From Alistipes sp. (GTDB taxonomy: Bacteria; Bacteroidota; Bacteroidia; Bacteroidales; Rikenellaceae), in assembly GCA_017463615.1 (NCBI GenBank), contig JAFTOU010000018.1, forward strand, positions 124,001 through 188,000: 64,000 bases of DNA, written 5' to 3'. Positions 1 to 64,000 of the stretch are shown piece after piece; positions within the stretch are counted from its first letter, which is position 1, and the number at the start of each line of letters is the position of its first letter. The translations under genes and the position numbers were made by a program. The notes beneath the pieces are model-generated. The model was not told the DNA's origin. It was given only the letters and a program-made list of their open reading frames with translations, and ran no database searches.

Positions 1-1
1 T

Positions 2-808
2 CAGAAGGGTATGGACCACCTGCAGGCGTGCTACGGCTCTATGGTGGAGGGCGTGGATAAGAGCCTTGGCGATTTGATGGACTACCTTGAGCGCAAGGGT
101 GTTGCCGACAATACAATCATCATCTTCTACTCCGACAATGGCGGACACAGCGTAAACACCTCTAAGGGTGGCGATGCGCACGTCTACAACCTCCCTCTGC
201 GCGAGGGTAAGGGCTCGGTCTACGAGGGTGGTGTGCGTGTGCCGATGATGGTATATATCCCAAACAAGACCGCAGCGGGAGTACGTATAAACACACCTGT
301 AAACCCGCAGGACCTCTACCCTACTATCCTTGAGCTTGCGGGCGTTACCGACTACAAGACCATCCAGCAGATTGACGGCAAGAGCCTTGTAAAGCTGCTC
401 ACCGACGGCTCGCAGTATGTTGCAGCGGCCGTAGAGCGTGGCGAGATTTGCGACCAGAAGCAGGCAAATGCCTTTGTTGTGCCACAGTCCATCTCGGGCA
501 TAGACCCTCAGCGTGCCGTAATATCGCACTTCCCACACCAGTGGCGTATAGAGGACCAGTATGATGTAGACTATCTGAGCGCTATTCGTCGTGGCGAGTG
601 GAAGTTAGTATACCGTATGCACGACGCAGCACTTGAGCTCTACAACCTGAACGACGATATTGGCGAGCGCAACAATGTTGCCGCCGACCATCCTCAGATT
701 GTCAGCGAGCTTGCTGCCGAGCTGAGCAACACCCTCAGAGGGTGGAACGCCCCAATGCCGACCATTCGCGCTACGGGCGATGTAGTACCAATGCCAGACA
801 ATTTATAG
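2..808 (+). CDS. Sulfatase, C-terminal part (5' end outside window)
   Basis: The frame is open from base 2, so this is the C-terminal part of a longer protein cut by the window edge. The visible part has the sulfatase-fold signatures of an alkaline-phosphatase-like hydrolase: a YSDNGGHS metal-site segment near residue 45, then REGKGSVYEGGVRVP, which carries the conserved Lys and EGG-R-P motif, then a QDLYPTILELAG segment typical of the C-terminal half. The N-terminal CxPSR site that becomes formylglycine is not in the window. Bacteroidales sulfatases of this kind are usually exported and remove sulfate esters from host or algal glycans. The specific substrate cannot be read here. The stop is followed 4 nt later by a permease start codon, so the two are probably co-transcribed. 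Confidence 0.9.
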   Translation, partial: QKGMDHLQACYGSMVEGVDKSLGDLMDYLERKGVADNTIIIFYSDNGGHSVNTSKGGDAHVYNLPLREGKGSVYEGGVRVPMMVYIPNKTAAGVRINTPVNPQDLYPTILELAGVTDYKTIQQIDGKSLVKLLTDGSQYVAAAVERGEICDQKQANAFVVPQSISGIDPQRAVISHFPHQWRIEDQYDVDYLSAIRRGEWKLVYRMHDAALELYNLNDDIGERNNVAADHPQIVSELAAELSNTLRGWNAPMPTIRATGDVVPMPDNL

Positions 809-812
809 TATT

Positions 813-2114
813 ATGAATAAGAATAAAATCCTATCCAAACTTTTCGGTTTCAATCCTGAAAAGAACAAAGTCTCCACCGAGTTGATGGCAGGCTTGACCA
901 CTTTCCTTACAATGGCGTATATCCTTGCCGTAAACCCTGCAATCCTCAGCGAGACGGGTATGGACAAGGGCGCACTCTTCACCTCGGCAGCTCTGATGTC
1001 GGGCATAGCTACGCTGCTGATGGCATTTATCGCTAAGCTGCCATTTGCACTGGGCCCAGGTATGGGTCTGAATGCCTTTTTTGCCTATACGGTCTGCATC
1101 GGTATGGGTTACAGCTGGCAGTTTGCCCTCACAGCCGTATTTATTGAGGGTATCATCTTCATCCTGCTGACGGTATCTAATATGCGCGAGCATATTGTAA
1201 ACAGTCTCCCAAAGACCGTTCAGAATGCAATCAGTATCGGTATCGGACTATTCATCGCCTTCATCGGTCTGCAGAATGCTGGCATTATCGTACATAGCAG
1301 TGGCACACTGGTAAAGTTGGGCGATATCACCTCTGGCGCTCCGCTGCTGGCTATCATCGGTATGGTTATCACCGCGGTGATGTTGATTAGAAATGTTAAG
1401 GGTGCATTGCTTATCGGTATCATCCTCACATCGCTTATCGGTATCCCTATGGGCGTTACCCACTTTGATGGTATATTCAGCACACCGCCATCAATAGAGC
1501 CTATCTTCTGCAAGTTGGAGTGGCCAAGCCTCTTTACTAAGGATATGTTCGTGGTGGTATTTACAATGCTCTTTATCGACCTCTTCGATACTATCGGAAC
1601 CGTTATCGGCGTATGTAACAAGGCGGGTATGGTTACCCCAGATGGCAAGATTCCACGCCTGCAGCAGGCATTCTACGCCGACTCTATCGCAACTACTCTC
1701 GGCGCACTGATGGGTTCAAGCACCATTACAACCTTCGTTGAGAGTGCAGCAGGTGTAAACGAGGGCGGTCGTACAGGTCTTACATCCTTTACTGCAGGAA
1801 TGTGCTTCTTTGCGGCTCTCTTCCTCTCGCCATTCTTCCTCTCAGTACCTGGCGCAGCTACAGCTCCGGTGCTTATCTTCGTGGGTCTGATGATGTGTAC
1901 CTCACTCTCTAAGATAGACTTTACAAACTACACCGAGGCTATCCCTGCATTTATCTGTATCATCATGATGCCGCTGGCATATAGCATCTCCGACGGTATC
2001 GTATTCGGTCACCTCTCGTATGTAGTTATCAACCTCTGCTCAGGCAACTATAAGAAGGTGTCAATAGGTATGGTTATCCTCGCCTGCTTCTTCCTTATCA
2101 AGTTCTTAATGTAG
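813..2114 (+). CDS. NCS2-family purine (adenine/guanine/hypoxanthine) permease
   Basis: 433-residue polytopic inner-membrane protein with about 12-14 hydrophobic segments, the usual length for AzgA/PbuG-type proton symporters. Recognisable family segments are the N-terminal GLTTFLTMAYILAVNP block, the FDTIGTVIGV segment in the middle, and the ITTFVESAAGVNEGGRTGL block that lines the substrate path. By family it imports adenine, guanine or hypoxanthine for salvage. It starts 4 nt after the sulfatase stop and is followed by a strong bidirectional terminator, so it is the last gene of that transcript. Which purine it prefers is not determined by the sequence. Confidence 0.9.
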   Translation: MNKNKILSKLFGFNPEKNKVSTELMAGLTTFLTMAYILAVNPAILSETGMDKGALFTSAALMSGIATLLMAFIAKLPFALGPGMGLNAFFAYTVCIGMGYSWQFALTAVFIEGIIFILLTVSNMREHIVNSLPKTVQNAISIGIGLFIAFIGLQNAGIIVHSSGTLVKLGDITSGAPLLAIIGMVITAVMLIRNVKGALLIGIILTSLIGIPMGVTHFDGIFSTPPSIEPIFCKLEWPSLFTKDMFVVVFTMLFIDLFDTIGTVIGVCNKAGMVTPDGKIPRLQQAFYADSIATTLGALMGSSTITTFVESAAGVNEGGRTGLTSFTAGMCFFAALFLSPFFLSVPGAATAPVLIFVGLMMCTSLSKIDFTNYTEAIPAFICIIMMPLAYSISDGIVFGHLSYVVINLCSGNYKKVSIGMVILACFFLIKFLM

Positions 2115-2133
2115 CAGTTGTGCAATAGATGAT

Positions 2134-2165
2134 AATAGAGGGGTCAAACATTTGACCCCTCTATT
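2134..2165 (+). terminator. Bidirectional intrinsic terminator between convergent genes
   Basis: Perfect 15-bp inverted repeat (arms 2134-2148 and 2151-2165) with a 2-nt loop and A/T-rich flanks on both sides. It lies between the plus-strand permease stop and the minus-strand WYL regulator stop, so it can end both transcripts. Confidence 0.9.
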
Positions 2166-3074
2166 TTATTTATCCTCATATAATTCACTCATACTATGAG
2201 CTATATCGCGCATCTGCTCGCGAAGAGATTGCGGAGCGAGCACCTCCAACTTTGCACCATAGCCAAGTAGCGTCTGGCGAAAGTCAAATGTCGGGCGCAG
2301 GTAGTACTCAAAGATAGAGTACTCCTCTGTGCGCTCTGTCTCCTGCTGGCTGCGATGCAGCGGCAGGGTGCGGAGGTAGTTGCTCTGGAAGCTATCCACG
2401 CGAATACGCACCCTTTGAGCATCAATATCGCCATCGGCAATAACACCATAGCTGTTCCAGAAGAACTCGCGCGCCTCAAACTCCGGCGAGATTGTAAACT
2501 TATGCTCTGTTGTCTGCAGCTCCTCCATACGGTCAAGGGCGTAGATTCTGAGCCTGAAGTCCGTAACGCTTCGCGCCAGCAGATACCAGCGGCGCGCATA
2601 TACCTTCACACAGTAGGGCTCAAGCTCAAAGGTAGACTGAACATCGCTAAAGGTGTGGTAGGTGATTATCAGCGTCACCGAGTCGCGCATAGCCTCAATA
2701 ATCTGGGTCAGGAAGTGCTGTCCCGAGGGGATATCCTCAAAGAGTATGCGACCCTTCAGATGCTTCGCCTCGCGGGTTAGCGACTCCACAGAGAATGTAC
2801 CCAGCAGCCAGCGACGCATAGCGTTACTCTCAATATCCCCGCCATTGGCGATGTAGTAGCAGTTGCCGTCGTGCCTGTCGCAGTTGATGTCAATGTCAAA
2901 CATACTCTTTATCGCCTCCTTGTGACGATGAAAAGTGCGCTCAGGGATAATATCCCCCGTGGTGTTATAGGCAGAGTGTAACCAGCGACGATTTATATCG
3001 TCTAATGTTATACGCCCCGCCCTGGATATGGTATCTACCAACCAGATGTAACGATTAAATAGCGTTGCCGACAT
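2166..3074 (-). CDS. WYL-domain transcriptional regulator
   Basis: 302 residues. The N-terminal ~65 residues look like a winged helix-turn-helix DNA-binding region. The middle holds the WYL domain with the segment VKVYARRWYLLA, which contains the eponymous W-Y-L residues, and the C-terminal ~75 residues match a WCX extension. Proteins of this class bind small ligands or nucleic acid and often act as repressors, in some cases of defence genes; the target here is unknown. It is monocistronic, read toward the permease, and has a TAnnTTTG -7 element upstream. The ATG at 3074 is the most upstream start compatible with the domain. Confidence 0.85.
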   Translation of the reverse strand: MSATLFNRYIWLVDTISRAGRITLDDINRRWLHSAYNTTGDIIPERTFHRHKEAIKSMFDIDINCDRHDGNCYYIANGGDIESNAMRRWLLGTFSVESLTREAKHLKGRILFEDIPSGQHFLTQIIEAMRDSVTLIITYHTFSDVQSTFELEPYCVKVYARRWYLLARSVTDFRLRIYALDRMEELQTTEHKFTISPEFEAREFFWNSYGVIADGDIDAQRVRIRVDSFQSNYLRTLPLHRSQQETERTEEYSIFEYYLRPTFDFRQTLLGYGAKLEVLAPQSLREQMRDIAHSMSELYEDK

Positions 3075-3116
3075 AGTAAGTGTGTTGTTTGTTGTGTAAA
3101 GTTACTAAACTTAGTG

Positions 3117-3124
3117 CAAAAGTA
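3117..3124 (-). promoter_or_regulatory. Putative -7 box for WYL regulator
   Basis: Minus-strand TACTTTTG fits the Bacteroidota TAnnTTTG -7 consensus, about 43 nt upstream of the start codon. No TTTG at the standard 19-21 nt spacing was seen. Confidence 0.45.
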
Positions 3125-3208
3125 CAACAATACCCTGCCAAATTGTGGCAGAGTATCACTTTTTTTACCATTTCGGGTCGTATGTCAGCATCAGAGAAAA
3201 ACAACTAA

Positions 3209-3230
3209 GGGGGTGTGAAATCACACCCCC
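3209..3230 (-). terminator. Intrinsic terminator after secG
   Basis: 10-bp perfect stem (3209-3218 with 3221-3230, AA loop). On the minus strand it is followed by a T-rich stretch, just downstream of the secG stop. It ends the envelope operon. Confidence 0.8.
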
Positions 3231-3249
3231 TAAATTTTACATTCGCAGA

Positions 3250-3600
3250 TTAGTTCTGTGGAGCAGCCTCTGCTGGAGACTCAGAAGGAACCTCTACCTG
3301 AGGCATAGCAACCTCAGAAGGAGCAGCCATCTCCTCTACCAGAGCTGAAGCCTCTGCAGCTGCAGGGCTCTGTGCTGGCTTAGTATCCATAGCGAGGGTT
3401 GCAAAGAGGCTGAGTGCAAAGATTGCAACTGCAAGACCCCAAGTAGCCTTCTCAAGGAAGTCTGCGGTCTGGCGAACACCCATAACCTGATTTGAAGCAC
3501 CGAAGTTTGATGCCATGCCGCTCTTAGGATTCTGAACCAATACTGCAAGTACCATAAGTACGCTTGCAATAAGTACCAATACAATACAAAGTGTATACAT
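3250..3600 (-). CDS. secG: Preprotein translocase subunit SecG
   Basis: 116 residues with two hydrophobic helices (about 4-23 and 52-70) joined by the conserved SecG loop containing NPKSGMASNFG. A Pro/Ala/Glu-rich C-terminal tail follows, common in Bacteroidota SecG. It is the small accessory subunit of the SecYEG channel in the inner membrane and assists SecA-driven export. It is the last gene of the operon with the TPR, LptE and sigma-54-activator genes, an order I recognise from other Bacteroidales, and is followed by a hairpin terminator. Confidence 0.92.
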   Translation of the reverse strand: MYTLCIVLVLIASVLMVLAVLVQNPKSGMASNFGASNQVMGVRQTADFLEKATWGLAVAIFALSLFATLAMDTKPAQSPAAAEASALVEEMAAPSEVAMPQVEVPSESPAEAAPQN

Positions 3601-3622
3601 ATTCTTAAATAAAAATTATAAA

Positions 3623-4051
3623 TTACTTCAATTTCTCTATTTGGTCTGCAAAGTAAGCACTTTTTTTCGGATTTAGCAAACTTAATTTGCGATATATTTC
3701 AATTGCTTGCGAATTTAGCCCCTGAGCGGCGTAAATTTCTGCCAACTCCTCGCTTACAATATCGTCCTCCTCGTCAAATTCTGCCTCGGTAGTAATCGCC
3801 TCGTCATCATCGCCCTGCTCGGCAACTATGCGATAGTCACCCACCTTGAGGAAGCGGTTGATAAGCTGACCACTGGTTACTGCCGAAAGACTCTGGATGT
3901 CAATATCGCACAACTCCAGCGCACTAACACCGCGCGATGTAGCAAGCAGATTCTGCAGCGGGGTGTGGTTATCCTTCACCGCACGCAGAAGTGTACACCA
4001 CGGATAGCGCTCCGCAGGAAAACTCTCCAATATACCCTTTATGCTCTCCAT
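3623..4051 (-). CDS. Small TPR-containing protein of the secG operon
   Basis: 142 residues. The C-terminal ~40 residues form one clear tetratricopeptide-type helix pair (SEELAEIYAAQGLNSQAIEIY, then a short helix around RKLSLLNPKKSAYF). An acidic stretch (EQGDDDEAITTEAEFDEEDD) precedes it. No signal peptide is visible, so it is probably cytoplasmic. It sits 1 nt downstream of lptE and 22 nt upstream of secG. The single TPR suggests a protein-interaction role. The name of this Bacteroidales family is not known to me and no function is proposed. Confidence 0.8.
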   Translation of the reverse strand: MESIKGILESFPAERYPWCTLLRAVKDNHTPLQNLLATSRGVSALELCDIDIQSLSAVTSGQLINRFLKVGDYRIVAEQGDDDEAITTEAEFDEEDDIVSEELAEIYAAQGLNSQAIEIYRKLSLLNPKKSAYFADQIEKLK

Positions 4052-4052
4052 A

Positions 4053-4559
4053 CTACCAATTTGATGCTGCTGCCTGGAAGATGTCGGTAACCAGCTGCTC
4101 TACAATCTGCGGAATAAGCTCGCCCTCAACCTCGGTAAGGAGCTTTGTTGAGTCGTAGTCGGCATAGGCAGAGAAGTTCTTGTTGAAGGACATCTTGTCG
4201 TCAATAGCGTTTGTAAACTTAACCTTTACAGATATTGTAAGACGGTTTTGCAGCGCATAGTCGCCACTTGATACCGATGAGGTTGTAGAGCTATAACCCA
4301 CAATCTCACCCTCAAAGGCAAAGTCACCACCCTCCTCTACCTGCACAAGCGAAGTACGGGTAGCAAAGCGCTGCGTAAGCTCGTCAGTAAGCGTTGCACT
4401 TAGGACAGGAGCAACCATCGGCGCATTGTTCGGGAAGTAGGCCACACTGAAGGTCTTTGCATCGGGCGGAATAGATGCACCCGAGAGGGAATATTTCACC
4501 GTGCAAGAGACAAGTAGCGTCGCTGCACAGAGGATAAGTATATATAGTATCTTCTTCAT
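4053..4559 (-). CDS. lptE: LptE-like LPS-assembly lipoprotein
   Basis: 168 residues from the ATG at 4559. A TTG seven codons upstream is also in frame but overlaps the preceding gene and would spoil the signal peptide. It begins with a lipoprotein signal peptide ending in ATLLVSC, with the lipidated Cys at about residue 19. It continues with the VKYSLSGASIPPDAKTFSVAYFPN segment typical of Bacteroidota LptE. The family plugs the LptD barrel in the outer membrane and helps deliver LPS to the cell surface. Gene order (sigma-54 activator, lptE, TPR, secG) supports the call. Confidence 0.85.
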   Translation of the reverse strand: MKKILYILILCAATLLVSCTVKYSLSGASIPPDAKTFSVAYFPNNAPMVAPVLSATLTDELTQRFATRTSLVQVEEGGDFAFEGEIVGYSSTTSSVSSGDYALQNRLTISVKVKFTNAIDDKMSFNKNFSAYADYDSTKLLTEVEGELIPQIVEQLVTDIFQAAASNW

Positions 4560-4569
4560 AATCAACTCT

Positions 4570-5757
4570 TTACTCTTCAATACCCAACTCCTTTATACGA
4601 CGGTAGAGTGTTCGCTCGCTCATAAACAGCTCGGCAGCTGCTGCACGGCGAGAGCCTCCATTGCGACGCAGTGCGCGGATAATCTGCTCGCGCTGCATAT
4701 CTGCCTTTGTAGCAGGTACGGCAGGCTGCTCGTCCACAATCTCCTCGGCATACTCAACCTCCTTGCTATGCGGATTTGGAAGCAGGGCTGTAACCTCGTG
4801 GCGAGGCTCTGTATTCATCGGCTGCATAGCGCCATAGCCACCCATACGGTAGAGCATCTGCTTGAGCTCGGCAATATCGGCACGCATCTCAAAGAGGACT
4901 TTGTATAGCAGCTCGCGCTCGGTATTCATATCGTCAAACGACGCCGCTCCTGCAATGCTCGGCATAGCACTACGCTGCTCTGGGGTAAGGTAACGCTCCA
5001 GCACCGCAGCGGTAATCTCGCGCTGAGGCTCTATGGCGGAGATCTGCTCGGCAACATTCTTCAACTGGCGGACATTACCACGCCAAGAGTAGTGCTCCAG
5101 CATATCTCGCGCCTGAGCATCCAGTGTGATTGCTGGCATACGGTAGCGGGTAGCTACATCGGAGGCGAACTTGCGGAAGAGGAGGTATATATCCTCCGGA
5201 CGCTCGCGCAACGCCGGCACAGAGATAGGCACGGTGGCTAAACGGTAGTACAAGTCCTCGCGGAAGCGACCCTCGCTGATGGCCTTCAATAGGTTGTTGT
5301 TCGTGGCGGCCACTACGCGCACATTGGTCTTCTGCACACGCGCAGAGCCTACGCGGATAAACTCGCCCGTCTGAAGCACACGCAGCAGACGCACCTGAGT
5401 AGATAGTGGCAGCTCGCCAACCTCGTCAAGGAAGATTGTTCCGCCATCAGCCTCCTCAAAGTAACCCTTGCGCGAATCTACAGCACCCGTAAAGGCACCC
5501 TTCTCGTGACCAAAGAGCTCGGAGTCTATCGTACCCTCTGGTATCGCGCCACAGTTTACCGCAACATACTTGCCGTGCTTGCGCGCCGAAGCCGAGTGGA
5601 TAACCTGCGGGAAGAACTCCTTACCCACACCGCTCTCGCCCGTGACTAACACCGTAAGGTCTGTCGGAGCTACTCGTAGCGCAATCTCAAGTGCGCGGTT
5701 GAGCAGCTCGGAGTTGCCTATAATGCCAAATCGCTGTTTTACCGAAACAATATCCAT
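4570..5757 (-). CDS. Sigma-54-interacting AAA+ transcriptional activator
   Basis: 395 residues from ATG 5757 (an upstream GTG at 5772 overlaps the preceding gene). It is a stand-alone enhancer-binding protein with no receiver domain. The AAA+ core starts almost at the N-terminus, with Walker A GESGVGKE (40-47), the sigma-54 contact loop GAFTGA (87-92) and Walker B GGTIFLDE. The C-terminal Fis-type helix-turn-helix is RRAAAAELFMSERTLYRRIK. It should remodel RNA polymerase-sigma54 at target promoters. The absence of a sensory domain implies control by abundance or a partner. It lies between an HU-like membrane protein and lptE, suggesting an envelope-related role, which is inference. Confidence 0.88.
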   Translation of the reverse strand: MDIVSVKQRFGIIGNSELLNRALEIALRVAPTDLTVLVTGESGVGKEFFPQVIHSASARKHGKYVAVNCGAIPEGTIDSELFGHEKGAFTGAVDSRKGYFEEADGGTIFLDEVGELPLSTQVRLLRVLQTGEFIRVGSARVQKTNVRVVAATNNNLLKAISEGRFREDLYYRLATVPISVPALRERPEDIYLLFRKFASDVATRYRMPAITLDAQARDMLEHYSWRGNVRQLKNVAEQISAIEPQREITAAVLERYLTPEQRSAMPSIAGAASFDDMNTERELLYKVLFEMRADIAELKQMLYRMGGYGAMQPMNTEPRHEVTALLPNPHSKEVEYAEEIVDEQPAVPATKADMQREQIIRALRRNGGSRRAAAAELFMSERTLYRRIKELGIEE

Positions 5758-5761
5758 ACTA

Positions 5762-6382
5762 CTAATTTTCACTCTGAGGAATCTCTATCATAGGTATGCG
5801 CTGTGCATCCATCTGCGCATCTAAATCGTCGCTTGGTACGGTTACCATAGTGTAGATACCATACGCCAATGCCAACAGCGCACCAGCAATTACAATGCCC
5901 GCAAACCACATTATAAAGTTGCTGCTACCCTTGCGCGGAGCATCCTCCCTGCGAGGCGCTGTTCGCAACTTAGGCGCTACAGGGGTCGGTGCTACTGGTG
6001 TTGGAGCAACTGGTGTAGTAGGTACAGCTGGCTCGGCTGGCTCGACTGCCGCTGCAGGTATCGGAACAATCTCCGGCTTTGTGCAATCAAAGGTTATAAC
6101 ACCATCGTCAGTGCGGTGGAAAGTACCCAACTCTGCCACGGGACAGATGCTGCTCTGCATCAGCGCGTGACGAATCTCAAAGATGAAACGGTCAATCTTT
6201 CCCGCCGCCTCAATCTCTCGCATACCCTTCGCTACCATTAAACCCCTCAGCACACCGTCGTCGCCCTTCAATAGCTCGGAGAAGATGATATTCCCATCCT
6301 CCTTTACCACAAATGCACCAAAGGTCGGAATCACTAACCTGCGGTTGCTCTTCAAGTACTCGTTTATCGTATCTACTACCAT
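5762..6382 (-). CDS. HU-like (CCDC81-type) domain protein with one membrane helix
   Basis: 206 residues. The N-terminal ~105 residues resemble the tandem HU/IHF-like domains of Bacteroidota CCDC81-type proteins (VIPTFGAFVVKEDGNIIFSE is the domain signature). A low-complexity Pro/Ala/Val/Thr linker with three TPVAP repeats follows, then one transmembrane helix (about 153-175) and a short acidic tail. Many relatives carry a peptidoglycan-binding SPOR domain after the helix; here it is absent. A DNA- or cell-division-linked role is possible but unproven. It is the first gene of the envelope operon. Confidence 0.75.
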   Translation of the reverse strand: MVVDTINEYLKSNRRLVIPTFGAFVVKEDGNIIFSELLKGDDGVLRGLMVAKGMREIEAAGKIDRFIFEIRHALMQSSICPVAELGTFHRTDDGVITFDCTKPEIVPIPAAAVEPAEPAVPTTPVAPTPVAPTPVAPKLRTAPRREDAPRKGSSNFIMWFAGIVIAGALLALAYGIYTMVTVPSDDLDAQMDAQRIPMIEIPQSEN

Positions 6383-6403
6383 AAGTTATGTGTATAATCG
6401 GTG

Positions 6404-6411
6404 CAAAGATA
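6404..6411 (-). promoter_or_regulatory. -7 box for the HU-like/lptE/secG operon
   Basis: Minus-strand TATCTTTG matches TAnnTTTG about 22 nt upstream of the first start codon. No well-placed TTTG was seen. Confidence 0.55.
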
Positions 6412-6471
6412 GTAAAAATTTTTGACTATTAGCTTTTAGCCATTGGCCATTATTTTTTAGAGGTATTTTTT

Positions 6472-6547
6472 ATTAAGGGTTACTAATGGTCGCTGGCGCG
6501 ACGCTACGCAGTACATTCGCGCTACCCTTAATAACCCTTAATCCTCC
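6472..6547. repeat. Inverted repeat with ATTAAGGGT/ACCCTTAAT arms
   Basis: This lies in the 349-nt gap between the HU-like gene and the GH27 gene. ATTAAGGGTTA at 6472 is mirrored by TACCCTTAAT ending at 6532, with an inner GCGCGA/TCGCGC pairing. Two further CCTTAAT-type direct repeats follow to about 6560. A 13-nt match (ATTAAGGGTTACT) recurs at 10267. It may be a terminator or a decayed repeat. Confidence 0.5.
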
Positions 6548-6604
6548 TTAATAACCTTTAATATATCGCCATCCGGCTTACACCGTCGGTTATTCCTTGC
6601 ACCG

Positions 6605-6731
6605 ATTTTATCGTCAGAGTGCGCCAGATACGGTATATCGTGAAAAATCCCCGGATGGGTTGTACTTGAGCGTACTACCCATTCGGGGATTTGAGGGATG
6701 TGCCGTAGGTGGCACACTATCACGATAAAAT
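6605..6731. repeat. Palindromic structured element, copy 1 (subfamily A)
   Basis: 127 bp. The outer arms ATTTTATCGTCA and ...TATCACGATAAAAT are inverted repeats. A 21-bp inner hairpin (6645-6665 with 6672-6692) has one G-U pair and one mismatch and is tipped by GTAC-TTGAGC-GTAC. A small extra hairpin GTGCC/GGCAC lies at 6701-6714. The right end touches the stop codon of the minus-strand alpha-galactosidase gene. Three more copies occur at 32486, 46188 and 59757. Confidence 0.85.
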
Positions 6732-8402
6732 TTACTTTTTGTCGCTGATGTAACGAACCTTCTCAGTATACTGCTTGTCGGTATTACCTGGAGAGACGCG
6801 GACGAGGACTACGCCGTGAGCGGGAACGAGGGCGGTGAAGCGCTCGCCACGGTCATCGGTAAGAGTGCCGACATCCTTCTGACGCCAGAGGTCGCGCACA
6901 GTACGGTTGCCGTCGTAGAGACCGAGCATACGAGGGTTGATGCTGATATTTGCAGCCTTCTCGCCGCGGTTGAACATACCTACAGCCAGTGAGCCATCCT
7001 CAAGGTGCTTAACATAGATAACCTGGCTGCCATCCTTCTTACGCCATACTGGCACTGCGTGGTAGCCGAGTGGGTCCTGATTGACATCAATAACCTCGTC
7101 GTTAGTGAGCAATGAGAGGGTGAACTCGTCCAGGCGAGCCATATCGCAGCCGATAAGCAGCGGCGATGCGAAGAGTGCCCAGAGGCTCATGTGTGTATAC
7201 TGCTCGTCAGCGGTGAGCTTTGTATAGTGGAGCTTTGGACCCCAGCCTACAAGACCTACAACAAGCATATCTGCATCTGGCCAAGCGCCTGGGCGGGTGA
7301 ATGGAATCCACTTATCCTGCGAGAAGCCGATAGAGTTGATACTCTTCCAAGTGTCGCGGATATCGCCAGTAGTACGCCAGCACTCTGCATTCTCCATAAA
7401 GAATGGAGCGTCAGCAAGTGGAGCTGAGTTAGAGAGCGAGAGGACGATATCGCGCTTTACAGAGCGAAGTGCGTCAAACATCTCCTTGGTGTGGAAGCGG
7501 GTATTTGGGTTCCAGTCGTACTTTACATAGTCAATCTCCCAGTCGGCAAACTGCTTAACATCAGCCTCAACGAAAGAGTACTTGCCGTGGATATAGTACT
7601 CCTTACGGTCCTGCCAGTAGTTAGCATCTGGACCCTTCTTCTGGTAGCGGTAGTGCTCATTATGCAGACCATCCTTAATCCACTGGTTTACACCATCTGG
7701 GTTATCAGAGTAGCTACCGATATGTGCAGCGTATGTACCAACCCAAGGCACAGTGTAGATACCCAGCTTAAGACCCATATCGTGCACCTCACGGGTCAGA
7801 GCCTTCATATCTGGGAACTTGGTGTTAGGCTGGATAGCGTTGTACTTACCGCCACGCTGACCCTGCCAGCCATCGTCAATATTGATGTAAGACCAACCGT
7901 GGTTAATAAGGCCAGACTCTACCATTGCGCGTGCAGATGAGAGCACCTGCTCCTGTGTTACATCACGAGCCCAGCAGTTCCAAGAGTTCCAACCCATAGG
8001 AGGTGTGAGGGCGAGCTTATCGCCAACTACGATACGAAGCTCACGCTCGTAGCTACCCTTATCGTTAGTAGCCTTGAGCATTACATGGTATGTACCCTCC
8101 TTCTTCATAGTACCGGTAATGCGACCAGTCTTAGAGTCCAGCTTCAGACCCTTTGGAAGGTTCTTTGCCTCAAAGGTCATTGGGCGGTCACCAGTAGCTG
8201 CGATAGTATAGAGGCATGGAGAGCCTGGACGCAGACCGAAGACCTTAGCGCCATTGATGCGCGGTGTTGCCGCAGGTTTTGGAGTAAGAATGTAAGCCGA
8301 AAGGTCGGGAATCTCAACCTCAGCTGGCTGCTGTGCTGCTACGGGCAGAGTATTTACTGCCATAGCAAAAGCAAGTAATGCAATAACTTTCTTCATATTC
8401 AT
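6732..8402 (-). CDS. Exported alpha-galactosidase, GH27 family
   Basis: 556 residues from ATG 8402 (MNMKK...). A GTG nine codons upstream overlaps the preceding gene, and ATG 8396 is an alternative. Signal peptide, then a ~90-residue putative Ig-like domain (residues ~45-135, with KNLPKGLKLDSKTGRITG). The GH27 TIM barrel starts at LTPPMGWNSWNCW. The catalytic nucleophile Asp is in YVKYDWN and the acid/base Asp in GAWPDADML. The C-terminal beta domain ends near VVLVRVSP. It should release terminal alpha-galactose from glycans in the periplasm or at the surface. It is the last gene of the SusCD locus and immediately precedes repeat copy 1. Confidence 0.93.
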   Translation of the reverse strand: MNMKKVIALLAFAMAVNTLPVAAQQPAEVEIPDLSAYILTPKPAATPRINGAKVFGLRPGSPCLYTIAATGDRPMTFEAKNLPKGLKLDSKTGRITGTMKKEGTYHVMLKATNDKGSYERELRIVVGDKLALTPPMGWNSWNCWARDVTQEQVLSSARAMVESGLINHGWSYINIDDGWQGQRGGKYNAIQPNTKFPDMKALTREVHDMGLKLGIYTVPWVGTYAAHIGSYSDNPDGVNQWIKDGLHNEHYRYQKKGPDANYWQDRKEYYIHGKYSFVEADVKQFADWEIDYVKYDWNPNTRFHTKEMFDALRSVKRDIVLSLSNSAPLADAPFFMENAECWRTTGDIRDTWKSINSIGFSQDKWIPFTRPGAWPDADMLVVGLVGWGPKLHYTKLTADEQYTHMSLWALFASPLLIGCDMARLDEFTLSLLTNDEVIDVNQDPLGYHAVPVWRKKDGSQVIYVKHLEDGSLAVGMFNRGEKAANISINPRMLGLYDGNRTVRDLWRQKDVGTLTDDRGERFTALVPAHGVVLVRVSPGNTDKQYTEKVRYISDKK

Positions 8403-8422
8403 AATAGATTTAGTTTCTGTTT

Positions 8423-10192
8423 CTACCACTCGTTCTCAGAGAGTGAGAGCGTGCTTGCAGCTACCTCCTCTTGAGTAACGAAGTCTCCCCAAACATTATT
8501 GTAGTCTGCAGTAAGCTCTGAGCACATCATAGCCTCACGCTTACCGCTCTTATCTACGGCTCGGATAGTAAATGGCGCCGTTGGGTCTGCGAGCTTGCCC
8601 TTATAGAGGTGAGTAGTATCGCCTCGGTAGCTCTCGTTGGTTGTGCAGTAGACCTCCATATACCAGTAGGCCACCCACCAGTCGCGGTCGGAGAGCTTCT
8701 CCATAGTACAAACCTGCTTGCCATTCTGCCACAGAGTCACATCCCAGCTGCCATGCTCAATATTCCAGATATTGGCGATAATATAGCCGTCAAGACCCCA
8801 TGTATAGTCCGAGAAGGTGTGCTTCTTGGATGGCTGGTTCTTGCTAAAGCGAGGGTCGTAGTAGTGCTGACCACCGTCGTATGCACGAATCTGGACATCG
8901 CTGCTGCAACCTGTACCCTTGTAGTACCAGTTCTTGATGGTGTTGCCCTCAATCTCGTAGACGCCATAACCATTTGGTGTGCCGTCTACATTGGTTGTAG
9001 AGTGCCACATACCACCGCAAACTGCACCGTGGATATGCTCGTAAATCCTCTTACCATTGACCGTATGGATATAGTTGCGGTTACGGTGCGTATGACCAAT
9101 CATCAGGTGCGCCTCCTTATACTCCGACAACAGGTTGAGCACATCCTTGCGATAGCGTGCATCGGAGTGGTTTCCACCCTTACCATCGCGGAACGGGATG
9201 TGCAGACAGAGGAGAACCATCTTATCCTTTGGCACATAGGACAAGTCCTGCTTGAGCCACTCAAGCTGCCAGTCAAAGAAGCCTGCAGCATACTCATAGT
9301 CGCCATCTGGTGGAGTCTCGCCATGCAGGGCGTTATCCATAACAACGATATGGGTGTCGCTGCGGTCAAAGGAGTAGTTCTGCGGGCCAAAATACTTCTG
9401 GAAGTTCTCAACACTCTTCCAGAATGTAGTCACCTGGCTATGGTCGTTAGGCGAAAACTCGTTCAGGTGGTCGTGGTTACCCATACACTGCATAAAGACC
9501 ATACTACGGTTTGACATCGCCTGCTTGACCTTTGTCCACATCACAGATGCGTTCTTATTGGTCACATCGCCCAGCGTTACGCCGTATGGATTTACAAGCG
9601 AAGGGGCAAGAGCGTCAATATCGGGCATAGTCTCCTCGCGGAAACGGACAACATCCTCATTATCGTTCACCTGAATATCCGCCAAGGTGAGCAGCGTAAA
9701 TGTGCTCTCCTTGCCACCTGGGAGCAGATTGAGGGTGAAGTCGTGGCGGAACTTTTCATCCTTGGCGATAACAAATCGCTTGTAGAATGCTGGATGGTTA
9801 CCATTATCCACAGGAATCTGATACTGGGCAGGGATGCTCATATATACCATCGTAGAGTTCTCGTCGCGGACAATCTGATAGACACCATTCTGGTCGGTCT
9901 GTACGCAGACAAAGCCGTCGCTGACAACGATATCCTGGATACCCTCGCCACTCTGACCGTCTGTAACAACGCCATAGAGAGTGGTTGCGCTATCTATCAC
10001 CGTACCATTGACAACAACCTGCTCTGGCTGGCTCGGCTCGCCATTGTCGTCGCCCTTATTATCCTCTCCGTTATCCTTGCCTTCATCCGTACCCTGCTCG
10101 TTATCGGGCGGAGTTGGAGATGGCAACTCCTCGCCACAACCCCACAGGGTGATGGTGCAGAGGAGAGTGAGTATGATAAGTACCTTTTTCAT
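8423..10192 (-). CDS. Calcineurin-like metallophosphoesterase lipoprotein
   Basis: 589 residues. The lipoprotein signal ends in LWGC (Cys about residue 19), followed by an Asp/Glu/Gly/Asn-rich linker (about 22-60) that probably spaces it from the membrane. An N-terminal beta domain (VVTDGQSGEGIQDIVVSDG) comes before the phosphoesterase core with LADIQ, TLGDV, GNHD, LHIP and GHTH motifs. The usual D-x-H is D-I-Q here, as in this subfamily. A C-terminal beta domain (about 430-575) matches the family's C-terminal module. The substrate is unknown. Placement between the glycan-binding lipoprotein and GH27 suggests removal of a phosphate or phosphodiester from the glycan, which is inference. Confidence 0.85.
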   Translation of the reverse strand: MKKVLIILTLLCTITLWGCGEELPSPTPPDNEQGTDEGKDNGEDNKGDDNGEPSQPEQVVVNGTVIDSATTLYGVVTDGQSGEGIQDIVVSDGFVCVQTDQNGVYQIVRDENSTMVYMSIPAQYQIPVDNGNHPAFYKRFVIAKDEKFRHDFTLNLLPGGKESTFTLLTLADIQVNDNEDVVRFREETMPDIDALAPSLVNPYGVTLGDVTNKNASVMWTKVKQAMSNRSMVFMQCMGNHDHLNEFSPNDHSQVTTFWKSVENFQKYFGPQNYSFDRSDTHIVVMDNALHGETPPDGDYEYAAGFFDWQLEWLKQDLSYVPKDKMVLLCLHIPFRDGKGGNHSDARYRKDVLNLLSEYKEAHLMIGHTHRNRNYIHTVNGKRIYEHIHGAVCGGMWHSTTNVDGTPNGYGVYEIEGNTIKNWYYKGTGCSSDVQIRAYDGGQHYYDPRFSKNQPSKKHTFSDYTWGLDGYIIANIWNIEHGSWDVTLWQNGKQVCTMEKLSDRDWWVAYWYMEVYCTTNESYRGDTTHLYKGKLADPTAPFTIRAVDKSGKREAMMCSELTADYNNVWGDFVTQEEVAASTLSLSENEW

Positions 10193-10228
10193 TTGGGGTT
10201 TGTTTTTTGGGGTTTTAGGGGTTAAGAG

Positions 10229-10265
10229 ATGGCGACACTACCCCATCGCTGAGGTGTGCCGCCAT
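10229..10265 (-). other. Intergenic hairpin in PUL transcript
   Basis: ATGGCG-ACAC (10229-10238) pairs with GTGT-gc-CGCCAT (10254-10265). It lies between the DUF1735 stop and the phosphoesterase start. There is no U-run after it on the minus strand, so it is more likely an mRNA processing or attenuation structure than a full terminator. Confidence 0.4.
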
Positions 10266-10274
10266 TATTAAGGG

Positions 10275-11669
10275 TTACTCTGCAGCGCCAACTGCTGCCT
10301 CAAGAACATTGAACTCAGCGATATTTGCGTAAGGCTGCACTGTACTACCACGCTGACAGTTGGTAACGCATACGCGAACATACTGTACATTTGCATCGCC
10401 ATTGAACTCATAGCGGTGTGGACCTACGAGGGTATTATCGCCGCCACACTCTGCAATATGGTCAAATGTAGCAACCTTGCTCCAGCTATAACCATCCTCA
10501 GACACCTCAAAGTAACCTGCGATAAAGTCCTGATAGTTACGACGGGTAAGCTCTACAGCCACGAGGTTGTGCTCGCTCTCAAGATTCCAAGCAATGATGT
10601 ATGGATTTGAATGTGAGCAGCTGATAACATCGTTGATAAACGCGGTTGAGTTGTAGCCTGAGTGCCAGAATGTAGAGGCATCGCCATCAATCATGTGGTT
10701 GTAGTTGTTGTTGGTAGCTGTCATATTGCCCTGGCAAGAGTTACACTCCCACAAAGACCACTTCTGACGGCGGTCACCAGCATCTACAATAGTTGGAACA
10801 ACGCCATCCTGCTGAAGGTGAAGCAGGTAGTAGAAGTTCTCCTGATTGATTGCATAGTTCTCAGTGTTTGCAGTCATAACAACTGGGATAGAGCAACGGT
10901 ATACGCTTGGCAGCTTAGTAAGGTCTACCTCAAGGGTTACGGTAAGTTCCGAAGTACCTGCCAGCAGAGTGGTATCGCCAACGAGCTGGAACGCATCTGC
11001 AGGAGCGAGGTTGTACCACGCATCTACGCCGTTGTTGATAACGCCAAACGCAGCCTTGGTAGTATCAAGGGTAATGGTCACATCTGTAGGGTTTACAAAT
11101 GGTACGGTAACCTTCAAGTCGCGCTTCCAAGTACCAGCAGACTCCTTGCTCCACTTGATGGTCTCAACCTTGTTTGTAGAGAAGAAAATCTCTGCAGGGA
11201 GCATTGTAGGACGGAGCAGAACGGTCTGCTTGCTCTCAGTAACCTCTAAATCCGAAGTGATTGAGAGTGGCAGTACGAAGTTGTGATCCGACGCCAGAGC
11301 TGCGATAGCATCGTAGTTGAAATCAACCACGATATTGCCACCACGCTGACTCTTGCTGATAGTCAGGCTGTTGTCGGCAATAGAGTAAGCATCCTCCGGA
11401 AGCATCTGATAGGCAGTCTCGTTCAGAGTATTGTAGTCTATCAGAGCCTGCTCGTCTACCTGAGCCACTACATTTGCTGTAGCTGCGAAGTAGCCGCTGC
11501 GGTGGATAGCAACATTAGCCTTTGGCTCGTGCTCCAAGTCGTAGAACTCGGCATTCTGCAAGCCGCTATTAACTATATAGATATGCGCAGGAGTCAGATT
11601 ATCCTCGCGATTGTTCTGGCAAGCGCCAAGAGCAAGCAGTGCGCATAGTGCGATAAATATCTTTTTCAT
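10275..11669 (-). CDS. DUF1735 (BT_3987-type) plus F5/8C glycan-binding lipoprotein
   Basis: 464 residues from ATG 11669; the frame extends 10 codons further into susD, but MKKIFIALCALLALGAC is a clear lipoprotein signal. Residues ~25-280 hold two DUF1735-like beta modules (AHIYIVNSGLQNAEFYDLEHE is the first strand set). The C-terminal ~150 residues form a discoidin/F5-8C domain (WECNSCQGN, DGDASTFWHSGY, FEVSEDGYSWSKV, YVRVCVTNCQRG). Such proteins act as surface glycan-binding proteins beside SusCD pairs. It directly follows susD in the operon. Confidence 0.87.
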   Translation of the reverse strand: MKKIFIALCALLALGACQNNREDNLTPAHIYIVNSGLQNAEFYDLEHEPKANVAIHRSGYFAATANVVAQVDEQALIDYNTLNETAYQMLPEDAYSIADNSLTISKSQRGGNIVVDFNYDAIAALASDHNFVLPLSITSDLEVTESKQTVLLRPTMLPAEIFFSTNKVETIKWSKESAGTWKRDLKVTVPFVNPTDVTITLDTTKAAFGVINNGVDAWYNLAPADAFQLVGDTTLLAGTSELTVTLEVDLTKLPSVYRCSIPVVMTANTENYAINQENFYYLLHLQQDGVVPTIVDAGDRRQKWSLWECNSCQGNMTATNNNYNHMIDGDASTFWHSGYNSTAFINDVISCSHSNPYIIAWNLESEHNLVAVELTRRNYQDFIAGYFEVSEDGYSWSKVATFDHIAECGGDNTLVGPHRYEFNGDANVQYVRVCVTNCQRGSTVQPYANIAEFNVLEAAVGAAE

Positions 11670-11688
11670 CTTTACGCTGTTTTTAATA

Positions 11689-13575
11689 TTACCAACCATA
11701 GTTCTGAGTAAGGTTATTGAGACGGTCTACCTCGCTCTGATAGAATGGCAACAGATACTGGCGCTTTGTAAATACGCGAGTAGATGGGTTGTTACCACCG
11801 TCGTGGCGGATAACTGTACGCTGCCAGTAGTCGCTTGTTGCAGAGTCTGAAGAGGCCTCTACATTCATACCGTATACATTACCTGCATCCTCAACCTCTG
11901 AGAGAAGGTTTGTACGGGTATCGAAGTAGCGGTGGTTCTCAAAGTTGAGCTCAATCTGACGCTCACGAAGGATGAGCTTTGCGAGCAACTCCATATCCGA
12001 TGCAGCAGCAGGATAAACGCTCTCCAGAGCAGGTACGCCAGCGCGTGTACGGACACGGTTTACTGCTGCAAGGGCATCCTGTGCAGTGTAGCCACCAACA
12101 CCTGCCTCAACGCAGTGCGCAACCGCCTCGGCATAGTTGAGCAGAACCTCAGCATAACGGAACAGAGGCCAAGTGATAGGCTCCCAGTTTGTTGAAGACT
12201 GAGACTTAGTGTTGTATGTTGTAGAGGTAAACTTGAATGGCAGGTAACCAGTAGTGGTGTAGTTATCAGACTTGCCAGTGTAAGAGTTACCACCCTTGTA
12301 GAACTGAATGTCAGCAATGGTATTCTCGCCACCAATCCAGTTCAGACCGCTCCAGAATACAGACATATAGAAGCGTGGCTCACGACCTACATACATATTG
12401 TATGTCTGACGAGTAGACTTAAGAATTGGGTGAGTGAAAGATGAGAAACCAGTCTCAGAGTAACCTGCATCCAGCGCTGCTGTAGCGATGATTGGCTGAC
12501 CATCTGCCTCGTAACCCTCAATAGGATATACACCATTCTCAAGAGCGAAGGCATCTACCAACTTTTGAGTTACACCAACACCACCGTAAGCACGACCACC
12601 TACACCCTCTGGAGTAGTTGCTACGCGCCAGTTGTAAGAGTTGTTCTGACGAGCAAAGATAAGCTCCTTGTTCCAACGCTCAAGGAATACCTTACGCCAG
12701 CTATCGTATGGAGTACCTGCACTCTCGCCAACAATCTGGTAAACGCCAAGCTCCATAACCTCCTCTGCTGCCTGAGCAGCCTCAACCCACTTCTGAGCAT
12801 CCTCTGTCTGAGGGAACAGGTCGTTGCCGTAGTAGTTCTTCATACCCTTGTAGATCGGGCAACCGTTGAACAGCGGACGAGCAGAGTAGAGTGTCAGACG
12901 AGACTTAAGAGCCAACGCAGCACCCTTTGTTGCACGACCCAACCAAGTGTCAGGCTGCTCAAGAAGAAGGTCTGCTGCAGCCATATCGCACTGCTCTGCA
13001 ACCCAATCAACACACTCGTCCCAAGTGTTACGGTCCATATCACGAAGTGACTCACTTGTGTAGTCTGCACAAGCCTCGCCGTGAATAAAGACTGGACCCC
13101 ACATACGCATAAGGCAGAAGTAGTAGTATGCTCTGAGGAAGCGAGCCTCGGCAATCCACTCCTTTACCTCCTGCTCAGTGAGCTCTGGGCAACGGTGTAC
13201 ATTCTCCATAAAGTATGTAGCCTCGCGGATACCCTTCCAGTAGAGAGAGTAGTTCTTTGCAAGGAATGTAGAGCTACTTACTGACGGGTTGGATGAAACC
13301 TGCCAAGTATCGTTATTAAAGAGGCGGAACCAACGGTTACCGAAAGAGCAAGAGCACTCATCTGATGATGGTGTAAGGATGTTGTTCTGACCTGATGGGT
13401 CAGTCTCGTTATTGATCCAAGAATATACATTGGTAAGATACTGGAATGTAGTAGTACGCTTCTCAAAGATATTCTCTGAGGTCTTTGGCTCGTCTGGCTG
13501 ACGCTCAAGGTATGAATCGCAACCAACAACGCCGAGCGAAAGAATTGATATAAGTATGATAATATATTTGTTCAT
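11689..13575 (-). CDS. SusD/RagB-family surface glycan-binding lipoprotein
   Basis: 628 residues from ATG 13575 (MNKYIIILISILSLGVVGC, lipoprotein signal). The N-terminal SusD region (SYLERQPDEPKTSENIF, TFQYLTNVYSWIN) and TPR-like helices are followed by the C-terminal RagB/SusD region (LLNYAEAVA, AVNRVRTRAGVP, LILRERQIELNFENHRYFD). It caps the SusC barrel and hands oligosaccharides to it. It starts just downstream of susC on the same strand, the standard pairing. Confidence 0.95.
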   Translation of the reverse strand: MNKYIIILISILSLGVVGCDSYLERQPDEPKTSENIFEKRTTTFQYLTNVYSWINNETDPSGQNNILTPSSDECSCSFGNRWFRLFNNDTWQVSSNPSVSSSTFLAKNYSLYWKGIREATYFMENVHRCPELTEQEVKEWIAEARFLRAYYYFCLMRMWGPVFIHGEACADYTSESLRDMDRNTWDECVDWVAEQCDMAAADLLLEQPDTWLGRATKGAALALKSRLTLYSARPLFNGCPIYKGMKNYYGNDLFPQTEDAQKWVEAAQAAEEVMELGVYQIVGESAGTPYDSWRKVFLERWNKELIFARQNNSYNWRVATTPEGVGGRAYGGVGVTQKLVDAFALENGVYPIEGYEADGQPIIATAALDAGYSETGFSSFTHPILKSTRQTYNMYVGREPRFYMSVFWSGLNWIGGENTIADIQFYKGGNSYTGKSDNYTTTGYLPFKFTSTTYNTKSQSSTNWEPITWPLFRYAEVLLNYAEAVAHCVEAGVGGYTAQDALAAVNRVRTRAGVPALESVYPAAASDMELLAKLILRERQIELNFENHRYFDTRTNLLSEVEDAGNVYGMNVEASSDSATSDYWQRTVIRHDGGNNPSTRVFTKRQYLLPFYQSEVDRLNNLTQNYGW

Positions 13576-13582
13576 AGCGGCT

Positions 13583-16500
13583 TTAGAATACAAGGGTTAC
13601 ACCGATATTATAAACTCTGTTGTTAGGATAGTTTGCTGCACCAGTCTGCAAATCTGGGTCCCACAACTTAAATGGAGAGAATGTGAGCAGGTTCATACCC
13701 GACAGATATATGCGGAGTCGGTCAATATGAGCCTTAGAGGTGATACGCTTTGGAAGTGTATAACCAATCTCGGCATTCTTCAGACGGATGTAGCGACCAT
13801 CAACCATCCAGTATGTAGATGTCTGATTATTATTGTTGCTTGCACCCATAGTAAGGCGTGGGTACTTAGCGTCGCGGTTATCCTCTGTCCAGTAGTTACC
13901 ATAGAGGTCTGAGAATACATTTGAGTGACGAATCTTAGTCGCACTAAATGGCTGAGTGTAAGTGTTGTTGATGAAGAAGTTTACATTATCAACACCCTGG
14001 AAGAAGATTGACACATCAATACCCTTCCAACGAACCGATGCACCGAAACCGTAAGAAATCTCAGGTACATTAGGGAAACCGATAGGCTTCTTATCGTAGT
14101 CATCAACTACACCGTCACCGTTGATATCAACATAGCGGATATCACCTGGCTTAACCTCGCCGAACTTCTGTGTTGGCCAAGCGTCAATCTCCTCCTGGCT
14201 CTGGAACAGACCGTCTGCAACAAGACCGAAGGTCTGCCAGTTACTCTGACCGACACGGTTCTGATAGAGGTACTCCCAGTCTGGCTGGTCGTTATCCAGG
14301 ATAGTATTGTGAGCATAGGTGAAGTTTGCACGAGCGGTAACATCTACCTGACCGAACTTCTGGTGGTACTCAAGCGAAGCATCAAAACCCTCGTTACGCA
14401 TCTTACCAACATTGATATAAGGCTTGTTTGTAAGACCTGCAATCTCTGGAATAGATGATGCCTGGAGGAAGATACCGCTACGATAGTCGTTGAAGTAGTC
14501 TGCCTGAATCTTGAGCTTACCAAACAGCGAGAGGTCCATACCTACATTGAACTTACGAACAGTCTCCCAACCTACATTTGGATTTGGATAGTCACCAAGT
14601 CGCAGACCTGTATAGGTTGTATTTGCGCTACCGAAAGAGTAGTTATAACCATTCTCAATAGTCTCAAGGTAGATGAATCGGCGGTCACCACCAATCTGGT
14701 CGTTACCTACAAGGCCGTAAGAAGCCTTGAACTTGAGCAGGTCTACAACCTCCTTAGCCTTCTCAAAGAATGGCTCCTCAGAGAGTGCCCAACCTACTGC
14801 CACTGAAGGGAAGAAACCGAAGCGGTTGCCTGGAGAGAAGTTCTCAGAACCGTTGTAACCGAAGTTAGCCTCTACGAAGTAGCGGTTGTCAAAGTCGTAA
14901 GTTACACGACCTGCGATACCCTGGTTACGATATGGGAGGAACTTATCTGGGTCATCCTCAGAGGTGTTGATAAAGTTCTTCTGTGAGTGCTGATAGAGGA
15001 ACAGCGCGCCTACAGAGTGACGACCGAAGGTACGAGCATAGTTAATCTGTGCCTCCAAGTATGTTGTACGGCGACTATTGGTGCTCTTGCTAAGAGAGAG
15101 TGACTGCTGACCTACAACGGTCTCGGTCTTGATGAGGTTACCCTCCTCGTCACGACCCGATGCAATCCACTGCTGAGGGGTCTTTGTACGAGCAACATGC
15201 TGATAGTTAAGTGCATCGAATGCGAACTTAATACCTGCAGTCAGACCCTTAGTGATGTAGTTGCTAAAGTCCTGAGTAAGGTTGATAGTAGATGTTGCGG
15301 TGTTCCAGAACTTCTCACGATAACCCTTCTGCGTAAGGAGTACATAAGGGTTTGCACCATCGTTATCCGCAGGACCTGACAGTGTGCCGTCAGAGTAGAA
15401 GAGCGGATAAGCATTTGGTGCGGTGTTGAGGGTGTAGTTCCAGATAGCCGAAGCGTCACCACCTGGCTCATTCTTGCGCTCAAAAGAGGTAGCAAGGTTG
15501 ATGTTGAGCTTCGTATACTTAAACACCTGCACATCCACATTTGAACGGAAGTTGTAACGACGGTAGTAGAGCGAGGTGTCGTAGTTCTTCATATTGTCTA
15601 CAGCGAACAGACCCGACTCGTTGTAGAAAGCACCTGAAATATAGTACTTTGCAATATCACCACCACCGCTTACAGAGACGTTAATCTTCTCGTTCCAGGT
15701 CTGGTCTTTATATAGTGTGTTGAGCCAATCAACATTAGGATAGAGGTCGGTATCAGAGCCGTTGCGGTACTTCTCAATAGTCTCTGGCGAGTAGATCATA
15801 CTGCCAGCAGCCTCGTTGTACATCTCGGCAAACTGAACACCATCAAGCATTTCAGGGGTCTTTGTAGGGCTTACAAGACCTGCCTCCATAGAGAGCGATA
15901 CCTTTGGCTTACCTGCATCACCGCTGCGGGTGGTAATCATAACAACACCGTTAGCACCACGCACACCGTAGATTGCAGTTGCAGACGCATCCTTGAGGAT
16001 ACTCATCTCCTTAATATCGTCTACATTGACAAGGTCCATATCGCGCTCAATACCATCTACCAGAATCAGCGGAGTCTTGCTCTCACCGAAGGTACTGATA
16101 CCACGAATCCAGAAGGTTGAACCTGCACCTGGCTCACCAGAACGCTGTACAGATACAACACCCGCCAGCTGACCTGCGATGTTACCAGAGAGCTTTGCCA
16201 CCGGAGCCTTCAGGTCGTCAAGCGATACAGAGGAGATAGCGCCGACAATACTTGCCTTCTTCTGAGTACCGTAACCGACAACCACAACATCCTCCAGCTG
16301 GGTTGTAGCCTGCTTGAGGCGAACAGTGATGTGCGACTGGATATCGCGCACTGGAAGATAGACCTCCTCGTAACCGATGAAAGAGACAGCAACTACAGCC
16401 AGAGCGTTGTCGCACTTGAGCGAGAAGTTACCATCAAGGTCGGCAGAAGTACCGAGGGTTGAGTCCTTAATCCAGATTGAAGCACCGATAACTGGCGCGC

Positions 16501-16903
16501 CGGTTGCGTCGTCTACAACCTGACCAGTAATTACGCGCTCCTTGTTCTGAGCTGCTGTTGCAGCAGGCTGTGCAGCCTTCTTCTGTGGAAGCAGCACGAT
16601 GTCGTTCTGACGAATGACATAGGTCACCTCCTTACCGGTGAGCGCGCTCTTGAGCAGCTGCTCTACGGTCTGCTGTCCACTTGGGACCGAAATTGAGATG
16701 TCGTTTGGCAGATTGCCTGACCACGAAAAGCGGTAAGAGCTACCTGCTTCAATCTTCTCAATGAGCTGTTTTAATGTCTTTGCACCCGAAGCATCAATGC
16801 GAGCAGAACTCTGCGCGCTTGCAATGCCTACCGAGATGCTCAACATTAGGCATACGGCTATCAGTCGCAGCCCAAAATCAAGTAGATTTCGTTTCATAAG
16901 CAT
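13583..16903 (-). CDS. SusC/RagA-family TonB-dependent outer-membrane transporter with STN domain
   Basis: 1106 residues from ATG 16903 (ATG 16897 is equally plausible). Signal peptide, then an STN domain (about 50-110) that signals to an inner-membrane anti-sigma factor. A carboxypeptidase-regulatory-like domain follows (GQVVDDATGAPVIGASI), then the plug with EDVVVVGYGTQKKASIVGA, a 22-strand barrel, and a terminal NIGVTLVF. The STN domain, which is absent from many SusC proteins, fits the FecR gene immediately upstream and the divergent ECF sigma gene. It imports glycan fragments using TonB energy. The substrate is probably an alpha-galactose-bearing glycan, judging from GH27. Confidence 0.95.
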   Translation of the reverse strand: MLMKRNLLDFGLRLIAVCLMLSISVGIASAQSSARIDASGAKTLKQLIEKIEAGSSYRFSWSGNLPNDISISVPSGQQTVEQLLKSALTGKEVTYVIRQNDIVLLPQKKAAQPAATAAQNKERVITGQVVDDATGAPVIGASIWIKDSTLGTSADLDGNFSLKCDNALAVVAVSFIGYEEVYLPVRDIQSHITVRLKQATTQLEDVVVVGYGTQKKASIVGAISSVSLDDLKAPVAKLSGNIAGQLAGVVSVQRSGEPGAGSTFWIRGISTFGESKTPLILVDGIERDMDLVNVDDIKEMSILKDASATAIYGVRGANGVVMITTRSGDAGKPKVSLSMEAGLVSPTKTPEMLDGVQFAEMYNEAAGSMIYSPETIEKYRNGSDTDLYPNVDWLNTLYKDQTWNEKINVSVSGGGDIAKYYISGAFYNESGLFAVDNMKNYDTSLYYRRYNFRSNVDVQVFKYTKLNINLATSFERKNEPGGDASAIWNYTLNTAPNAYPLFYSDGTLSGPADNDGANPYVLLTQKGYREKFWNTATSTINLTQDFSNYITKGLTAGIKFAFDALNYQHVARTKTPQQWIASGRDEEGNLIKTETVVGQQSLSLSKSTNSRRTTYLEAQINYARTFGRHSVGALFLYQHSQKNFINTSEDDPDKFLPYRNQGIAGRVTYDFDNRYFVEANFGYNGSENFSPGNRFGFFPSVAVGWALSEEPFFEKAKEVVDLLKFKASYGLVGNDQIGGDRRFIYLETIENGYNYSFGSANTTYTGLRLGDYPNPNVGWETVRKFNVGMDLSLFGKLKIQADYFNDYRSGIFLQASSIPEIAGLTNKPYINVGKMRNEGFDASLEYHQKFGQVDVTARANFTYAHNTILDNDQPDWEYLYQNRVGQSNWQTFGLVADGLFQSQEEIDAWPTQKFGEVKPGDIRYVDINGDGVVDDYDKKPIGFPNVPEISYGFGASVRWKGIDVSIFFQGVDNVNFFINNTYTQPFSATKIRHSNVFSDLYGNYWTEDNRDAKYPRLTMGASNNNNQTSTYWMVDGRYIRLKNAEIGYTLPKRITSKAHIDRLRIYLSGMNLLTFSPFKLWDPDLQTGAANYPNNRVYNIGVTLVF

Positions 16904-16980
16904 TTTGTTTAGTAGTATAATTGTGTTTCTGTGTATTTCCGTCAATTATAGTCGCCTCGCCCTGACTTATAGAATTTTGC

Positions 16981-17964
16981 CTATCTGTCAATGATAATAG
17001 CATCGCCCTCGCGGCGGAAAGAGGTGCCAGTAGTAAGGGTTACGATGTTGAGGGTGTGGTCAAGGGTATTTGAGCGGTCAATAGTTCCCGAGAAGCGGAT
17101 ATCCTCAATGCGGGCGTCGGCAAACGATATACGGCAGTCGTAGACCTGCTCCAGCGAGCCGATGACCTTACCGAGTGGCTCCATATCAAAGCAACGCTGA
17201 CCAAAGACCTCCAGCTCGGCATCCACCTCTACAACATTCACGCGGCGGCTACCCTTATTATATACAGCCTTCTGGTTAGGCTTAAGTGCGACATTATGAG
17301 CCACGGTAGAGAACTCCACAGCGCCATTGATAAGCACCGCCTCAATACGCTCGCAGTCAGAGTAGGCCTTGAAGTTGAACTTCGTACCCTTAACGACAAT
17401 CTGCGCATCCTTAGCCTTTACGACAAACGGAACGCCATTCATCTTGACAACATCAAACAGGGCCTCGCCATCCAGTTTCACGACGCGGTTCTTGGTAAAG
17501 TTTGAGTTGAATGTGATTGAGGAGTTCGCCTTCAGCTCTACGGTAGACTTGTCGGGCAACACAATGGTCTTATTCACTTCGCTATCGGAGCAAATCTCGC
17601 ACTGCTCATTGTTGCGGGTAAAGTGAATTGTTCCGCCAACGATAGCCAAACATACAACAACGGCTGCTGCGTAGCGCATAATACGACGAATAAATGGGGT
17701 ATTAAAGCGACGAGCACCCTCACGCTGCGCCACCTTCTGCTTGAAGAGGGCGAGTGAACGCTCGGGGTCTAAATCCTTGGTACGCGCGGTCATATCGTGC
17801 AGCTGCACGATGTAGTAGAGCTGTTCAAGCTCCTTGCGGTTCTGCTCAGAGGCGTCGTACCAACGCTCTACCTGAGCCATCTGCTCCGGGCTGAGCTTAC
17901 CGTCTATAAAGTCAATAAGCATAGCCTCTGTTATCTCTTCCATCAACTGTGTCTCCATATACAT
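16981..17964 (-). CDS. FecR-family anti-sigma factor
   Basis: 327 residues. A cytoplasmic N-terminal region (~1-90) binds the sigma factor. One transmembrane helix follows (about 94-113, YAAAVVVCLAIVGGTIHF), then a periplasmic FecR domain (VLPDKSTVELKANSSITFN... GEALFDVVK) and a C-terminal DUF4974-type STN-interacting domain (EVFGQRCFDMEPLGKVIGSL). It transmits occupancy of the SusC transporter to the ECF sigma factor. It lies 77 nt upstream of susC and is divergent from the sigma gene. Confidence 0.93.
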   Translation of the reverse strand: MYMETQLMEEITEAMLIDFIDGKLSPEQMAQVERWYDASEQNRKELEQLYYIVQLHDMTARTKDLDPERSLALFKQKVAQREGARRFNTPFIRRIMRYAAAVVVCLAIVGGTIHFTRNNEQCEICSDSEVNKTIVLPDKSTVELKANSSITFNSNFTKNRVVKLDGEALFDVVKMNGVPFVVKAKDAQIVVKGTKFNFKAYSDCERIEAVLINGAVEFSTVAHNVALKPNQKAVYNKGSRRVNVVEVDAELEVFGQRCFDMEPLGKVIGSLEQVYDCRISFADARIEDIRFSGTIDRSNTLDHTLNIVTLTTGTSFRREGDAIIIDR

Positions 17965-18047
17965 ACACTTCTTTATACTTATATATACAACTAAACATAG
18001 GCATTTCCTACCTGGGTGCGCAATTTAATTACTTTTATTAAAAATCG

Positions 18048-18078
18048 TTTGGTTGTAAAGTTTTTTTTACTAAATTTG
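18048..18078 (+). promoter_or_regulatory. Canonical Bacteroidota promoter for the ECF sigma gene
   Basis: TTTG at 18048-18051, then 19 nt, then TAAATTTG at 18071-18078. Only 5 nt separate the -7 box from the ATG, so transcription probably starts at or within a few bases of the start codon, which implies a leaderless mRNA. Confidence 0.75.
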
Positions 18079-18083
18079 CAAAT

Positions 18084-18686
18084 ATGTCTGAGAAAGATAA
18101 CCTAACCAGAAGCCACTACCCTGCTACAAATTCGGGGGGGGGAAATCGGGATTGTTTCACAAACGATACCGACTTTGATTTTGACACCCTCTATCTGAGC
18201 AGCTACCGCGGCCTGTGCGCCTACGCCTCGCGCTTTGTCGGCATTGACGAGGCGGAGGAGATTGTGCAGGATACGATGATGTGGCTCTGGGACAATAAGC
18301 AGACCCTTATCCCGGGCAAATCTATCAAGGCTCTGCTGCTCCGCATTGTGCATAATAAGGCGCTAAATCGCATCAAACATAACGCCGTACTCTCGCGCGT
18401 TCATCAGCAGATTGAGAACAACCTGCGCTCCGAGTTTGAGAACCCCGATTTGTACCTCTCTACCGAGCTTACCGAGCTGCTGGAGAAGGCACTGGCAAGC
18501 CTACCTGAAAACCTACGCGAGGTATTCGTCCTCAGCCGCGTAGAACGCCTGAGCTACAAGGAGATAGCCGAGCGGCTGGGTATTACCGTCAAGGCCGTAG
18601 ACAACCGCCTCGCCCGCACAATGAAAATCCTGCGCGAGGAGCTGAAAGACTATCTACCGTTACTGCTATTCCTCCTTGATTTGTAG
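18084..18686 (+). CDS. ECF RNA polymerase sigma factor of the PUL
   Basis: 200 residues. Region 2 spans ~33-75 (LYLSSYRGLCAYASRFVG, EEIVQDTMMWLWDNK) and region 4 spans ~137-190 (SLPENLREVFVLSRVERLSY, then the helix-turn-helix AERLGITVKAVDNRLARTM). It is divergent from its FecR partner and should drive the SusCD operon when glycan binds. The first ~30 residues are a non-conserved extension. They contain a run of nine G (18134-18142) encoding SGGG, so a one-base slip would abolish the protein. No other good start codon lies between the tract and region 2. Confidence 0.92.
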   Translation: MSEKDNLTRSHYPATNSGGGNRDCFTNDTDFDFDTLYLSSYRGLCAYASRFVGIDEAEEIVQDTMMWLWDNKQTLIPGKSIKALLLRIVHNKALNRIKHNAVLSRVHQQIENNLRSEFENPDLYLSTELTELLEKALASLPENLREVFVLSRVERLSYKEIAERLGITVKAVDNRLARTMKILREELKDYLPLLLFLLDL

Positions 18687-18696
18687 AGTATATTTT

Positions 18697-18738
18697 GACA
18701 CACAAAAGCACCGATTTTTTCGGTGCTTTTTTTGTGTC
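18697..18738 (+). terminator. Strong bidirectional terminator
   Basis: Long stem GACACACAAAAGCACCG paired with CGGTGC...GTGTC, with T-runs on both strands, just after the sigma gene and facing the end of the beta-helix lipoprotein gene. Confidence 0.85.
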
Positions 18739-18818
18739 AAAAACAGAGAGCCCGCCTTGCAAATGCGAAGCGGACTCTCCCCCTAATATAATACCTCAAA
18801 AAACCCGTATGGTCAAAG

Positions 18819-21617
18819 TTAGTCTACAAGAACTACGCCACCCTCAGCAATCTGGAATGAGGTCTCAGTAACTGTACCATTTTCCAGCATCTGGTCACGA
18901 CCAAGCAGAAGGTTCTCCCAGTCAAGAGTTGCAACTGCCTCACCATTTACAGTAGTTGCCTTATTGATCTGGTTAGGAGTAGTTGCACCGAGAGTGGTAA
19001 CTAAAGTAGAGAGCCATGTATCAGCCTGCAACAGACCAAAGACACAATTTCCAGTATATGTAATTGGGCAATTGACAACGCAGCCGTCCCAAGCACAAGT
19101 ACTATCATTCAAACGGCAAGCAACGCCACCAACAAGAGCGACATTCTCGCTAGCATTTGCCAAAGAGATAGCACCGAGGCTCTGACAATTAACAAAGCTA
19201 TTGCAGTTAGTACCTACAAGACCGCCAACATTAGAATTCTTTGCCAACATACCAGAGAGTGACAAGCTACCCTTATTTACGCAGTCTGTCATTGTAGCAC
19301 CTGCCTTGTAGTTGTTTCCAACTACACCACCGATACAACCATAAATAGCAGCTGTACCTGTAACAGACATCTTTATCTCTGCAGACTCTGTATTCTGGCA
19401 GTTGATTACATTGGTTACAGCGCCCTCAAGAGAACCTGCGATACCACCAAGATATGAGTTCTTATTTACCTCAGTCTGTGTATCAATCTCAATCTTACCG
19501 CTATTGGTACAATCAGAGATAGCACTCTCTTTAGTAAGCTTTGCAACGATACCACCGATATTAGCACCAGCTGCGCCTGTACCTGTTGCAACCATCTTTA
19601 TCACTGCAGATGCTGTATTGTGACAATTTGTAATGTCTGTAGTAGCACCATCAACAATAGCCAAGATACCACCAAAGTTGTGAGTCTGATTTGCAGCAGC
19701 GTCAATAGTTACATCAATCTTACCGCTATTGGTACAACCAGAAACGGTGATAGGGTTATAGTTGAAGCAACGAGCAGAGATACCTGCAGCAGCTGCCCAA
19801 TATCCGAAGATAATGTTATCAATAACAACATCACCATCGTTGTGGCAATCTGCAAAGCTACCAGACGATACGCCAGATACACCAGCCACATACAATGTAG
19901 GCTTTACTGTCTCAGGATCTGTAGAGAAGAGCACCTTACCAGAGTTACGGCAAGAGGTAACCTGTGCAAAGGTTGCACCTGCTACACCTCCGTAATAGAG
20001 CTGCTGACCCTGTGCGAGGCAAGAGTATGAAATATTACCTGTATTAACACAGTTCTCCATCTTACAGTAGTACTCAATCTTGTTATTATTTGCGCTGCTA
20101 TACAACTTACCAGCAGAACCGATAACGCCACCAACAACTGTAATCTTGTTGTTAGTACCCGCATAGATATTTACATCACCATTATTAACGCAGTTATATG
20201 CACCGCCATCGCTGGTCTCAGCGTGTGGAAGATATGCACCAGCTACGCCACCGAGATACAACCAACCAGAGTCATAACCTGCGATATTAACAGTAATAGC
20301 ACCATTGTTGATACAGTTCTCAATACGAGCATTCTTGTATGTTACATAATCTGTATACTTATCAGGGTCGCCATAAACGCCAGAATTAACCATACCCTGA
20401 CCAATACAACCTACGATTGCACCCAGGAAGCGGTTCTGAGTAACAGCTGTATTAGGGTCGTTGAAAGAGATTGCAGCATTGTTGATACAACCGCTAACCA
20501 AACCGAGGTTTGCATTTACGATAAAGCCGCAAGCCAAGTTTGTGTTATCCTCAAGATTGAATGTCAGATTACAAGTCTCGTCAAGAACAACATTCTTGAT
20601 TGTACCGTAGTTCTCATAGAACAGACCTGTAGAAGATGTCCAGTTCTTGATAGCATAACCCTGACCATCAAATACAGCCTCAGCCTTGAGTACAGCAGGG
20701 GTTGTAAGAATAATACCGGTCATATCAATATCGTTGCCAAGCAGTGCTACGCCAGTGAACTCAGCAGCGTCAGTATCAATAAACTGCTGCAACTCTGCAC
20801 CTGTAGTAATAACTGTCTCTGTACGCTCAACGCCAGCATAAGTGAACTCAGGCATATTGAGCAGGTAGCCAGCAGGAACCTCAGTAACCTTGGTAGACTT
20901 CTTAGTCATAGCCTTACCAGCTGCGTCAGCAACAGTTACACTAAAGCCCTGTGGATAGCTGCCAGCAGGAACTGCAAAGTATACAACTGCCTTACCATCA
21001 GCGCCATAAGGTACATCCTCAACGCGGATAACGCTCTGACCTGCAACAGCAGAGATAGCTGCGTTCTGGTAGTCTACATTGAAGATACCAGAGATTGCCT
21101 CGCCACCCTCAGCCTTGAGAACTACGCTCTTAAGGGTCTCGTCTGCAGCCTTTGCGATGGTAATCTTAACGAAGCTATAGAGGTTCTTCAGGGTAACAGC
21201 TGTGCCCTCAGCGTAACCTACAGCAACTGCGCTACCATTAGCGAAAGTACCCTCAGCATAAGCCTGAACAGATGGAACGGTGATAGTACCATCCTGGTTA
21301 AGAATCTGAGCTGGATAGAGAACAGAGTATGGAGCTGCAACATTGTTTACAACAAACTCTGCATTGGTCTTACCAACGAAAGATGCTGCAACAGCCTCAG
21401 ATGCAACACCATTTACTGCCAAGCAGTCGCCCTCAGACCAGACAACATCATACTTATTTGTAGTAGCATTGAGCTCACCCAGAGCAGTACGGGTATCAGC
21501 CTCAATAGATACGCCCAAAACAACCTTATTGCCAGCAGGCTGTACATCTACATCCTTTGAGCAAGATACGGTAAGAGCAGCCAGTGCCAAACCGATAACT
21601 GTAAAAATCTTCTTCAT
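18819..21617 (-). CDS. Large lipoprotein with ~11 beta-helix (GLUG-like) repeats
   Basis: 932 residues from ATG 21617 (the frame runs 13 codons further, but MKKIFTVIGLALAALTVSC is a clear lipoprotein signal). Residues ~25-260 resemble fimbrillin/Mfa-like adhesin modules (TRTALGELN, VVWSEGDCLAVNG, NLYSFVKITI). Residues ~310-900 contain about eleven repeats built on NC-x-N-x-G-x-I and GG-V/I-A/V-G, which should fold as a right-handed beta-helix similar to GLUG repeats. It is predicted to be surface-anchored. An adhesin or glycan-interaction role is plausible but unproven. A 44-residue ORF lies just upstream on the same strand. Confidence 0.8.
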   Translation of the reverse strand: MKKIFTVIGLALAALTVSCSKDVDVQPAGNKVVLGVSIEADTRTALGELNATTNKYDVVWSEGDCLAVNGVASEAVAASFVGKTNAEFVVNNVAAPYSVLYPAQILNQDGTITVPSVQAYAEGTFANGSAVAVGYAEGTAVTLKNLYSFVKITIAKAADETLKSVVLKAEGGEAISGIFNVDYQNAAISAVAGQSVIRVEDVPYGADGKAVVYFAVPAGSYPQGFSVTVADAAGKAMTKKSTKVTEVPAGYLLNMPEFTYAGVERTETVITTGAELQQFIDTDAAEFTGVALLGNDIDMTGIILTTPAVLKAEAVFDGQGYAIKNWTSSTGLFYENYGTIKNVVLDETCNLTFNLEDNTNLACGFIVNANLGLVSGCINNAAISFNDPNTAVTQNRFLGAIVGCIGQGMVNSGVYGDPDKYTDYVTYKNARIENCINNGAITVNIAGYDSGWLYLGGVAGAYLPHAETSDGGAYNCVNNGDVNIYAGTNNKITVVGGVIGSAGKLYSSANNNKIEYYCKMENCVNTGNISYSCLAQGQQLYYGGVAGATFAQVTSCRNSGKVLFSTDPETVKPTLYVAGVSGVSSGSFADCHNDGDVVIDNIIFGYWAAAAGISARCFNYNPITVSGCTNSGKIDVTIDAAANQTHNFGGILAIVDGATTDITNCHNTASAVIKMVATGTGAAGANIGGIVAKLTKESAISDCTNSGKIEIDTQTEVNKNSYLGGIAGSLEGAVTNVINCQNTESAEIKMSVTGTAAIYGCIGGVVGNNYKAGATMTDCVNKGSLSLSGMLAKNSNVGGLVGTNCNSFVNCQSLGAISLANASENVALVGGVACRLNDSTCAWDGCVVNCPITYTGNCVFGLLQADTWLSTLVTTLGATTPNQINKATTVNGEAVATLDWENLLLGRDQMLENGTVTETSFQIAEGGVVLVD

Positions 21618-21643
21618 TTTTCCGAATTTTAACCGATTAAACA

Positions 21644-21778
21644 CTACTCGTCCCACTCGCCCTCAATAGGAGTCAGACCATCAATAGCTGCGCTCTGAGC
21701 AAAGCCTTGCTCACATTTTACACTCAGCGGCGTAAGTGTTGGCGTAGAGTAAACGCCCTGGAAATTAACTGTTTTCAT
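21644..21778 (-). CDS. Small conserved-type protein preceding the surface lipoprotein
   Basis: 44 residues from ATG 21778 (MKTVNFQGVYSTPTLTPLSV...EGEWDE). An upstream in-frame extension to 21913 is Lys/Arg-rich and unlike it. The form, a short peptide with one Cys in the middle (VKCEQGFAQS) and an acidic WDE end, resembles small ORFs that often precede exported lipoproteins in Bacteroidales. It ends 27 nt before the lipoprotein start, so the two are co-transcribed. No signal peptide is seen. Function unknown. Confidence 0.6.
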   Translation of the reverse strand: MKTVNFQGVYSTPTLTPLSVKCEQGFAQSAAIDGLTPIEGEWDE

Positions 21779-21884
21779 AAGTTTTGTATTAGATTTAGAA
21801 AATTTGTTCCTATATAATACTACAACCGAGCATTCTGTTTTCCTCACAATTTTTACAACTTTTCGCACGCGCCACTTTTTGGGC

Positions 21885-21901
21885 GTACTATTACATAGTA
21901 C
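21885..21901. promoter_or_regulatory. Perfect 17-bp palindrome in divergent intergenic region
   Basis: GTACTAT-tac-ATAGTAC, a 7-bp perfect inverted repeat midway between the minus-strand small ORF/lipoprotein pair and the plus-strand fimbrillin gene. It has the size and symmetry of an operator for a dimeric regulator. Confidence 0.45.
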
Positions 21902-21957
21902 TTTAATGTTCAAAACGGCGGTTTCGTTGATAAAAATCGCGGGTTCATTGAAAATAT

Positions 21958-21988
21958 TTTTTATAAAGGTACATAAACCCTATTTTTG
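21958..21988 (+). promoter_or_regulatory. Putative promoter of fimbrillin/DUF4493 operon
   Basis: TATTTTTG -7 box at 21981-21988 with a degenerate TTTT 19 nt upstream, 19 nt before the ATG at 22008. Confidence 0.5.
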
Positions 21989-22007
21989 CGGCGCAATTGC
22001 TATTGAT

Positions 22008-23825
22008 ATGAAAAAAATATTTACATCTCTTTGTTTAGCACTCTCGCTGCTATCCTGCTCCACTGAGGCCGATTACACCCCAGAGGGCAGCAGTACGAGT
22101 GGTAAAGTAAAGGTCAGCTTCGGGCAGACTCTGAGCATCAAGAGCCGCACCTCTGTGGCTGAGGATGGTTATACTGCCATCTGGAGTGCCGGCGACAAGA
22201 TAGCCCTGTGGGCTAAGGACAGCGCGGGCGAATTTGCGCTGCAGGCTGAGACATTCTCGCTCTACCATCTGACCGATCAGTACTACAATGCCATCTTCTC
22301 GGCATTTATTGACCCTATGCCAAGTGGGGAGTACACCTACTATGCAACCTACCCTACTCCAAATGCTGTGGATGGTACAAGGGCAACCTACACCATCAGC
22401 AGTGAGCAGGTTGGTAGCACATTTGTAGGCAACTGCGACATTATGGTTGCAACTCCGACCACGGGCGCAGAGCTTGCCGAAGGTGTTGTGAACAACCTCA
22501 ACTTCCGCTTCTCGCACAAGATGCACGCACTCAAGATTGTGCTTCCAGACGAGGGCAAGCTGATGGATACCCCTATTGACTGCATTGAGCTGACATTCCC
22601 TACAGCCGTTGTGGGTGATGTTACGGTAGATGCCTCAAGTCCTACCGCTCCTCCGGTGCTTTCAAATGGCTCTAACAAGCTGACCGTCTACATCCCTGAC
22701 GGCTACAAGGCTGGCGATAACATCTGGGCGATGATATATCCGAGCTATCTGAGCGGAGATATCACCTATCGCGTATATGCGGGCGATTTCATCTCTGTGG
22801 AGAAGAGTATCACCGTAGAGAAGAGCGCGCAGGAGTCGCATATCTCGCCTATGAGCGTTGAGATTCCAGACCCATATCTGACAACAACTATCACCGTTGC
22901 CATTGACCAGAACTATCTGGGTGAGGAGCCTACCGCAGTATCTATTACCGATACGGCGGGCAACCCTATCACAATCTCCAACTACGACTACACCACTGGC
23001 CGATTTGATGTTCTGCTGGAGGGCGTGCTGGATGGTGCATCACTCGCAGGTCAGCAGTATATCGCTGTCTTTGAGAGTGCAAATGCCATTGTGCAGCAGA
23101 CCTTTACCTTGCCAGCAATCCGTCCTTATCGCCAGAACGACATCCCTGTAGATGTACCATATCTGCTCTACGAGGACTTCTCGGGTGCGACGGCTGCGGA
23201 GAGTAGGGATGCCTACGCTGCAAGTGCCGATGAGGATCAGGTTCTTGATGGCTTCCTGCTCAACGACTGGATGACCACCGACGGCTGGAACGCTGCACGA
23301 TTCAAAATTGATGCTGGTAACTGTATACGACTCAATGTGCGTTATCAGTCGGGAGGTCTTGTTGTAGGTCGCTACTGCGGTCGTTTGGATACCCCGGCGC
23401 TTAGTAAGCTCAAGAGCGGTGCAAATGTAAATATAAAGGTTGAGTTTGACCTTGCTTGTTATGTTCCATTCGGTATTATCATTGGTATTGGCTCTGTTAT
23501 GGGTGCTAACGAGGTGCTGGATGATACAAACAACTCGGTAACATTCTACCAGATTTCAAAGCATACAAGTAGCGAGACCAGCGCCCTTAAGGGAGATAAT
23601 CAGGGTGATATTAGCAGTGAGTATAGTTCGCCAACATTTGTCCGAAATGTTACGGAGGATACATTCAACTGCTCATTCTGGCCTCAGAGCGTAAATATCA
23701 GCGGCGTAGGTCCAACCACCCGTATTACTTGGTGGCCTTCTACAACGCAGAAGACAAGTAGACTTGGTGCAAACTGCGTATACTATATATATATAGATAA
23801 CATCCGCATATCCATAGCACAGTAA
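22008..23825 (+). CDS. Fimbrillin-family surface lipoprotein with C-terminal beta-sandwich
   Basis: 605 residues from ATG 22008, chosen for the lipoprotein signal MKKIFTSLCLALSLLSC and the -7 box just upstream; the open frame extends to 21804 without such features. Residues ~40-290 follow the fimbrillin/Mfa-like pattern (SRTSVAEDGYTAIWSAGDKIALWA, PSGEYTYYATYP, NLNFRFSHKMHALKIVLP). The C-terminal ~200 residues (from LLYEDFSG) look like a jelly-roll binding domain. It is probably surface-exposed and adhesive or glycan-binding. It leads an operon of DUF4493/PCMD proteins. Confidence 0.8.
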   Translation: MKKIFTSLCLALSLLSCSTEADYTPEGSSTSGKVKVSFGQTLSIKSRTSVAEDGYTAIWSAGDKIALWAKDSAGEFALQAETFSLYHLTDQYYNAIFSAFIDPMPSGEYTYYATYPTPNAVDGTRATYTISSEQVGSTFVGNCDIMVATPTTGAELAEGVVNNLNFRFSHKMHALKIVLPDEGKLMDTPIDCIELTFPTAVVGDVTVDASSPTAPPVLSNGSNKLTVYIPDGYKAGDNIWAMIYPSYLSGDITYRVYAGDFISVEKSITVEKSAQESHISPMSVEIPDPYLTTTITVAIDQNYLGEEPTAVSITDTAGNPITISNYDYTTGRFDVLLEGVLDGASLAGQQYIAVFESANAIVQQTFTLPAIRPYRQNDIPVDVPYLLYEDFSGATAAESRDAYAASADEDQVLDGFLLNDWMTTDGWNAARFKIDAGNCIRLNVRYQSGGLVVGRYCGRLDTPALSKLKSGANVNIKVEFDLACYVPFGIIIGIGSVMGANEVLDDTNNSVTFYQISKHTSSETSALKGDNQGDISSEYSSPTFVRNVTEDTFNCSFWPQSVNISGVGPTTRITWWPSTTQKTSRLGANCVYYIYIDNIRISIAQ

Positions 23826-23854
23826 ATTCAAACAATTCATTAACTATAAACACT

Positions 23855-24607
23855 ATGAAAAAATTATTCATTTTCGCAATCTCTGCACTTCTGCTTGCAG
23901 GTTGTCAGGAGGGTAACACCGAGACAACCGTAGGTGAGGGTAAGATTGCAATCGCTGCCTCTGCTCTGGGCGAGGTAGCAACAAGAGCCGATGGCGTTAC
24001 CATTGAGGCTCCTGAGTTGGCGGAGTTCTCTCTGCTTATCACAGGTACAGATTTTGAGAAGTCGTGGGCAAGCCTTAGCGACTATCGCACCGACGACGAG
24101 CGATACCTTGCAGGCGACTACAATGTATCTATCGCGTGGGGCGATGCTACTGAGGAGGGCTACAGCAAGCCAAGTTTCTATGCCTCTGAGGATTGCGTAG
24201 TACTTGACCGTAACCGCACAACAACTGTAAACATTACTGCAACCGTTGCAAACGCTATCGTTGTAATCAACACCACCGAGGCATTTGACAACTACTTCCC
24301 AGTAAGCGACTTTACCGTTACAACCACTGCTAATACTTTTGAGTATGACAAGCAGGCAACCGAGCACCTCTTTGTAGCTGCTGGTCAGGATGTTAAGATT
24401 GACTGCACCTGCATCCGTCAGGCAAATGTTGCATCTGGCAAGACCGAGGCGCTGGCTACACAGACCATTGCAAGCACCACCGCTGCAACTCGTTATGTTG
24501 TAACCTACGACCTTACCAGCACTGGTGGCGTGACTATCAGTGTAACACTCAACGACACAGTTATTGACACTATTGATGTTGAGACAGAGCTTAATCCTAA
24601 CGCATAA
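23855..24607 (+). CDS. DUF4493 lipoprotein
   Basis: 250 residues. Lipoprotein signal ending LLLAGC, then the DUF4493 pattern: GKIAIAASALGEVATRADG, ELAEFSLLITGTDFEKSW, a YLAGDYNVSIAWGD strand pair, and alternating beta-strands to the end. The family is confined to Bacteroidota surface proteins and is often found with PCMD proteins, as here. It lacks the Ig-like or PCMD extensions of the next two genes, so it is the minimal form. Molecular role unknown. Confidence 0.8.
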   Translation: MKKLFIFAISALLLAGCQEGNTETTVGEGKIAIAASALGEVATRADGVTIEAPELAEFSLLITGTDFEKSWASLSDYRTDDERYLAGDYNVSIAWGDATEEGYSKPSFYASEDCVVLDRNRTTTVNITATVANAIVVINTTEAFDNYFPVSDFTVTTTANTFEYDKQATEHLFVAAGQDVKIDCTCIRQANVASGKTEALATQTIASTTAATRYVVTYDLTSTGGVTISVTLNDTVIDTIDVETELNPNA

Positions 24608-24621
24608 AACAATAACGAGAT

Positions 24622-26325
24622 ATGAAACTTCTAAAAAGTACACTATTGATGGCAGTAGCTGCAATTATGGCAGTTAGTTGTCAGGAGGGTTTGCGCATCT
24701 CTGATAATGAGAAGGGTGCAAACAAGGGTTACCTTTCACTCTCTGCTCTGAGCGTTGAGTTGGTAGCTGATCACAAACCAGTGGATGACCAGGTTACTCG
24801 TGCCGAGGCTACACGCGCCGATATTGATATCAACAGCTTTGACTGCTATATCTACGACGAGACCGGTTCTAACATCCTCAACTCTTTCAAGTATGGCGAG
24901 CGTCCTACAGAGGCTATTGAGCTTGACGCTGGTAAGTATATCTTCAAGATGATCTCTGGTGAGATTCCAGGTGCTGCATTTGAGAACCCAGTTTATGGCC
25001 TTACCGAGCCATTTACCATCGTTCGCAAGCAGACAACTGCACTTAGCGACCTGGTTTGTACACTCCAGAATATTCAGGCAACTATCACCTACTCTGTAGA
25101 CCTTCGCGCTGCACTGAGCGACGATACTACAGCAACCCTTACCGTAGGTAGCTCTTCACTGGTTTACGGTGTAGACGAGACCCGCTCTGGTTACTTCAAG
25201 GCTGAGCAGGCACTCAACGACATTGATGTGCTGGTAAAGGGTATGTACACCCAGGAGGGCAAGGAGCCTGCTGCTTTTGAGTTCAACACTACTATCAAGG
25301 ATGTTAAGGCTGGTCAGTACAGCGACATTCAGCTCTTCATTGAGTACTCTGGCGAGGGTAACATCGCTATCAATGTTACTATTGATGGTTGGGTAGTAGA
25401 CGAGAGCATCGTTTACGACCTTGCACAGCTTATCTCTGAGGATGTTATGGTAGACGAGGACGACAAGCCAACTGTAACCCTTGTTGATGGCGACATTGAC
25501 GCTCCTGTAACTATCTCTGACCTCGACTTCAACGAGAGCGGCGACTACACAAAGAGCATCGTTGTTAATGTTGCAGCTAAGAGCCCTATCGCATCGCTCG
25601 TAGTTGATATCGCATCTAACAACCCATCAATGGTTGCATCACTTGCTGAGTACAACCTCGCAGCATCTATGGATCTGTGTAACGCTGGCGACGCAAGCGC
25701 TGCACTTAAGCTGATGGGTCTGCCAGTAAACGACCAGGTTAAGGGTCAGACAGAGGTATCTTACAACATCTCTGCACAGATGAAGCTGCTGCACGAGTTT
25801 GTTGGTACTCACACATTCACCGCTACCGTTACCGACGAGCAGGGTGGTACTACTGTAAAGACTCTGACACTCGTTGTTGAGGGCGAGCAGGTTGGTCCTG
25901 TAATTGCACTTAAGGGTCTGAGCATTGACGAGCGTCACACTGTAACCGACGACCTGTCTATTGATGTTGTTGTTACTGCACCATCAGGTGTTAAGGACTT
26001 CGTCGTTCAGATTGTATCTGATGTACTTACTCCAGAGGAGCTCGGTGGCGTAGAGCTTTGCGATGTACTCAACCTTGTTGAGCCTACAGCATCTTACTCT
26101 ACTGTAGATCCTAACTTTGATACATCTGGCATTGCTGCATCACTGGGTAATCTGGGCTTCCCTACTGGTGACCAGGTTAAGGATCAGACTACTGTGGAGT
26201 TCACTATCACTCCATTCCTCTCACTGTTGGCATATACCGGTGCCGGTAATCACGACTTCATTATGACCGTGACCGACAACGACGGTAATACCACTGTTAA
26301 GACTATGATGATTAAGACTGAGTAA
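24622..26325 (+). CDS. DUF4493 lipoprotein with two Ig-like repeats
   Basis: 567 residues. Lipoprotein signal (MAVSC), DUF4493 domain (~25-270) with KGYLSLSAL and LDAGKYIFKMISGE, then two related Ig-like modules (about 290-430 and 432-567). These end in near-identical strands: THTFTATVTDEQGGTTVKTL and NHDFIMTVTDNDGNTTVKTM. The matching NDQVKGQT and GDQVKDQT segments show internal duplication. Codon use is strongly biased to GTT, GCT, TCT and GGT relative to flanking genes, suggesting high expression. Confidence 0.8.
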   Translation: MKLLKSTLLMAVAAIMAVSCQEGLRISDNEKGANKGYLSLSALSVELVADHKPVDDQVTRAEATRADIDINSFDCYIYDETGSNILNSFKYGERPTEAIELDAGKYIFKMISGEIPGAAFENPVYGLTEPFTIVRKQTTALSDLVCTLQNIQATITYSVDLRAALSDDTTATLTVGSSSLVYGVDETRSGYFKAEQALNDIDVLVKGMYTQEGKEPAAFEFNTTIKDVKAGQYSDIQLFIEYSGEGNIAINVTIDGWVVDESIVYDLAQLISEDVMVDEDDKPTVTLVDGDIDAPVTISDLDFNESGDYTKSIVVNVAAKSPIASLVVDIASNNPSMVASLAEYNLAASMDLCNAGDASAALKLMGLPVNDQVKGQTEVSYNISAQMKLLHEFVGTHTFTATVTDEQGGTTVKTLTLVVEGEQVGPVIALKGLSIDERHTVTDDLSIDVVVTAPSGVKDFVVQIVSDVLTPEELGGVELCDVLNLVEPTASYSTVDPNFDTSGIAASLGNLGFPTGDQVKDQTTVEFTITPFLSLLAYTGAGNHDFIMTVTDNDGNTTVKTMMIKTE

Positions 26326-26336
26326 AACTAAGAACT

Positions 26337-28379
26337 ATGAGAAAGATTGTAAATATCATCGTATGCGCAGCTTTTGCGCTGCTCTCAGCTGCTTGTAGCA
26401 ACCAGGCCGAGCAGAACCTTGATATGGGTGAGAATGAGGGTGTTCTTGCACTCAACATCAACTTTGAGAATACTCGTGCCGAGGTAGACGCTGACGCTGC
26501 CTTTGTACTCAAGATTTATCGCTATGCAACCGATGGCAGCAAGGAGCTTGTACGCCGCTACAACTCTCTGGCAGAGGTTCCACAGTATATCTGGCTTGTA
26601 AAGGATAACTACTGCGCTCAGGTTAAGGTGGGCGAGAAGATTCTGGCTTCATTTACCGACAAGTACTACATCGGCGAGCAGGACTTCACCATCACCGCTG
26701 GTAGCGTTGAGAATGTAACTGTAAAGTGTGATATGGTAAACATCCCTGTTGCTGTTGCTTACGACACAACTGTGGCTGCACACTTCACTACAGAGTACTA
26801 CACCTATGTATCTGCTGCTGACAGCTTTGACCTTGATGCAGCAAAGGCTGGTAGCGTACCTACTCTCCAGTACACCGACAGCGGCGAGGGTTACTTTATC
26901 CTCCCTGACGGCTGCACCAACATCAGCTGGTACTTCTACGGTACAGATGGCGTAGAGCCTATATCTGCTACTGGTGTTATTGAGAATGTTGAGCCACTTA
27001 AGCTCTATACTCTCAAGTTCAAGTACTCTAAGGATGCTCCAGGTAGCCTGACTATTGAGGCTACTGTAGATACCACTGTAGATCACCGTGTGGACAATGT
27101 TCCATTCAGTCCAGACCCAACCGTTAAGGGTGTAGGCTTTGATGTTGATACCCCTTACAACTACAATGGTGGTGTTCGTACTTACACTGTAACTGCACTG
27201 GATACTATCTCTCAGCTCAACATTACCTATGGCGAGACTACTTACGACCTTATCAACGGCACATACGCTGGTATCGCTGTAACAAAGGGCTCGGCTAAGG
27301 ATTACACCGTTGAGTTCTCTGAGGAGTTCTTCGCAACCCTCTATGGTGGTACTCAGACCTTCGCATTCCGCGTTAAGGATGCAAGCGGTGGTGTAGGTTA
27401 TCAGGAGTGTGTATACACTGTTGCTGGTGTTCTGCCAATCAACGCTTACGACCTCTGGTTCCAGACTGCAGACTTCTCTGCCCTCTCTTACGATGCAAAT
27501 GTAACTATCGGTTACCGCATTGAGGGTGGCGAGTGGACTCAGCTTGCAGTATCTGCTGCTGGTGCAGACAACACCTACAACGCATCTGCTGTAGACTTCG
27601 CAGCTGGTTATGTATACGAGTACGCTCTGTTCGCTGATGGCGTTCAGGTTGGTGTATCTCGCACCGTTACCACCCCTGCAGGTGCTCAGATTCCTGAGGC
27701 TGGCTTTGAGAGCTGGTCTACCCACTCTGACGAGGCTGTATGTCCTGCACTGGATCCATACAACGCATTCTGGGATACTGGTAACCACGCAACTGCTGGT
27801 CTTACTGGTAATCAGCTGACCGTATCTTCTACCGATGTTCCTGCATCTTCTACTGGTACATACTCTGCATATATGCACTCTATGAAGGCTACTGTATTCG
27901 GCGTTGGTAAGTTCGCTGCAGGTAACCTCTTCGTGGGTCGCTTCGTACAGATTGCTGGTATGGGTGGTATCGTAGAATTCGGTAGAGATTTCGCTTACAC
28001 CGCTCGTCCAAAGGCTCTGCGTTTCTGGATGAAGAACAATCAGGGTACTATCAACGAGGGTAGCCACACAACTGGTACTGACCTTGCTAAGATTTACTGC
28101 TGCCTTACAGATCGTAAGTTCACAGTAAATACAAACGATGAGGCAACCCTCTTTACCCCAGCTATTACAACTGAGGGTATCCTTGCCGCTGCATACTATG
28201 AGAGCACTGAGAGTCACTCAGAGTGGACTCAGATTGAGATTCCTATTGAGTACCGAGAGGGTGAGACAACAAAACCTACACAGCTCGTTCTTACATTTAC
28301 CTGCTCTGGTTATGGTGACTACTTCACCGGTTCTACAGACAGTTATATGTATGTTGACGACGTAGAGTTTGTATACTAA
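26337..28379 (+). CDS. DUF4493 plus PCMD-domain surface lipoprotein
   Basis: 680 residues. Lipoprotein signal (LLSAAC), DUF4493 region (~25-250), an Ig-like module resembling those of the preceding protein (~255-360), a linker domain (~365-445), and a C-terminal PCMD (putative carbohydrate metabolism domain) from about 455. PCMD signatures are AGFESWSTH, NAFWDTGN, GKFAAGNLFVGRF, ARPKALRFWMK and SGYGDYFTGSTDSYMYVDDVEFVY. It is probably a terminal, ligand-binding partner of the DUF4493 proteins. The codon bias is as in the previous gene. Confidence 0.85.
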   Translation: MRKIVNIIVCAAFALLSAACSNQAEQNLDMGENEGVLALNINFENTRAEVDADAAFVLKIYRYATDGSKELVRRYNSLAEVPQYIWLVKDNYCAQVKVGEKILASFTDKYYIGEQDFTITAGSVENVTVKCDMVNIPVAVAYDTTVAAHFTTEYYTYVSAADSFDLDAAKAGSVPTLQYTDSGEGYFILPDGCTNISWYFYGTDGVEPISATGVIENVEPLKLYTLKFKYSKDAPGSLTIEATVDTTVDHRVDNVPFSPDPTVKGVGFDVDTPYNYNGGVRTYTVTALDTISQLNITYGETTYDLINGTYAGIAVTKGSAKDYTVEFSEEFFATLYGGTQTFAFRVKDASGGVGYQECVYTVAGVLPINAYDLWFQTADFSALSYDANVTIGYRIEGGEWTQLAVSAAGADNTYNASAVDFAAGYVYEYALFADGVQVGVSRTVTTPAGAQIPEAGFESWSTHSDEAVCPALDPYNAFWDTGNHATAGLTGNQLTVSSTDVPASSTGTYSAYMHSMKATVFGVGKFAAGNLFVGRFVQIAGMGGIVEFGRDFAYTARPKALRFWMKNNQGTINEGSHTTGTDLAKIYCCLTDRKFTVNTNDEATLFTPAITTEGILAAAYYESTESHSEWTQIEIPIEYREGETTKPTQLVLTFTCSGYGDYFTGSTDSYMYVDDVEFVY

Positions 28380-28383
28380 TTCG

Positions 28384-28411
28384 GGTAACCCTCCCTTCGG
28401 GGAGGGCTACC
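28384..28411 (+). terminator. Hairpin terminator after DUF4493 operon, U-tract displaced by insertion
   Basis: GGTA-a-CCCTCCC, TTCG loop, GGGAGGG-c-TACC. The stem is strong, but the sequence after it is TTAA and then the MITE, so no U-run remains. Confidence 0.65.
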
Positions 28412-28415
28412 TTAA

Positions 28416-28601
28416 GGTAGGTTCTATAAATTAGGTCGTGGCGATTTGGAACTATATTTTGAGCAGATTGCTCTTTTTTATGAGGGCGCAATAGCCTATT
28501 GTAACCGAGTAAAAATGAATAATATGCCAAAATAGAGTCCAAAGCGACCGAAATTAAGTTCCTACTGTGATTAACTTTTGTCCTAATTTATAGAACATAC
28601 C
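28416..28601. mobile_element. 186-bp MITE with 20-bp terminal inverted repeats and TTAA duplication
   Basis: Left end GGTAGGTTCTATAAATTAGG (28416-28435) and right end 28582-28601 are inverted repeats with one mismatch. TTAA lies directly outside both ends (28412-28415 and 28602-28605), as expected for a 4-bp target duplication. Subterminal motifs recur inverted (GCGATTTGGAACTATATTTT near 28441; its relative, read on minus, near 28515-28535). No transposase ORF fits. Family unassigned. Confidence 0.8.
28461..28479 (+). terminator. Intrinsic terminator inside the MITE
   Basis: GAGCA-gat-TGCTC followed by six T. On the plus strand it would end transcription arriving from the DUF4493 genes, or supply the terminator function lost at 28412. 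Confidence 0.65.
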
Positions 28602-28618
28602 TTAAACAATAATAACGG

Positions 28619-29419
28619 ATGTTTTTGAACAAAAGATTGGCGATTTTTACCGCCGCAACACTTATATTCTTCTCTTCTGCTGCTCAGCAGGTGCAGGATA
28701 GTGTGGCTGTAGCAACACCTACAACCATGACCCGCACCGAGCAGAGACAGAACCGAGGACTATCCAACATGAAGACCCATATTGTCCCAAAGGGGCAGTG
28801 GGTCTTTGGAGGTAGTCTAACATACTCCACCCACACCAACTCGGACTACACCTTTCTAATCATTGAGGATATTGACTCAAAGGGTTACTCCGTAAAGGTC
28901 AGCCCGCTGGTGGGTTATTCGCTTGCGCCAAACTCTATCATTGGTGTCAGGGGCATCTACAGCCGCTCCTACCTCAATATGGACTCTGCCTCATTGAGTA
29001 TGGGCGAGGGCGACAGTGCGATTAACATCGGAGTAGACTACTACTATATGCTCAAACATTCGTACAATGTTGCAGCTATCTGGCGTCAGTATATTCCGCT
29101 GGGTTACAACAAGCGTATTGGTCTATTTGCCGAGTTCCAGCTTGCGGCAGGAGGCTCTCAGTCTAAGTTTGCCGAGGGTCAGCCTATTCGCGGAACATAC
29201 GCCAAGGGATTTGACATCTCGTTGGGTGTAAATCCGGGCGTTGTGGCATTTATCACCAACAATATGGCTCTGGAGCTTAATATCGGCGTGCTGGGTCTGG
29301 GTTATTCGCACACAAAGCAGATTCACAACCAGATTACTACAGGTCAGAGCTCGTCAAGTAATATGAATTTCAAAGTAAACATCCTCTCCATAGGTCTGGG
29401 TGTAGCGTTTTACCTCTAA
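28619..29419 (+). CDS. Outer-membrane beta-barrel protein (paralogue 1)
   Basis: 266 residues. Signal peptide ends near FFSSAAQ. A short polar region follows, then about eight amphipathic strands with alternating hydrophobic residues, ending in an aromatic-hydrophobic strand (LSIGLGVAFYL) typical of barrel C-termini. It resembles the next gene in layout (VFGGSLTYS vs MMGLTVSYG; IGLFAEFQLAAG vs FGLFAEWELSG), so the two are tandem paralogues. Likely an assembly or anchoring partner for the neighbouring surface lipoproteins, which is inference from context. Confidence 0.7.
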   Translation: MFLNKRLAIFTAATLIFFSSAAQQVQDSVAVATPTTMTRTEQRQNRGLSNMKTHIVPKGQWVFGGSLTYSTHTNSDYTFLIIEDIDSKGYSVKVSPLVGYSLAPNSIIGVRGIYSRSYLNMDSASLSMGEGDSAINIGVDYYYMLKHSYNVAAIWRQYIPLGYNKRIGLFAEFQLAAGGSQSKFAEGQPIRGTYAKGFDISLGVNPGVVAFITNNMALELNIGVLGLGYSHTKQIHNQITTGQSSSSNMNFKVNILSIGLGVAFYL

Positions 29420-29431
29420 ATGTTGGCACAA

Positions 29432-30238
29432 ATGAAGAAGTTATTAGCAATACTACTCCTGCTTTGCGCCACAGCACCTGTTGCGGCGCAGACCGACCCT
29501 GCAACCGAGCAGAGCAGTTCAAAGAGCAAGCGCACTCCGCGCATAGACCGCGAGATAAACAGCAATAAGTTTGTCTTCAAGGGCGAGTCTATGATGGGTC
29601 TTACCGTATCCTATGGTACTCTTGAGAGTGAGGATAGCGACTTGGGACTCGTTATTGACGACATCAACCTGCGCGGCTCGATGTTTACCATCAAGCCGCA
29701 CTACGGCTACTTCTACCGCGACAATCAGGCTATAGGTGTCCGTCTGGGATATACCTACGGCAACGGCAGCCTTGACAATCTGGGACTCAACCTTGGCGAG
29801 GCAAATGGCGTAACTCTGTCCGTTGGCGGTATGGGTTATAGCAATCGTGCATACTCTGTAGCACTATATCATCGTTCTTATATGTCACTTGACAAGAAGG
29901 GTCGCTTTGGCCTATTTGCCGAGTGGGAGTTGTCGGGACAGATGTCTCGCTCGCAGTTTGACTTCCAGAGCGAGGGTGCGACAAAGAGCAATATTTCAAA
30001 TAACTACCGCTTGGCTCTTAACTTCGCGCCGGGATTGGCAGTCTACATCTTCCCAAATGTATGCGCAGGCGTATCATTTGGCTTGGGTGGCTTGCAGTAC
30101 ACACATGTCCGACAGCAGGATGGCGAGGGTAACTTTACTGGCGAGCGCGACTTCTCTAAGCTCCGCTTTGGACTTAACCTCGCGCAGATAAATATTGGCG
30201 TGAATGTTCACTTGTGGAACAAGAAACAAGATAAGTAA
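29432..30238 (+). CDS. Outer-membrane beta-barrel protein (paralogue 2)
   Basis: 268 residues from ATG 29432 (MKKLLAILLLLCATAPVAAQ signal peptide). An ATG four codons upstream at 29420 abuts the previous stop and is an alternative. After a basic, Ser-rich stretch (SSSKSKRTPRIDRE) it continues as amphipathic beta-strands with FVFKGESMMGLTVSYG and GRFGLFAEWELSGQM, like its upstream paralogue. Translation is coupled to the next gene through a TAATG overlap. Confidence 0.7.
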   Translation: MKKLLAILLLLCATAPVAAQTDPATEQSSSKSKRTPRIDREINSNKFVFKGESMMGLTVSYGTLESEDSDLGLVIDDINLRGSMFTIKPHYGYFYRDNQAIGVRLGYTYGNGSLDNLGLNLGEANGVTLSVGGMGYSNRAYSVALYHRSYMSLDKKGRFGLFAEWELSGQMSRSQFDFQSEGATKSNISNNYRLALNFAPGLAVYIFPNVCAGVSFGLGGLQYTHVRQQDGEGNFTGERDFSKLRFGLNLAQINIGVNVHLWNKKQDK

Positions 30239-31848
30239 TGAGAAAATTTATAACACTTATAGCTGCACTGCTTGCTCTGAGCTCCTGTATTGAGAACGAT
30301 ATTCCATACCCTATCGTGGAGTTGGATATCATAGATATTGAGGTTGAGGGCGCTATTGGCGAGCCAAATATTGACCGTGCAAACCGCAAGGTTACCGTCT
30401 CGCTGGCAGAGAATGTTGATATTCGCAATGTGAAGATTGCCTCTATAGAGTGTAGCGAGGGTGCAACCCTCTCGCGCAATATGGTTGGCAAGTTTGATAT
30501 GCGCTATCCGCAGTATGTCACTCTGAGCCTCTATCAGGACTATGAGTGGGTTATCGTGGCAAGTCAGGATATTGACCGCCGCTTTACCGTCATAGGTCAG
30601 ATTGGCGAGACCGAGTGGGATATAGCTCGCACCATGGCAAAGGTATACCGCCGCTCAGACTTCGGTCTGGATACGGTTACTGTCACTCAGCTGCGCTTTG
30701 GTCCAAAGCCTGAGTACGACTTCCCGGATGCCTCTACCCTGCGCGACTTTAGCAATGCAGAGCATACTCAGACCGCTATTGTAGACTCTTACGGTCGTCG
30801 CGAGATTTGGCGACTGGTTGTAGAGCCTATGGAGGTGCAGGTAAATATCACTCGCGCCGTTGCTGGTGCAAATGTGGTATGGCTCAAGGCTATCGGTATT
30901 GACGGTGCGCAGACTGGCTTCCGCTACCGTGCAAAGGGCACAGAGCAGTGGAGCGAGGCCGAGGATAGCTGGTACACATCGCGTGGCGGTATTATTGAGG
31001 CTGCACTGCGTCACCTTGATACCCAGACCGAGTACGAGATTATCGGCTATGCCGTATCTGAGAGTGGCGAACAGCTCTCTAACATCGTCAGCGTAGTTAC
31101 TACCGACACCTTCACTCTGCCAAATGCTCAATTTAACGAGTGGAGCGTGGATGGTGGCACATACTACCCTTATGTAAACAAGCAGAGCGCTTGGTGGGGT
31201 ACTGGTAACCCTGGCTCCGCAATCGCAGGCATTACCCTTACAACTCCTTGCACCGAGAATCTTGCCCCTGGTATGAGTGGCACCTGCGCACAGCTGTGGT
31301 CACAGCAGGCAAATGTCTTCGGTATCAAGAAGTTTGCAGCGGGTAACTACTTCTGCGGCGAGTTTGGAGGCGTTTCGGGCACTAACGGACTTGTACGCTT
31401 TGGTCGTAAGTTTGACCTCCGCCCTACCGCACTGCGTGGCTGGCTGAAGTACAACCGAGGCACTATCGACTGTGCTCCGAAGAATGCAAACCCTAAGGTT
31501 CCGGGTATCGGTTCACCTGACCGCGGTAGTATCTACATCGCGCTGGGCGATTGGGACTACACCGTCTATGGTGGTACGGAGGAGTCGCCAGTGATTGTTG
31601 ATACCAGCAAGGAGTCTACATTCTTCAACTCGCAGAACGAGGGTATTATCGCCTACGGAGAGATTATCTACAACGAGTCGTGCGACTGGTATCAGTTTGA
31701 GATTCCGTTGGAGTATCGCGACTTTGAGCGCACACCTACGCACATTATCATCGTAGCCACCGGCTCAAGCTATGGCGACTACTTTGTCGGCAGTAGCGAG
31801 TCTATAATGTGGCTGGACGATTTTGAGCTTGTCTACGACTATGAATAG
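30238..31848 (+). CDS. PCMD-domain surface lipoprotein
   Basis: 536 residues. Lipoprotein signal LLALSSC. The N-terminal ~210 residues contain two beta domains (VTVSLAENVDIRNVKIASIE; REIWRLVVEP). A fibronectin-like module follows (~210-295), then a C-terminal PCMD with FNEWSVDGGTYY, SAWWGTGN, KKFAAGNYFCGEF, RPTALRGWLKYNRGTI and SSYGDYFVGSSESIMWLDDFELVY. The PCMD is alignable with the one ending at 28379, so the locus has two PCMD proteins separated by the barrel pair. Confidence 0.85.
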   Translation: MRKFITLIAALLALSSCIENDIPYPIVELDIIDIEVEGAIGEPNIDRANRKVTVSLAENVDIRNVKIASIECSEGATLSRNMVGKFDMRYPQYVTLSLYQDYEWVIVASQDIDRRFTVIGQIGETEWDIARTMAKVYRRSDFGLDTVTVTQLRFGPKPEYDFPDASTLRDFSNAEHTQTAIVDSYGRREIWRLVVEPMEVQVNITRAVAGANVVWLKAIGIDGAQTGFRYRAKGTEQWSEAEDSWYTSRGGIIEAALRHLDTQTEYEIIGYAVSESGEQLSNIVSVVTTDTFTLPNAQFNEWSVDGGTYYPYVNKQSAWWGTGNPGSAIAGITLTTPCTENLAPGMSGTCAQLWSQQANVFGIKKFAAGNYFCGEFGGVSGTNGLVRFGRKFDLRPTALRGWLKYNRGTIDCAPKNANPKVPGIGSPDRGSIYIALGDWDYTVYGGTEESPVIVDTSKESTFFNSQNEGIIAYGEIIYNESCDWYQFEIPLEYRDFERTPTHIIIVATGSSYGDYFVGSSESIMWLDDFELVYDYE

Positions 31849-32470
31849 CAGACTTAAACACTACATAGAGCGGGAGATTCTTCCGCTCTATGCCTTTTTT
31901 GATAAGGCGCACAATGGCGACCACGCCGAGCAGGTTATCGCCCGCAGCCTGACCCTTGCCGAGCACTACGATGTGGATATTGATATGGTCTACACCATCG
32001 CCGCCTACCACGATATAGGACTGCAGGCGGGTCGCGAAAGACACCATATAGTCTCGGGCGAGCTGCTTGCTGCCGATGCGGTGCTTAGGGAGTTTTTTAC
32101 AGAGGAGCAGATAGTAACTATGCGCGAGGCTGTGGAGGACCATCGCGCCTCGGCAAAGAGTGAGCCGCGCACTATCTATGGCCGTATCGTAGCAGAGGCA
32201 GATAGGTGCATTGAGCCGCTGACGGTCATCCGTCGCACCGTGCAGTTCGGACTTGCCCACTACCCTACGCTGAGCACTGAGGAGCACTTTGCCCGCTGCT
32301 GCCACCACCTTGACGAGAAGTACGGCGAGGGTGGCTACCTCAAGCTCTGGATACCCCACTCCGACAACGCCCTGCGCTTAGCCGAGCTCCGCGCCATTGC
32401 CGCCGACAGAGAGCAGCTAAGAGCGATATTTGATACGATTTTTGCAGAAGAAAATATCGCAGAAGAGTAA
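31841..32470 (+). CDS. HD-domain phosphohydrolase
   Basis: 209 residues from ATG 31841, which overlaps the preceding stop (codons further upstream lie inside the PCMD gene). HD metal-binding motifs: NGDHAEQVIARS (first His), YHDIG (His-Asp pair), later VEDHR and AEADR. The size and motif spacing fit small HD hydrolases acting on nucleotides or phosphoesters in the cytoplasm. No signal peptide. It is last on this transcript and is followed by repeat copy 3. Substrate unknown. Confidence 0.8.
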   Translation: MNSRLKHYIEREILPLYAFFDKAHNGDHAEQVIARSLTLAEHYDVDIDMVYTIAAYHDIGLQAGRERHHIVSGELLAADAVLREFFTEEQIVTMREAVEDHRASAKSEPRTIYGRIVAEADRCIEPLTVIRRTVQFGLAHYPTLSTEEHFARCCHHLDEKYGEGGYLKLWIPHSDNALRLAELRAIAADREQLRAIFDTIFAEENIAEE

Positions 32471-32485
32471 TTAACGCACCACCCT

Positions 32486-32612
32486 ATTGGCGTCAGAAGG
32501 GGTTAGATGCCACGCTCGGCGAAAAATCCCAACGATGGATAGTACTAAAGCGTACAGCCATTGTTGGGATTTTTCGTTAGCGGAAGCAGGTATGCCCCTT
32601 ATCACGCCAAAT
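32486..32612. repeat. Palindromic structured element, copy 3 (subfamily B)
   Basis: 127 bp. Outer arms ATTGGCGTCAGAAGGGG and CCCCTTATCACGCCAAAT are inverted repeats. The inner hairpin (32520-32545 with 32552-32576) is a near-perfect ~25-bp stem tipped by GTAC-TAAAGC-GTAC. Flanking segments GGTTAGATGC, ACGCTCGGC, GTTAGCGGAAGCAGG are shared with copy 4. It sits between the convergent HD and aroG genes. Confidence 0.85.
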
Positions 32613-32617
32613 CAATG

Positions 32618-32650
32618 AAAAAAGTGAGCAGTAATTTACTGCTCACTTTT
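32618..32650 (-). terminator. Terminator whose 5' arm is the end of the aroG coding sequence
   Basis: Perfect 15-bp inverted repeat (32620-32634 with 32636-32650). On the minus strand the first arm encodes the last four codons plus stop of the DAHP synthase gene, and the stem is followed by a T-run. Confidence 0.85.
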
Positions 32651-33697
32651 CATTATATGGTTCTGTTTGTTGATACTCTCAATGTGAATCGCCTCTAAAA
32701 GTATATTGAGAAAATCGTGACTCAGGCCGAGCTCCTCGGAGCGGGCGAGGACGCGCTCAACGACTTGGTTCCAGCGGGAAGATTGGAGAATCATCACATT
32801 ATTCTCGCGCTTGATGCGGCCGATACCTTCGGCAGCCTCCATACGGCGGGAGAGGAGTTTGAGAATCTCGTCATCAAGGCGGTCAATAACGCCACGAAGC
32901 TCGTCAAGCGATGTCTGGTAAGCGACGGAGTCTGACCCCTCATTACGCCAAACGATGCTATCCAGCAGCGTTACAAGGTCGGCAGGGGTAACCTGTTGCT
33001 TAGCGTCCGACCACGCTGCATCCGGGGTGATATGGCTCTCAACCATAATACCATTAAAATTCAAGTCGGCAGCCTGCTGTGACACCTCCTGCAGATACTC
33101 TCTATTGCCGCAGATATGCGATGGGTCGCAGAAGATTGGCAGCTCAGGCAGGCGCTTCTTAATCTCCAGAGCCAGATGCCACATAGGTGTATTGCGGTAC
33201 TGCGACGAGCCATAGCCCGAGAATCCGCGGTGGATAAGACCCAGATTCTTGACATTACACTTAGCAAAGCGCTCCACAGCGCCGTTCCACAGCTCCACAT
33301 CGGCATTCATAGGGTTTTTAATCAACACGGGGGCATCCGTACCACGCAGAGACTCGGCAATCTCCTGCACACTAAATGGGTTTGAGGTTGTGCGGGCGCC
33401 AATCCAGAACATATCAATACCGAAAGCCAGAGCGCTCTCCACATGCTTGGCATTTGCCACCTCAATAGCCACGGGCAGACCCGTTGTCTTCTTCACCTCC
33501 ACAAGCCACGGCAGTGCGGGTATACCCATACCCTCAAAGCCTCCCGGCTTGGTACGCGGCTTCCACACTCCTGCGCGGAAAATATCTACCTTGCCCGACT
33601 GTGCGAGCTCCTGTGCGGTCTGGAGGGTCTGCTCTACGGTCTCGGCAGAGCAAGGGCCTGCTATAATCAACGGTTTCTTTGAGTTCAAGTCTATCAT
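32636..33697 (-). CDS. Bifunctional DAHP synthase / chorismate mutase
   Basis: 353 residues. Residues 1-~250 form a type I, KDO8P-synthase-like DAHP synthase (LIIAGPCSAET, RAGVWKPRTKPGGFEG, LIKNPMNAD, FCDPSHICG). Residues ~262-345 form an AroQ-type chorismate mutase (LDELRGVIDRLDDEILKLLSRRM, AEGIGRIKRE). It catalyses the first step of the shikimate pathway and the branch step to prephenate. The fused mutase also acts as a feedback sensor in related proteins. It is the last gene of the Phe/Tyr operon, 6 nt after tyrA, and ends in its own terminator. Confidence 0.95.
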   Translation of the reverse strand: MIDLNSKKPLIIAGPCSAETVEQTLQTAQELAQSGKVDIFRAGVWKPRTKPGGFEGMGIPALPWLVEVKKTTGLPVAIEVANAKHVESALAFGIDMFWIGARTTSNPFSVQEIAESLRGTDAPVLIKNPMNADVELWNGAVERFAKCNVKNLGLIHRGFSGYGSSQYRNTPMWHLALEIKKRLPELPIFCDPSHICGNREYLQEVSQQAADLNFNGIMVESHITPDAAWSDAKQQVTPADLVTLLDSIVWRNEGSDSVAYQTSLDELRGVIDRLDDEILKLLSRRMEAAEGIGRIKRENNVMILQSSRWNQVVERVLARSEELGLSHDFLNILLEAIHIESINKQNHIMKSEQ

Positions 33698-33703
33698 AAT
33701 TGT

Positions 33704-34549
33704 CTATTTTTGTAATACCTTTCTAATATCGTTTGCGCGTGTGATAATATCGTTCAGAGCCTCGGTATCATCCCTCTCCAGCGCCTTACGGAAGAGGTTT
33801 AGCTGGTGGATATACTCGCGGAGCACATCAAGGATATTGTACTTATTCTGCATAAAGATTGGAATCCAAGTCTTGGCGCTACTCTTGGCAAGGCGCACGG
33901 TGCTATCAAAACCACCACCTGCGAGGTTGAAGATAGCCTCCTCCTCGCGCTCCTTCTCCAGCACCGTAGTGGAGAGGATAAAGGATGTGATGTGCGAGAT
34001 ATGGCTCACATAGGCGGCGTGCAGATCGTGCTGCTCGGCATTCATTTCAAGCACCGACATACCTAATGCGCGATAGAGCTCCTCTACCGTAGCTACGGCA
34101 GCAGCATCGGAGCGCTCCTTCTCGCAGATAACCACGCTACGACCACTAAAAGAGTCCACGGTAGCCGCCTGAGGGCCACTAAACTCTGTACCCCACATCG
34201 GGTGTGTAGCCACAAAGCGGGCACGCGATGGGTGGAGAGAGATAATCTCGCACAGCTCCTCCTTCGTAGAGCCCATATCTATAACTATCTGGTGGGGCGC
34301 AACCCTATTGAGTATCTTTACTGCCATCTGCGGAATAACATCCACAGGCACTGCCAGGGCGATAAGATCCGCATCGGCAATAGCCTCGCTAAGTGGCAGA
34401 ATACTCTCTACAATGCCACGCTGCAGAGCCACCGCAGCATTCTGCGCATTTGCCTCAACACCCACGAGAGTCGTTGCCAGACCACGAGCCTTGAGAGCAA
34501 GGGCAAATGAGCCACCGATAAGACCCAAACCTACAACTGCAACTTTCAT
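33704..34549 (-). CDS. tyrA: Prephenate dehydrogenase
   Basis: 281 residues. N-terminal Rossmann fold with VGLGLIGGSFA (NAD(P) binding), then the prephenate dehydrogenase signatures THPMWGTEFSGP and LHAAYVSHISH, and a helical C-terminal dimerisation domain. It converts prephenate to 4-hydroxyphenylpyruvate on the Tyr branch. No ACT domain is present, so feedback control must come from elsewhere. Its start overlaps the aminotransferase stop by one base (TAATG). Confidence 0.93.
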   Translation of the reverse strand: MKVAVVGLGLIGGSFALALKARGLATTLVGVEANAQNAAVALQRGIVESILPLSEAIADADLIALAVPVDVIPQMAVKILNRVAPHQIVIDMGSTKEELCEIISLHPSRARFVATHPMWGTEFSGPQAATVDSFSGRSVVICEKERSDAAAVATVEELYRALGMSVLEMNAEQHDLHAAYVSHISHITSFILSTTVLEKEREEEAIFNLAGGGFDSTVRLAKSSAKTWIPIFMQNKYNILDVLREYIHQLNLFRKALERDDTEALNDIITRANDIRKVLQK

Positions 34550-35700
34550 TATTTCAGTATATTAGGTACATTATTCAAAACCTCTTCAGAGGCGCAAAGG
34601 CTAAGGCGCATATAGCCATTGCCCTCACTTCCGAAGATACCACCCGGGGTCAGGAAGATACCCTTCTCATAGAGCAGCATATCGCAAAAGTCGTAACAAC
34701 TCACACCCTCGGGCAGGCGTCCCCAGAGGAAAAGACCCGCCTGATTGTCATCATACTCAAGCCCCAGAACATCAAAGATAGCCTTGCCGATACGCTCGCG
34801 ACGGTAGTACATCTCGTTCTGCGACTCGTACCACTCCGCCCCCAGCTCTAACGCCGTAGCGGCAGCCAGTTGCAGAGGCAGGAACATACCCGAGTCCATA
34901 TTACTCTTAAAGCGGAGCACCTCCGTAATTCGCTCCTCTGCAGCGGCAAGCATACCCACGCGCCAGCCCGCCATATTATGGCTCTTGCTCAGCGAGTTGA
35001 GCTCCATAGCCACCTGCTTAGCGCCCTCAACCTGCAGTAGGCTTACAGGGTTGCTGTTGCGGATAAAGCCGTATGGGTTATCGTTGAGCAGCAGTATAGA
35101 GTGCTGGCGACAGAAATCTACGATACGAGCCAAATCCTCAAGCGTAGCCACAGCGCCCGTAGGCATATGTGGGTAGTTGATAATCATCATCTTAACACCA
35201 GAGGTATCAATCTTCTCAAGCTGTGGCAGCCAACCGCCCTCAGCCGTAAGGGCATAAGGAGTAGGAATACCCCCTGCGAGGTTTACCGCCGAGGTATATG
35301 TCGGGTAGCCCGGATTTGGAACAAGCACCTTATCGCCCGCATTAAGATAGGTCATGCAGATGTGCATAATACCCTCCTTAGAGCCAATGAGAGGCATAAC
35401 CTCGCCCTGAGGGTCAAGCTCTACGCCAAACTTTGCGCCATACCAGCGAGCAAAAGCCTCGCGGAGCTCCGCAGCGCCCTTATAAGATTGGTAGCCGTGC
35501 GTTGTAGCCTTAGCACTCTCCGCAGCAAGGCGAGCGGTAACCGATGGATGCGGTGGCATATCGGGGCTACCGATACCGAGCGAGATGATACTCTTGCCAG
35601 CCTTGCGCAGCTCGTCTATCTCGCGTAGCTTACGGGAGAAGTAGTACTCGCCTACACTATCAAGGCGGTGTGAGAGCGATGGAGAGAAGGTGTTACTCAT
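34549..35700 (-). CDS. PLP-dependent aromatic aminotransferase (class I/II)
   Basis: 383 residues of the aspartate-aminotransferase fold. The PLP Lys is in LNSLSKSHNMAGWRVG. Other fold residues are PNPGYPTY, INYPHMPTGA and LNDNPYGF. It lies between pheA and tyrA, so it most likely transaminates phenylpyruvate and 4-hydroxyphenylpyruvate (or prephenate) to finish Phe and Tyr. It overlaps pheA by ATGA. An older annotation as LL-diaminopimelate aminotransferase-like is possible from fold similarity; context favours the aromatic role. Confidence 0.85.
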   Translation of the reverse strand: MSNTFSPSLSHRLDSVGEYYFSRKLREIDELRKAGKSIISLGIGSPDMPPHPSVTARLAAESAKATTHGYQSYKGAAELREAFARWYGAKFGVELDPQGEVMPLIGSKEGIMHICMTYLNAGDKVLVPNPGYPTYTSAVNLAGGIPTPYALTAEGGWLPQLEKIDTSGVKMMIINYPHMPTGAVATLEDLARIVDFCRQHSILLLNDNPYGFIRNSNPVSLLQVEGAKQVAMELNSLSKSHNMAGWRVGMLAAAEERITEVLRFKSNMDSGMFLPLQLAAATALELGAEWYESQNEMYYRRERIGKAIFDVLGLEYDDNQAGLFLWGRLPEGVSCYDFCDMLLYEKGIFLTPGGIFGSEGNGYMRLSLCASEEVLNNVPNILK

Positions 35701-36542
35701 AGTTCAAAGTCGGTATTTTTGTTGTACACTCCGTAGATATGCACCTCCACACCCTTAGTGCGCATACGCTCAAGTGCGGTAGAGAGGGCGTCGGAGTTGT
35801 CAAACTCCATATCTACATGAAACATATAGTGGAACGGCTGGTCGGCAATCGGGTAGGACTGCAACTTGGTCATATTGATATCCAACCCCTCCATAGCCCC
35901 CAGGGTATCGTATAGCGAGCCCGAGGTATCTGGCACCTTGAAGTAGAGCGAGGCCTTATTGCCCGCACAGCTTGACGCTGAAGGCTCAAAAACGGCGCGG
36001 TCGCAACGCTCCAAGATAAGGAAACGGGTGTAGTTGTTGCGGTTGGTATGGATATCTGCCGCCACAATATCAAGGTCAAAGAGTTCGGCTGCCAATGCCC
36101 CCGCTACGGCTGCAGTTGTACGTGAGCCGCTACGCTGAAGTTCAGCAGCGCTGAGTGCTGTATCGGCACTCTCTACAAGTCGCCAGCCGTGAGCGTCAAG
36201 GTAGTCGGCACACTGTAGCAGAGCCATCTGGTGCGACTCCACCTCGCGGATATCCTCAAGGCGCACGCCACGATTTACCATCAGGTTTTGGCGAATCTGG
36301 AGATAAATCTCGCCCGTAATATGGACATTGCATCGCTGGAGGATGTTGTAATTGGGGAGTATAGAGCCCGCGATAGAGTTCTCTATAGCCATAACGCCAT
36401 AGTCTACCTCGCCACTCTCCACGGCACGAGCCACAGCGCGGAAGGTATCGCACGGAAGTATCTCTACCGCTGCACCCTCGTACTGCTGCGCTGCGATGTG
36501 GTGGAACGAGCCTGCATATCCCTGTATTGCTACCTTTTTCAT
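35697..36542 (-). CDS. pheA: Prephenate dehydratase with ACT domain
   Basis: 281 residues without a fused chorismate mutase (that activity is on the DAHP synthase). The PDT domain spans 1-~185 (IQGYAGSFHHIAAQQY, GVMAIENSIAGSI, ESHQMALLQC, TTAAVAGALAAELF, NNYTRFLIL). The ACT domain spans ~195-275, with the turn KLQSYPI where proteobacterial enzymes have ESRP. It makes phenylpyruvate. It is the first gene of the Phe/Tyr operon, 10 nt after the attenuator terminator, and is translated from ATG 36542. Confidence 0.94.
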   Translation of the reverse strand: MKKVAIQGYAGSFHHIAAQQYEGAAVEILPCDTFRAVARAVESGEVDYGVMAIENSIAGSILPNYNILQRCNVHITGEIYLQIRQNLMVNRGVRLEDIREVESHQMALLQCADYLDAHGWRLVESADTALSAAELQRSGSRTTAAVAGALAAELFDLDIVAADIHTNRNNYTRFLILERCDRAVFEPSASSCAGNKASLYFKVPDTSGSLYDTLGAMEGLDINMTKLQSYPIADQPFHYMFHVDMEFDNSDALSTALERMRTKGVEVHIYGVYNKNTDFEL

Positions 36543-36551
36543 AATTCAATC

Positions 36552-36579
36552 AAAAAAGCCGTTCCAGCAAGGAACGGCT
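36552..36579 (-). terminator. Attenuator terminator of the pheA operon
   Basis: On minus: AGCCGTTCC, loop TTGCT, GGAACGGCT, then six T, ending 10 nt before pheA. Its 5' arm can instead pair with the antiterminator segment at 36608-36616. Confidence 0.85.
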
Positions 36580-36607
36580 ATATACATTATTTAATTGCAC
36601 ACGGGTT

Positions 36608-36616
36608 ACCGCTCCT
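36608..36616 (-). promoter_or_regulatory. Antiterminator segment of the pheA leader
   Basis: Minus-strand AGGAGCGGT begins directly after the leader stop codon and can pair over 9 bp (two G-U) with GCCGTTCCT of the terminator. A ribosome ending the leader would cover it; a ribosome stalled at the Phe/Tyr codons would leave it free. Confidence 0.7.
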
Positions 36617-36676
36617 CTAATCCTTGTTGTTAAAGAAGTAAGAATAAAAGTAACCAAAAAATCGTGAGCTCTGCAT
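36617..36676 (-). CDS. Phe/Tyr-rich leader peptide of the pheA operon
   Basis: 19 codons plus TAG: MQSSRFFGYFYSYFFNNKD, with five Phe and three Tyr among positions 6-15. AAAGG lies 3-7 nt before the ATG as a ribosome site, and the start is about 20 nt after the -7 box. It is followed at once by the antiterminator and then the terminator. This is the arrangement of a transcription attenuator in which slow decoding of Phe (and Tyr) codons, caused by scarce charged tRNA, lets polymerase read into pheA-aminotransferase-tyrA-aroG. It is too short for routine gene callers. Confidence 0.85.
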   Translation of the reverse strand: MQSSRFFGYFYSYFFNNKD

Positions 36677-36696
36677 AACCTTTATCGTTTATAACA

Positions 36697-36727
36697 CAAA
36701 ATTAGTAAAAATTTTTCAGAATCCAAA
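36697..36727 (-). promoter_or_regulatory. Promoter of the pheA attenuator and operon
   Basis: Minus-strand TTTG (36724-36727), exactly 19 nt, then TAATTTTG (36697-36704). The -33 box lies inside the last codons of argH, so the Phe/Tyr operon has its own promoter despite following the arginine operon closely. Confidence 0.8.
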
Positions 36728-38011
36728 TTTTTCTAAAACTTTATTCATCTTTTCTGCAATTTTATCGTTGCATAGGTTGCCAATACTACCCTCGTGGGTG
36801 TGGTGTACCTCGCGCGTAGGGGTATACTCGCCACGCTGCACCTGCATACCTACCTCGCGGTAAGCATCGCGGAACGGCACGCCCGAGAGCGCCAGACGAT
36901 TGACATCCTCAACGGTAAAGAGGTAGTTGTAACGCTCGTCATCCAGAATATTGTCACGAATAATAATGTGCTGCAGCATAAAGTCGCACATATCAAGACA
37001 CTGACAGAGCGTAGTGGTTGCAGGGAAGATGATATCCTTGAGCAGCTGCAGGTCGCGGTGATAACCCAGAGGCAGGTTTGTTGTCAGCAGCGAAATCTCG
37101 TTTGGCACGCCCTGCAGTCGGTTGCACTTGCCACGCATAATCTCAAACACATCGGGGTTCTTCTTGTGTGGCATAATGCTTGAGCCCGTAGTCAGCTCAT
37201 CCGGGAAGGAGATAAAGCCGTAGTTCTGACACATAAACAGGCAGACATCCATAGCAAACTTACCCAGCGTAGATGCTACCGAGGCGATAGCGTATGCCGC
37301 TGCGCGTTCGGTCTTGCCGCGACTCATCTGCGCAGCGACAACATTGTAGTGTAGCGTAGCAAAGCCCATCAGCTCCGTAGTCATCGTTCTATTGAGCGGG
37401 AACGAGGAGCCATAACCAGCCGCCGAGCCTAATGGGTTTTGGTTGGCGATATTATACGCCGCAACGACCATCTCCATATCATCTACCAGCGACTCGGCGT
37501 AGGCACCAAACCACAGACCAAACGACGAAGGCATAGCCACCTGCAGGTGGGTATAGCCTGGCATAAGTGTATGTTTGTGCTGCTCGCTAAGGCTCTGCAG
37601 ACGGTGGAAGAGGTTTACCATACGCTCCGAGAGGGTCTTCATCTGGTCGCGCATAAAGAGCTTCAAATCAACAAGCACCTGGTCATTGCGCGAGCGACCC
37701 GAGTGAATCTTCTTGCCCAAATCGCCCAACTTGCGCGTCAGCAGCAGCTCCACCTGAGAGTGGACATCCTCAACGCCATCCTCAATGATAAACTCGCCAC
37801 GCTCAATACTCTGCGCGATATTTTCTAACTCTGCCAACAACACTGGCAACTCGTCACTACCGATAAGGCCGATACTCTCCAACATACGGATGTGGGCCAT
37901 AGAGCCCTGAACATCGTAGCGAGCAAGGCTCAAGTCAAGCTCGCGGTCATTACCTACTGTAAACTGCTCAATCAATTTATCTGGCTCAAAGCCCTTATTC
38001 CAAAGTTTCAT
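36716..38011 (-). CDS. argH: Argininosuccinate lyase
   Basis: 431 residues from ATG 38011 (a TTG two codons upstream is in frame). Fumarase/aspartase superfamily. The signature loop with catalytic Ser is GSSIMPHKKNPD, and HSGRSRNDQV and TLMPGYTHLQ are further active-site segments. It splits argininosuccinate into arginine and fumarate. It is the last gene of the arginine operon and overlaps the argE-like gene by 17 nt. Confidence 0.95.
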   Translation of the reverse strand: MKLWNKGFEPDKLIEQFTVGNDRELDLSLARYDVQGSMAHIRMLESIGLIGSDELPVLLAELENIAQSIERGEFIIEDGVEDVHSQVELLLTRKLGDLGKKIHSGRSRNDQVLVDLKLFMRDQMKTLSERMVNLFHRLQSLSEQHKHTLMPGYTHLQVAMPSSFGLWFGAYAESLVDDMEMVVAAYNIANQNPLGSAAGYGSSFPLNRTMTTELMGFATLHYNVVAAQMSRGKTERAAAYAIASVASTLGKFAMDVCLFMCQNYGFISFPDELTTGSSIMPHKKNPDVFEIMRGKCNRLQGVPNEISLLTTNLPLGYHRDLQLLKDIIFPATTTLCQCLDMCDFMLQHIIIRDNILDDERYNYLFTVEDVNRLALSGVPFRDAYREVGMQVQRGEYTPTREVHHTHEGSIGNLCNDKIAEKMNKVLEKFGF

Positions 38012-39089
38012 TTGCAAGCCCTTTTAGTATGGATTTATAAATGGTAATACCATTCTCAATCTCTGATATTTTAATATATTCATCTGCCGTATGAGAGCGC
38101 GAACTCTCCCCTACGCCAATCTTGAGTGCCGGCATACCCGACATAAGCGCCCTATCCGATGTGGTTGGCGAGATAAAGCACTCGCAACCCGCAGCCACAG
38201 CGGCACGCACAAGCGGATGGGACTGAGATATTGCCGAGGCACGCACGCGGGTAGAGCGCGGAGTGAGCACCGAGTGGCGCACAGCACCCTGCAGCAGCTC
38301 TACGGTCTGCTCGTTGGTATAGGCATCGGTAGTGCGGACATCCACCACAAAGCGGCAAGTATCTGGCACAATATTGTGCTGCGTACCCGCTGCAATCTGG
38401 GTAACTGATAGTTTTATATCGCCCAGCACGCTGCTAACTCTCTCAAACTTATATGCGCGGAGGAGCTCTATATCCTCCAGAGCCTTATAGAGGGCGTTAT
38501 CACCCTCGTCTCGTGCAGCGTGACCGCTCCTGCCCGTAGCAACACCATCAAGGACAACAAGTCCCCTCTCGCCAACGGCTGCCTGCATAGCTGTAGGCTC
38601 GCCGACGATAACCATATCTATCTTGATACCAAGGCGATTAAACTCCGCAAGCATTGCACGCATACCCCTCTCCCCCATTGTCTCCTCCTCGGCAGTGATG
38701 GCAAGGATGAGGTTAAATGGCAAATCGGTAGTATCGCTGTAGTGCGAAAAGAGTGCAATAAGGCTCACCACAGAGCCTCCGGCGTCGTTGCTACCAAGAC
38801 CCAGTATCTTGCCATCCTCCACAACACCGCAGTATGGGTCAAAGGTATATCCCCCTGCAGGCTTTACCGTATCGTGGTGGGAGTTGAGCAGTAGGGTCGG
38901 CTTACGGCTATCAAAGCCCTCGGAGAGCACCCACACATTATTGTGGTGGCGGGAGACCTTAGCGCCATGCTCCGCAAGGAAGTCAGACAATATATCCGCC
39001 GTACCCTGCTCACTACCAGAAACGGAGGGCGTTGCAACCAACTTGCACAGCAGAGCCACACAACTATCAACCGAAACGACTCTCATCAC
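37995..39089 (-). CDS. argE: M20-family N-acyl-ornithine deacylase (ArgE-type)
   Basis: 364 residues. Zn-site motifs of M20 deacylases: NSHHDTVKP (His, Asp), GLGSNDAGGS (bridging Asp), AEEETMGERG (Glu-Glu), and ESSRSHTADEYIKISEIENG (C-terminal His). In the context of a succinylornithine-type transcarbamylase it should remove the acyl group (probably succinyl) from N-acylcitrulline, giving citrulline. The start overlaps argB by ATGA; a second ATG follows at once (39086). Confidence 0.85.
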   Translation of the reverse strand: MMRVVSVDSCVALLCKLVATPSVSGSEQGTADILSDFLAEHGAKVSRHHNNVWVLSEGFDSRKPTLLLNSHHDTVKPAGGYTFDPYCGVVEDGKILGLGSNDAGGSVVSLIALFSHYSDTTDLPFNLILAITAEEETMGERGMRAMLAEFNRLGIKIDMVIVGEPTAMQAAVGERGLVVLDGVATGRSGHAARDEGDNALYKALEDIELLRAYKFERVSSVLGDIKLSVTQIAAGTQHNIVPDTCRFVVDVRTTDAYTNEQTVELLQGAVRHSVLTPRSTRVRASAISQSHPLVRAAVAAGCECFISPTTSDRALMSGMPALKIGVGESSRSHTADEYIKISEIENGITIYKSILKGLANETLE

Positions 39090-39856
39090 AACATTATCTT
39101 TGTGCCACTTGGGCAGTTAAGCTCCTCCGAGTGCTTGATAGTTACCACCTTCACACCACTCTCAAGGGCGCGAAAAGCACCATCAATCTTAGGTATCATA
39201 CCCTTATTTACAACCCCATCGGCAAGCAGTTCCTTGTAGCTCTGCGGACGAATCTCGGCGATAACCGAGTCGGGGTCATCTATATCTGCCATAACACCGC
39301 GCTTCTCAAAGCAGAAGACAAGCTCTGTATCAGTCTTTTGCGCCAGAGCAACAGCCACAGCCGAAGCCACAGAGTCGGCATTGCAGTTGAGCAGCGTGCC
39401 CGCGCCATCGTGCATAATAGAGCAGAATACCGGCACTACGCCACGCTCGGTAAGCGAGAGTATAAACTCAGCATCTACACCCTCTACAGAAATATCGCCC
39501 ACAAAGCCGAAGTCTATAGGTTTTGCTGCACGGCGTGTAGCGCGAACAACTCCGCCATCAGCACCCGAGAGTCCGATAGCGTTGCACCCCGCAGCCTGCA
39601 ACATAGCCACCACGCGCTTATTTACAAGACCCGCATAGACCATCGTAACAACATCAAGCGTATCGCGGTCGGTCACGCGGCGACCATCTATCATCGTGGT
39701 TGGAATCTCCAACTTCTCGGCAAGGCGTGTGGCGAGTTTTCCGCCGCCATGCACCAGCACCTTAGCACCCTCAATAGCGGCGAAATCGGCAACAAAGCGC
39801 TCCAGTGCAGCCTCGTTGTCAATAACATTACCGCCTATCTTTACAACCTTAATCAT
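39086..39856 (-). CDS. argB: N-acylglutamate kinase (ArgB)
   Basis: 256 residues of the amino-acid kinase fold: VKIGGNVIDN (phosphate loop), VLVHGGGKLATRLAEKL, GLSGADGGVVRA and INCNADSVASAVA-like segment LLNCNADSVASAV. It phosphorylates N-acetyl- or N-succinyl-glutamate, the second step of arginine synthesis. In Bacteroidales with the succinyl pathway the succinyl substrate is expected. It overlaps argF' by 8 nt. Confidence 0.93.
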   Translation of the reverse strand: MIKVVKIGGNVIDNEAALERFVADFAAIEGAKVLVHGGGKLATRLAEKLEIPTTMIDGRRVTDRDTLDVVTMVYAGLVNKRVVAMLQAAGCNAIGLSGADGGVVRATRRAAKPIDFGFVGDISVEGVDAEFILSLTERGVVPVFCSIMHDGAGTLLNCNADSVASAVAVALAQKTDTELVFCFEKRGVMADIDDPDSVIAEIRPQSYKELLADGVVNKGMIPKIDGAFRALESGVKVVTIKHSEELNCPSGTKIML

Positions 39857-40823
39857 TACAAGAAACGGTTTCTAAACTCTCCAAAAGTCGTTTGATTACC
39901 ACCTGAGCCGAAATCTCGCGATTGGCAGCCTCTGGGATTACAAGGCTACGCTCAGACTCTATAACCTCGTCAGTAACAATCATATTACGACGCACAGGCA
40001 GGCAGTGCATAAAGTAGGCGTTATTCGTCAGCGCCATCTTCTGGCTATCTACAGTCCAGTCGCGGTCTACGCTGAGCACCTGACCGTAGTTCTCGTCCGC
40101 AAAGGCAGACCAGTTCTTAGCATAGATAAAGTCTGCACCCTCAAAAGCCTTGCGCTGGTCGTACTCAATCTGCTCGGAGCGAACAAAGCGCGGGTCAAGC
40201 TCATAACCCACAGGATGTGTCACAACAAGCTCATAGTCGGCAGCGTTCATCCACTCGGCAAAGGAGTTTGGCACAGCCTGAGGCAGAGCCTTTGGATGTG
40301 GCGCCCATGTAAGGACAACCTTCGGGCGGGCAGTGGTCTTATACTCCTCAATGGTGATAAGGTCGGCAAAGCTCTGCAGCGGATGTCCCGTAGCTGCCTC
40401 CATAGAGAATACTGGGCGACCAGAGTACTTTATAAACTGCTCCACAACGCGCTCCTGATAGTCCTCCTCCTTATTTTTCAGACCCGCAAACGAGCGCACA
40501 CCGATAATATCGCAGTAGCTACCCATAACAGGTATAGCCTCCAGCAGGTGCTCCGCCTTATCGCCATCCATAACCACGCCGCGCTCGGTCTCTAACTTCC
40601 ACGCACCCTGATTTACATCCAGCACCATAACATTCATACCCAGATTCATAGCTGCCTTCTGCGTAGAGAGGCGGGTACGGAGCGAGGAGTTGAAGAATAT
40701 CATCAGCAGGGTCTTATTTCGTCCCAGCTCGGTATAAGCGAAGCGATTTTTCTTTATCTCAAGCGCCTCGGCAACCGCAGCGTTAAGGTCGCCAATATCG
40801 GCTACATTTGTAAACTTTTTCAT
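39849..40823 (-). CDS. argF': N-succinylornithine-type carbamoyltransferase
   Basis: 324 residues. Carbamoyl-phosphate loop SSLRTR (46-51), HPLQ and HCLPVRR active-site segments. It closely matches the Bacteroides fragilis N-succinyl-L-ornithine transcarbamylase as I remember it (KKF...DIGDL, LGRNKTLLMIFFNSSLRTR, NQGAWKLETERGV, TWAPHP). The residue reported to set acyl specificity is Pro90 there and Glu in acetylornithine enzymes. It is Ala here (MDGDKAEHL), which still predicts succinylornithine because Ala at the equivalent site was reported to accept it. Confidence 0.9.
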   Translation of the reverse strand: MKKFTNVADIGDLNAAVAEALEIKKNRFAYTELGRNKTLLMIFFNSSLRTRLSTQKAAMNLGMNVMVLDVNQGAWKLETERGVVMDGDKAEHLLEAIPVMGSYCDIIGVRSFAGLKNKEEDYQERVVEQFIKYSGRPVFSMEAATGHPLQSFADLITIEEYKTTARPKVVLTWAPHPKALPQAVPNSFAEWMNAADYELVVTHPVGYELDPRFVRSEQIEYDQRKAFEGADFIYAKNWSAFADENYGQVLSVDRDWTVDSQKMALTNNAYFMHCLPVRRNMIVTDEVIESERSLVIPEAANREISAQVVIKRLLESLETVSCND

Positions 40824-40835
40824 AACTATATCGTT

Positions 40836-42014
40836 TTATTTTCCTATCCAAGTAAGTTTGCGCCACAGAGCCTCAAATGGTCCGTGCGAGTGTCGCGAAA
40901 GCCACCAGCGGCAGAAGAGGTACTGCAGTGCAATGCACGCCACGCCAATCAGCAGGCTGGATGTATGGCCCGAGTAGCGGTACATTCCAAGTCCCCAATT
41001 ATAGAACACAAAACCGCCAATAATGGACTGGCTAAGGTAGTTGGTAAGGCTCATCTTGCCATACGGGGCGATAGGCGCAAGCACCTTTTTGACCCCAGTG
41101 CGGTAGTAAAGAAGTACCACCCCAGAGACATAGAAGAGCATCATAGCGAGGTTTTTCCACATATTAAGCATCACCTCCAAGCTACTCTGCACGCAGGCTA
41201 TATCCACCATGTCTGGCACTATCTTATAGAGCGGGTAGAGCAGTGCAAAGGCACAGAGCGAGCCTACGAGTATGCGCTTCCAAATCTGCACATTGTCACC
41301 CTCGTCATAGAACAGTCGCTTGCGACCCAAGAAGATACCGAGCAGAAAGAGCGAGATGGTCTGCGTTGCCCTGCCGTGCTCAATAGCCCACGCGAAGTTC
41401 ACCGCAAAACCCTTCTCAATACCCTTCACAGCCACATCAAGCCACGAACCCTCCGCCTGAGCGGGCAGTATAGCCTTAAATAGTTCGCCAGAGCCCAAGT
41501 CAAGCGATGTGGTAGTAGGGTCAATAAGCCCCATAACAATATAGGCAATCTCTACGGGCTGCAGAGTGAATAGTATCAACGCCGCGACAAGCAGCTTATT
41601 ACTTGCGCGAACAAATGGCACTACAAGCACGCCACAGACGGCATAGAGGGTAAGTATATCGCCATTATAGAATAGCAAATCAAAGAGTCCGAACATCATC
41701 AGCAGCACCATTCGCCACAGAAAGCGAGGGCGAAAATCTGCGCCCTGCTGTGCCTGATTATCGTGCTGGATATAGAGGCTTAGACCGAAGAGCATGGAGA
41801 ATATCGCATACATCTTTCCCGCAAGCAGGAAGAATGTCGTATCCCACACACACTGATTGAGGCTTGCCATAAATGCACTTGATGGCTCAGGAAAGATGTA
41901 GAAGTTCAGCTGCTCAATAAAGTGTATGAGCACAATGCCACCAATAGCGATACCACGCAGGATATCGGCTACATCTATTCTTGTATTGGGTTTCAACGAT
42001 GGTGTGTAGGTCAT
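40836..42014 (-). CDS. DUF418 (YeiB-type) membrane protein
   Basis: 392 residues with about 10 hydrophobic segments. N-terminal VADILRGIAIGGIVLIHF and C-terminal APYGKMSLTNYLSQS and GPFEALWRKLT are DUF418/YeiB signatures. The family is related to membrane acyltransferases and has no assigned substrate. It is embedded between argD and argF' in the arginine operon (gaps of 15 and 12 nt), an unusual place. It could handle an intermediate or acyl group, or simply be a passenger; the sequence does not decide. Confidence 0.8.
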   Translation of the reverse strand: MTYTPSLKPNTRIDVADILRGIAIGGIVLIHFIEQLNFYIFPEPSSAFMASLNQCVWDTTFFLLAGKMYAIFSMLFGLSLYIQHDNQAQQGADFRPRFLWRMVLLMMFGLFDLLFYNGDILTLYAVCGVLVVPFVRASNKLLVAALILFTLQPVEIAYIVMGLIDPTTTSLDLGSGELFKAILPAQAEGSWLDVAVKGIEKGFAVNFAWAIEHGRATQTISLFLLGIFLGRKRLFYDEGDNVQIWKRILVGSLCAFALLYPLYKIVPDMVDIACVQSSLEVMLNMWKNLAMMLFYVSGVVLLYYRTGVKKVLAPIAPYGKMSLTNYLSQSIIGGFVFYNWGLGMYRYSGHTSSLLIGVACIALQYLFCRWWLSRHSHGPFEALWRKLTWIGK

Positions 42015-42029
42015 AGGCGCAAGAGGTTA

Positions 42030-43154
42030 TTATGCCAGCAGCTGCTTAAAGTTTTCAAGGAACACATCGGCCTGCGCCCTTGTTAGTGTCAATGCAGGAA
42101 GCAGACGCACCGTAGTTGCTCCCGCGCCACCAGTGAATATGTGGCGCTCAAAGAGCAGCTTACGACGAAGCTCAGCTGCTGAGCCGTTAATCTCTATACC
42201 TATCATAAGTCCCCTACCACGCACCTGAACAATCTGCGGAATCTTCTTGAGCTCCGAGATAAGGTAGTCGCCCACACTGCGGGCATTCTCAACCAGATTC
42301 TCGCTCTCAATAACCTCCAGCACAGCGATAGCTGCTGCGCAAGCGAGGTGGTTACCGCCAAAGGTTGTACCCAGCATACCGTACCAAGGCTTAAAGTGCG
42401 GTGCGATAATCACGCCACCCATCGGGAAGCCGTTGGCAATACCCTTAGCCACGGTGATAATATCGGCACGGATGCCAGAGTGCTGGTGTGCAAAGAAGTC
42501 GCCACTACGACCATAGCCCGACTGAATCTCGTCGGCAATAAGCACCACACCATACTTAGTAGTGACCTCGCGCAGGGCAACGAAGAAGTCGTCTGACGGG
42601 CAGTGGATACCTGCCACGCCCTGAATGCCCTCAATAATTACGGCGCAGAACTCGCCCGTAGAGAGCTTTGCCTCCACAGCCTCAATATCGCCCAGCGGAA
42701 CAAACTCCACATTCTCAGTGCGGTTAAATGGAGCGACAATCTTTGGATTATCTGTCGCCGCAACAGCTCCCGAAGTACGACCGTGGAAGGCAGCCTTGAA
42801 GGCAAGCAGCTTGCTCTTACCCGTATGGAACGAGGCGAGCTTTATGGCATTCTCGTTTGCCTCCGCACCCGAGTTGCAGAGAAAGAGCGAGTAGTCTGCA
42901 TAGCCACTCACCCTGCCCAACTTCTCCGCCAGGGTGGTCTGCAGGCTATTCTGCACAGAGTTTGAGTAGAAACCCAGACGGGCAACCTGCTCAGAGATTG
43001 CCGCCACATAGTGCGGATGTGCGTGACCGATACTAATCACCGCATGGCCGCCATAGAGGTCCAGATACTCCGTACCCTCGCTATCGTAAACATAGTTTCC
43101 ACATCCGCGAACGGGCTCAACCTCGTAGAGCGGATAGACATCAAACATCTTCAT
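42030..43154 (-). CDS. argD: N-acylornithine aminotransferase
   Basis: 374 residues, class III PLP aminotransferase. LIADEIQSGYGRSG carries the Asp that contacts PLP and VAKGIANGFPMGG contains the PLP Lys. GTTFGGNHLACAAA is a further family block. It converts N-acylglutamate semialdehyde to N-acylornithine. Translation is coupled to argC (TAATG overlap at 43154). Confidence 0.93.
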   Translation of the reverse strand: MKMFDVYPLYEVEPVRGCGNYVYDSEGTEYLDLYGGHAVISIGHAHPHYVAAISEQVARLGFYSNSVQNSLQTTLAEKLGRVSGYADYSLFLCNSGAEANENAIKLASFHTGKSKLLAFKAAFHGRTSGAVAATDNPKIVAPFNRTENVEFVPLGDIEAVEAKLSTGEFCAVIIEGIQGVAGIHCPSDDFFVALREVTTKYGVVLIADEIQSGYGRSGDFFAHQHSGIRADIITVAKGIANGFPMGGVIIAPHFKPWYGMLGTTFGGNHLACAAAIAVLEVIESENLVENARSVGDYLISELKKIPQIVQVRGRGLMIGIEINGSAAELRRKLLFERHIFTGGAGATTVRLLPALTLTRAQADVFLENFKQLLA

Positions 43155-44116
43155 TAGAATGCACTCGGTTTAAGGTTCAGACCCGCCTTCTCGTCAAGCC
43201 CGAACATAATATTCATATTCTGCACAGCCTGTCCCGATGCACCCTTGAGCAGGTTGTCAATCGTAGAGACAATGTGCAGCTTTGTTCCATATTTCGCAAC
43301 GCGAATAATAGCCTTATTGGTATTTACCACCTGCTTCAGGTCCACCTCCCTATCTACCACAAAGGTAAATGCCGCATCAGCGTAGAACTCCTTATAGAGC
43401 GCCACTGCCTGCTCCGCCGTAAGGTCGCTATTGGTATATACCGAGGCGAAGATTCCGCGAGCAAAGTCGCCACGCATAGGCACAAAGTTCAGCTCGTGGG
43501 TAAAAGTTGACTGCAAGCCCCTCAGCGTGCGACCAATCTCCAGCAGATGCTGGTGCTCAAAAGCCTTATATACCGACAGGTTGTCCGTGCGCCAGCTGAA
43601 GTGGGTTGTCGCGCCCGGCTTCACGCCCGCACCCGTAGAGCCAGTAATGGCGGTGATGTGCACCTCGTCCTTCAGCGCACCTGCAGCAGCGAGTGGTAGC
43701 AGTGCAAGCTGTATAGCGGTGGCGAAGCATCCGGGGTTGGCAAGGCGCTCTGTTGTGGCAATGCGGTCGCGGTTTATCTCTGGCAGACCGTAGACATAAC
43801 CACAGCTCTCGTCTCTAAAGTCCTGCGCAAGGTCAATAATCTTCAGCCCCGCTGGTGCAACATTCTGCTCCCAGAACTTGCGACTTTGACCGTGTGCCGA
43901 GCAGAGGAAGAGCACATCTACAGCCGCCAAATCGTAGGTATCTGTAAATCGTAGCTCTGTCTCGCCAATAAGTCCGCCGTGGACATCACTCAGGGCATTG
44001 CCAGCGTTGGATGTAGAGTGTACGAAGACTATCTCCACCTCTGGGTGGTGAATAAGCAGTCGTAGCAACTCGCCAGCCGTATAGCCTGCGCCTCCAATAA
44101 TACCAGCCTTAATCAT
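43154..44116 (-). CDS. argC: N-acyl-gamma-glutamyl-phosphate reductase
   Basis: 320 residues. GIIGGAGYTAGELLRLL is the NADP-binding loop. The catalytic Cys is in NPGCFATAIQLALLPL. The STGAGVKPG and HRHLPE-like segment (HQHLLEIGRTL) are present. It reduces the acyl-phosphate to the semialdehyde. It overlaps argG by 8 nt. Confidence 0.94.
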   Translation of the reverse strand: MIKAGIIGGAGYTAGELLRLLIHHPEVEIVFVHSTSNAGNALSDVHGGLIGETELRFTDTYDLAAVDVLFLCSAHGQSRKFWEQNVAPAGLKIIDLAQDFRDESCGYVYGLPEINRDRIATTERLANPGCFATAIQLALLPLAAAGALKDEVHITAITGSTGAGVKPGATTHFSWRTDNLSVYKAFEHQHLLEIGRTLRGLQSTFTHELNFVPMRGDFARGIFASVYTNSDLTAEQAVALYKEFYADAAFTFVVDREVDLKQVVNTNKAIIRVAKYGTKLHIVSTIDNLLKGASGQAVQNMNIMFGLDEKAGLNLKPSAF

Positions 44117-45311
44117 TCTGCTGCTTTTTCTTGTTAAAGTAGATCTTCATAGGGTTTGCCATAATCTTGGTAAAGCCCTTAACATCGTCGGCACTCCACG
44201 CCTTATTCACCTCGCCATACTCGCCAAAGTCGGTCTTCATAAGGTCGAAGTCAGATGTAACACCCACCAGGGTGTAGCTATATGGGCGCAGGGTAATCTC
44301 TACAGTACCATCTACATTGCCCTGTGTACTCTCAAGGAAGGCCTCCATGTCGCGCATCACTGGGTCAAGATACTGAGCCTCGTGCAGGAACATACCGTAC
44401 CAAGTACCAATCTGGTCCTTCCAGTACTGCTGCCACTTTGTAAGCGTGTGCTTCTCAAGCATCTTGTGAGCCGCGATGATAAGCATTGGCGCTGCCGCCT
44501 CAAAGCCTACACGGCCCTTGATACCGATGATTGTATCGCCGATGTGCATATCACGACCAATACCGTAAGATGCACCGATAGCCTCTACGGCACGAATAGC
44601 CTCAACCTTATCGGCATACTCCACACCATTTACAGCCGCAAGCTCGCCCTTTGCGAAGGTCAGCTTGAGGGTCTGCTCGCCTGAGGCGGTAACCTGACTT
44701 GGATATGCGCTCTCTGGCAGGGTCTGCTCCGAGTGGAGGGTCTCCTTACCGCCTACGCTTGTGCCCCACAGACCCTTGTTGATAGAGTACTCCATCTTCA
44801 CGAAGTCTGCCACATAGCCGTGCTGCTTGAGGTAGTTAATCTCATACTCACGAGTAAGGGTCATATCGCGTGTTGGGGTGATAATCTCAATCTCTGGAGC
44901 CAAAATCTGGAATGTAAGGTCAAAACGCACCTGGTCGTTACCCGCACCCGTAGAGCCGTGAGCCACGCAGTGAGCGCCTACGCTCTTTGCATACTCAATG
45001 ATGGCGATTGCCTGGAAAGTACGCTCCGATGATACCGAGATAGGATATATTCCGTTGCGCAGAATATTTCCGTAGACCATATACTTGATGCTCTGGTCGT
45101 AGTACTGCTGGGTAATATCCAGCGTCGCGTGCTTCGTAGCACCCAGAGCGTACGCACGCTCCTCAATAGCTGCAAGCTCCTGCTCGCTAAAGCCACCAGT
45201 ATTTGCAATTGCGGTGTAGACCTCGTAGCCCAACTCCTCGCTCAAATACTTCACACAGAAAGAGGTATCAAGACCTCCACTAAATGCAAGTACAACTCTC
45301 TTTTTCTCCAT
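44109..45311 (-). CDS. argG: Argininosuccinate synthase
   Basis: 400 residues. The ATP-pyrophosphatase P-loop is LAFSGGLDTSFCVKYL. STGAGNDQVRFD and GRDMHIGDTIIGIKGR are further synthase signatures. It joins citrulline and aspartate using ATP. It is the second gene of the operon, 18 nt after the GNAT gene. Confidence 0.95.
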   Translation of the reverse strand: MEKKRVVLAFSGGLDTSFCVKYLSEELGYEVYTAIANTGGFSEQELAAIEERAYALGATKHATLDITQQYYDQSIKYMVYGNILRNGIYPISVSSERTFQAIAIIEYAKSVGAHCVAHGSTGAGNDQVRFDLTFQILAPEIEIITPTRDMTLTREYEINYLKQHGYVADFVKMEYSINKGLWGTSVGGKETLHSEQTLPESAYPSQVTASGEQTLKLTFAKGELAAVNGVEYADKVEAIRAVEAIGASYGIGRDMHIGDTIIGIKGRVGFEAAAPMLIIAAHKMLEKHTLTKWQQYWKDQIGTWYGMFLHEAQYLDPVMRDMEAFLESTQGNVDGTVEITLRPYSYTLVGVTSDFDLMKTDFGEYGEVNKAWSADDVKGFTKIMANPMKIYFNKKKQQND

Positions 45312-45329
45312 AATTTTATCTATTTTTCG

Positions 45330-45947
45330 TTATTTCAAGTGGAATAGTTTCTTAATCTTGTTCTTCAGCACCGCCCAGTAGAGCTTGGTTGATGAATTTG
45401 CCGGCAGTGGCGTCTTGGGGTCGTAGAGCATACCCGTACAGAGGCACATACGGCGGTTGTTGCGCTGCAGGATGTCGTAGTTGCAACAACCCTCGCAGCC
45501 ACGCCAGAACTCCTCGTCGTCCGTAAGTTCCGAGAATGTTACAGGTTTGTAGCCCAAACGGGTGTTGAGCTTCATTACTGGCAACGAAGTTGTGATACTG
45601 AAAATCTTAGCATACGGGAAGCGCACACGCGCAAGCTCAAAAGTTCGCGCCTTAATCTGCGCCGCAAGACCCGAGAGGCGATACTCAGGGTCTACAATCA
45701 GACCCGATGTGGCAACATAATCGCCATGGCCCCAGCACTCTATGTAGCTGAAACCCACCAACTTATCTCCATCCAAGGCCACCACAGCCTTGCCGCCAGT
45801 AATCTTTGCCGAGATGTAATCGGTGCTACGACGTGCGATACCCGTACCACGCTGAAGCGCCGACTCGTATATCAACTGACAGATACGCTCGGCATAAATA
45901 GCATGCGCAGGCTCCGCAAAAAGGACTTTTATTGCATTTTTATTCAT
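45330..45947 (-). CDS. GNAT acyltransferase leading the arginine operon
   Basis: 205 residues. GNAT fold with the acyl-CoA loop region GLIVDPEYRLSGLAAQIKARTFELAR. It also has a Cys-rich segment near the C-terminus (WRGCEGCCNYDILQRNNRRMCLC, five Cys), which is unusual and could bind metal. As first gene of an arginine operon that otherwise lacks a glutamate acyltransferase, it is the natural candidate for N-acetyl/N-succinyl-glutamate synthase, the first committed step. That function is inferred from position and fold. Confidence 0.78.
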   Translation of the reverse strand: MNKNAIKVLFAEPAHAIYAERICQLIYESALQRGTGIARRSTDYISAKITGGKAVVALDGDKLVGFSYIECWGHGDYVATSGLIVDPEYRLSGLAAQIKARTFELARVRFPYAKIFSITTSLPVMKLNTRLGYKPVTFSELTDDEEFWRGCEGCCNYDILQRNNRRMCLCTGMLYDPKTPLPANSSTKLYWAVLKNKIKKLFHLK

Positions 45948-45994
45948 TATATATGAATTTTATTCTATTTACCTAACATTTCCAAAAAGATAGG

Positions 45995-46025
45995 CAAAGG
46001 TAGTTATTTTTCATCAATATTCAAA
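45995..46025 (-). promoter_or_regulatory. Promoter of the arginine operon
   Basis: Minus-strand TTTG (46022-46025), 19 nt, TACCTTTG (45995-46002), about 48 nt before the GNAT start codon. It is an exact match to the Bacteroidota consensus. No clear ARG-box palindrome was seen in the short leader. Confidence 0.75.
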
Positions 46026-46054
46026 TATTTAGGCTAAAAAAGTGCAAAATCCCA

Positions 46055-46094
46055 AACAAAAAGCGAGGAGTAGCTACATTTCGCCACTCCTCGC
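46055..46094 (-). terminator. Terminator downstream of metH
   Basis: GCGAGGAGT (46063-46071) pairs with ACTCCTCGC (46086-46094). On the minus strand it is followed by a T-rich run. It ends the metF-metH transcript after it has passed through repeat copy 2. The 340-nt gap 45948-46287 is filled by the arg promoter, this hairpin and the repeat. Confidence 0.75.
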
Positions 46095-46187
46095 CATTGC
46101 ATATTATTCATTTATGAATTTTTACACCAACATTTGGCAGGATAAAGTGTGTTATCTGGACTCCACCGCCGCCTATCCCTCACACCA

Positions 46188-46313
46188 ATTTTGTCGTCAA
46201 AAGGTGGTAGTAGGTGTGCATTGTGAAAATAGACCGAATGGGTTGTACTAAGCGTACTACCCATTCAGTCTATTGAGGGATGTGCAGCTAATGCTGCCTT
46301 TTCACGATAAAAT
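46188..46313. repeat. Palindromic structured element, copy 2 (subfamily A)
   Basis: 126 bp. Outer arms ATTTTGTCGTCA and TTCACGATAAAAT. Inner 21-bp hairpin (46228-46248 with 46254-46274) tipped by GTAC-TAAGC-GTAC. Small right hairpin GCAGC-taat-GCTGC (46285-46296). It shares TTGAGGGATGTGC and an upstream TATYCCTYRCACC block with copy 1. Its right arm encodes the last residues of MetH (FIVKRQH and stop). Confidence 0.85.
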
Positions 46314-49300
46314 ATTTAGCAGATTTCGCTCCTATATACAACCCACAGACCGAAGATTGCGGATACATCGCGCCCGACTCGGTCAGAGATATGCCGACGG
46401 AGGCGAGGTTTAGCAGCCTATCAATATCAAATATTATCCGCTGGTCAGGCAGGCAGGAGTAGCCCACAGCGGGGCGGATACCGCGATATTTTGCGGCGAA
46501 AAGTTGCGGTATGGTAAGGCGATTTTCGGCTGCGAGAGCCTGCTCGCTACCACTCTCCCAGCAGTGTATCCAGCAGTTGCGCACAGAGCGGTGCATATAC
46601 TCGCTTGTAGCCTCAACAATTCGGTCGGCAAGGCTCTGGTATAGCAGCGCGTTATAGTCGTCACCATCAGCCTTAAAGCGCTCTATATCAGCCACAAGCG
46701 ACTCTGGAACGGTTGCGCAGAATAGACATATCTGGTCATCATACCCCTTCGGTGCAACAAAGTCGGCAAGTGCGAGCGCTACCCCATCCTCACCCGCGCT
46801 ACTCTGGCGTGGCGTAGGGATAGTGATACTCTGCCCCGTAGCGTCGGTGGCGCAAATTGCATCACCATCTGAATATGCGTGACAAGCCATAGCGCGACAG
46901 CGAATCTTCTGCCCCGCAATAGCATCAAGAATCTTCTCCGCCTCGGCACGCAGAGCGCGTCCCTGCTGCGTATGAGGGCTTGTGCGCCAAAAGGCGTGGA
47001 AGGCTCGCCAGTTGATATATTTGCGAACGGTGGCGACACTCTGACCCTCAGAGTGCCAGTAGATAAGTTCATCGCGGTGGACAATCTCACTACTCCAGTC
47101 CAACTCCAAGCGTGGCAAATCGTCGCTCTGCGCCGAAGGCTTACCCTCAAACTGCTCGCGCAATCGCTGCTGACTCTGCTTGAGTTCGGCGATAATCTGC
47201 TCGCCGTTCTCGCCCGCCAGCTGCAGCGCAAGGACTGGGTTTTGCGAGGCATCCTTGATATGGAACACCGCACCATCATAGAGCGGAGCAATCTTTACTG
47301 CCGTATGTAGTGCCGAGGTTGTTGCGCCACTGATAAAGAGCGGAACACTAACGCCCGCCTCGCGCAACTGCACTGCCGTAGCGCACATCTGCTCAAGCGA
47401 CGGGGTGATAAGTCCGCTAAGACCTATATAGTCCACCTTATGCTCTACCGCCGCAGCTACAATATCCTGCGGAGCGACCATAACGCCGAGATCAATAACC
47501 TCAAAGCCATTGCAGCGCAGAATTACCGCTGCTATATTCTTGCCAATATCGTGCACATCGCCCTTGACCGTAGCCACAAGGTAGCGACCTGCACTACGAC
47601 CGCTACTCTGCTGCTCAATATATGGTTGCAGGATAGATACAGCACGCTTCATCGTGCGGGCGGTCTTGACGACCTGTGGCAGGAACATCTTACCCTCGCC
47701 AAAGAGCTTTCCGACGGCAATCATACCCTCCATAAGAGGCCCCTCAATAATCGCAGCCGCCGAAGGGTAGCAAGATAGAGCCTCACTCAATTCCTGCTCC
47801 AGAAAACTCTCATCGCCACGCTGCAGAGCATCGGCAAGGCGTCGCTCTACGGTAAGGGTTGCCCTATCTACGCTCTGCTCCGTAGCCACGCTCTGCTGCG
47901 CAAACTCCGAGGCAAGAGCCGTAAGGCGCTCGGCTGCATCGGCACGACGATTGAGGATAACATCTTCCAACGCCTCGCGCAGCTGCTGCGGAATATCCTC
48001 GTACATCACCGCCGTTGCAGGGTTGAGAATTGCCATATCCATACCCGCCCCAACGGCATAGTAGAGGAATACGGCGTGCATAGCCTCGCGCAGGTAGTTA
48101 TTACCCCTGAAGGCAAAGGAGAGGTTGCTTACACCGCCACTGACATGCGCCCCAGGTAGATTCTGGCGAATCCAGGCCGTAGCGCGGATAAAGTCGCGGG
48201 CGTAGTCGTTATGCTCGGCAATACCCGTAGCGACAGTAAGTATATTTGGGTCAAAGATTATATCGCGCGCATCAAAGCCAACGCACTCTGTAAGCAGACG
48301 GTAGGCGCGGGCGCAAATCTCAATCTTACGCTCATAGGTGGTCGCCTGACCCTGCTCGTCAAAGGCCATAACCACAACCGCAGCGCCAAAACTCTTGACT
48401 ACCCTCGCCCTCTGAATGAAGGTCTGCTCGCCCTCCTTGAGCGAGAGGGAGTTTACAATAGCCTTGCCCTGTATGGTCTTGAGTGCCGCCGTGATAACAT
48501 CAAAGTCAGACGAGTCTATCATCCACGGCACACGCGCCACATCGGGGTCGGAGGCCATAATATTGAGGAACTCGGTCATCTGACTCTTGGCATCCAGCAT
48601 AGCGTCGTCCATATTGACATCCAGCACCATAGCCCCATCCTCAACCTGACGGCGTGCAATAGCGAGTGCCTCGCCGTAGTTGCGCTCCCCTATCAGGCGG
48701 AGGAACTTACGACTACCCGCCACATTACACCTCTCGCCCACATTAACAAAGGCGCCATTGGCATCAAAGGCCTCCAAGCCCGCAAGCCACGCCGTATCCT
48801 TTGCGCTCCTTATGCGCGGAGGTATACCCTCCACAGCCTGAGCTATGGCGCGTATATGGTCGGGCGTAGAGCCACAACAGCCACCCACGATATTTACCAT
48901 CCCGCGCTGAGCAAAGCGAGCAACGGCCTGAGCCATAAGTTCCGGAGTTTGGCTATACTCGCCCATAGCATTTGGCAGACCCGCATTTGGGTAGGCACTG
49001 ATGTAGTATGGCGAGATATCCGACAGCGTTCTGAGGAATGGCTCCATCTGCGTAGCGCCAAACGAGCAGTTAAGACCTACTGCCAGCAGCTCAAAGTGAG
49101 ATACTGAGGCTACGACAGCCTCTAAGGTCTGACCCGAGAGGGTTCTGCCCGCAGCATCGGCAACGGTTATAGATAGCACCACAGGCAGCTGCACACCGCG
49201 ACTGCTAAAGACGCTCTGCGCTGCCATAAGTGCAGCCTTAGCATTAAGGGTATCAAAGACGGTCTCCACAAGTAGCATATCTACCCCACCCGCCACAAGG

Positions 49301-49794
49301 GCATCAATCTGCTCTATATATGCGTCGTAAAGGGTATCAAAATCTATCTCGCGCAGAGCGGGATTCTCCACATCGGGCGACATAGAGAGGGTCTTACCCG
49401 TAGGGCCTACAGAGCCAGCCACAAAGCGAGGGTGGTCGGGCGTAAGGGCATTCATACGCTCCACCTCGGCGCGAGCAAGCTCTGCAGCGGCACGATTTAG
49501 GCGAGTGATAAGCCCCTGAGTGCCATACTCCGCCTGAGATATGCGCTGACTATTGAATGTGCAGGTCTCAATAATATCCGCGCCCGCCTCAAGGTAGCTG
49601 CGGTGAATTGCACCGATAACATCGGGGCGCGTGAGTACTAGTATATCGTTATTACCCTCTAACTGCTGATTATGGCGTGCAAACTCAGCACCGCGAAAGT
49701 CCGCCTCCGAGAGCCCATAGCGCTGAATCATCGTACCCATAGCGCCATCCAGCACCATGATACGCTGCTTTAGTATTTCCTCAAGACGACCCAT
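46288..49794 (-). CDS. metH: Cobalamin-dependent methionine synthase, apparently C-terminally shortened
   Basis: 1168 residues. The homocysteine domain (1-~320) has Zn ligands in GLNCSFG and GGCCGSTP. The pterin/methyl-folate domain starts at FVNVGERCNVAGSRKFLRLI. The cobalamin cap and Rossmann domain (~640-870) contain the DVHDIGKN motif whose His ligates B12. The AdoMet reactivation domain contains RPAVGYSCLPDQ and LTESGAMYPQSSVCGLY. Relatives continue 25-30 residues past the KYF-V strand (GKIG.DQ...YA); here the frame runs into repeat copy 2 and stops as FIVKRQH. It makes methionine from homocysteine and needs B12. It is coupled to metF by a one-base overlap. Confidence 0.92.
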   Translation of the reverse strand: MGRLEEILKQRIMVLDGAMGTMIQRYGLSEADFRGAEFARHNQQLEGNNDILVLTRPDVIGAIHRSYLEAGADIIETCTFNSQRISQAEYGTQGLITRLNRAAAELARAEVERMNALTPDHPRFVAGSVGPTGKTLSMSPDVENPALREIDFDTLYDAYIEQIDALVAGGVDMLLVETVFDTLNAKAALMAAQSVFSSRGVQLPVVLSITVADAAGRTLSGQTLEAVVASVSHFELLAVGLNCSFGATQMEPFLRTLSDISPYYISAYPNAGLPNAMGEYSQTPELMAQAVARFAQRGMVNIVGGCCGSTPDHIRAIAQAVEGIPPRIRSAKDTAWLAGLEAFDANGAFVNVGERCNVAGSRKFLRLIGERNYGEALAIARRQVEDGAMVLDVNMDDAMLDAKSQMTEFLNIMASDPDVARVPWMIDSSDFDVITAALKTIQGKAIVNSLSLKEGEQTFIQRARVVKSFGAAVVVMAFDEQGQATTYERKIEICARAYRLLTECVGFDARDIIFDPNILTVATGIAEHNDYARDFIRATAWIRQNLPGAHVSGGVSNLSFAFRGNNYLREAMHAVFLYYAVGAGMDMAILNPATAVMYEDIPQQLREALEDVILNRRADAAERLTALASEFAQQSVATEQSVDRATLTVERRLADALQRGDESFLEQELSEALSCYPSAAAIIEGPLMEGMIAVGKLFGEGKMFLPQVVKTARTMKRAVSILQPYIEQQSSGRSAGRYLVATVKGDVHDIGKNIAAVILRCNGFEVIDLGVMVAPQDIVAAAVEHKVDYIGLSGLITPSLEQMCATAVQLREAGVSVPLFISGATTSALHTAVKIAPLYDGAVFHIKDASQNPVLALQLAGENGEQIIAELKQSQQRLREQFEGKPSAQSDDLPRLELDWSSEIVHRDELIYWHSEGQSVATVRKYINWRAFHAFWRTSPHTQQGRALRAEAEKILDAIAGQKIRCRAMACHAYSDGDAICATDATGQSITIPTPRQSSAGEDGVALALADFVAPKGYDDQICLFCATVPESLVADIERFKADGDDYNALLYQSLADRIVEATSEYMHRSVRNCWIHCWESGSEQALAAENRLTIPQLFAAKYRGIRPAVGYSCLPDQRIIFDIDRLLNLASVGISLTESGAMYPQSSVCGLYIGAKSAKYFIVKRQH

Positions 49795-50747
49795 TAGTAT
49801 ACATTTTTAGCAATCTGTTCTATACTTGCCGAGGCGTTCATTGAGTAGAAGTGTATGCTCGGCACACCCGCAGCACGAAGCTCGCGAGCCTGCATAGTCG
49901 CCCACTCAACACCCAGCGCCTTGACCTGCTCGTTATCCTTACATCTACACAGCTGCTCGGCAAGCTCCATAGGCAGGTCTATATGGAAGGTCTTAGGCAG
50001 TAGTGCCTGCTGAGTAAGCGAAGTTAGGGGTTTAAGTCCCGGGATGATAGGCACATCTATACCCACCTTGCGACAGCGAGCAACAAAGTCAAAATACTTG
50101 GCGTTATCAAAGAACATCTGCGTTACCACATACTGCGCGCCAGCATCTATCTTCGCCTTCAGGTGCTCAATATCCATATCTATATTCATCGCCTCCTCGT
50201 GCTTCTCGGGATAACCCGCAACGCCAAACGAGAATGGCGAGGCGGCACTACTAAACGGCGTACCGTCAAGCAGCTGTCCATCATTGAATCGCACAACCTG
50301 CTCGCAGAGCTCCACTGCGTGGTTATACCCACCCTGCTCCGCTATGAAGCGATTATCAGCCTTAGCCTTATCGCCACGAAGCACCAGCAGGTCGGTAATG
50401 CCGAGGTAGGAGAGGTCTATAAGTTCGTTCTCCAACTCCGCAGGGCTAAAGCCACTACAGATGATATGGGGAACGGTCGCCACGCCATAGCGACTCTTGA
50501 GCGCAGCCGCTATAGCCACTGTTCCTGGGCGCTTACGCTCCGTTGTGCGCTGAAATACGCCGGGTGATACCTCTTTATATATAACATCGGTGCGATGGGT
50601 TGTGATATTTATATAGGCAGGCGAGAACTGCATCAGTCGCTCCACACTATTGAAAAGGCTCTCTATACTATTTCCACGCAACGGCGGCAGTACCTCAAAC
50701 GAGAATGCTGTATCGTGCTGTGACTGCAGAAAAGACGCTACACTCAT
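49794..50747 (-). CDS. metF: Methylenetetrahydrofolate reductase
   Basis: 317 residues, TIM-barrel flavoprotein. FSFEVLPPLRGNSIESLF is the N-terminal signature with the catalytic Glu. VPHIICSG and LGITDLLVLRGD bind FAD and substrate, and AQYVVTQMFFDNAKYFDF is a further family block. It produces 5-methyl-THF for MetH, encoded directly downstream. No riboswitch is visible in the ~110-nt leader. Confidence 0.95.
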   Translation of the reverse strand: MSVASFLQSQHDTAFSFEVLPPLRGNSIESLFNSVERLMQFSPAYINITTHRTDVIYKEVSPGVFQRTTERKRPGTVAIAAALKSRYGVATVPHIICSGFSPAELENELIDLSYLGITDLLVLRGDKAKADNRFIAEQGGYNHAVELCEQVVRFNDGQLLDGTPFSSAASPFSFGVAGYPEKHEEAMNIDMDIEHLKAKIDAGAQYVVTQMFFDNAKYFDFVARCRKVGIDVPIIPGLKPLTSLTQQALLPKTFHIDLPMELAEQLCRCKDNEQVKALGVEWATMQARELRAAGVPSIHFYSMNASASIEQIAKNVY

Positions 50748-50782
50748 AAACTAACTATTTTTGAGAATCTATTTTGAATACG

Positions 50783-50814
50783 CAAAAGTAAAACTTTTGG
50801 CAAAAAATCACAAA
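50783..50814 (-). promoter_or_regulatory. Putative metF-metH promoter
   Basis: Minus-strand TTTG (50811-50814), 20 nt, TACTTTTG (50783-50790). The -33 box overlaps the U-tract of the preceding gene's terminator. Confidence 0.6.
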
Positions 50815-50840
50815 AAAAGTCTGCCAAAATTGGCAGACTT
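50812..50840 (-). terminator. Terminator after YbjN-like gene
   Basis: AAGTCTGCCAA/TTGGCAGACTT, an 11-bp perfect stem with AA loop and a seven-T run on minus. Confidence 0.85.
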
Positions 50841-50860
50841 TGCATCCTTTGAGGCTTTGG

Positions 50861-51286
50861 TTACTCAATAACGCCCTTGTGGAGGCTTACATAGAGGTGC
50901 CACATACCCGATACATTGCGCTTTACGAACTCAAGCACTGCGCTATCAGATACGATATTCTTGTCGTCATCAACGATGATAACGCTCTCAGCCTCTACAC
51001 GCCAAGTGCCATCGTTGCTCTGAGCAAGGTATGCCTTTGGATAGTACTTGTTGTAGTTCCAGTCGTTTACCAGTGGCTGGAGCTGAGCAGCATCGCTACC
51101 AGAGAGCTCGTAGTAACCGCTAGTCATACAGAAGATACGGATAAGGCTCTCGCGCTGGCGAACGAAGCAGATAACATCATGTGGAAAATCGTCATCTGCG
51201 CTCAGTGCAATACGCAAATCACCATCATCATCCTTGCGGATAGAGAAGTGCGACATCAAAAGGTCCTGTAACTGTGAAGCTGTCAT
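50861..51286 (-). CDS. YbjN-like small cytoplasmic protein
   Basis: 141 residues, no signal peptide. The alternating alpha/beta pattern (QDLLMSHFSIRKDDDGDLRIAL, PHDVICFVRQRESLIRIFCMTSGYYEL, PLVNDWNYNKYYPKAYLAQ, DGTWRVEAESVI) resembles the YbjN/type III chaperone-like fold. Proteins of this fold are chaperone-like or regulatory. The assignment is by pattern and is tentative. Monocistronic, with its own promoter and terminator. Confidence 0.55.
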   Translation of the reverse strand: MTASQLQDLLMSHFSIRKDDDGDLRIALSADDDFPHDVICFVRQRESLIRIFCMTSGYYELSGSDAAQLQPLVNDWNYNKYYPKAYLAQSNDGTWRVEAESVIIVDDDKNIVSDSAVLEFVKRNVSGMWHLYVSLHKGVIE

Positions 51287-51346
51287 AGTTGTAAATGTTT
51301 TAAGTTTATAATTATTGCTCTTGTACTCACTAACTAATTAGTAGTT

Positions 51347-51378
51347 CAAAGGTAGTGCATTTTATTCGTTATTCCAAA
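51347..51378 (-). promoter_or_regulatory. Promoter of YbjN-like gene
   Basis: Minus-strand TTTG (51375-51378), 20 nt, TACCTTTG (51347-51354), about 60 nt upstream of the start. Confidence 0.6.
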
Positions 51379-51439
51379 AAAAAGTTTCATTTTTTTACTT
51401 TATCACTTTTCTCTGCCATATTTTGGCACGACCTCGCTC

Positions 51440-51447
51440 TATATTTG
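51440..51447 (+). promoter_or_regulatory. -7 box for AAA+ ATPase gene
   Basis: TATATTTG, 22 nt before the ATG at 51470. No TTTG at standard spacing. Confidence 0.5.
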
Positions 51448-51469
51448 CGATGGATTAAAATGATAAGAT

Positions 51470-53116
51470 ATGAAGACTAACAAGAAAACCGAGACGATTA
51501 TTGCGACGATTGACAAAATTATTGAGGGTAGTAAGGGTTGCCAGCTGGAGATATCCAAGCTAAAGCCCTCTATCAAGAGTGCTATTAAGTACCTCGCCCA
51601 GCGATTGGAGATGACCGATATGCAGGCGTTGCTACTATCTGCGTTTATCAACTTTAGTGACGAGTGTATAGAGGTTTGCGACCTTGCCCGCCTATTTGAC
51701 TGCCCGCGTGTGCGCATCATACGCTACAGCAGCGATATTGAGGAGCTCTGCCGCCGAAGACTTATCCGCTTCCGCACCTCAGACAACGACTACATCGTGC
51801 CGAAAGAGGTAGTCCAGACGCTTAGTCACGATATGCCCTACACTCCCCCTTCATATCAGTGTAGCACCATTGACGAGCTATTTGACCTCATAGCCACGCT
51901 CTGCAAGGAGCATCGGGACTACAGCCGCGACTACAACGCCCTACGCGAGCAGATGGAGTCGCTGCTGGAGATAAATAGCGAGCTGCCGTTTGTAAGGAGG
52001 CTGAACAAACTGGAGCTTCCGATGGCAGAGAAGATGTTTTTCATCTGGTGCTGCAATATGCTTGTAAACGAGGATGACGAGAATATCTGCGATGTAGATA
52101 TCCGCCGAATGCTTGGCGACAGCTCCCGTCGCTTAGTTCGCAACCTGAAGGATGAGCTTATCAGCGGCCGCAGCTCGCTGATAGAGAACAACCTACTTGC
52201 CAATGCCGGCAACGACGGCTTTGCTGCGCGCGAGACCTTTGTCCTCACTGAGTATGCAAAGACGCAATTTCTCAAGGGGCTTGTTGATATAAACACCTCC
52301 AAGCAGCCGCCTAAGGGGCTTATCTCGCACAGCAGCATCCCTGCTAAGCAACTGTTCTACAACCAGTCGGAGAGCGAGGCTATAGAGCGCCTCAGCCAGC
52401 TGCTTATGCCCGAAAACTTCGTAACAGTATGCAACCGCCTCAGCGAGCGAGGTATGCGCCGAGGCTTTGCCTGCCTATTCTACGGCGCGCCGGGCACCGG
52501 TAAGACCGAGACCGTACTACAGCTGGCGCGCCAGTGTGGCAGAGATATTATGAAGGTAAACATTGCCACCATCAGAAGCAAGTGGGTGGGCGAGAGCGAG
52601 AAGAATATCAAGGAGATTTTTGAGCGCTACCACGCAGCCGTGAGCGAGAGCGATATTGCGCCGATACTGCTCTTCAACGAGGCTGACGCCGTAATCAGCC
52701 GTCGCACGAGCAACATCCGCAGCTCGGTGGATAAGATGGATAACGCCATACAGAACATCATCCTGGAGGAGATGGAGCGTATGAACGGCATACTTATCGC
52801 CACCACAAACCTTGCCGACAATATGGATAGCGCCTTTGAGCGCCGCTTTATCTACAAGATAAAGTTCCAGCAGCCGACTTTAGAGGCTAAGACGGCAATC
52901 TGGAGGAGTATGATACCTTCGCTGAGCGATACCGAGGCGGCAACCTTGGCATCTAAGTTTGACTTTAGCGGCGGCGAGATAGAGAATATCGCCCGCAAAT
53001 ATGCCGTAGAGTATATCCTCTCGGGCAGCGACGCTACTGTAGAGACCCTTACGGAGATATGTATGGGCGAAAAACTGCACAACCAGTCGTCGCAGCGAAA
53101 GATAGGATATATCTAA
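51470..53116 (+). CDS. AAA+ ATPase with N-terminal helical/winged-helix region
   Basis: 548 residues. Residues ~1-300 are mostly helical with winged-helix-like stretches (CIEVCDLARLFDCPRVRIIRYSSDIEEL...). The AAA+ core starts at ~320: Walker A GAPGTGKT (339-346), the KWVGESEKNI pore-loop-2 segment typical of classical AAA unfoldases, Walker B ILLFNEAD (399-406) with Asn where Asp is usual, sensor 1 ATTNLADN, arginine finger FERRF, and sensor 2 SGGEIENIARK. It looks like a chaperone/remodelling ATPase, as seen in contractile-system or virulence contexts, but no such neighbours exist here. Function unknown. Confidence 0.85.
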   Translation: MKTNKKTETIIATIDKIIEGSKGCQLEISKLKPSIKSAIKYLAQRLEMTDMQALLLSAFINFSDECIEVCDLARLFDCPRVRIIRYSSDIEELCRRRLIRFRTSDNDYIVPKEVVQTLSHDMPYTPPSYQCSTIDELFDLIATLCKEHRDYSRDYNALREQMESLLEINSELPFVRRLNKLELPMAEKMFFIWCCNMLVNEDDENICDVDIRRMLGDSSRRLVRNLKDELISGRSSLIENNLLANAGNDGFAARETFVLTEYAKTQFLKGLVDINTSKQPPKGLISHSSIPAKQLFYNQSESEAIERLSQLLMPENFVTVCNRLSERGMRRGFACLFYGAPGTGKTETVLQLARQCGRDIMKVNIATIRSKWVGESEKNIKEIFERYHAAVSESDIAPILLFNEADAVISRRTSNIRSSVDKMDNAIQNIILEEMERMNGILIATTNLADNMDSAFERRFIYKIKFQQPTLEAKTAIWRSMIPSLSDTEAATLASKFDFSGGEIENIARKYAVEYILSGSDATVETLTEICMGEKLHNQSSQRKIGYI

Positions 53117-53154
53117 ATTATCACAAAAATTTATCGTTTTTCAGAAAAAAGTTG

Positions 53155-53162
53155 TACATTTG
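53155..53162 (+). promoter_or_regulatory. -7 box for small OMP gene
   Basis: TACATTTG, 29 nt before the ATG at 53192. Confidence 0.5.
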
Positions 53163-53191
53163 TTCCGTTAAAACATTAAAGACACACAATT

Positions 53192-53779
53192 ATGAAGAAA
53201 ATCTTTGCTATCGTGGCGTTGGCTATTTTCGCAATGCCATTTGAGCTGTCAGCTCAGAAAAAGGGCGACTTCTACCTCGGCGGTATGGTCGGCGTAGGTG
53301 TAAACTCTACTATCTTTGAGGGCGAGTCCGCTACTGCTGCCAACTTCTCTATCGCCCCGGAGTTCGGCTACTTCGTGGGTAATAACATCAAGATTGGCGC
53401 AAGCATCGGCTACGGCTTCTCTGACGACACCCACTCTCTTACCATCTACCCAAATGCGGCATACTACCTCCGCCTCTGCGAGGGTATGTACTACACCCCT
53501 GGCATTGAGCTGGGCTTCGCTATGGGCGCAACTGAGGATATCACCCTGCCAGGCATCGGCCTGGGCGTGCACCTACTCTCCCTGGAGTTCCGCCCTACCA
53601 AGCACTTCGGCTTTACAGCCAACCTCCTCTCGCTCAACTATGTAGCGCTGTTTGAGACCGTTGAGAACCCTCTCGCCTCTCTTGACCCAGATGCTAAGAA
53701 GAGCACAACCTACACCTCCCACGGTGTAAACTTCACCTTCGGTCTCAACCCAACCGTCGGCGTCAAGTTCTACTTCTAA
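53192..53779 (+). CDS. Small outer-membrane beta-barrel protein
   Basis: 195 residues. Signal peptide ends ELSAQ. About eight amphipathic strands follow (GDFYLGGMVGVGVNS, NFSIAPEFGYFVG, KIGASIGYGFS) and the protein ends with a typical terminal strand (LNPTVGVKFYF). The size matches eight-stranded OmpX/OmpA-type barrels. Ligand unknown. It is followed by a strong terminator. Confidence 0.78.
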   Translation: MKKIFAIVALAIFAMPFELSAQKKGDFYLGGMVGVGVNSTIFEGESATAANFSIAPEFGYFVGNNIKIGASIGYGFSDDTHSLTIYPNAAYYLRLCEGMYYTPGIELGFAMGATEDITLPGIGLGVHLLSLEFRPTKHFGFTANLLSLNYVALFETVENPLASLDPDAKKSTTYTSHGVNFTFGLNPTVGVKFYF

Positions 53780-53798
53780 CATCCACCACATAAAAAAT

Positions 53799-53834
53799 CA
53801 AGCACCAGCTTTCGGGCTGGTGCTTGTGTTTTAC
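53799..53834 (+). terminator. Bidirectional terminator
   Basis: CAAGCACCAGC/GCTGGTGCTTG, an 11-bp perfect stem with T-rich tails on both strands, between the convergent OMP and phosphatase genes. Confidence 0.85.
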
Positions 53835-55171
53835 TGTCCTACGGTGTAGAATCGCGCCTTGGGGAGGGCTTTGACGGCGGGGAGGGAGGCGATTTCGTCA
53901 ATGCGCGATTTGAGGAAGTCGCGGGCGTCCGTCCAGCGGTAGTATGGGGCTGTAGGGCTATCTATTGGCAGTAGGCACTCCTGCTCGTTATGGAGCAGTT
54001 TGACGAGCACCTCGCCCTGCTTATTGCGGTAGAAGATCCACTGCAGGTTTGTAGCCATAGGCGAAATCTGGAAGTCCACCCACACATCCTTCAAGTTATC
54101 AAGGTCGTCGGTGCGGACACTCTTACCCACAACCTGCATAGTTGCCAGTGCAGCGATGACAGTATAGTCGTGGCCAAATCGCAGGTAGGCTGTGCGTGGA
54201 GCATCGCCCTGAGCGGCGGCAGTAATAAGTTCGTCTGCATCGCGGACAATCTCGTTCACAAGGTTTGCGCCATCGCCCAGAATAGCATCGCCCCAGCGCT
54301 CGGTAGCGCCATAAAGGGCATAGCGGTGCTTATTTATCTGCTCCCAAATCTCGGCGCGCTCCTGCGGAGTATAGATATCGTGCAGGCGCAGCTCTCCCTC
54401 GGTATCCTGCATACATATAGAGAGGTAGAAGAGCGTGCGCATAGGCGAGAAGAACTTAGCGCTATCCTGCGCAGCGATAAACTGCTCGGTAAAGAGGCGA
54501 CGAGCTATATGCGGGATATGCTTTGCAATGGCGGCGTTAATCTGCGGGTTGGTAACCTTAGCAGCCACATCGTGCACCGTCCTGCCACCCAACCACGGAC
54601 GCAGGTATATCTGCACAGAGTCGTTGGTAGTACGATAAATCTTCAACGCGGGGTTGAGCTCCTTGAGTCGCTCGTTGAATGCCGCCATGCTAAGAATGCA
54701 GCGCGGAACATCCGAGGAGCGGCTCTCCACAAAGGCGCGCTTACCCTTAAAGAGTTTCGGGAATGAGCGGTACATACGCTCAGCAATGCCGCGATGCTCC
54801 GCTATACCCTGGGGCGAGAGCTCAGCCTCACGACCACGAGCACGCTTGGCGATAGCATCTACCTTGGCGTAAACCTCGCGACCAAACTCTGTAAGTCCAC
54901 CCTGCTCTGCCGCCTTTGCCAGTATCGCCTGCGGATAGGTGTATACACCCTTAGAGGCGTGCCAGCGCGAGCCGTGACGACCGAAGTGGCTGATATAGAA
55001 AGGTTTATAACCCTTAGGCACGGGAGTCATTTCGCTCTCCGTAAAGCGATAGGTGTAGTATATTCCACCCGCCGCATCGGGATTCTGAGCAAAGAAATCT
55101 GCATCCAATTTTTGCGCCGAGGCGGTAGCCACGCAGCCCAGTAGAGCCGCAAAAAGTAGTTTTACCCTCAT
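53831..55171 (-). CDS. Exported histidine-type acid phosphatase (MINPP/phytase-like), paralogue 1
   Basis: 446 residues with a signal peptide (ATASAQ). The catalytic His motif is HFGRHGSRWH (family RHGxR) and the proton donor is in RFGHDYTV (HD). The large helical insert and length fit clade-2 histidine phosphatases such as multiple inositol polyphosphate phosphatase, known from Bacteroides. Expected role: release of phosphate from inositol phosphates or other phosphate esters outside the cytoplasm. It is a tandem paralogue of the next gene (5-nt spacing). Confidence 0.85.
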   Translation of the reverse strand: MRVKLLFAALLGCVATASAQKLDADFFAQNPDAAGGIYYTYRFTESEMTPVPKGYKPFYISHFGRHGSRWHASKGVYTYPQAILAKAAEQGGLTEFGREVYAKVDAIAKRARGREAELSPQGIAEHRGIAERMYRSFPKLFKGKRAFVESRSSDVPRCILSMAAFNERLKELNPALKIYRTTNDSVQIYLRPWLGGRTVHDVAAKVTNPQINAAIAKHIPHIARRLFTEQFIAAQDSAKFFSPMRTLFYLSICMQDTEGELRLHDIYTPQERAEIWEQINKHRYALYGATERWGDAILGDGANLVNEIVRDADELITAAAQGDAPRTAYLRFGHDYTVIAALATMQVVGKSVRTDDLDNLKDVWVDFQISPMATNLQWIFYRNKQGEVLVKLLHNEQECLLPIDSPTAPYYRWTDARDFLKSRIDEIASLPAVKALPKARFYTVGQ

Positions 55172-55176
55172 AGTCT

Positions 55177-56433
55177 CTACTTTATTCTATTAAGCAAATA
55201 GCTACGAATATCGCTCCAGCGGTAGTAGCACCCAACAACTGGCGTTGCAACGGCGCTATCCAGTATCTGCTCGCGCTCGTTGTGCATAACCTTCACAAGG
55301 ATATCGCTGCTACGCTTGCTGCGGTAGAATATCATCTGGATATTTGCACCCATAGGGGTCACCTCGTTGATACGCCACTTATAACCCACATTTGCCCAGT
55401 CGTCGGTAACGATATTGGCGCATGTGATACCCAGCACCTCAGCTAACGGAATAACCGTAACATCATGTGCAAAGCGGAGTGTAGCCTGCTCGTCACCCTC
55501 GGCAATAGCGCGGTCGGCAGTCTGAATAATATTCTCCACAAGCGGATAGATGCCCGACACGATAACCTCGCCATACGGCTTTGAAGGGCCCGTAAGCGCA
55601 TATCTGCGGATATTTGACGCACGCCAGAAGCCGGCACGCTCCTCCTCGGTAAAGAGGTAGTCCAAGTCTGGCACCTCGGCAATAGGCGTAGAGCCCAGAA
55701 TACCGCCCATGATGAATGAGTAGTGGGTAAACTTGTGCTCGTTAATATTCTGAGGCTTTGTGAACACGCGATTTAGGAACGGCTGATAGTCAGGCATATA
55801 GGCAACATGCAACGAGTCACTAAGCCTCTCCACCTGCTCCTTTACGGCATTAAGACCGCCGTATGCTTTCAGGTACTGATTATCCTCGCTTGACTCCATA
55901 CGAATTGTTGCCGTTGGCACCATAGAGGTAATCTGTCGCACCGCCGACGCCATACTCAGAATACAACGCGGAACGATAGTAGAGCGGCAATCAATATAGC
56001 AACCTTTGTGGAAAATCTCTGGGAAATTCTCCACCATACGCTCAGCCACAGAGCGGTGCTGCTCAAAGCCCAATGGAGAGAGTTCGCCAGCGCGATTCTC
56101 GGCATCCTTGGCGATTATGCGCATATCCTTAAGGTAACGCTCGCCCAGCTCTGTAAGCTCGCCACGCTTGTGCGCCTGCTCAAGGATACCCAGCGGGAAG
56201 GAGTATGTCCTTGCGCTTGAGTGCCAACGCGAGCCATGGCGTGCCAAGTGGCTGATATAGAATGGCTTGTAACCCTTTGGCGCTGGGGTAAGCTCTGCAT
56301 CCCTATTCTCCGCAGGATAGGGGCGGTAGAGCTCAAACTTGTAATCTTTGTCAAAAGCGGCAACCTCGCTGGCATTCTGAGCCGAGGCGCAGAGAGCAAA
56401 GAGCGAGAAAGTTAGTAGTAGGATTGTTCTCAT
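55177..56433 (-). CDS. Exported histidine-type acid phosphatase (MINPP/phytase-like), paralogue 2
   Basis: 418 residues with a signal peptide (LCASAQ). HLARHGSRWH and RFAHDVTV are the catalytic motifs. It shares the framework of its neighbour (ELTPAPKGYKPFYISH versus MTPVPKGYKPFYISH; VPRCILSMA in both). The tandem copies have diverged in the insert, so they may prefer different phosphate esters. Its first four bases overlap the end of the cysteine desulfidase gene. Confidence 0.85.
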   Translation of the reverse strand: MRTILLLTFSLFALCASAQNASEVAAFDKDYKFELYRPYPAENRDAELTPAPKGYKPFYISHLARHGSRWHSSARTYSFPLGILEQAHKRGELTELGERYLKDMRIIAKDAENRAGELSPLGFEQHRSVAERMVENFPEIFHKGCYIDCRSTIVPRCILSMASAVRQITSMVPTATIRMESSEDNQYLKAYGGLNAVKEQVERLSDSLHVAYMPDYQPFLNRVFTKPQNINEHKFTHYSFIMGGILGSTPIAEVPDLDYLFTEEERAGFWRASNIRRYALTGPSKPYGEVIVSGIYPLVENIIQTADRAIAEGDEQATLRFAHDVTVIPLAEVLGITCANIVTDDWANVGYKWRINEVTPMGANIQMIFYRSKRSSDILVKVMHNEREQILDSAVATPVVGCYYRWSDIRSYLLNRIK

Positions 56434-57704
56434 TTGTTAGTCATTATTTCAAGTATCAGTTTATCGGTCTCGCGCATACCGTTGCGACCAATATTTGTCA
56501 GGTTGGCAATGCACTTATCCACATCGTCGTCAATAATACCCTCCAACGAGGTTGTATGTCGCTGCTCTATAGCCAGTACCGCCGAGAGTACCGCTGTAGA
56601 GACGCCACTGGTAACCTTGAGCGAGCAGCTCGGCTTAGCGCCATCGCAAATCATACCCGTAAGGTTTGCAACCATATTCTTCACGGCGAAGCATACCTCC
56701 CTGAACTCGCCGCCCATAAGGTATGTAATACCGCAACTTGAGCCCGTAGCCGCCACCACGCAGCCACAGAGAGCCGAGAGGCGCCCAAGGCTCTGCTTGA
56801 TATATACAACCGTAAGATGACTCAGCGCCAGCGCACGCAACAGCTTGTCCTCATCTACGCCACGCTCACGCCCAAAGACAACCACAGGAACGGTAGCCGA
56901 GATACCCTGATTACCACTGCCCGAGTTGCTCATCACCGGCACCATAGCGCCACTCATGCGAGCATCACACGCGCCACTGGTGTAGGAGAGAATCTTCGTA
57001 AAGAGCGTATCGCCAAAGATGCTCTGCTTTGCCGTTGTGTGCATCAGACGACCCAATCCATGGCCGTAGCTGCCCGTAAAGGAGACCTCCGCCGCGGCAA
57101 TATTCATCCTCTCCGCCTCGCGCAGCCACTCAATCTGCTCCAACTCCACCTCGGTGGCATATCTGTAGACATCACGCATAGTCAGCTGCTCGTCCGCACT
57201 CTCAGTGCTACCCTGCTCCCCCGCACCCTGCGACGAGAGCTGCACCTCGCCATTGCGGCTAACCTCCACGAAGGTCGTGTGCGTACCCGCAATGACTGCT
57301 TTGGCGCTATCCTCTCCCGCAAAGACCTCAACGCAGATGTAGAGCATCTGTGTGGTCTGACGGTCAATGTCTATCTTGATGTCGGCACTCTCAAGATACC
57401 CCTTCGCACGCTCCACCGCGGCGCTGTCAGCATCCTTGAGCACCTCCAACTCATACTCCGAACGCCCCGCCACAGCACCGAGCGCTACGGCTATCGGCAA
57501 TCCTATCATCCCCGTGTTGGGAATACCCACACCCATAGCATTCTTGTAGATGTTGGGACTCAGCGCCACAACAATCCTCTGCGGCAATACACCTAATGTC
57601 TCACACGCCTTAGCCACACATAGCGAAACCGCTATCGGCTCTGTACATCCAATGGCCGGCACCACCTCGCGACGAAGTAGAGCATCTATTTGAGCAAAAT
57701 TCAT
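56430..57704 (-). CDS. Iron-sulfur L-cysteine desulfidase (UPF0597/CyuA family)
   Basis: 424 residues from ATG 57704 (MNFAQIDALLRREVVPAIGC...). The longer open frame to 57860 has no domain support and runs through the promoter and into the tRNA. Family signatures: AIGCTEPIAVSLCVAKA (cluster Cys), IPNTGMIGLPIAVALG, SGSGNQGISATVPVVV, and CDGAKPSCSLKV with further cluster Cys. It degrades L-cysteine to pyruvate, ammonia and sulfide using a [4Fe-4S] cluster. It is related to serine dehydratase alpha chains, an alternative name. Confidence 0.88.
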   Translation of the reverse strand: MNFAQIDALLRREVVPAIGCTEPIAVSLCVAKACETLGVLPQRIVVALSPNIYKNAMGVGIPNTGMIGLPIAVALGAVAGRSEYELEVLKDADSAAVERAKGYLESADIKIDIDRQTTQMLYICVEVFAGEDSAKAVIAGTHTTFVEVSRNGEVQLSSQGAGEQGSTESADEQLTMRDVYRYATEVELEQIEWLREAERMNIAAAEVSFTGSYGHGLGRLMHTTAKQSIFGDTLFTKILSYTSGACDARMSGAMVPVMSNSGSGNQGISATVPVVVFGRERGVDEDKLLRALALSHLTVVYIKQSLGRLSALCGCVVAATGSSCGITYLMGGEFREVCFAVKNMVANLTGMICDGAKPSCSLKVTSGVSTAVLSAVLAIEQRHTTSLEGIIDDDVDKCIANLTNIGRNGMRETDKLILEIMTNK

Positions 57705-57748
57705 AACTTTATAGCTGTATATAAATAGGTATTTTCTCGTACCAGGGA

Positions 57749-57756
57749 CAAAGATA
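57749..57756 (-). promoter_or_regulatory. -7 box for cysteine desulfidase/phosphatase operon
   Basis: Minus-strand TATCTTTG, about 45 nt upstream of the ATG at 57704. Confidence 0.5.
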
Positions 57757-57786
57757 GTAAAAAAATAGAATTTTTCTTTGAAAAAG

Positions 57787-57817
57787 TTTGCAGATAAAAA
57801 AATTTTGTCTACCTTTG
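57787..57817 (+). promoter_or_regulatory. Promoter of tRNA-Phe
   Basis: TTTG (57787-57790), exactly 19 nt, TACCTTTG (57810-57817), 35 nt before the mature tRNA 5' end. Confidence 0.78.
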
Positions 57818-57852
57818 CACTCGCAATCACGAAAAGTGCTGCACAAATAGTT

Positions 57853-57925
57853 GGTGCCATAGCTCAGTTGGTAGAGAAAAGGACTGAAAATCCTTGTGTC
57901 CCTGGTTCGAATCCCGGTGGCACCA
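57853..57925 (+). tRNA. tRNA-Phe (anticodon GAA)
   Basis: 73 nt. Acceptor GGTGCCA pairs with TGGCACC. Anticodon arm AAGGA-CTGAAAA-TCCTT has GAA at the centre. T loop TTCGAAT. CCA is not encoded. Two stem positions are irregular: the D-stem is GCTC/GAGA (the last pair is lost) and the T-stem CCTGG/CCCGG has a central T-C mismatch. It is followed by a strong terminator. Confidence 0.92.
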
Positions 57926-57932
57926 CAGAAAG

Positions 57933-57959
57933 GAGAACTCAGAAGAGTTCTCTTTTTTT
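57933..57959 (+). terminator. Terminator of tRNA-Phe
   Basis: GAGAACTC, loop AGAA, GAGTTCTC, then seven T. Confidence 0.88.
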
Positions 57960-57975
57960 GTATCTCTAATTTAGC

Positions 57976-58004
57976 AAAAAATAGAGGAGCGTTACTCCTC
58001 TATT
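57976..58004 (-). terminator. Terminator overlapping the DUF1232 stop codon
   Basis: AATAGAGGAG (57980-57989) pairs with CTCCTCTATT (57995-58004). The minus-strand 5' arm contains the last codons of the DUF1232 gene and a T-run follows. Confidence 0.8.
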
Positions 58005-58426
58005 AGTTCGTACTCGACGCCGAACCAGGTGTCGAGGGTGTCGGTGACTTTGCGGTTGATTTCGGGGGTGATTTTGTTTTTAATCTTTTTGTAGACATAG
58101 AGCATTGCCGCGCCGTCGTCAAGGATGCCAAGGAATTTATAGATGGCACTTGGGATGAGGTCAAATGGCAGGATGGTATATGCAATGGCGGCGTAGATGA
58201 GCACGCGGTCAAGCGTGGAGGTCTTCTCGTCCTGCATCACATAGTAGAACTGCAGCAGCGGGCGGGCAGCCACTCGGCCAGCCTTCAGCGCCCACGGGTG
58301 CATACGGCTCATCAGGGCGTTAAGTTTACTACGCCAGTCTATATTCTTCACGCGGCTAAGCAGGGGCTTAATATCCTTACCCATAATCGCGTAGACAAGT
58401 ATCAGAAGTGAAATTGTAATCAGCAT
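57992..58426 (-). CDS. DUF1232 (YkvA-type) small membrane protein
   Basis: 144 residues. N-terminal membrane helix (1-15). The DUF1232 core is at ~80-115: IYAAIAYTILPFDLIPSAIYKFLGILDDGAAMLY, with the P-D/DLIP and G-DD motifs. The family is widespread and uncharacterised; membrane association is likely. It lies 14 nt after the stop of the next upstream membrane protein gene, so the two probably form a transcript. Confidence 0.8.
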   Translation of the reverse strand: MLITISLLILVYAIMGKDIKPLLSRVKNIDWRSKLNALMSRMHPWALKAGRVAARPLLQFYYVMQDEKTSTLDRVLIYAAIAYTILPFDLIPSAIYKFLGILDDGAAMLYVYKKIKNKITPEINRKVTDTLDTWFGVEYELIEE

Positions 58427-58440
58427 ATTGTTCGCTTTTA

Positions 58441-58998
58441 TTATTTATAATCAATCTTTTCTATCTCTCTTTTACGGCACAAAAATATAAGCCCCTTTAC
58501 AAAATTTGTCACAGTCCACACAATCAAATTTAGATAGTAGGCTATTAGGCTAAACACAAAGACATTGCAAAAATATCTGGCAGTGATATCTCGCTCTGTG
58601 TCGTAGTCAATTACAAACCTACCAGAGTGAACTATAAGGTGCATAAATATACCAACTATAGGTATCACGCTCATCCACATAAGAATTTTGAGCCATATAG
58701 ACTTATACACGCCATTGACTTTATCTCTTATTTTGGAGATGTAGTACACCAACCAAGGGAGGAGCAGTAGCAACTCAAAATATATCTTCGCAGAGCCAAA
58801 TATCCCGGTCCAATCTACAATCTGCCAATCAAAATCGCCATACTCATAATACCAATTAGAATACGGGTATTCTCCGCCATTACAATAATCAAAGTTCTCT
58901 GGTCTGCCATTGATATATATCTCAAAACCTATTATTACCAAAAGCAGCAATATAGATACCGTCAGACCAATGTATGTCGCTTTGTTCTTCATTCGCAT
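58441..58998 (-). CDS. Uncharacterised four-helix membrane protein
   Basis: 185 residues; four hydrophobic segments (about 9-26, 67-87, 104-127 and 145-175) with a Tyr/Asn-rich extracytoplasmic loop (YINGRPENFDYCNGGEYPYSNW). ATG 58992 is an alternative start. The base composition is visibly more AT-rich than the flanking genes. No family recognised. It is upstream of the DUF1232 gene on the same strand. Confidence 0.6.
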   Translation of the reverse strand: MRMKNKATYIGLTVSILLLLVIIGFEIYINGRPENFDYCNGGEYPYSNWYYEYGDFDWQIVDWTGIFGSAKIYFELLLLLPWLVYYISKIRDKVNGVYKSIWLKILMWMSVIPIVGIFMHLIVHSGRFVIDYDTERDITARYFCNVFVFSLIAYYLNLIVWTVTNFVKGLIFLCRKREIEKIDYK

Positions 58999-59044
58999 TT
59001 AAGCATAGTTTATCTGCCATACAAACGCGAGGGCGAGGGTATTT

Positions 59045-59075
59045 ATTGCAGTGATGACAAAAATTATTATCTTTG
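59045..59075 (+). promoter_or_regulatory. Promoter of NAD(P)-binding protein gene
   Basis: ATTG (TTG core) at 59045-59048, 19 nt, TATCTTTG (59068-59075), 20 nt before ATG 59096. It lies inside the longer open frame, which argues against the 59051 start. Confidence 0.65.
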
Positions 59076-59095
59076 TGAAGTTAATAGCGGAAAAT

Positions 59096-59725
59096 ATGAA
59101 GATAATTCTTACTGGTGCAACGGGATTTGTGGGCGAGGGCGTGCTGCTGGCGTTACTGCAGCGTGCGGATGTGGAGAAGGTGCTGAGCGTTAGTCGCCGT
59201 CCGTGCGAGATTGAACACCCGAAGTTGGAGGAGTATATCGTCGCCGACTTTATGACGCTGCCAGCTGTTGACCCGCGGCTACAGGGCTACGACGCCTGCT
59301 TCTTCTGCGCGGGCAAGAGCAACTTCGGGATGTCGCGCGAGGAGTACTACCACCTCTCCTACACCATCACGATGCACTTTGCCAAGGCTATAGGCGCAGA
59401 CCCGAACTTCGTCTTTATCTACCTCAGTGGCGCGGGCACAAGCGAGAGCTCGCTGCAGTTCTGGTCGCGCACAAAGGCCAAGGCGGAGCGCGACCTGACC
59501 ACCTTGGGCTTCAAGGCCGCTTATGGCTTCCGCCCCGCAGGTATGAAACCCGTCAAGGGACAAAAGCGACTGCAGGGCTGGGGCAAATATCACTGGCTAT
59601 TTACCTGGATACCAGGCATTTCAAACCCTATTGAGCAGGTCGCCGATGCAATGATTGCCTGCACCCGAAACGGCTACCACAAACGCATCATAGAGGTGAG
59701 AGATATTGAACGACTGACGCGGTAG
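59096..59725 (+). CDS. NAD(P)-binding Rossmann-fold (atypical SDR/NmrA-like) protein
   Basis: 209 residues from ATG 59096, chosen because GATGFVGEGVLL, the nucleotide-binding motif, begins at residue 6 and a promoter lies just upstream. Other features are FMTLPAVDPRL, CFFCAGKSNFGMSREEY and SGAGTSESSLQFWSRTKAKAERDL, where the usual YxxxK has changed to a W-S-R-T-K form, and YGFRPAGMKP. Relatives are oxidoreductase-like or regulatory NAD(P)-sensing proteins. Substrate unknown. Repeat copy 4 lies downstream. Confidence 0.78.
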   Translation: MKIILTGATGFVGEGVLLALLQRADVEKVLSVSRRPCEIEHPKLEEYIVADFMTLPAVDPRLQGYDACFFCAGKSNFGMSREEYYHLSYTITMHFAKAIGADPNFVFIYLSGAGTSESSLQFWSRTKAKAERDLTTLGFKAAYGFRPAGMKPVKGQKRLQGWGKYHWLFTWIPGISNPIEQVADAMIACTRNGYHKRIIEVRDIERLTR

Positions 59726-59756
59726 TTTTTTTGGGACATCCCCACTTATCCGTACC

Positions 59757-59886
59757 ATTTTAGCGTCAGAAGGGGTTAGATGCAACGCTCGGCATATAAA
59801 ACAGCGATGGGCTGTACTAAATCGTACTGCCCATTGCTGATTTTATATGTTAGCGGAAGCAGGTATGCCCCTTATCACGCTAAAAT
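59757..59886. repeat. Palindromic structured element, copy 4 (subfamily B)
   Basis: 130 bp. Outer arms ATTTTAGCGTCAGAAGGGG and CCCCTTATCACGCTAAAAT. Inner hairpin (59793-59817 with 59824-59849) is tipped by GTAC-TAAATC-GTAC. The non-stem segments are nearly identical to copy 3, but both stems differ in sequence and remain complementary. The stop codon and the last Phe codon of the minus-strand Cof-phosphatase gene lie in the right arm. Confidence 0.85.
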
Positions 59887-60653
59887 AACCCTAAGGTTGT
59901 GCAGGCGTTATAGATACCATCCTTGTCCACATCGGTGGTAATGTAGTCGGCGCGAGCTTTGAGGGCGGGGATGGCGTTGCCCATGGCGACCTTTGTCCAG
60001 CCGTCAACGAACATGGAGAGGTCGTTAGCGGCGTCGCCAAAGACGACCACATCGCTGCAATCGGCGCCGAAGTGGTCCATTATGCGGCGAATGCCGTAGG
60101 CTTTGTCGGATGGCTCAACGAAGAGGTACTCCTTATGAAATCGCCCCCACTGCACGCTCTTGAGGCTCTCAAGGGTATGCTCGGTAGGCTCATAGCAGGC
60201 GATGTAGGCCTTATAAATCTTGTCGTAGTTGTTGGGATCAAGTCCCTCAACCACCCGCGTAGCCATGTAGACATCGTGCGTGAACTCCTCAAAGCGACTG
60301 TCGGGTGCACTGCGAACTACGGTGTTATCCACCTGCAGCGCCCAAGGGATACCCTTCGCCTTGCACTCGTCAATCACACGCACCACGGACTGCTTATCAA
60401 GCGGCTTTATCTCCACCAGCTCGCCATTGATGGTTATGCCATAGCCGCCGTCGCTGACCATATTCTCAAAGCCGAGCTCCCGCATATAGTCTACCGCCAT
60501 CGCCTGCGAGCGCCCCGTGGCTATCGCCAGAAAATGGCCCGCCTCGCGCAGTCGCTGCAACGCCACCTTCGTAGAGTCCGGAATATACGTATTTCCATAC
60601 CCTCCCGCCGCCAGCGTGCCATCAATATCAAAAAACAGATACTTCCGCTTCAT
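59880..60653 (-). CDS. Cof-type HAD phosphatase
   Basis: 257 residues. HAD motif I FFDIDGTLA (nucleophile Asp), motif II ATGR, motif III Lys in PSDKAYGI, motif IV FGDAANDLSMF. A C2-type cap lies between II and III, as in Cof/YidA sugar-phosphate phosphatases. Cytoplasmic. The last residues (LF) and the stop codon come from repeat copy 4. Confidence 0.9.
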   Translation of the reverse strand: MKRKYLFFDIDGTLAAGGYGNTYIPDSTKVALQRLREAGHFLAIATGRSQAMAVDYMRELGFENMVSDGGYGITINGELVEIKPLDKQSVVRVIDECKAKGIPWALQVDNTVVRSAPDSRFEEFTHDVYMATRVVEGLDPNNYDKIYKAYIACYEPTEHTLESLKSVQWGRFHKEYLFVEPSDKAYGIRRIMDHFGADCSDVVVFGDAANDLSMFVDGWTKVAMGNAIPALKARADYITTDVDKDGIYNACTTLGLF

Positions 60654-60687
60654 AGTGTAGTTTTACGCAAAGGTAAACAATTATTTA

Positions 60688-61854
60688 TTATGCAGCAAAG
60701 GTCTCCTCTAATATCTTCAAAAATTCATTATACGATTCTACTGTCAAATTTTGCTTAGCATATCTCTTCATGTTGATATACAGTTCCTCTATATTATTTG
60801 AGTTATCTATAACCTTTGACAGTCCATTATGAAACCTGGTAGAGTTCAGACCTCCGTGCTTACCTCCCGCCTTGAAAATTACATTATCCGTCCTTTGTAC
60901 CAGTCGGGGTAATGCCATAGCGAGCACATCGCCAGCATCGCCCCACTTAGGATTAAACAGGAAATCTAAAAAATTCCTAACCATTAGCCACTCGTGCATA
61001 CCTCCCTGCCCGCGCAGCGATTTCTCCATATGTTCTTTAATCTCAGGATTGGACAGTAGCTCTTGTGTATATTGCGGGTCACTATCTTTGAGTCTAATAA
61101 AAAACTCTATTTTTGACTGAACAGACTTTGGCTTAGTACCAATCTTTCCCTTTACAACACCCTTAAAATTATTCTTTGGGTCTACTCGCAGTACCGTTTT
61201 CTCTTTCTCAGATAGTTCAATAGCTCCCTTATTATGGATATCTTGAACCTCTCTATAGATTTTGGACTTCCTTATCTTCCCTGACAGCTTTAATCGCAAT
61301 TGGTTGTATTTATCTACAACTCTTTCGTACCCGCTCTTTTCTGTATCAAAGGCTTTACTCTTAAATGTTTTATTGGCCGATTCCTCCCAACTCTTTTGTG
61401 AACTCTCCGTACCAAGTCTTTTTGCAGAGATGTCACGAGCCTCTTTTGACGAAGTTTTACCTATTTGCTGAGCGAACTCTTTACTAGCACTCTTTAGAGC
61501 GTTCTCATTTACCTCTCTACCGACCTTTAACGCCAATGTTTTCTTAATATTGGCAGGTGCTGTCTCCTGTAGACTTTTGTGGGATATAGTTATTGCAGGA
61601 TCTGATATTGCATTTGCTCTATTTTTAGATATTGTCCTCTGCGCTATCTCTTTTGAGATGCTCTTCATTCCTTGTTCAGCACCCTCCTCTGCAGCCTCTT
61701 TCGCCGCTCTTTTTCCGAACCATTTACCGATGGTTGTTGATGCTCCATCTACCACGCTCCTAACAGCACGACCGACCTGTGCATCTGCCGTTACTGGAGA
61801 TGTAGTTGCAAAGAGGACTATGCAGAGTATATATCTTATTCTCTTAAAAATCAT
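60688..61854 (-). CDS. Exported Lys/Ser-rich protein with possible toxin-like C-terminal domain
   Basis: 388 residues with a signal peptide (ends VTADAQ). Residues ~25-270 are Lys/Ala/Ser-rich, likely helical and repetitive in composition. The C-terminal ~105 residues are a compact domain with GGMHEWLMVRNFLDF (~285) and GGKHGGLNSTRFHNGL (~331-346), rich in conserved-looking His, Gly and Asn. This layout (signal, low-complexity stalk, compact C-terminal domain) is seen in polymorphic toxins. I do not recognise the domain with certainty. It overlaps the upstream lipoprotein gene by 11 nt, and the pair is AT-rich compared with its surroundings. Confidence 0.6.
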   Translation of the reverse strand: MIFKRIRYILCIVLFATTSPVTADAQVGRAVRSVVDGASTTIGKWFGKRAAKEAAEEGAEQGMKSISKEIAQRTISKNRANAISDPAITISHKSLQETAPANIKKTLALKVGREVNENALKSASKEFAQQIGKTSSKEARDISAKRLGTESSQKSWEESANKTFKSKAFDTEKSGYERVVDKYNQLRLKLSGKIRKSKIYREVQDIHNKGAIELSEKEKTVLRVDPKNNFKGVVKGKIGTKPKSVQSKIEFFIRLKDSDPQYTQELLSNPEIKEHMEKSLRGQGGMHEWLMVRNFLDFLFNPKWGDAGDVLAMALPRLVQRTDNVIFKAGGKHGGLNSTRFHNGLSKVIDNSNNIEELYINMKRYAKQNLTVESYNEFLKILEETFAA

Positions 61855-63094
61855 CGTTAAAAATTCTTCTAATATTACTCTCTGTAGTCTCCTGCGCTTG
61901 CCGTAGGTTTGTGAAAACCTTGGAGATATAATCTCCTATACAAACAGCCGAATCATTGTATATAGTCTCCGCCAACTGCGCAATAGAGTGTTCTACCTCC
62001 TCATTCTGACCAAAACCGTATACCAAATCAGCCACATCGGCAACAAATGCAACAGCACCAACGCCAGGGACAAAACTCAAAGCCATTGAGCCAACTGTAA
62101 GCAATGTACCCAAATCCTTTATACCCTGAATATTTGAGATATCATCGCGTCCAATAACCCACACTAACTCATCATTGAGTACATCATCTGATATGTATAT
62201 ATTCTGATACTTGGAATCGTCAAAATATTGATTAAACAACATTGAACGCATCTGCTTTGATGAATCAACATACTTCGTCAGTCTACTTTTTACCAAACTA
62301 TCAACATACGAATAGTCATAAGCCTCATTTATCTCCTTGTTTACATAACCACTAAATGAGTAATTATCAATATCCTGTCTTTGAAAAATCCTCTTAAATA
62401 TTCCTCTCTGATTTTTCTCATTGGCCGCACTAATAATCTTCTCAATACCCTGCTCAACATATCTTTGAGCCTGATACCTAACAGCCGTCTCTATGCTACT
62501 CAGCAGTTCCCGCTCTGATGTAAAATATGGATCCAGCACACCCATAATATCTCTCATCAGAGAGTCTCGCAAATTACGATATGGTCGCTCTACTTCCGAA
62601 GTTAAATCACTACCCACAAAGGCTTTATAGAGCGACTTAACCGTTGTATAGTCTAATGAATCAATATTTTTGAGGTATGAGTCTGTAATTATTTGCCTTA
62701 AATAATCGTGCTCAATATAGTTATTCTTGTAGAAACGCCCCACCTCGGAGAGGCTCAAATTGGAGAGAGAATCTATTATTGCACATTGGCGTTGTATCAG
62801 TATAGAGTCAAAAAAGAGCGCAACCTCTGTATTATCCTTGGACGCCAAAGAGTACTCTTTTAATAGCTTATATCTTGTTTTTGAATAATCGTAGCTAAAT
62901 AGATATGTCTCAACATATCCTCTGTATTGAGGATATATGTCAAGAAATTCAATGAGGCTTACAACATCGCCCTGCTCATAAGCACTTGAAATAGCCCTTC
63001 TCTCTTCTGTTATGGCAAGTCTGCGCGCCGTGCCGCACGACAATATATGCGCGCACAACAAAAAGGCTGTAAGTATGTAATAGAGTCTCTTCAT
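61844..63094 (-). CDS. Lipoprotein with late hydrophobic hairpin, partner of the toxin-like protein
   Basis: 416 residues from ATG 63094 (the open frame extends 12 codons further, but MKRLYYILTAFLLCAHILSC is a lipoprotein signal). Mostly helical and charged. A Gly/Val-rich hydrophobic segment lies near the C-terminus (about 328-365, TVGSMALSFVPGVGAVAFV), similar in character to membrane-inserting or pre-toxin linkers. No enzymatic motif. Overlap with the downstream gene implies coupled translation. AT-rich composition suggests acquisition. Function unknown. Confidence 0.6.
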   Translation of the reverse strand: MKRLYYILTAFLLCAHILSCGTARRLAITEERRAISSAYEQGDVVSLIEFLDIYPQYRGYVETYLFSYDYSKTRYKLLKEYSLASKDNTEVALFFDSILIQRQCAIIDSLSNLSLSEVGRFYKNNYIEHDYLRQIITDSYLKNIDSLDYTTVKSLYKAFVGSDLTSEVERPYRNLRDSLMRDIMGVLDPYFTSERELLSSIETAVRYQAQRYVEQGIEKIISAANEKNQRGIFKRIFQRQDIDNYSFSGYVNKEINEAYDYSYVDSLVKSRLTKYVDSSKQMRSMLFNQYFDDSKYQNIYISDDVLNDELVWVIGRDDISNIQGIKDLGTLLTVGSMALSFVPGVGAVAFVADVADLVYGFGQNEEVEHSIAQLAETIYNDSAVCIGDYISKVFTNLRQAQETTESNIRRIFNDDF

Positions 63095-63171
63095 ATTACC
63101 ATTGTTGCGATGTGGGTAAAACAATCGCACAAACTATAAGCAGGCTATATTCACAGAGGTCATGGAACAAC

Positions 63172-63198
63172 GAAGGATAGTACAATGTACCATCCTTC
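63172..63198 (-). terminator. Hairpin after ppa with a GTAC tip
   Basis: GAAGGAT-a-GTAC pairs with GTAC-c-ATCCTTC across a 3-nt loop. It is 23 nt beyond the ppa stop on minus, with only a weak T-run. The GTAC tip recalls the dispersed palindromic elements, but no outer arms are seen. Confidence 0.5.
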
Positions 63199-63220
63199 AT
63201 TGACTTAACTTTGCTATCCC

Positions 63221-63898
63221 CTACACATGTCTAAGGATTTCGTCAAGGCCGTCGAAGTGGCACTTGTAGTCCTCAAGGGAGCGGTTGATGATCTCCTGCG
63301 CCTCCTCGTGGCTGTAGACATCAACAATCTCAACCTTCTTTGCCTTCTCGCTGTCTGGCATATCCTTGTAGGTGAGGAAGTAGTGCTTCAGGCGGTTTAC
63401 TACACCCTTTGGAAGCTCCGAAATGTCGGCATAGTTGCCGTAGGTTACATCGTGGGTGAGCACTGCGATAATCTTATCGTCTGCCTCGTTGCCGTCAATC
63501 ATACGGAAGCCACCAATAGGTCTAACCTCGCAGATGATGTCGCCATGAACGATATCGCGCTCGGTGAGCACGCAGATATCCAGCGGGTCGCCATCGCCGA
63601 CGATATTCTCGCGGCCGCTCTGCTGCATACAGTACTGCGCAACGCTGTCACCACAGAAGCTCTGCGGAACAAAGCCATAGAGTGCAGGAACTACATTGGA
63701 GTACTTCTGCGGACGGTCTATCTTCAGATAACCGCTCACCTTATCCAGCTCGTACTTAACAGTGTCGGTTGGCACCATCTCAATAAAGGCGGTAATCACC
63801 TCTGGCGCAGCATCACCCACCTCAAGTCCATGCCACGGATGCGACTTATATCTCAAACCCATCAGTCGCGCGATAGGATCGTTAATCTTATTTCCCAT
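63221..63898 (-). CDS. ppa: Inorganic pyrophosphatase (family I)
   Basis: 225 residues. Metal site DGDPLDICVLTE, KYSNVVPALYGFVPQ near the substrate pocket, and DKIIAVL and LPKGVVNRLKHYF further on. It hydrolyses pyrophosphate in the cytoplasm and pulls biosynthetic reactions forward. The acidic N-terminal extension before KYELDK is usual for Bacteroidota members. Confidence 0.93.
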   Translation of the reverse strand: MGNKINDPIARLMGLRYKSHPWHGLEVGDAAPEVITAFIEMVPTDTVKYELDKVSGYLKIDRPQKYSNVVPALYGFVPQSFCGDSVAQYCMQQSGRENIVGDGDPLDICVLTERDIVHGDIICEVRPIGGFRMIDGNEADDKIIAVLTHDVTYGNYADISELPKGVVNRLKHYFLTYKDMPDSEKAKKVEIVDVYSHEEAQEIINRSLEDYKCHFDGLDEILRHV

Positions 63899-63934
63899 AG
63901 CTGTAGGTATGTTCTATAAATATATACTAATGTA

Positions 63935-63942
63935 CAAAGGTA
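63935..63942 (-). promoter_or_regulatory. -7 box for ppa
   Basis: Minus-strand TACCTTTG, 36 nt upstream of the start. The nearest TTTG is 22 nt further, slightly long. Confidence 0.5.
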
Positions 63943-64000
63943 GTAAAAATTTAGAACTATTGGTCAAAAAATGGAAATTATTTTGGCTGTTGGCTGTTAG

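Follow-up and report, generated by a model that had tools for sequence, protein, structure and literature searches.

A dispersed, probably mobile hairpin repeat behind stop codons in Alistipes and related gut bacteria

Hairpin elements in the window

The window, a stretch of 64,000 nt from an Alistipes genome, carries four hairpin elements on its + strand, as a preliminary description had claimed, with stems at 6605-6731 (copy A), 32486-32612 (copy B), 46188-46313 (copy C), and 59757-59886 (copy D). The genes that adjoin them are ordinary ones, and those on the 3' side all lie on the - strand. Copy A, with its tip GTACTTGAGCGTAC at 6662-6675, ends directly before the stop codon (6732-6734) of an alpha-galactosidase-like gene (6732-8429). 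Copy B (tip at 32542-32555, covariance-model match at 32482-32613) follows a + strand open reading frame ending at 32470, the model match beginning 12 nt later, and precedes a gene for DAHP synthase/chorismate mutase (32636-33697) whose stop codon is 23 nt from the end of the model match; a terminator-like hairpin on the - strand (32619-32651) lies between the copy and that gene. The metH gene (46288-49794) enters the 3' arm of copy C (tip at 46245-46257) and has its stop codon inside it, at 46288-46290, and the stop codon (59880-59882) of a HAD hydrolase gene (59880-60653) likewise falls within the 3' end of copy D (tip at 59814-59827).

Each window copy folds on the + strand into a single hairpin of -65.8 to -77.6 kcal/mol (z scores of -9.9 to -10.7), a fold as good being found in 0 of 200 shuffles; in every one of the four, the - strand gives the poorer fold. 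The repeat unit measures about 130 nt, with model matches of 128 to 132 nt in the window. Read from the outside inward, the plan begins with the outer stem NNTTTNNCGT and an internal loop in which CAGA faces TAT; a second stem (about 9 bp) and a third region follow, and then come an inner stem of 11 to 15 bp and a tip of the form GTAC-loop-GTAC. The two subfamilies that had been distinguished among the window elements are real. The near-invariance ascribed to the tip GTACT..CGTAC stands for a conserved core and fails for the full motif, which is present in 89 of 124 own-genome copies; 20 more were classed as having another GTAC..GTAC tip (in at least one case because of a match lying elsewhere in the element), and neither form was assigned to 15. 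As 12 of these 15 read ATAC..GTAT when inspected by eye, the constant core is TAC..GTA.

Copy number, covariation, and the folded strand

A pattern built from the four window copies had 77 matches in the own genome (2.38 Mb), two of which (L013 and L014) are one copy, and a reversed control pattern had none. A covariance model built from 32 copies gave at least 150 matches in this genome, of which at least 146 span the entire model; these are lower bounds because 150 of 989 candidates were scored. The further copies anticipated in the preliminary description are thus present in number. Similar terminal sequences of contigs C28, C35, C53, and C65 may represent one chromosomal copy counted several times. 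Before alignment A2, the second match to the L013 copy (L014) and a copy cut by a contig end (L017) were removed, and overlong ends of L019 and L027 were trimmed.

The claim that the stems covary holds in the larger sample. Across 32 copies, the consensus comprises 40 pairs in five helices, 95.6% of cells are paired, and 26 of the 40 pairs show changes on both sides; two-sided cells number 222, compared with 65 in shuffles. The covariation score was 0.475, compared with 0.152 for shuffled alignments, and none of 500 shuffles attained any of the five covariation measures. Six slid versions of the structure all scored 0.096 or less, a control biased in favor of the structure because the latter was itself derived, as the RNAalifold consensus, from the alignment tested, which was made with MAFFT and not fitted to structure. 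Together, the fold shuffles and the covariation test rule out chance as the source of the fold.

Wobble pairs identify the strand that folds. In the paired columns of 109 copies aligned by fitting to the model, which are not independent of one another, there are 273 G·T against 35 A·C combinations, and 213 G·T when the richest column is left out. In another genome, G098 (35 copies), the counts are 114 and 12, and G·T predominates in 18 columns compared with 8 for A·C. If the constraint were symmetric between the strands, the two combinations would be equally frequent; the + strand is therefore the folded strand, which applies to RNA and single-stranded DNA alike. Selection on a folded strand, proposed earlier from the window copies, is thus supported by both the covariation and the wobble asymmetry.

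Position at stop codons and polarity

Placement was counted for 124 own-genome copies on 1.23 Mb, after removal of a 50-nt remnant (C40:224620) and a contig-end fragment (L155:1-85) and with exclusion of three contig-edge copies; genes were taken as the longest open frames and are not curated. In 95 of the 121 copies, the 3'-side gene is opposite in orientation and has its stop codon within 30 nt, so that the element runs antisense to the gene whose stop codon it abuts. Of the 106 copies whose 3'-side gene is opposite in orientation, 34 would be expected to abut it if placed at random within the same gap, and 95 were observed to do so. Among 50 convergent regions, the 3'-side gene alone is abutted in 43, both genes in 3, neither in 4, and the other gene alone in none. 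Such placement also prevails among 38 single loci from 22 other genomes, including members of other genera (G044 and G053): the stop codon of an opposing frame of at least 60 codons lies within 40 nt in 32 loci and within 11 nt in 30, whereas the corresponding fractions for random positions in these loci are 0.21 and 0.07. In G098, 30 of 55 listed copies have an opposing stop codon nearby.

The elements are also polarized along the chromosome. The majority orientation of the respective contig is shared by 121 of the 124 own-genome copies, and the common orientation noted for the four window copies reflects this genome-wide polarity and is no accident of the window. One of the three minority-orientation copies nevertheless abuts a stop codon. 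In each of the ten contigs of which at least 37 kb was sampled, direction matches the sign of the GC skew, which in C65 is close to zero (0.005). The five smaller contigs comprise two in agreement with the rule (C23 and C39), one in conflict with it (C36), and two whose skew is close to zero (C21 and C58). The rule is followed by 49 of the 55 listed copies in G098 and is weaker in G038, where seven of nine sampled regions with copies and an absolute skew of at least 0.01 agree and two (L293 and L294) run against it. Taken with an excess of genes on one strand (372 to 210 in C40, C64, and the window), the GC skew suggests that the replication fork and the abutting gene run in the same direction.

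Copies may also stand in arrays. All 18 neighbor pairs less than 150 nt apart among the 55 listed copies of G098 are on the same strand, and 34 of the 55 lie in such head-to-tail neighborhoods, whereas 14 of 124 own-genome copies have so close a neighbor. In the G098 arrays, as judged by eye, the stop codon is mostly adjoined by the unit nearest the gene.

Outer pairs and exchange between copies

The ends were analyzed in 112 of the 124 copies, the other 12 having ends that could not be parsed or lying at an edge. Outward of TTT/AAA, the next two positions pair in 99 and then 87 of the 112 copies, and the following positions in 21, 12, 25, and 31. Where the second base outward is the last base of the stop codon, the far-end base matches it, being A for 13 of 13 TAA and 5 of 6 TGA codons and G for 7 of 8 TAG codons. 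As A is the commonest base at the far-end position in any case, it is the TAG cases that carry the weight of this match. Copying of outer stems from the target was considered and dropped, since the element-free gene ends inspected lack a TTTNNCG sequence.

Some near-identical copies at separate loci have a common core and different outer pairs, differing only or mainly in the outer stem and by two-sided changes; between L096:9174 and L162:13015, all eight differences fall into four doubly changed outer pairs. Among copy pairs with up to 5 differences, one-sided changes number 8 and two-sided changes 3, and with 6 to 10 differences the numbers are 38 and 41. One-sided changes thus equal or exceed two-sided ones between the closest copies, so that stepwise compensation of the ordinary kind takes place as well. 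For mate columns at a distance of 80 nt, the mean shared information is 0.71, far above the values for columns of the same arm, whether these belong to the same stem (0.23) or to different stems (0.08, against 0.04 when shuffled), which argues that stems reassort between copies while the two halves of each pair are kept together.

Occurrence in other genomes and at corresponding gene ends

Within the genus, 56 of 101 genomes have matches at an E value of 1e-13 or less and 45 have none at that threshold; among the better genomes, 16 of 38 have matches. Occurrence is thin in the Rikenellaceae (6 of 61 genomes, three of them with at least 30 matches, opposite-strand echoes included). In the order, 2 of 393 genomes have matches, and this near-emptiness is weak evidence because sensitivity was low, with 8 candidates scored per genome. 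One candidate from a different family within the order (G361, E value of 1.5e-8) was set aside, as it lacks TTTNNCGTCA ends by eye. Copies in G038, G044, and G053 have the same length and the TAC..GTA tip with different stems. Each of the two closely counted genomes holds about 100 copies or more. The tip pattern occurs in at least 104 stretches of named genomes, and among the 80 matches listed are Alistipes and Rikenellaceae metagenome-assembled genomes, with ruminant hindgut as the named sources, plus one Hydrogenedentota record.

Gene ends were compared with those of relatives in 41 gene-by-relative comparisons, of which five rest on matches below 50% identity that may be paralogs. The full element is present in 10, absent in 20, and represented by a tip-like match only in 11, the last being ambiguous as they go beyond what the search pattern can judge. 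A counterpart lacking the element was found for each of copies B, C, and D; the gene ends matching that of copy C lack the element in three genomes (G086, G065, and G155), and copy D is absent from the matching place in G087. Several of the element-free gene ends show, by eye, a plain terminator-like hairpin near the corresponding stop codon. The element-free counterparts, the way metH runs into copy C, and the separate hairpin beside copy B favor insertion over growth in place, as far as such comparisons may indicate. No recent insertion between strains was seen among the compared species, which are about 64 to 92% identical over matched stretches (about 80% over long ones).

Enzymes, carriers, and known families

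GTAG REPs and RAYT REPtrons are hairpin repeats thought to be mobilized in trans, and the preliminary description had likened the window elements to this class. The comparison did not bear out: in the own genome and seven relatives, all drafts, with the own genome 93% complete and five of the relatives having element-model matches, no Y1_Tnp domain (PF01797) scored over the cut-off, the best signal being one weak match in G034 (E value of 0.098). Both are hairpin repeats, and they differ in length, 20 to 40 nt against about 130 nt here, and in that no Y1 transposase was found in these eight genomes. Integron attC sites are marked by conserved core sites and an integrase. A reverse transcriptase as the driver was rejected, RVT_1 being found in 5 of 10 copy-rich and 5 of 12 match-free genomes at the thresholds used. 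A DDE-transposase MITE was likewise rejected, as no direct target-site duplication was found in the 112 copies; direct repeats of 3 to 9 nt at their ends are no commoner than in shuffles. There was no match in plasmids with copy A as the query, in phages with copy B, or in viral contigs with two exact tip patterns. At the gathering score, Rfam identified only a tRNA in the window, and the best subthreshold hit for copy A was mir-362 with 21.9 of 80 bits. The elements resemble intrinsic terminators in their GC stem, the T-runs of many copies, and their position after genes, and differ from them in the multistem fold of 130 nt, the conserved tip, the fixed orientation, and the membership in a dispersed sequence family.

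Among open-licence PMC papers, searched by title and the start of the abstract, no description of this hairpin-repeat family was found. Palindromic candidates from Bacteroidetes are reported in PMC8040213. A close comparison may be made with the CGTC-tagged REPs of Di Nocera et al. 2013 (PMC3733652). As described in the available excerpt of that paper, these are also dispersed, intergenic palindromes, often downstream of genes, reported in Bacteroidetes too, and without a dedicated transposase; they have a stem of 8 to 9 bp, a loop of 4 to 5 nt, an unpaired tag, and head-to-head dimers, whereas the present element has 40 pairs in five helices and forms head-to-tail arrays (18 of 18 close pairs in G098). 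Neither stop-codon abutment nor replication polarity appears for CGTC REPs in the same excerpt, and both are features of the present element. A CGTC does occur near one end here, yet its C, G, and T are paired (columns 10-12 with 127-129) in 31, 32, and 32 of 32 copies, and only the final C is unpaired. For the single-strand transposition of IS200/IS605, insertion is tied to the replication fork (PMC6006769, as excerpted). The orientation of the present element, which follows the GC-skew rule (more weakly in G038), is similar to the extent that replication direction can be read from skew; in contrast, no TnpA was found here, and the wobble-bearing strand is C-rich and thus would not be the lagging-strand template.

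Interpretation

The dispersed palindromes of bacteria are an old puzzle, for which this family is a large natural experiment. A hairpin repeat of about 130 bases, present in dozens to more than 100 copies in some Alistipes-related gut bacteria, mostly located right behind stop codons, apparently uniform in direction with respect to replication, and with arms that stay complementary as the sequence varies, suggests a mobile or RNA-like element. The family is probably a mobile dispersed palindromic repeat, and at roughly even odds we favor a non-autonomous mobile element, dependent on a putative replication-tied enzyme acting in trans, over a function as a 3'-end RNA. Recognition would be of the folded + strand, as RNA or single-stranded DNA, whose TAC..GTA tip is nearly invariant and whose internal loops are fixed. 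New copies would arise by insertion just behind the stop codons of genes running with the replication fork and in the orientation opposite to the gene, with replication direction as the putative cause of the polarity, and further copies would be added head to tail. The core of about 110 nt would be copied from other loci, and the outermost base pairs would be set at the locus.

The main rival, which we regard as less likely, is a functional 3'-end RNA element, that is, a terminator or mRNA 3'-protecting hairpin of the abutted gene, kept by selection and spread and homogenized by recombination. The abutted stop codons and the 10 of 41 comparisons in which both species have the element are consistent with such a role, as is the plain terminator-like hairpin that several element-free counterparts have near that position by eye. 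A T-run of at least 5 behind the inner stem, in the gene sense, is present in 70 of 109 copies, but it is nearly as frequent on the other strand (55 of 109), and the wobble pairs favor the strand antisense to the abutting gene. A terminator scan, in which totals were at chance and bulges were disallowed, was negative for copies A, B, and C and found a weak 5-pair site in copy D, and copy B is set apart from its gene by a distinct terminator-like hairpin. That of two convergent genes almost only one is served (the other alone in 0 of 50) likewise argues against a 3'-end role.

It could also be speculated that replication itself makes the palindromes, their arms being matched by fold-back (template-switch) synthesis and not by selection or an enzyme, hence the strand polarity. 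Along with that polarity, the outermost pair that tracks the stop codon and the two-sided outer-pair changes between some near-identical copies would fit; yet fold-back copying would erase the conserved asymmetric internal loops and the conserved G·T pair, and it leaves unexplained the copies at scores of unlinked gene ends, which makes this origin improbable. Ordinary REP/RAYT-type repeats of the GTAG or CGTC class with a lost or missed transposase are a very improbable identity for the family, as the palindromic, intergenic elements near gene 3' ends, with a CGTC near one end and a precedent for CGTC repeats without a dedicated transposase (PMC3733652, available excerpt), are about 130 and not 20 to 40 nt long, stand in head-to-tail arrays, pair three of the four CGTC bases that form an unpaired tag in the excerpted account, and come without any Y1 domain above the cut-off in eight draft genomes (own genome 93% complete).

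Four measurable rules hold for this family, namely, the stop codon, the GC-skew orientation, the folded strand, and the outer pair matched to the stop codon. They bring the question of how such repeats originate and move within reach of direct tests, and they point to a replication-coupled activity that has yet to be described. It is conceivable, and we put it forward tentatively, that this is a categorically new mobile hairpin: one placed exactly behind the stop codons of fork-codirectional genes, recognized through its folded strand and tip, with outermost pairs completed against the stop codon of the target and concentric stem "shells" traded between copies, and served by an enzyme outside the known transposase classes.

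Neighboring repeat modules and unusual copies

The 5' flank of copy A is a second palindromic repeat module (6471-6604, + strand) that reads ATTAAGGG ... CCCTTAAT ... TATATCGCC and then GCACC; a minority of other copies have flanks like it. The module also occurs at C64:260292-260580, and its ATTAAGGG..CCCTTAAT arms enclose GGTCGC..GCGACGC (6471-6570 in the window). For 20 of the 77 pattern-matched copies, the module's marker TACTAATGGTCG is found no more than 600 bp upstream; the marker is itself polarized, 18 to 2, in C40, C64, and the window. Two further modules are found upstream of copies in C40 and C64, CCCTTCCTCCTCGCGGCTCGGC, with an orientation of 20 to 1, and a TTAGCCATTGGC / TGCACCCTATAAACA palindrome.

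At five loci of G098 (L124:5841, L125:10894, L127:4043, L128:11268, and L137:9506), the element is embedded in a longer palindromic repeat, GAGGTTGAATAAAAAG..CTTTTTATTCAGCCTC, that measures about 265 bp and is very similar in at least four of them; those of L127 and L128 abut a TAA by eye. In the counterpart of copy A in G086 (L166:7689-7818), the inner hairpin seems inverted with respect to the arms outside it (GGCTGTACC..AGTACTATCC), as though the tip had been flipped. The 5' end motif TTTNNCGTCAGA recurs within 600 bp upstream of 18 of the 77 own-genome copies, and in 15 of these 18 it stands just 21 to 50 nt ahead of the full copy, as though an older element had been mostly lost or replaced.
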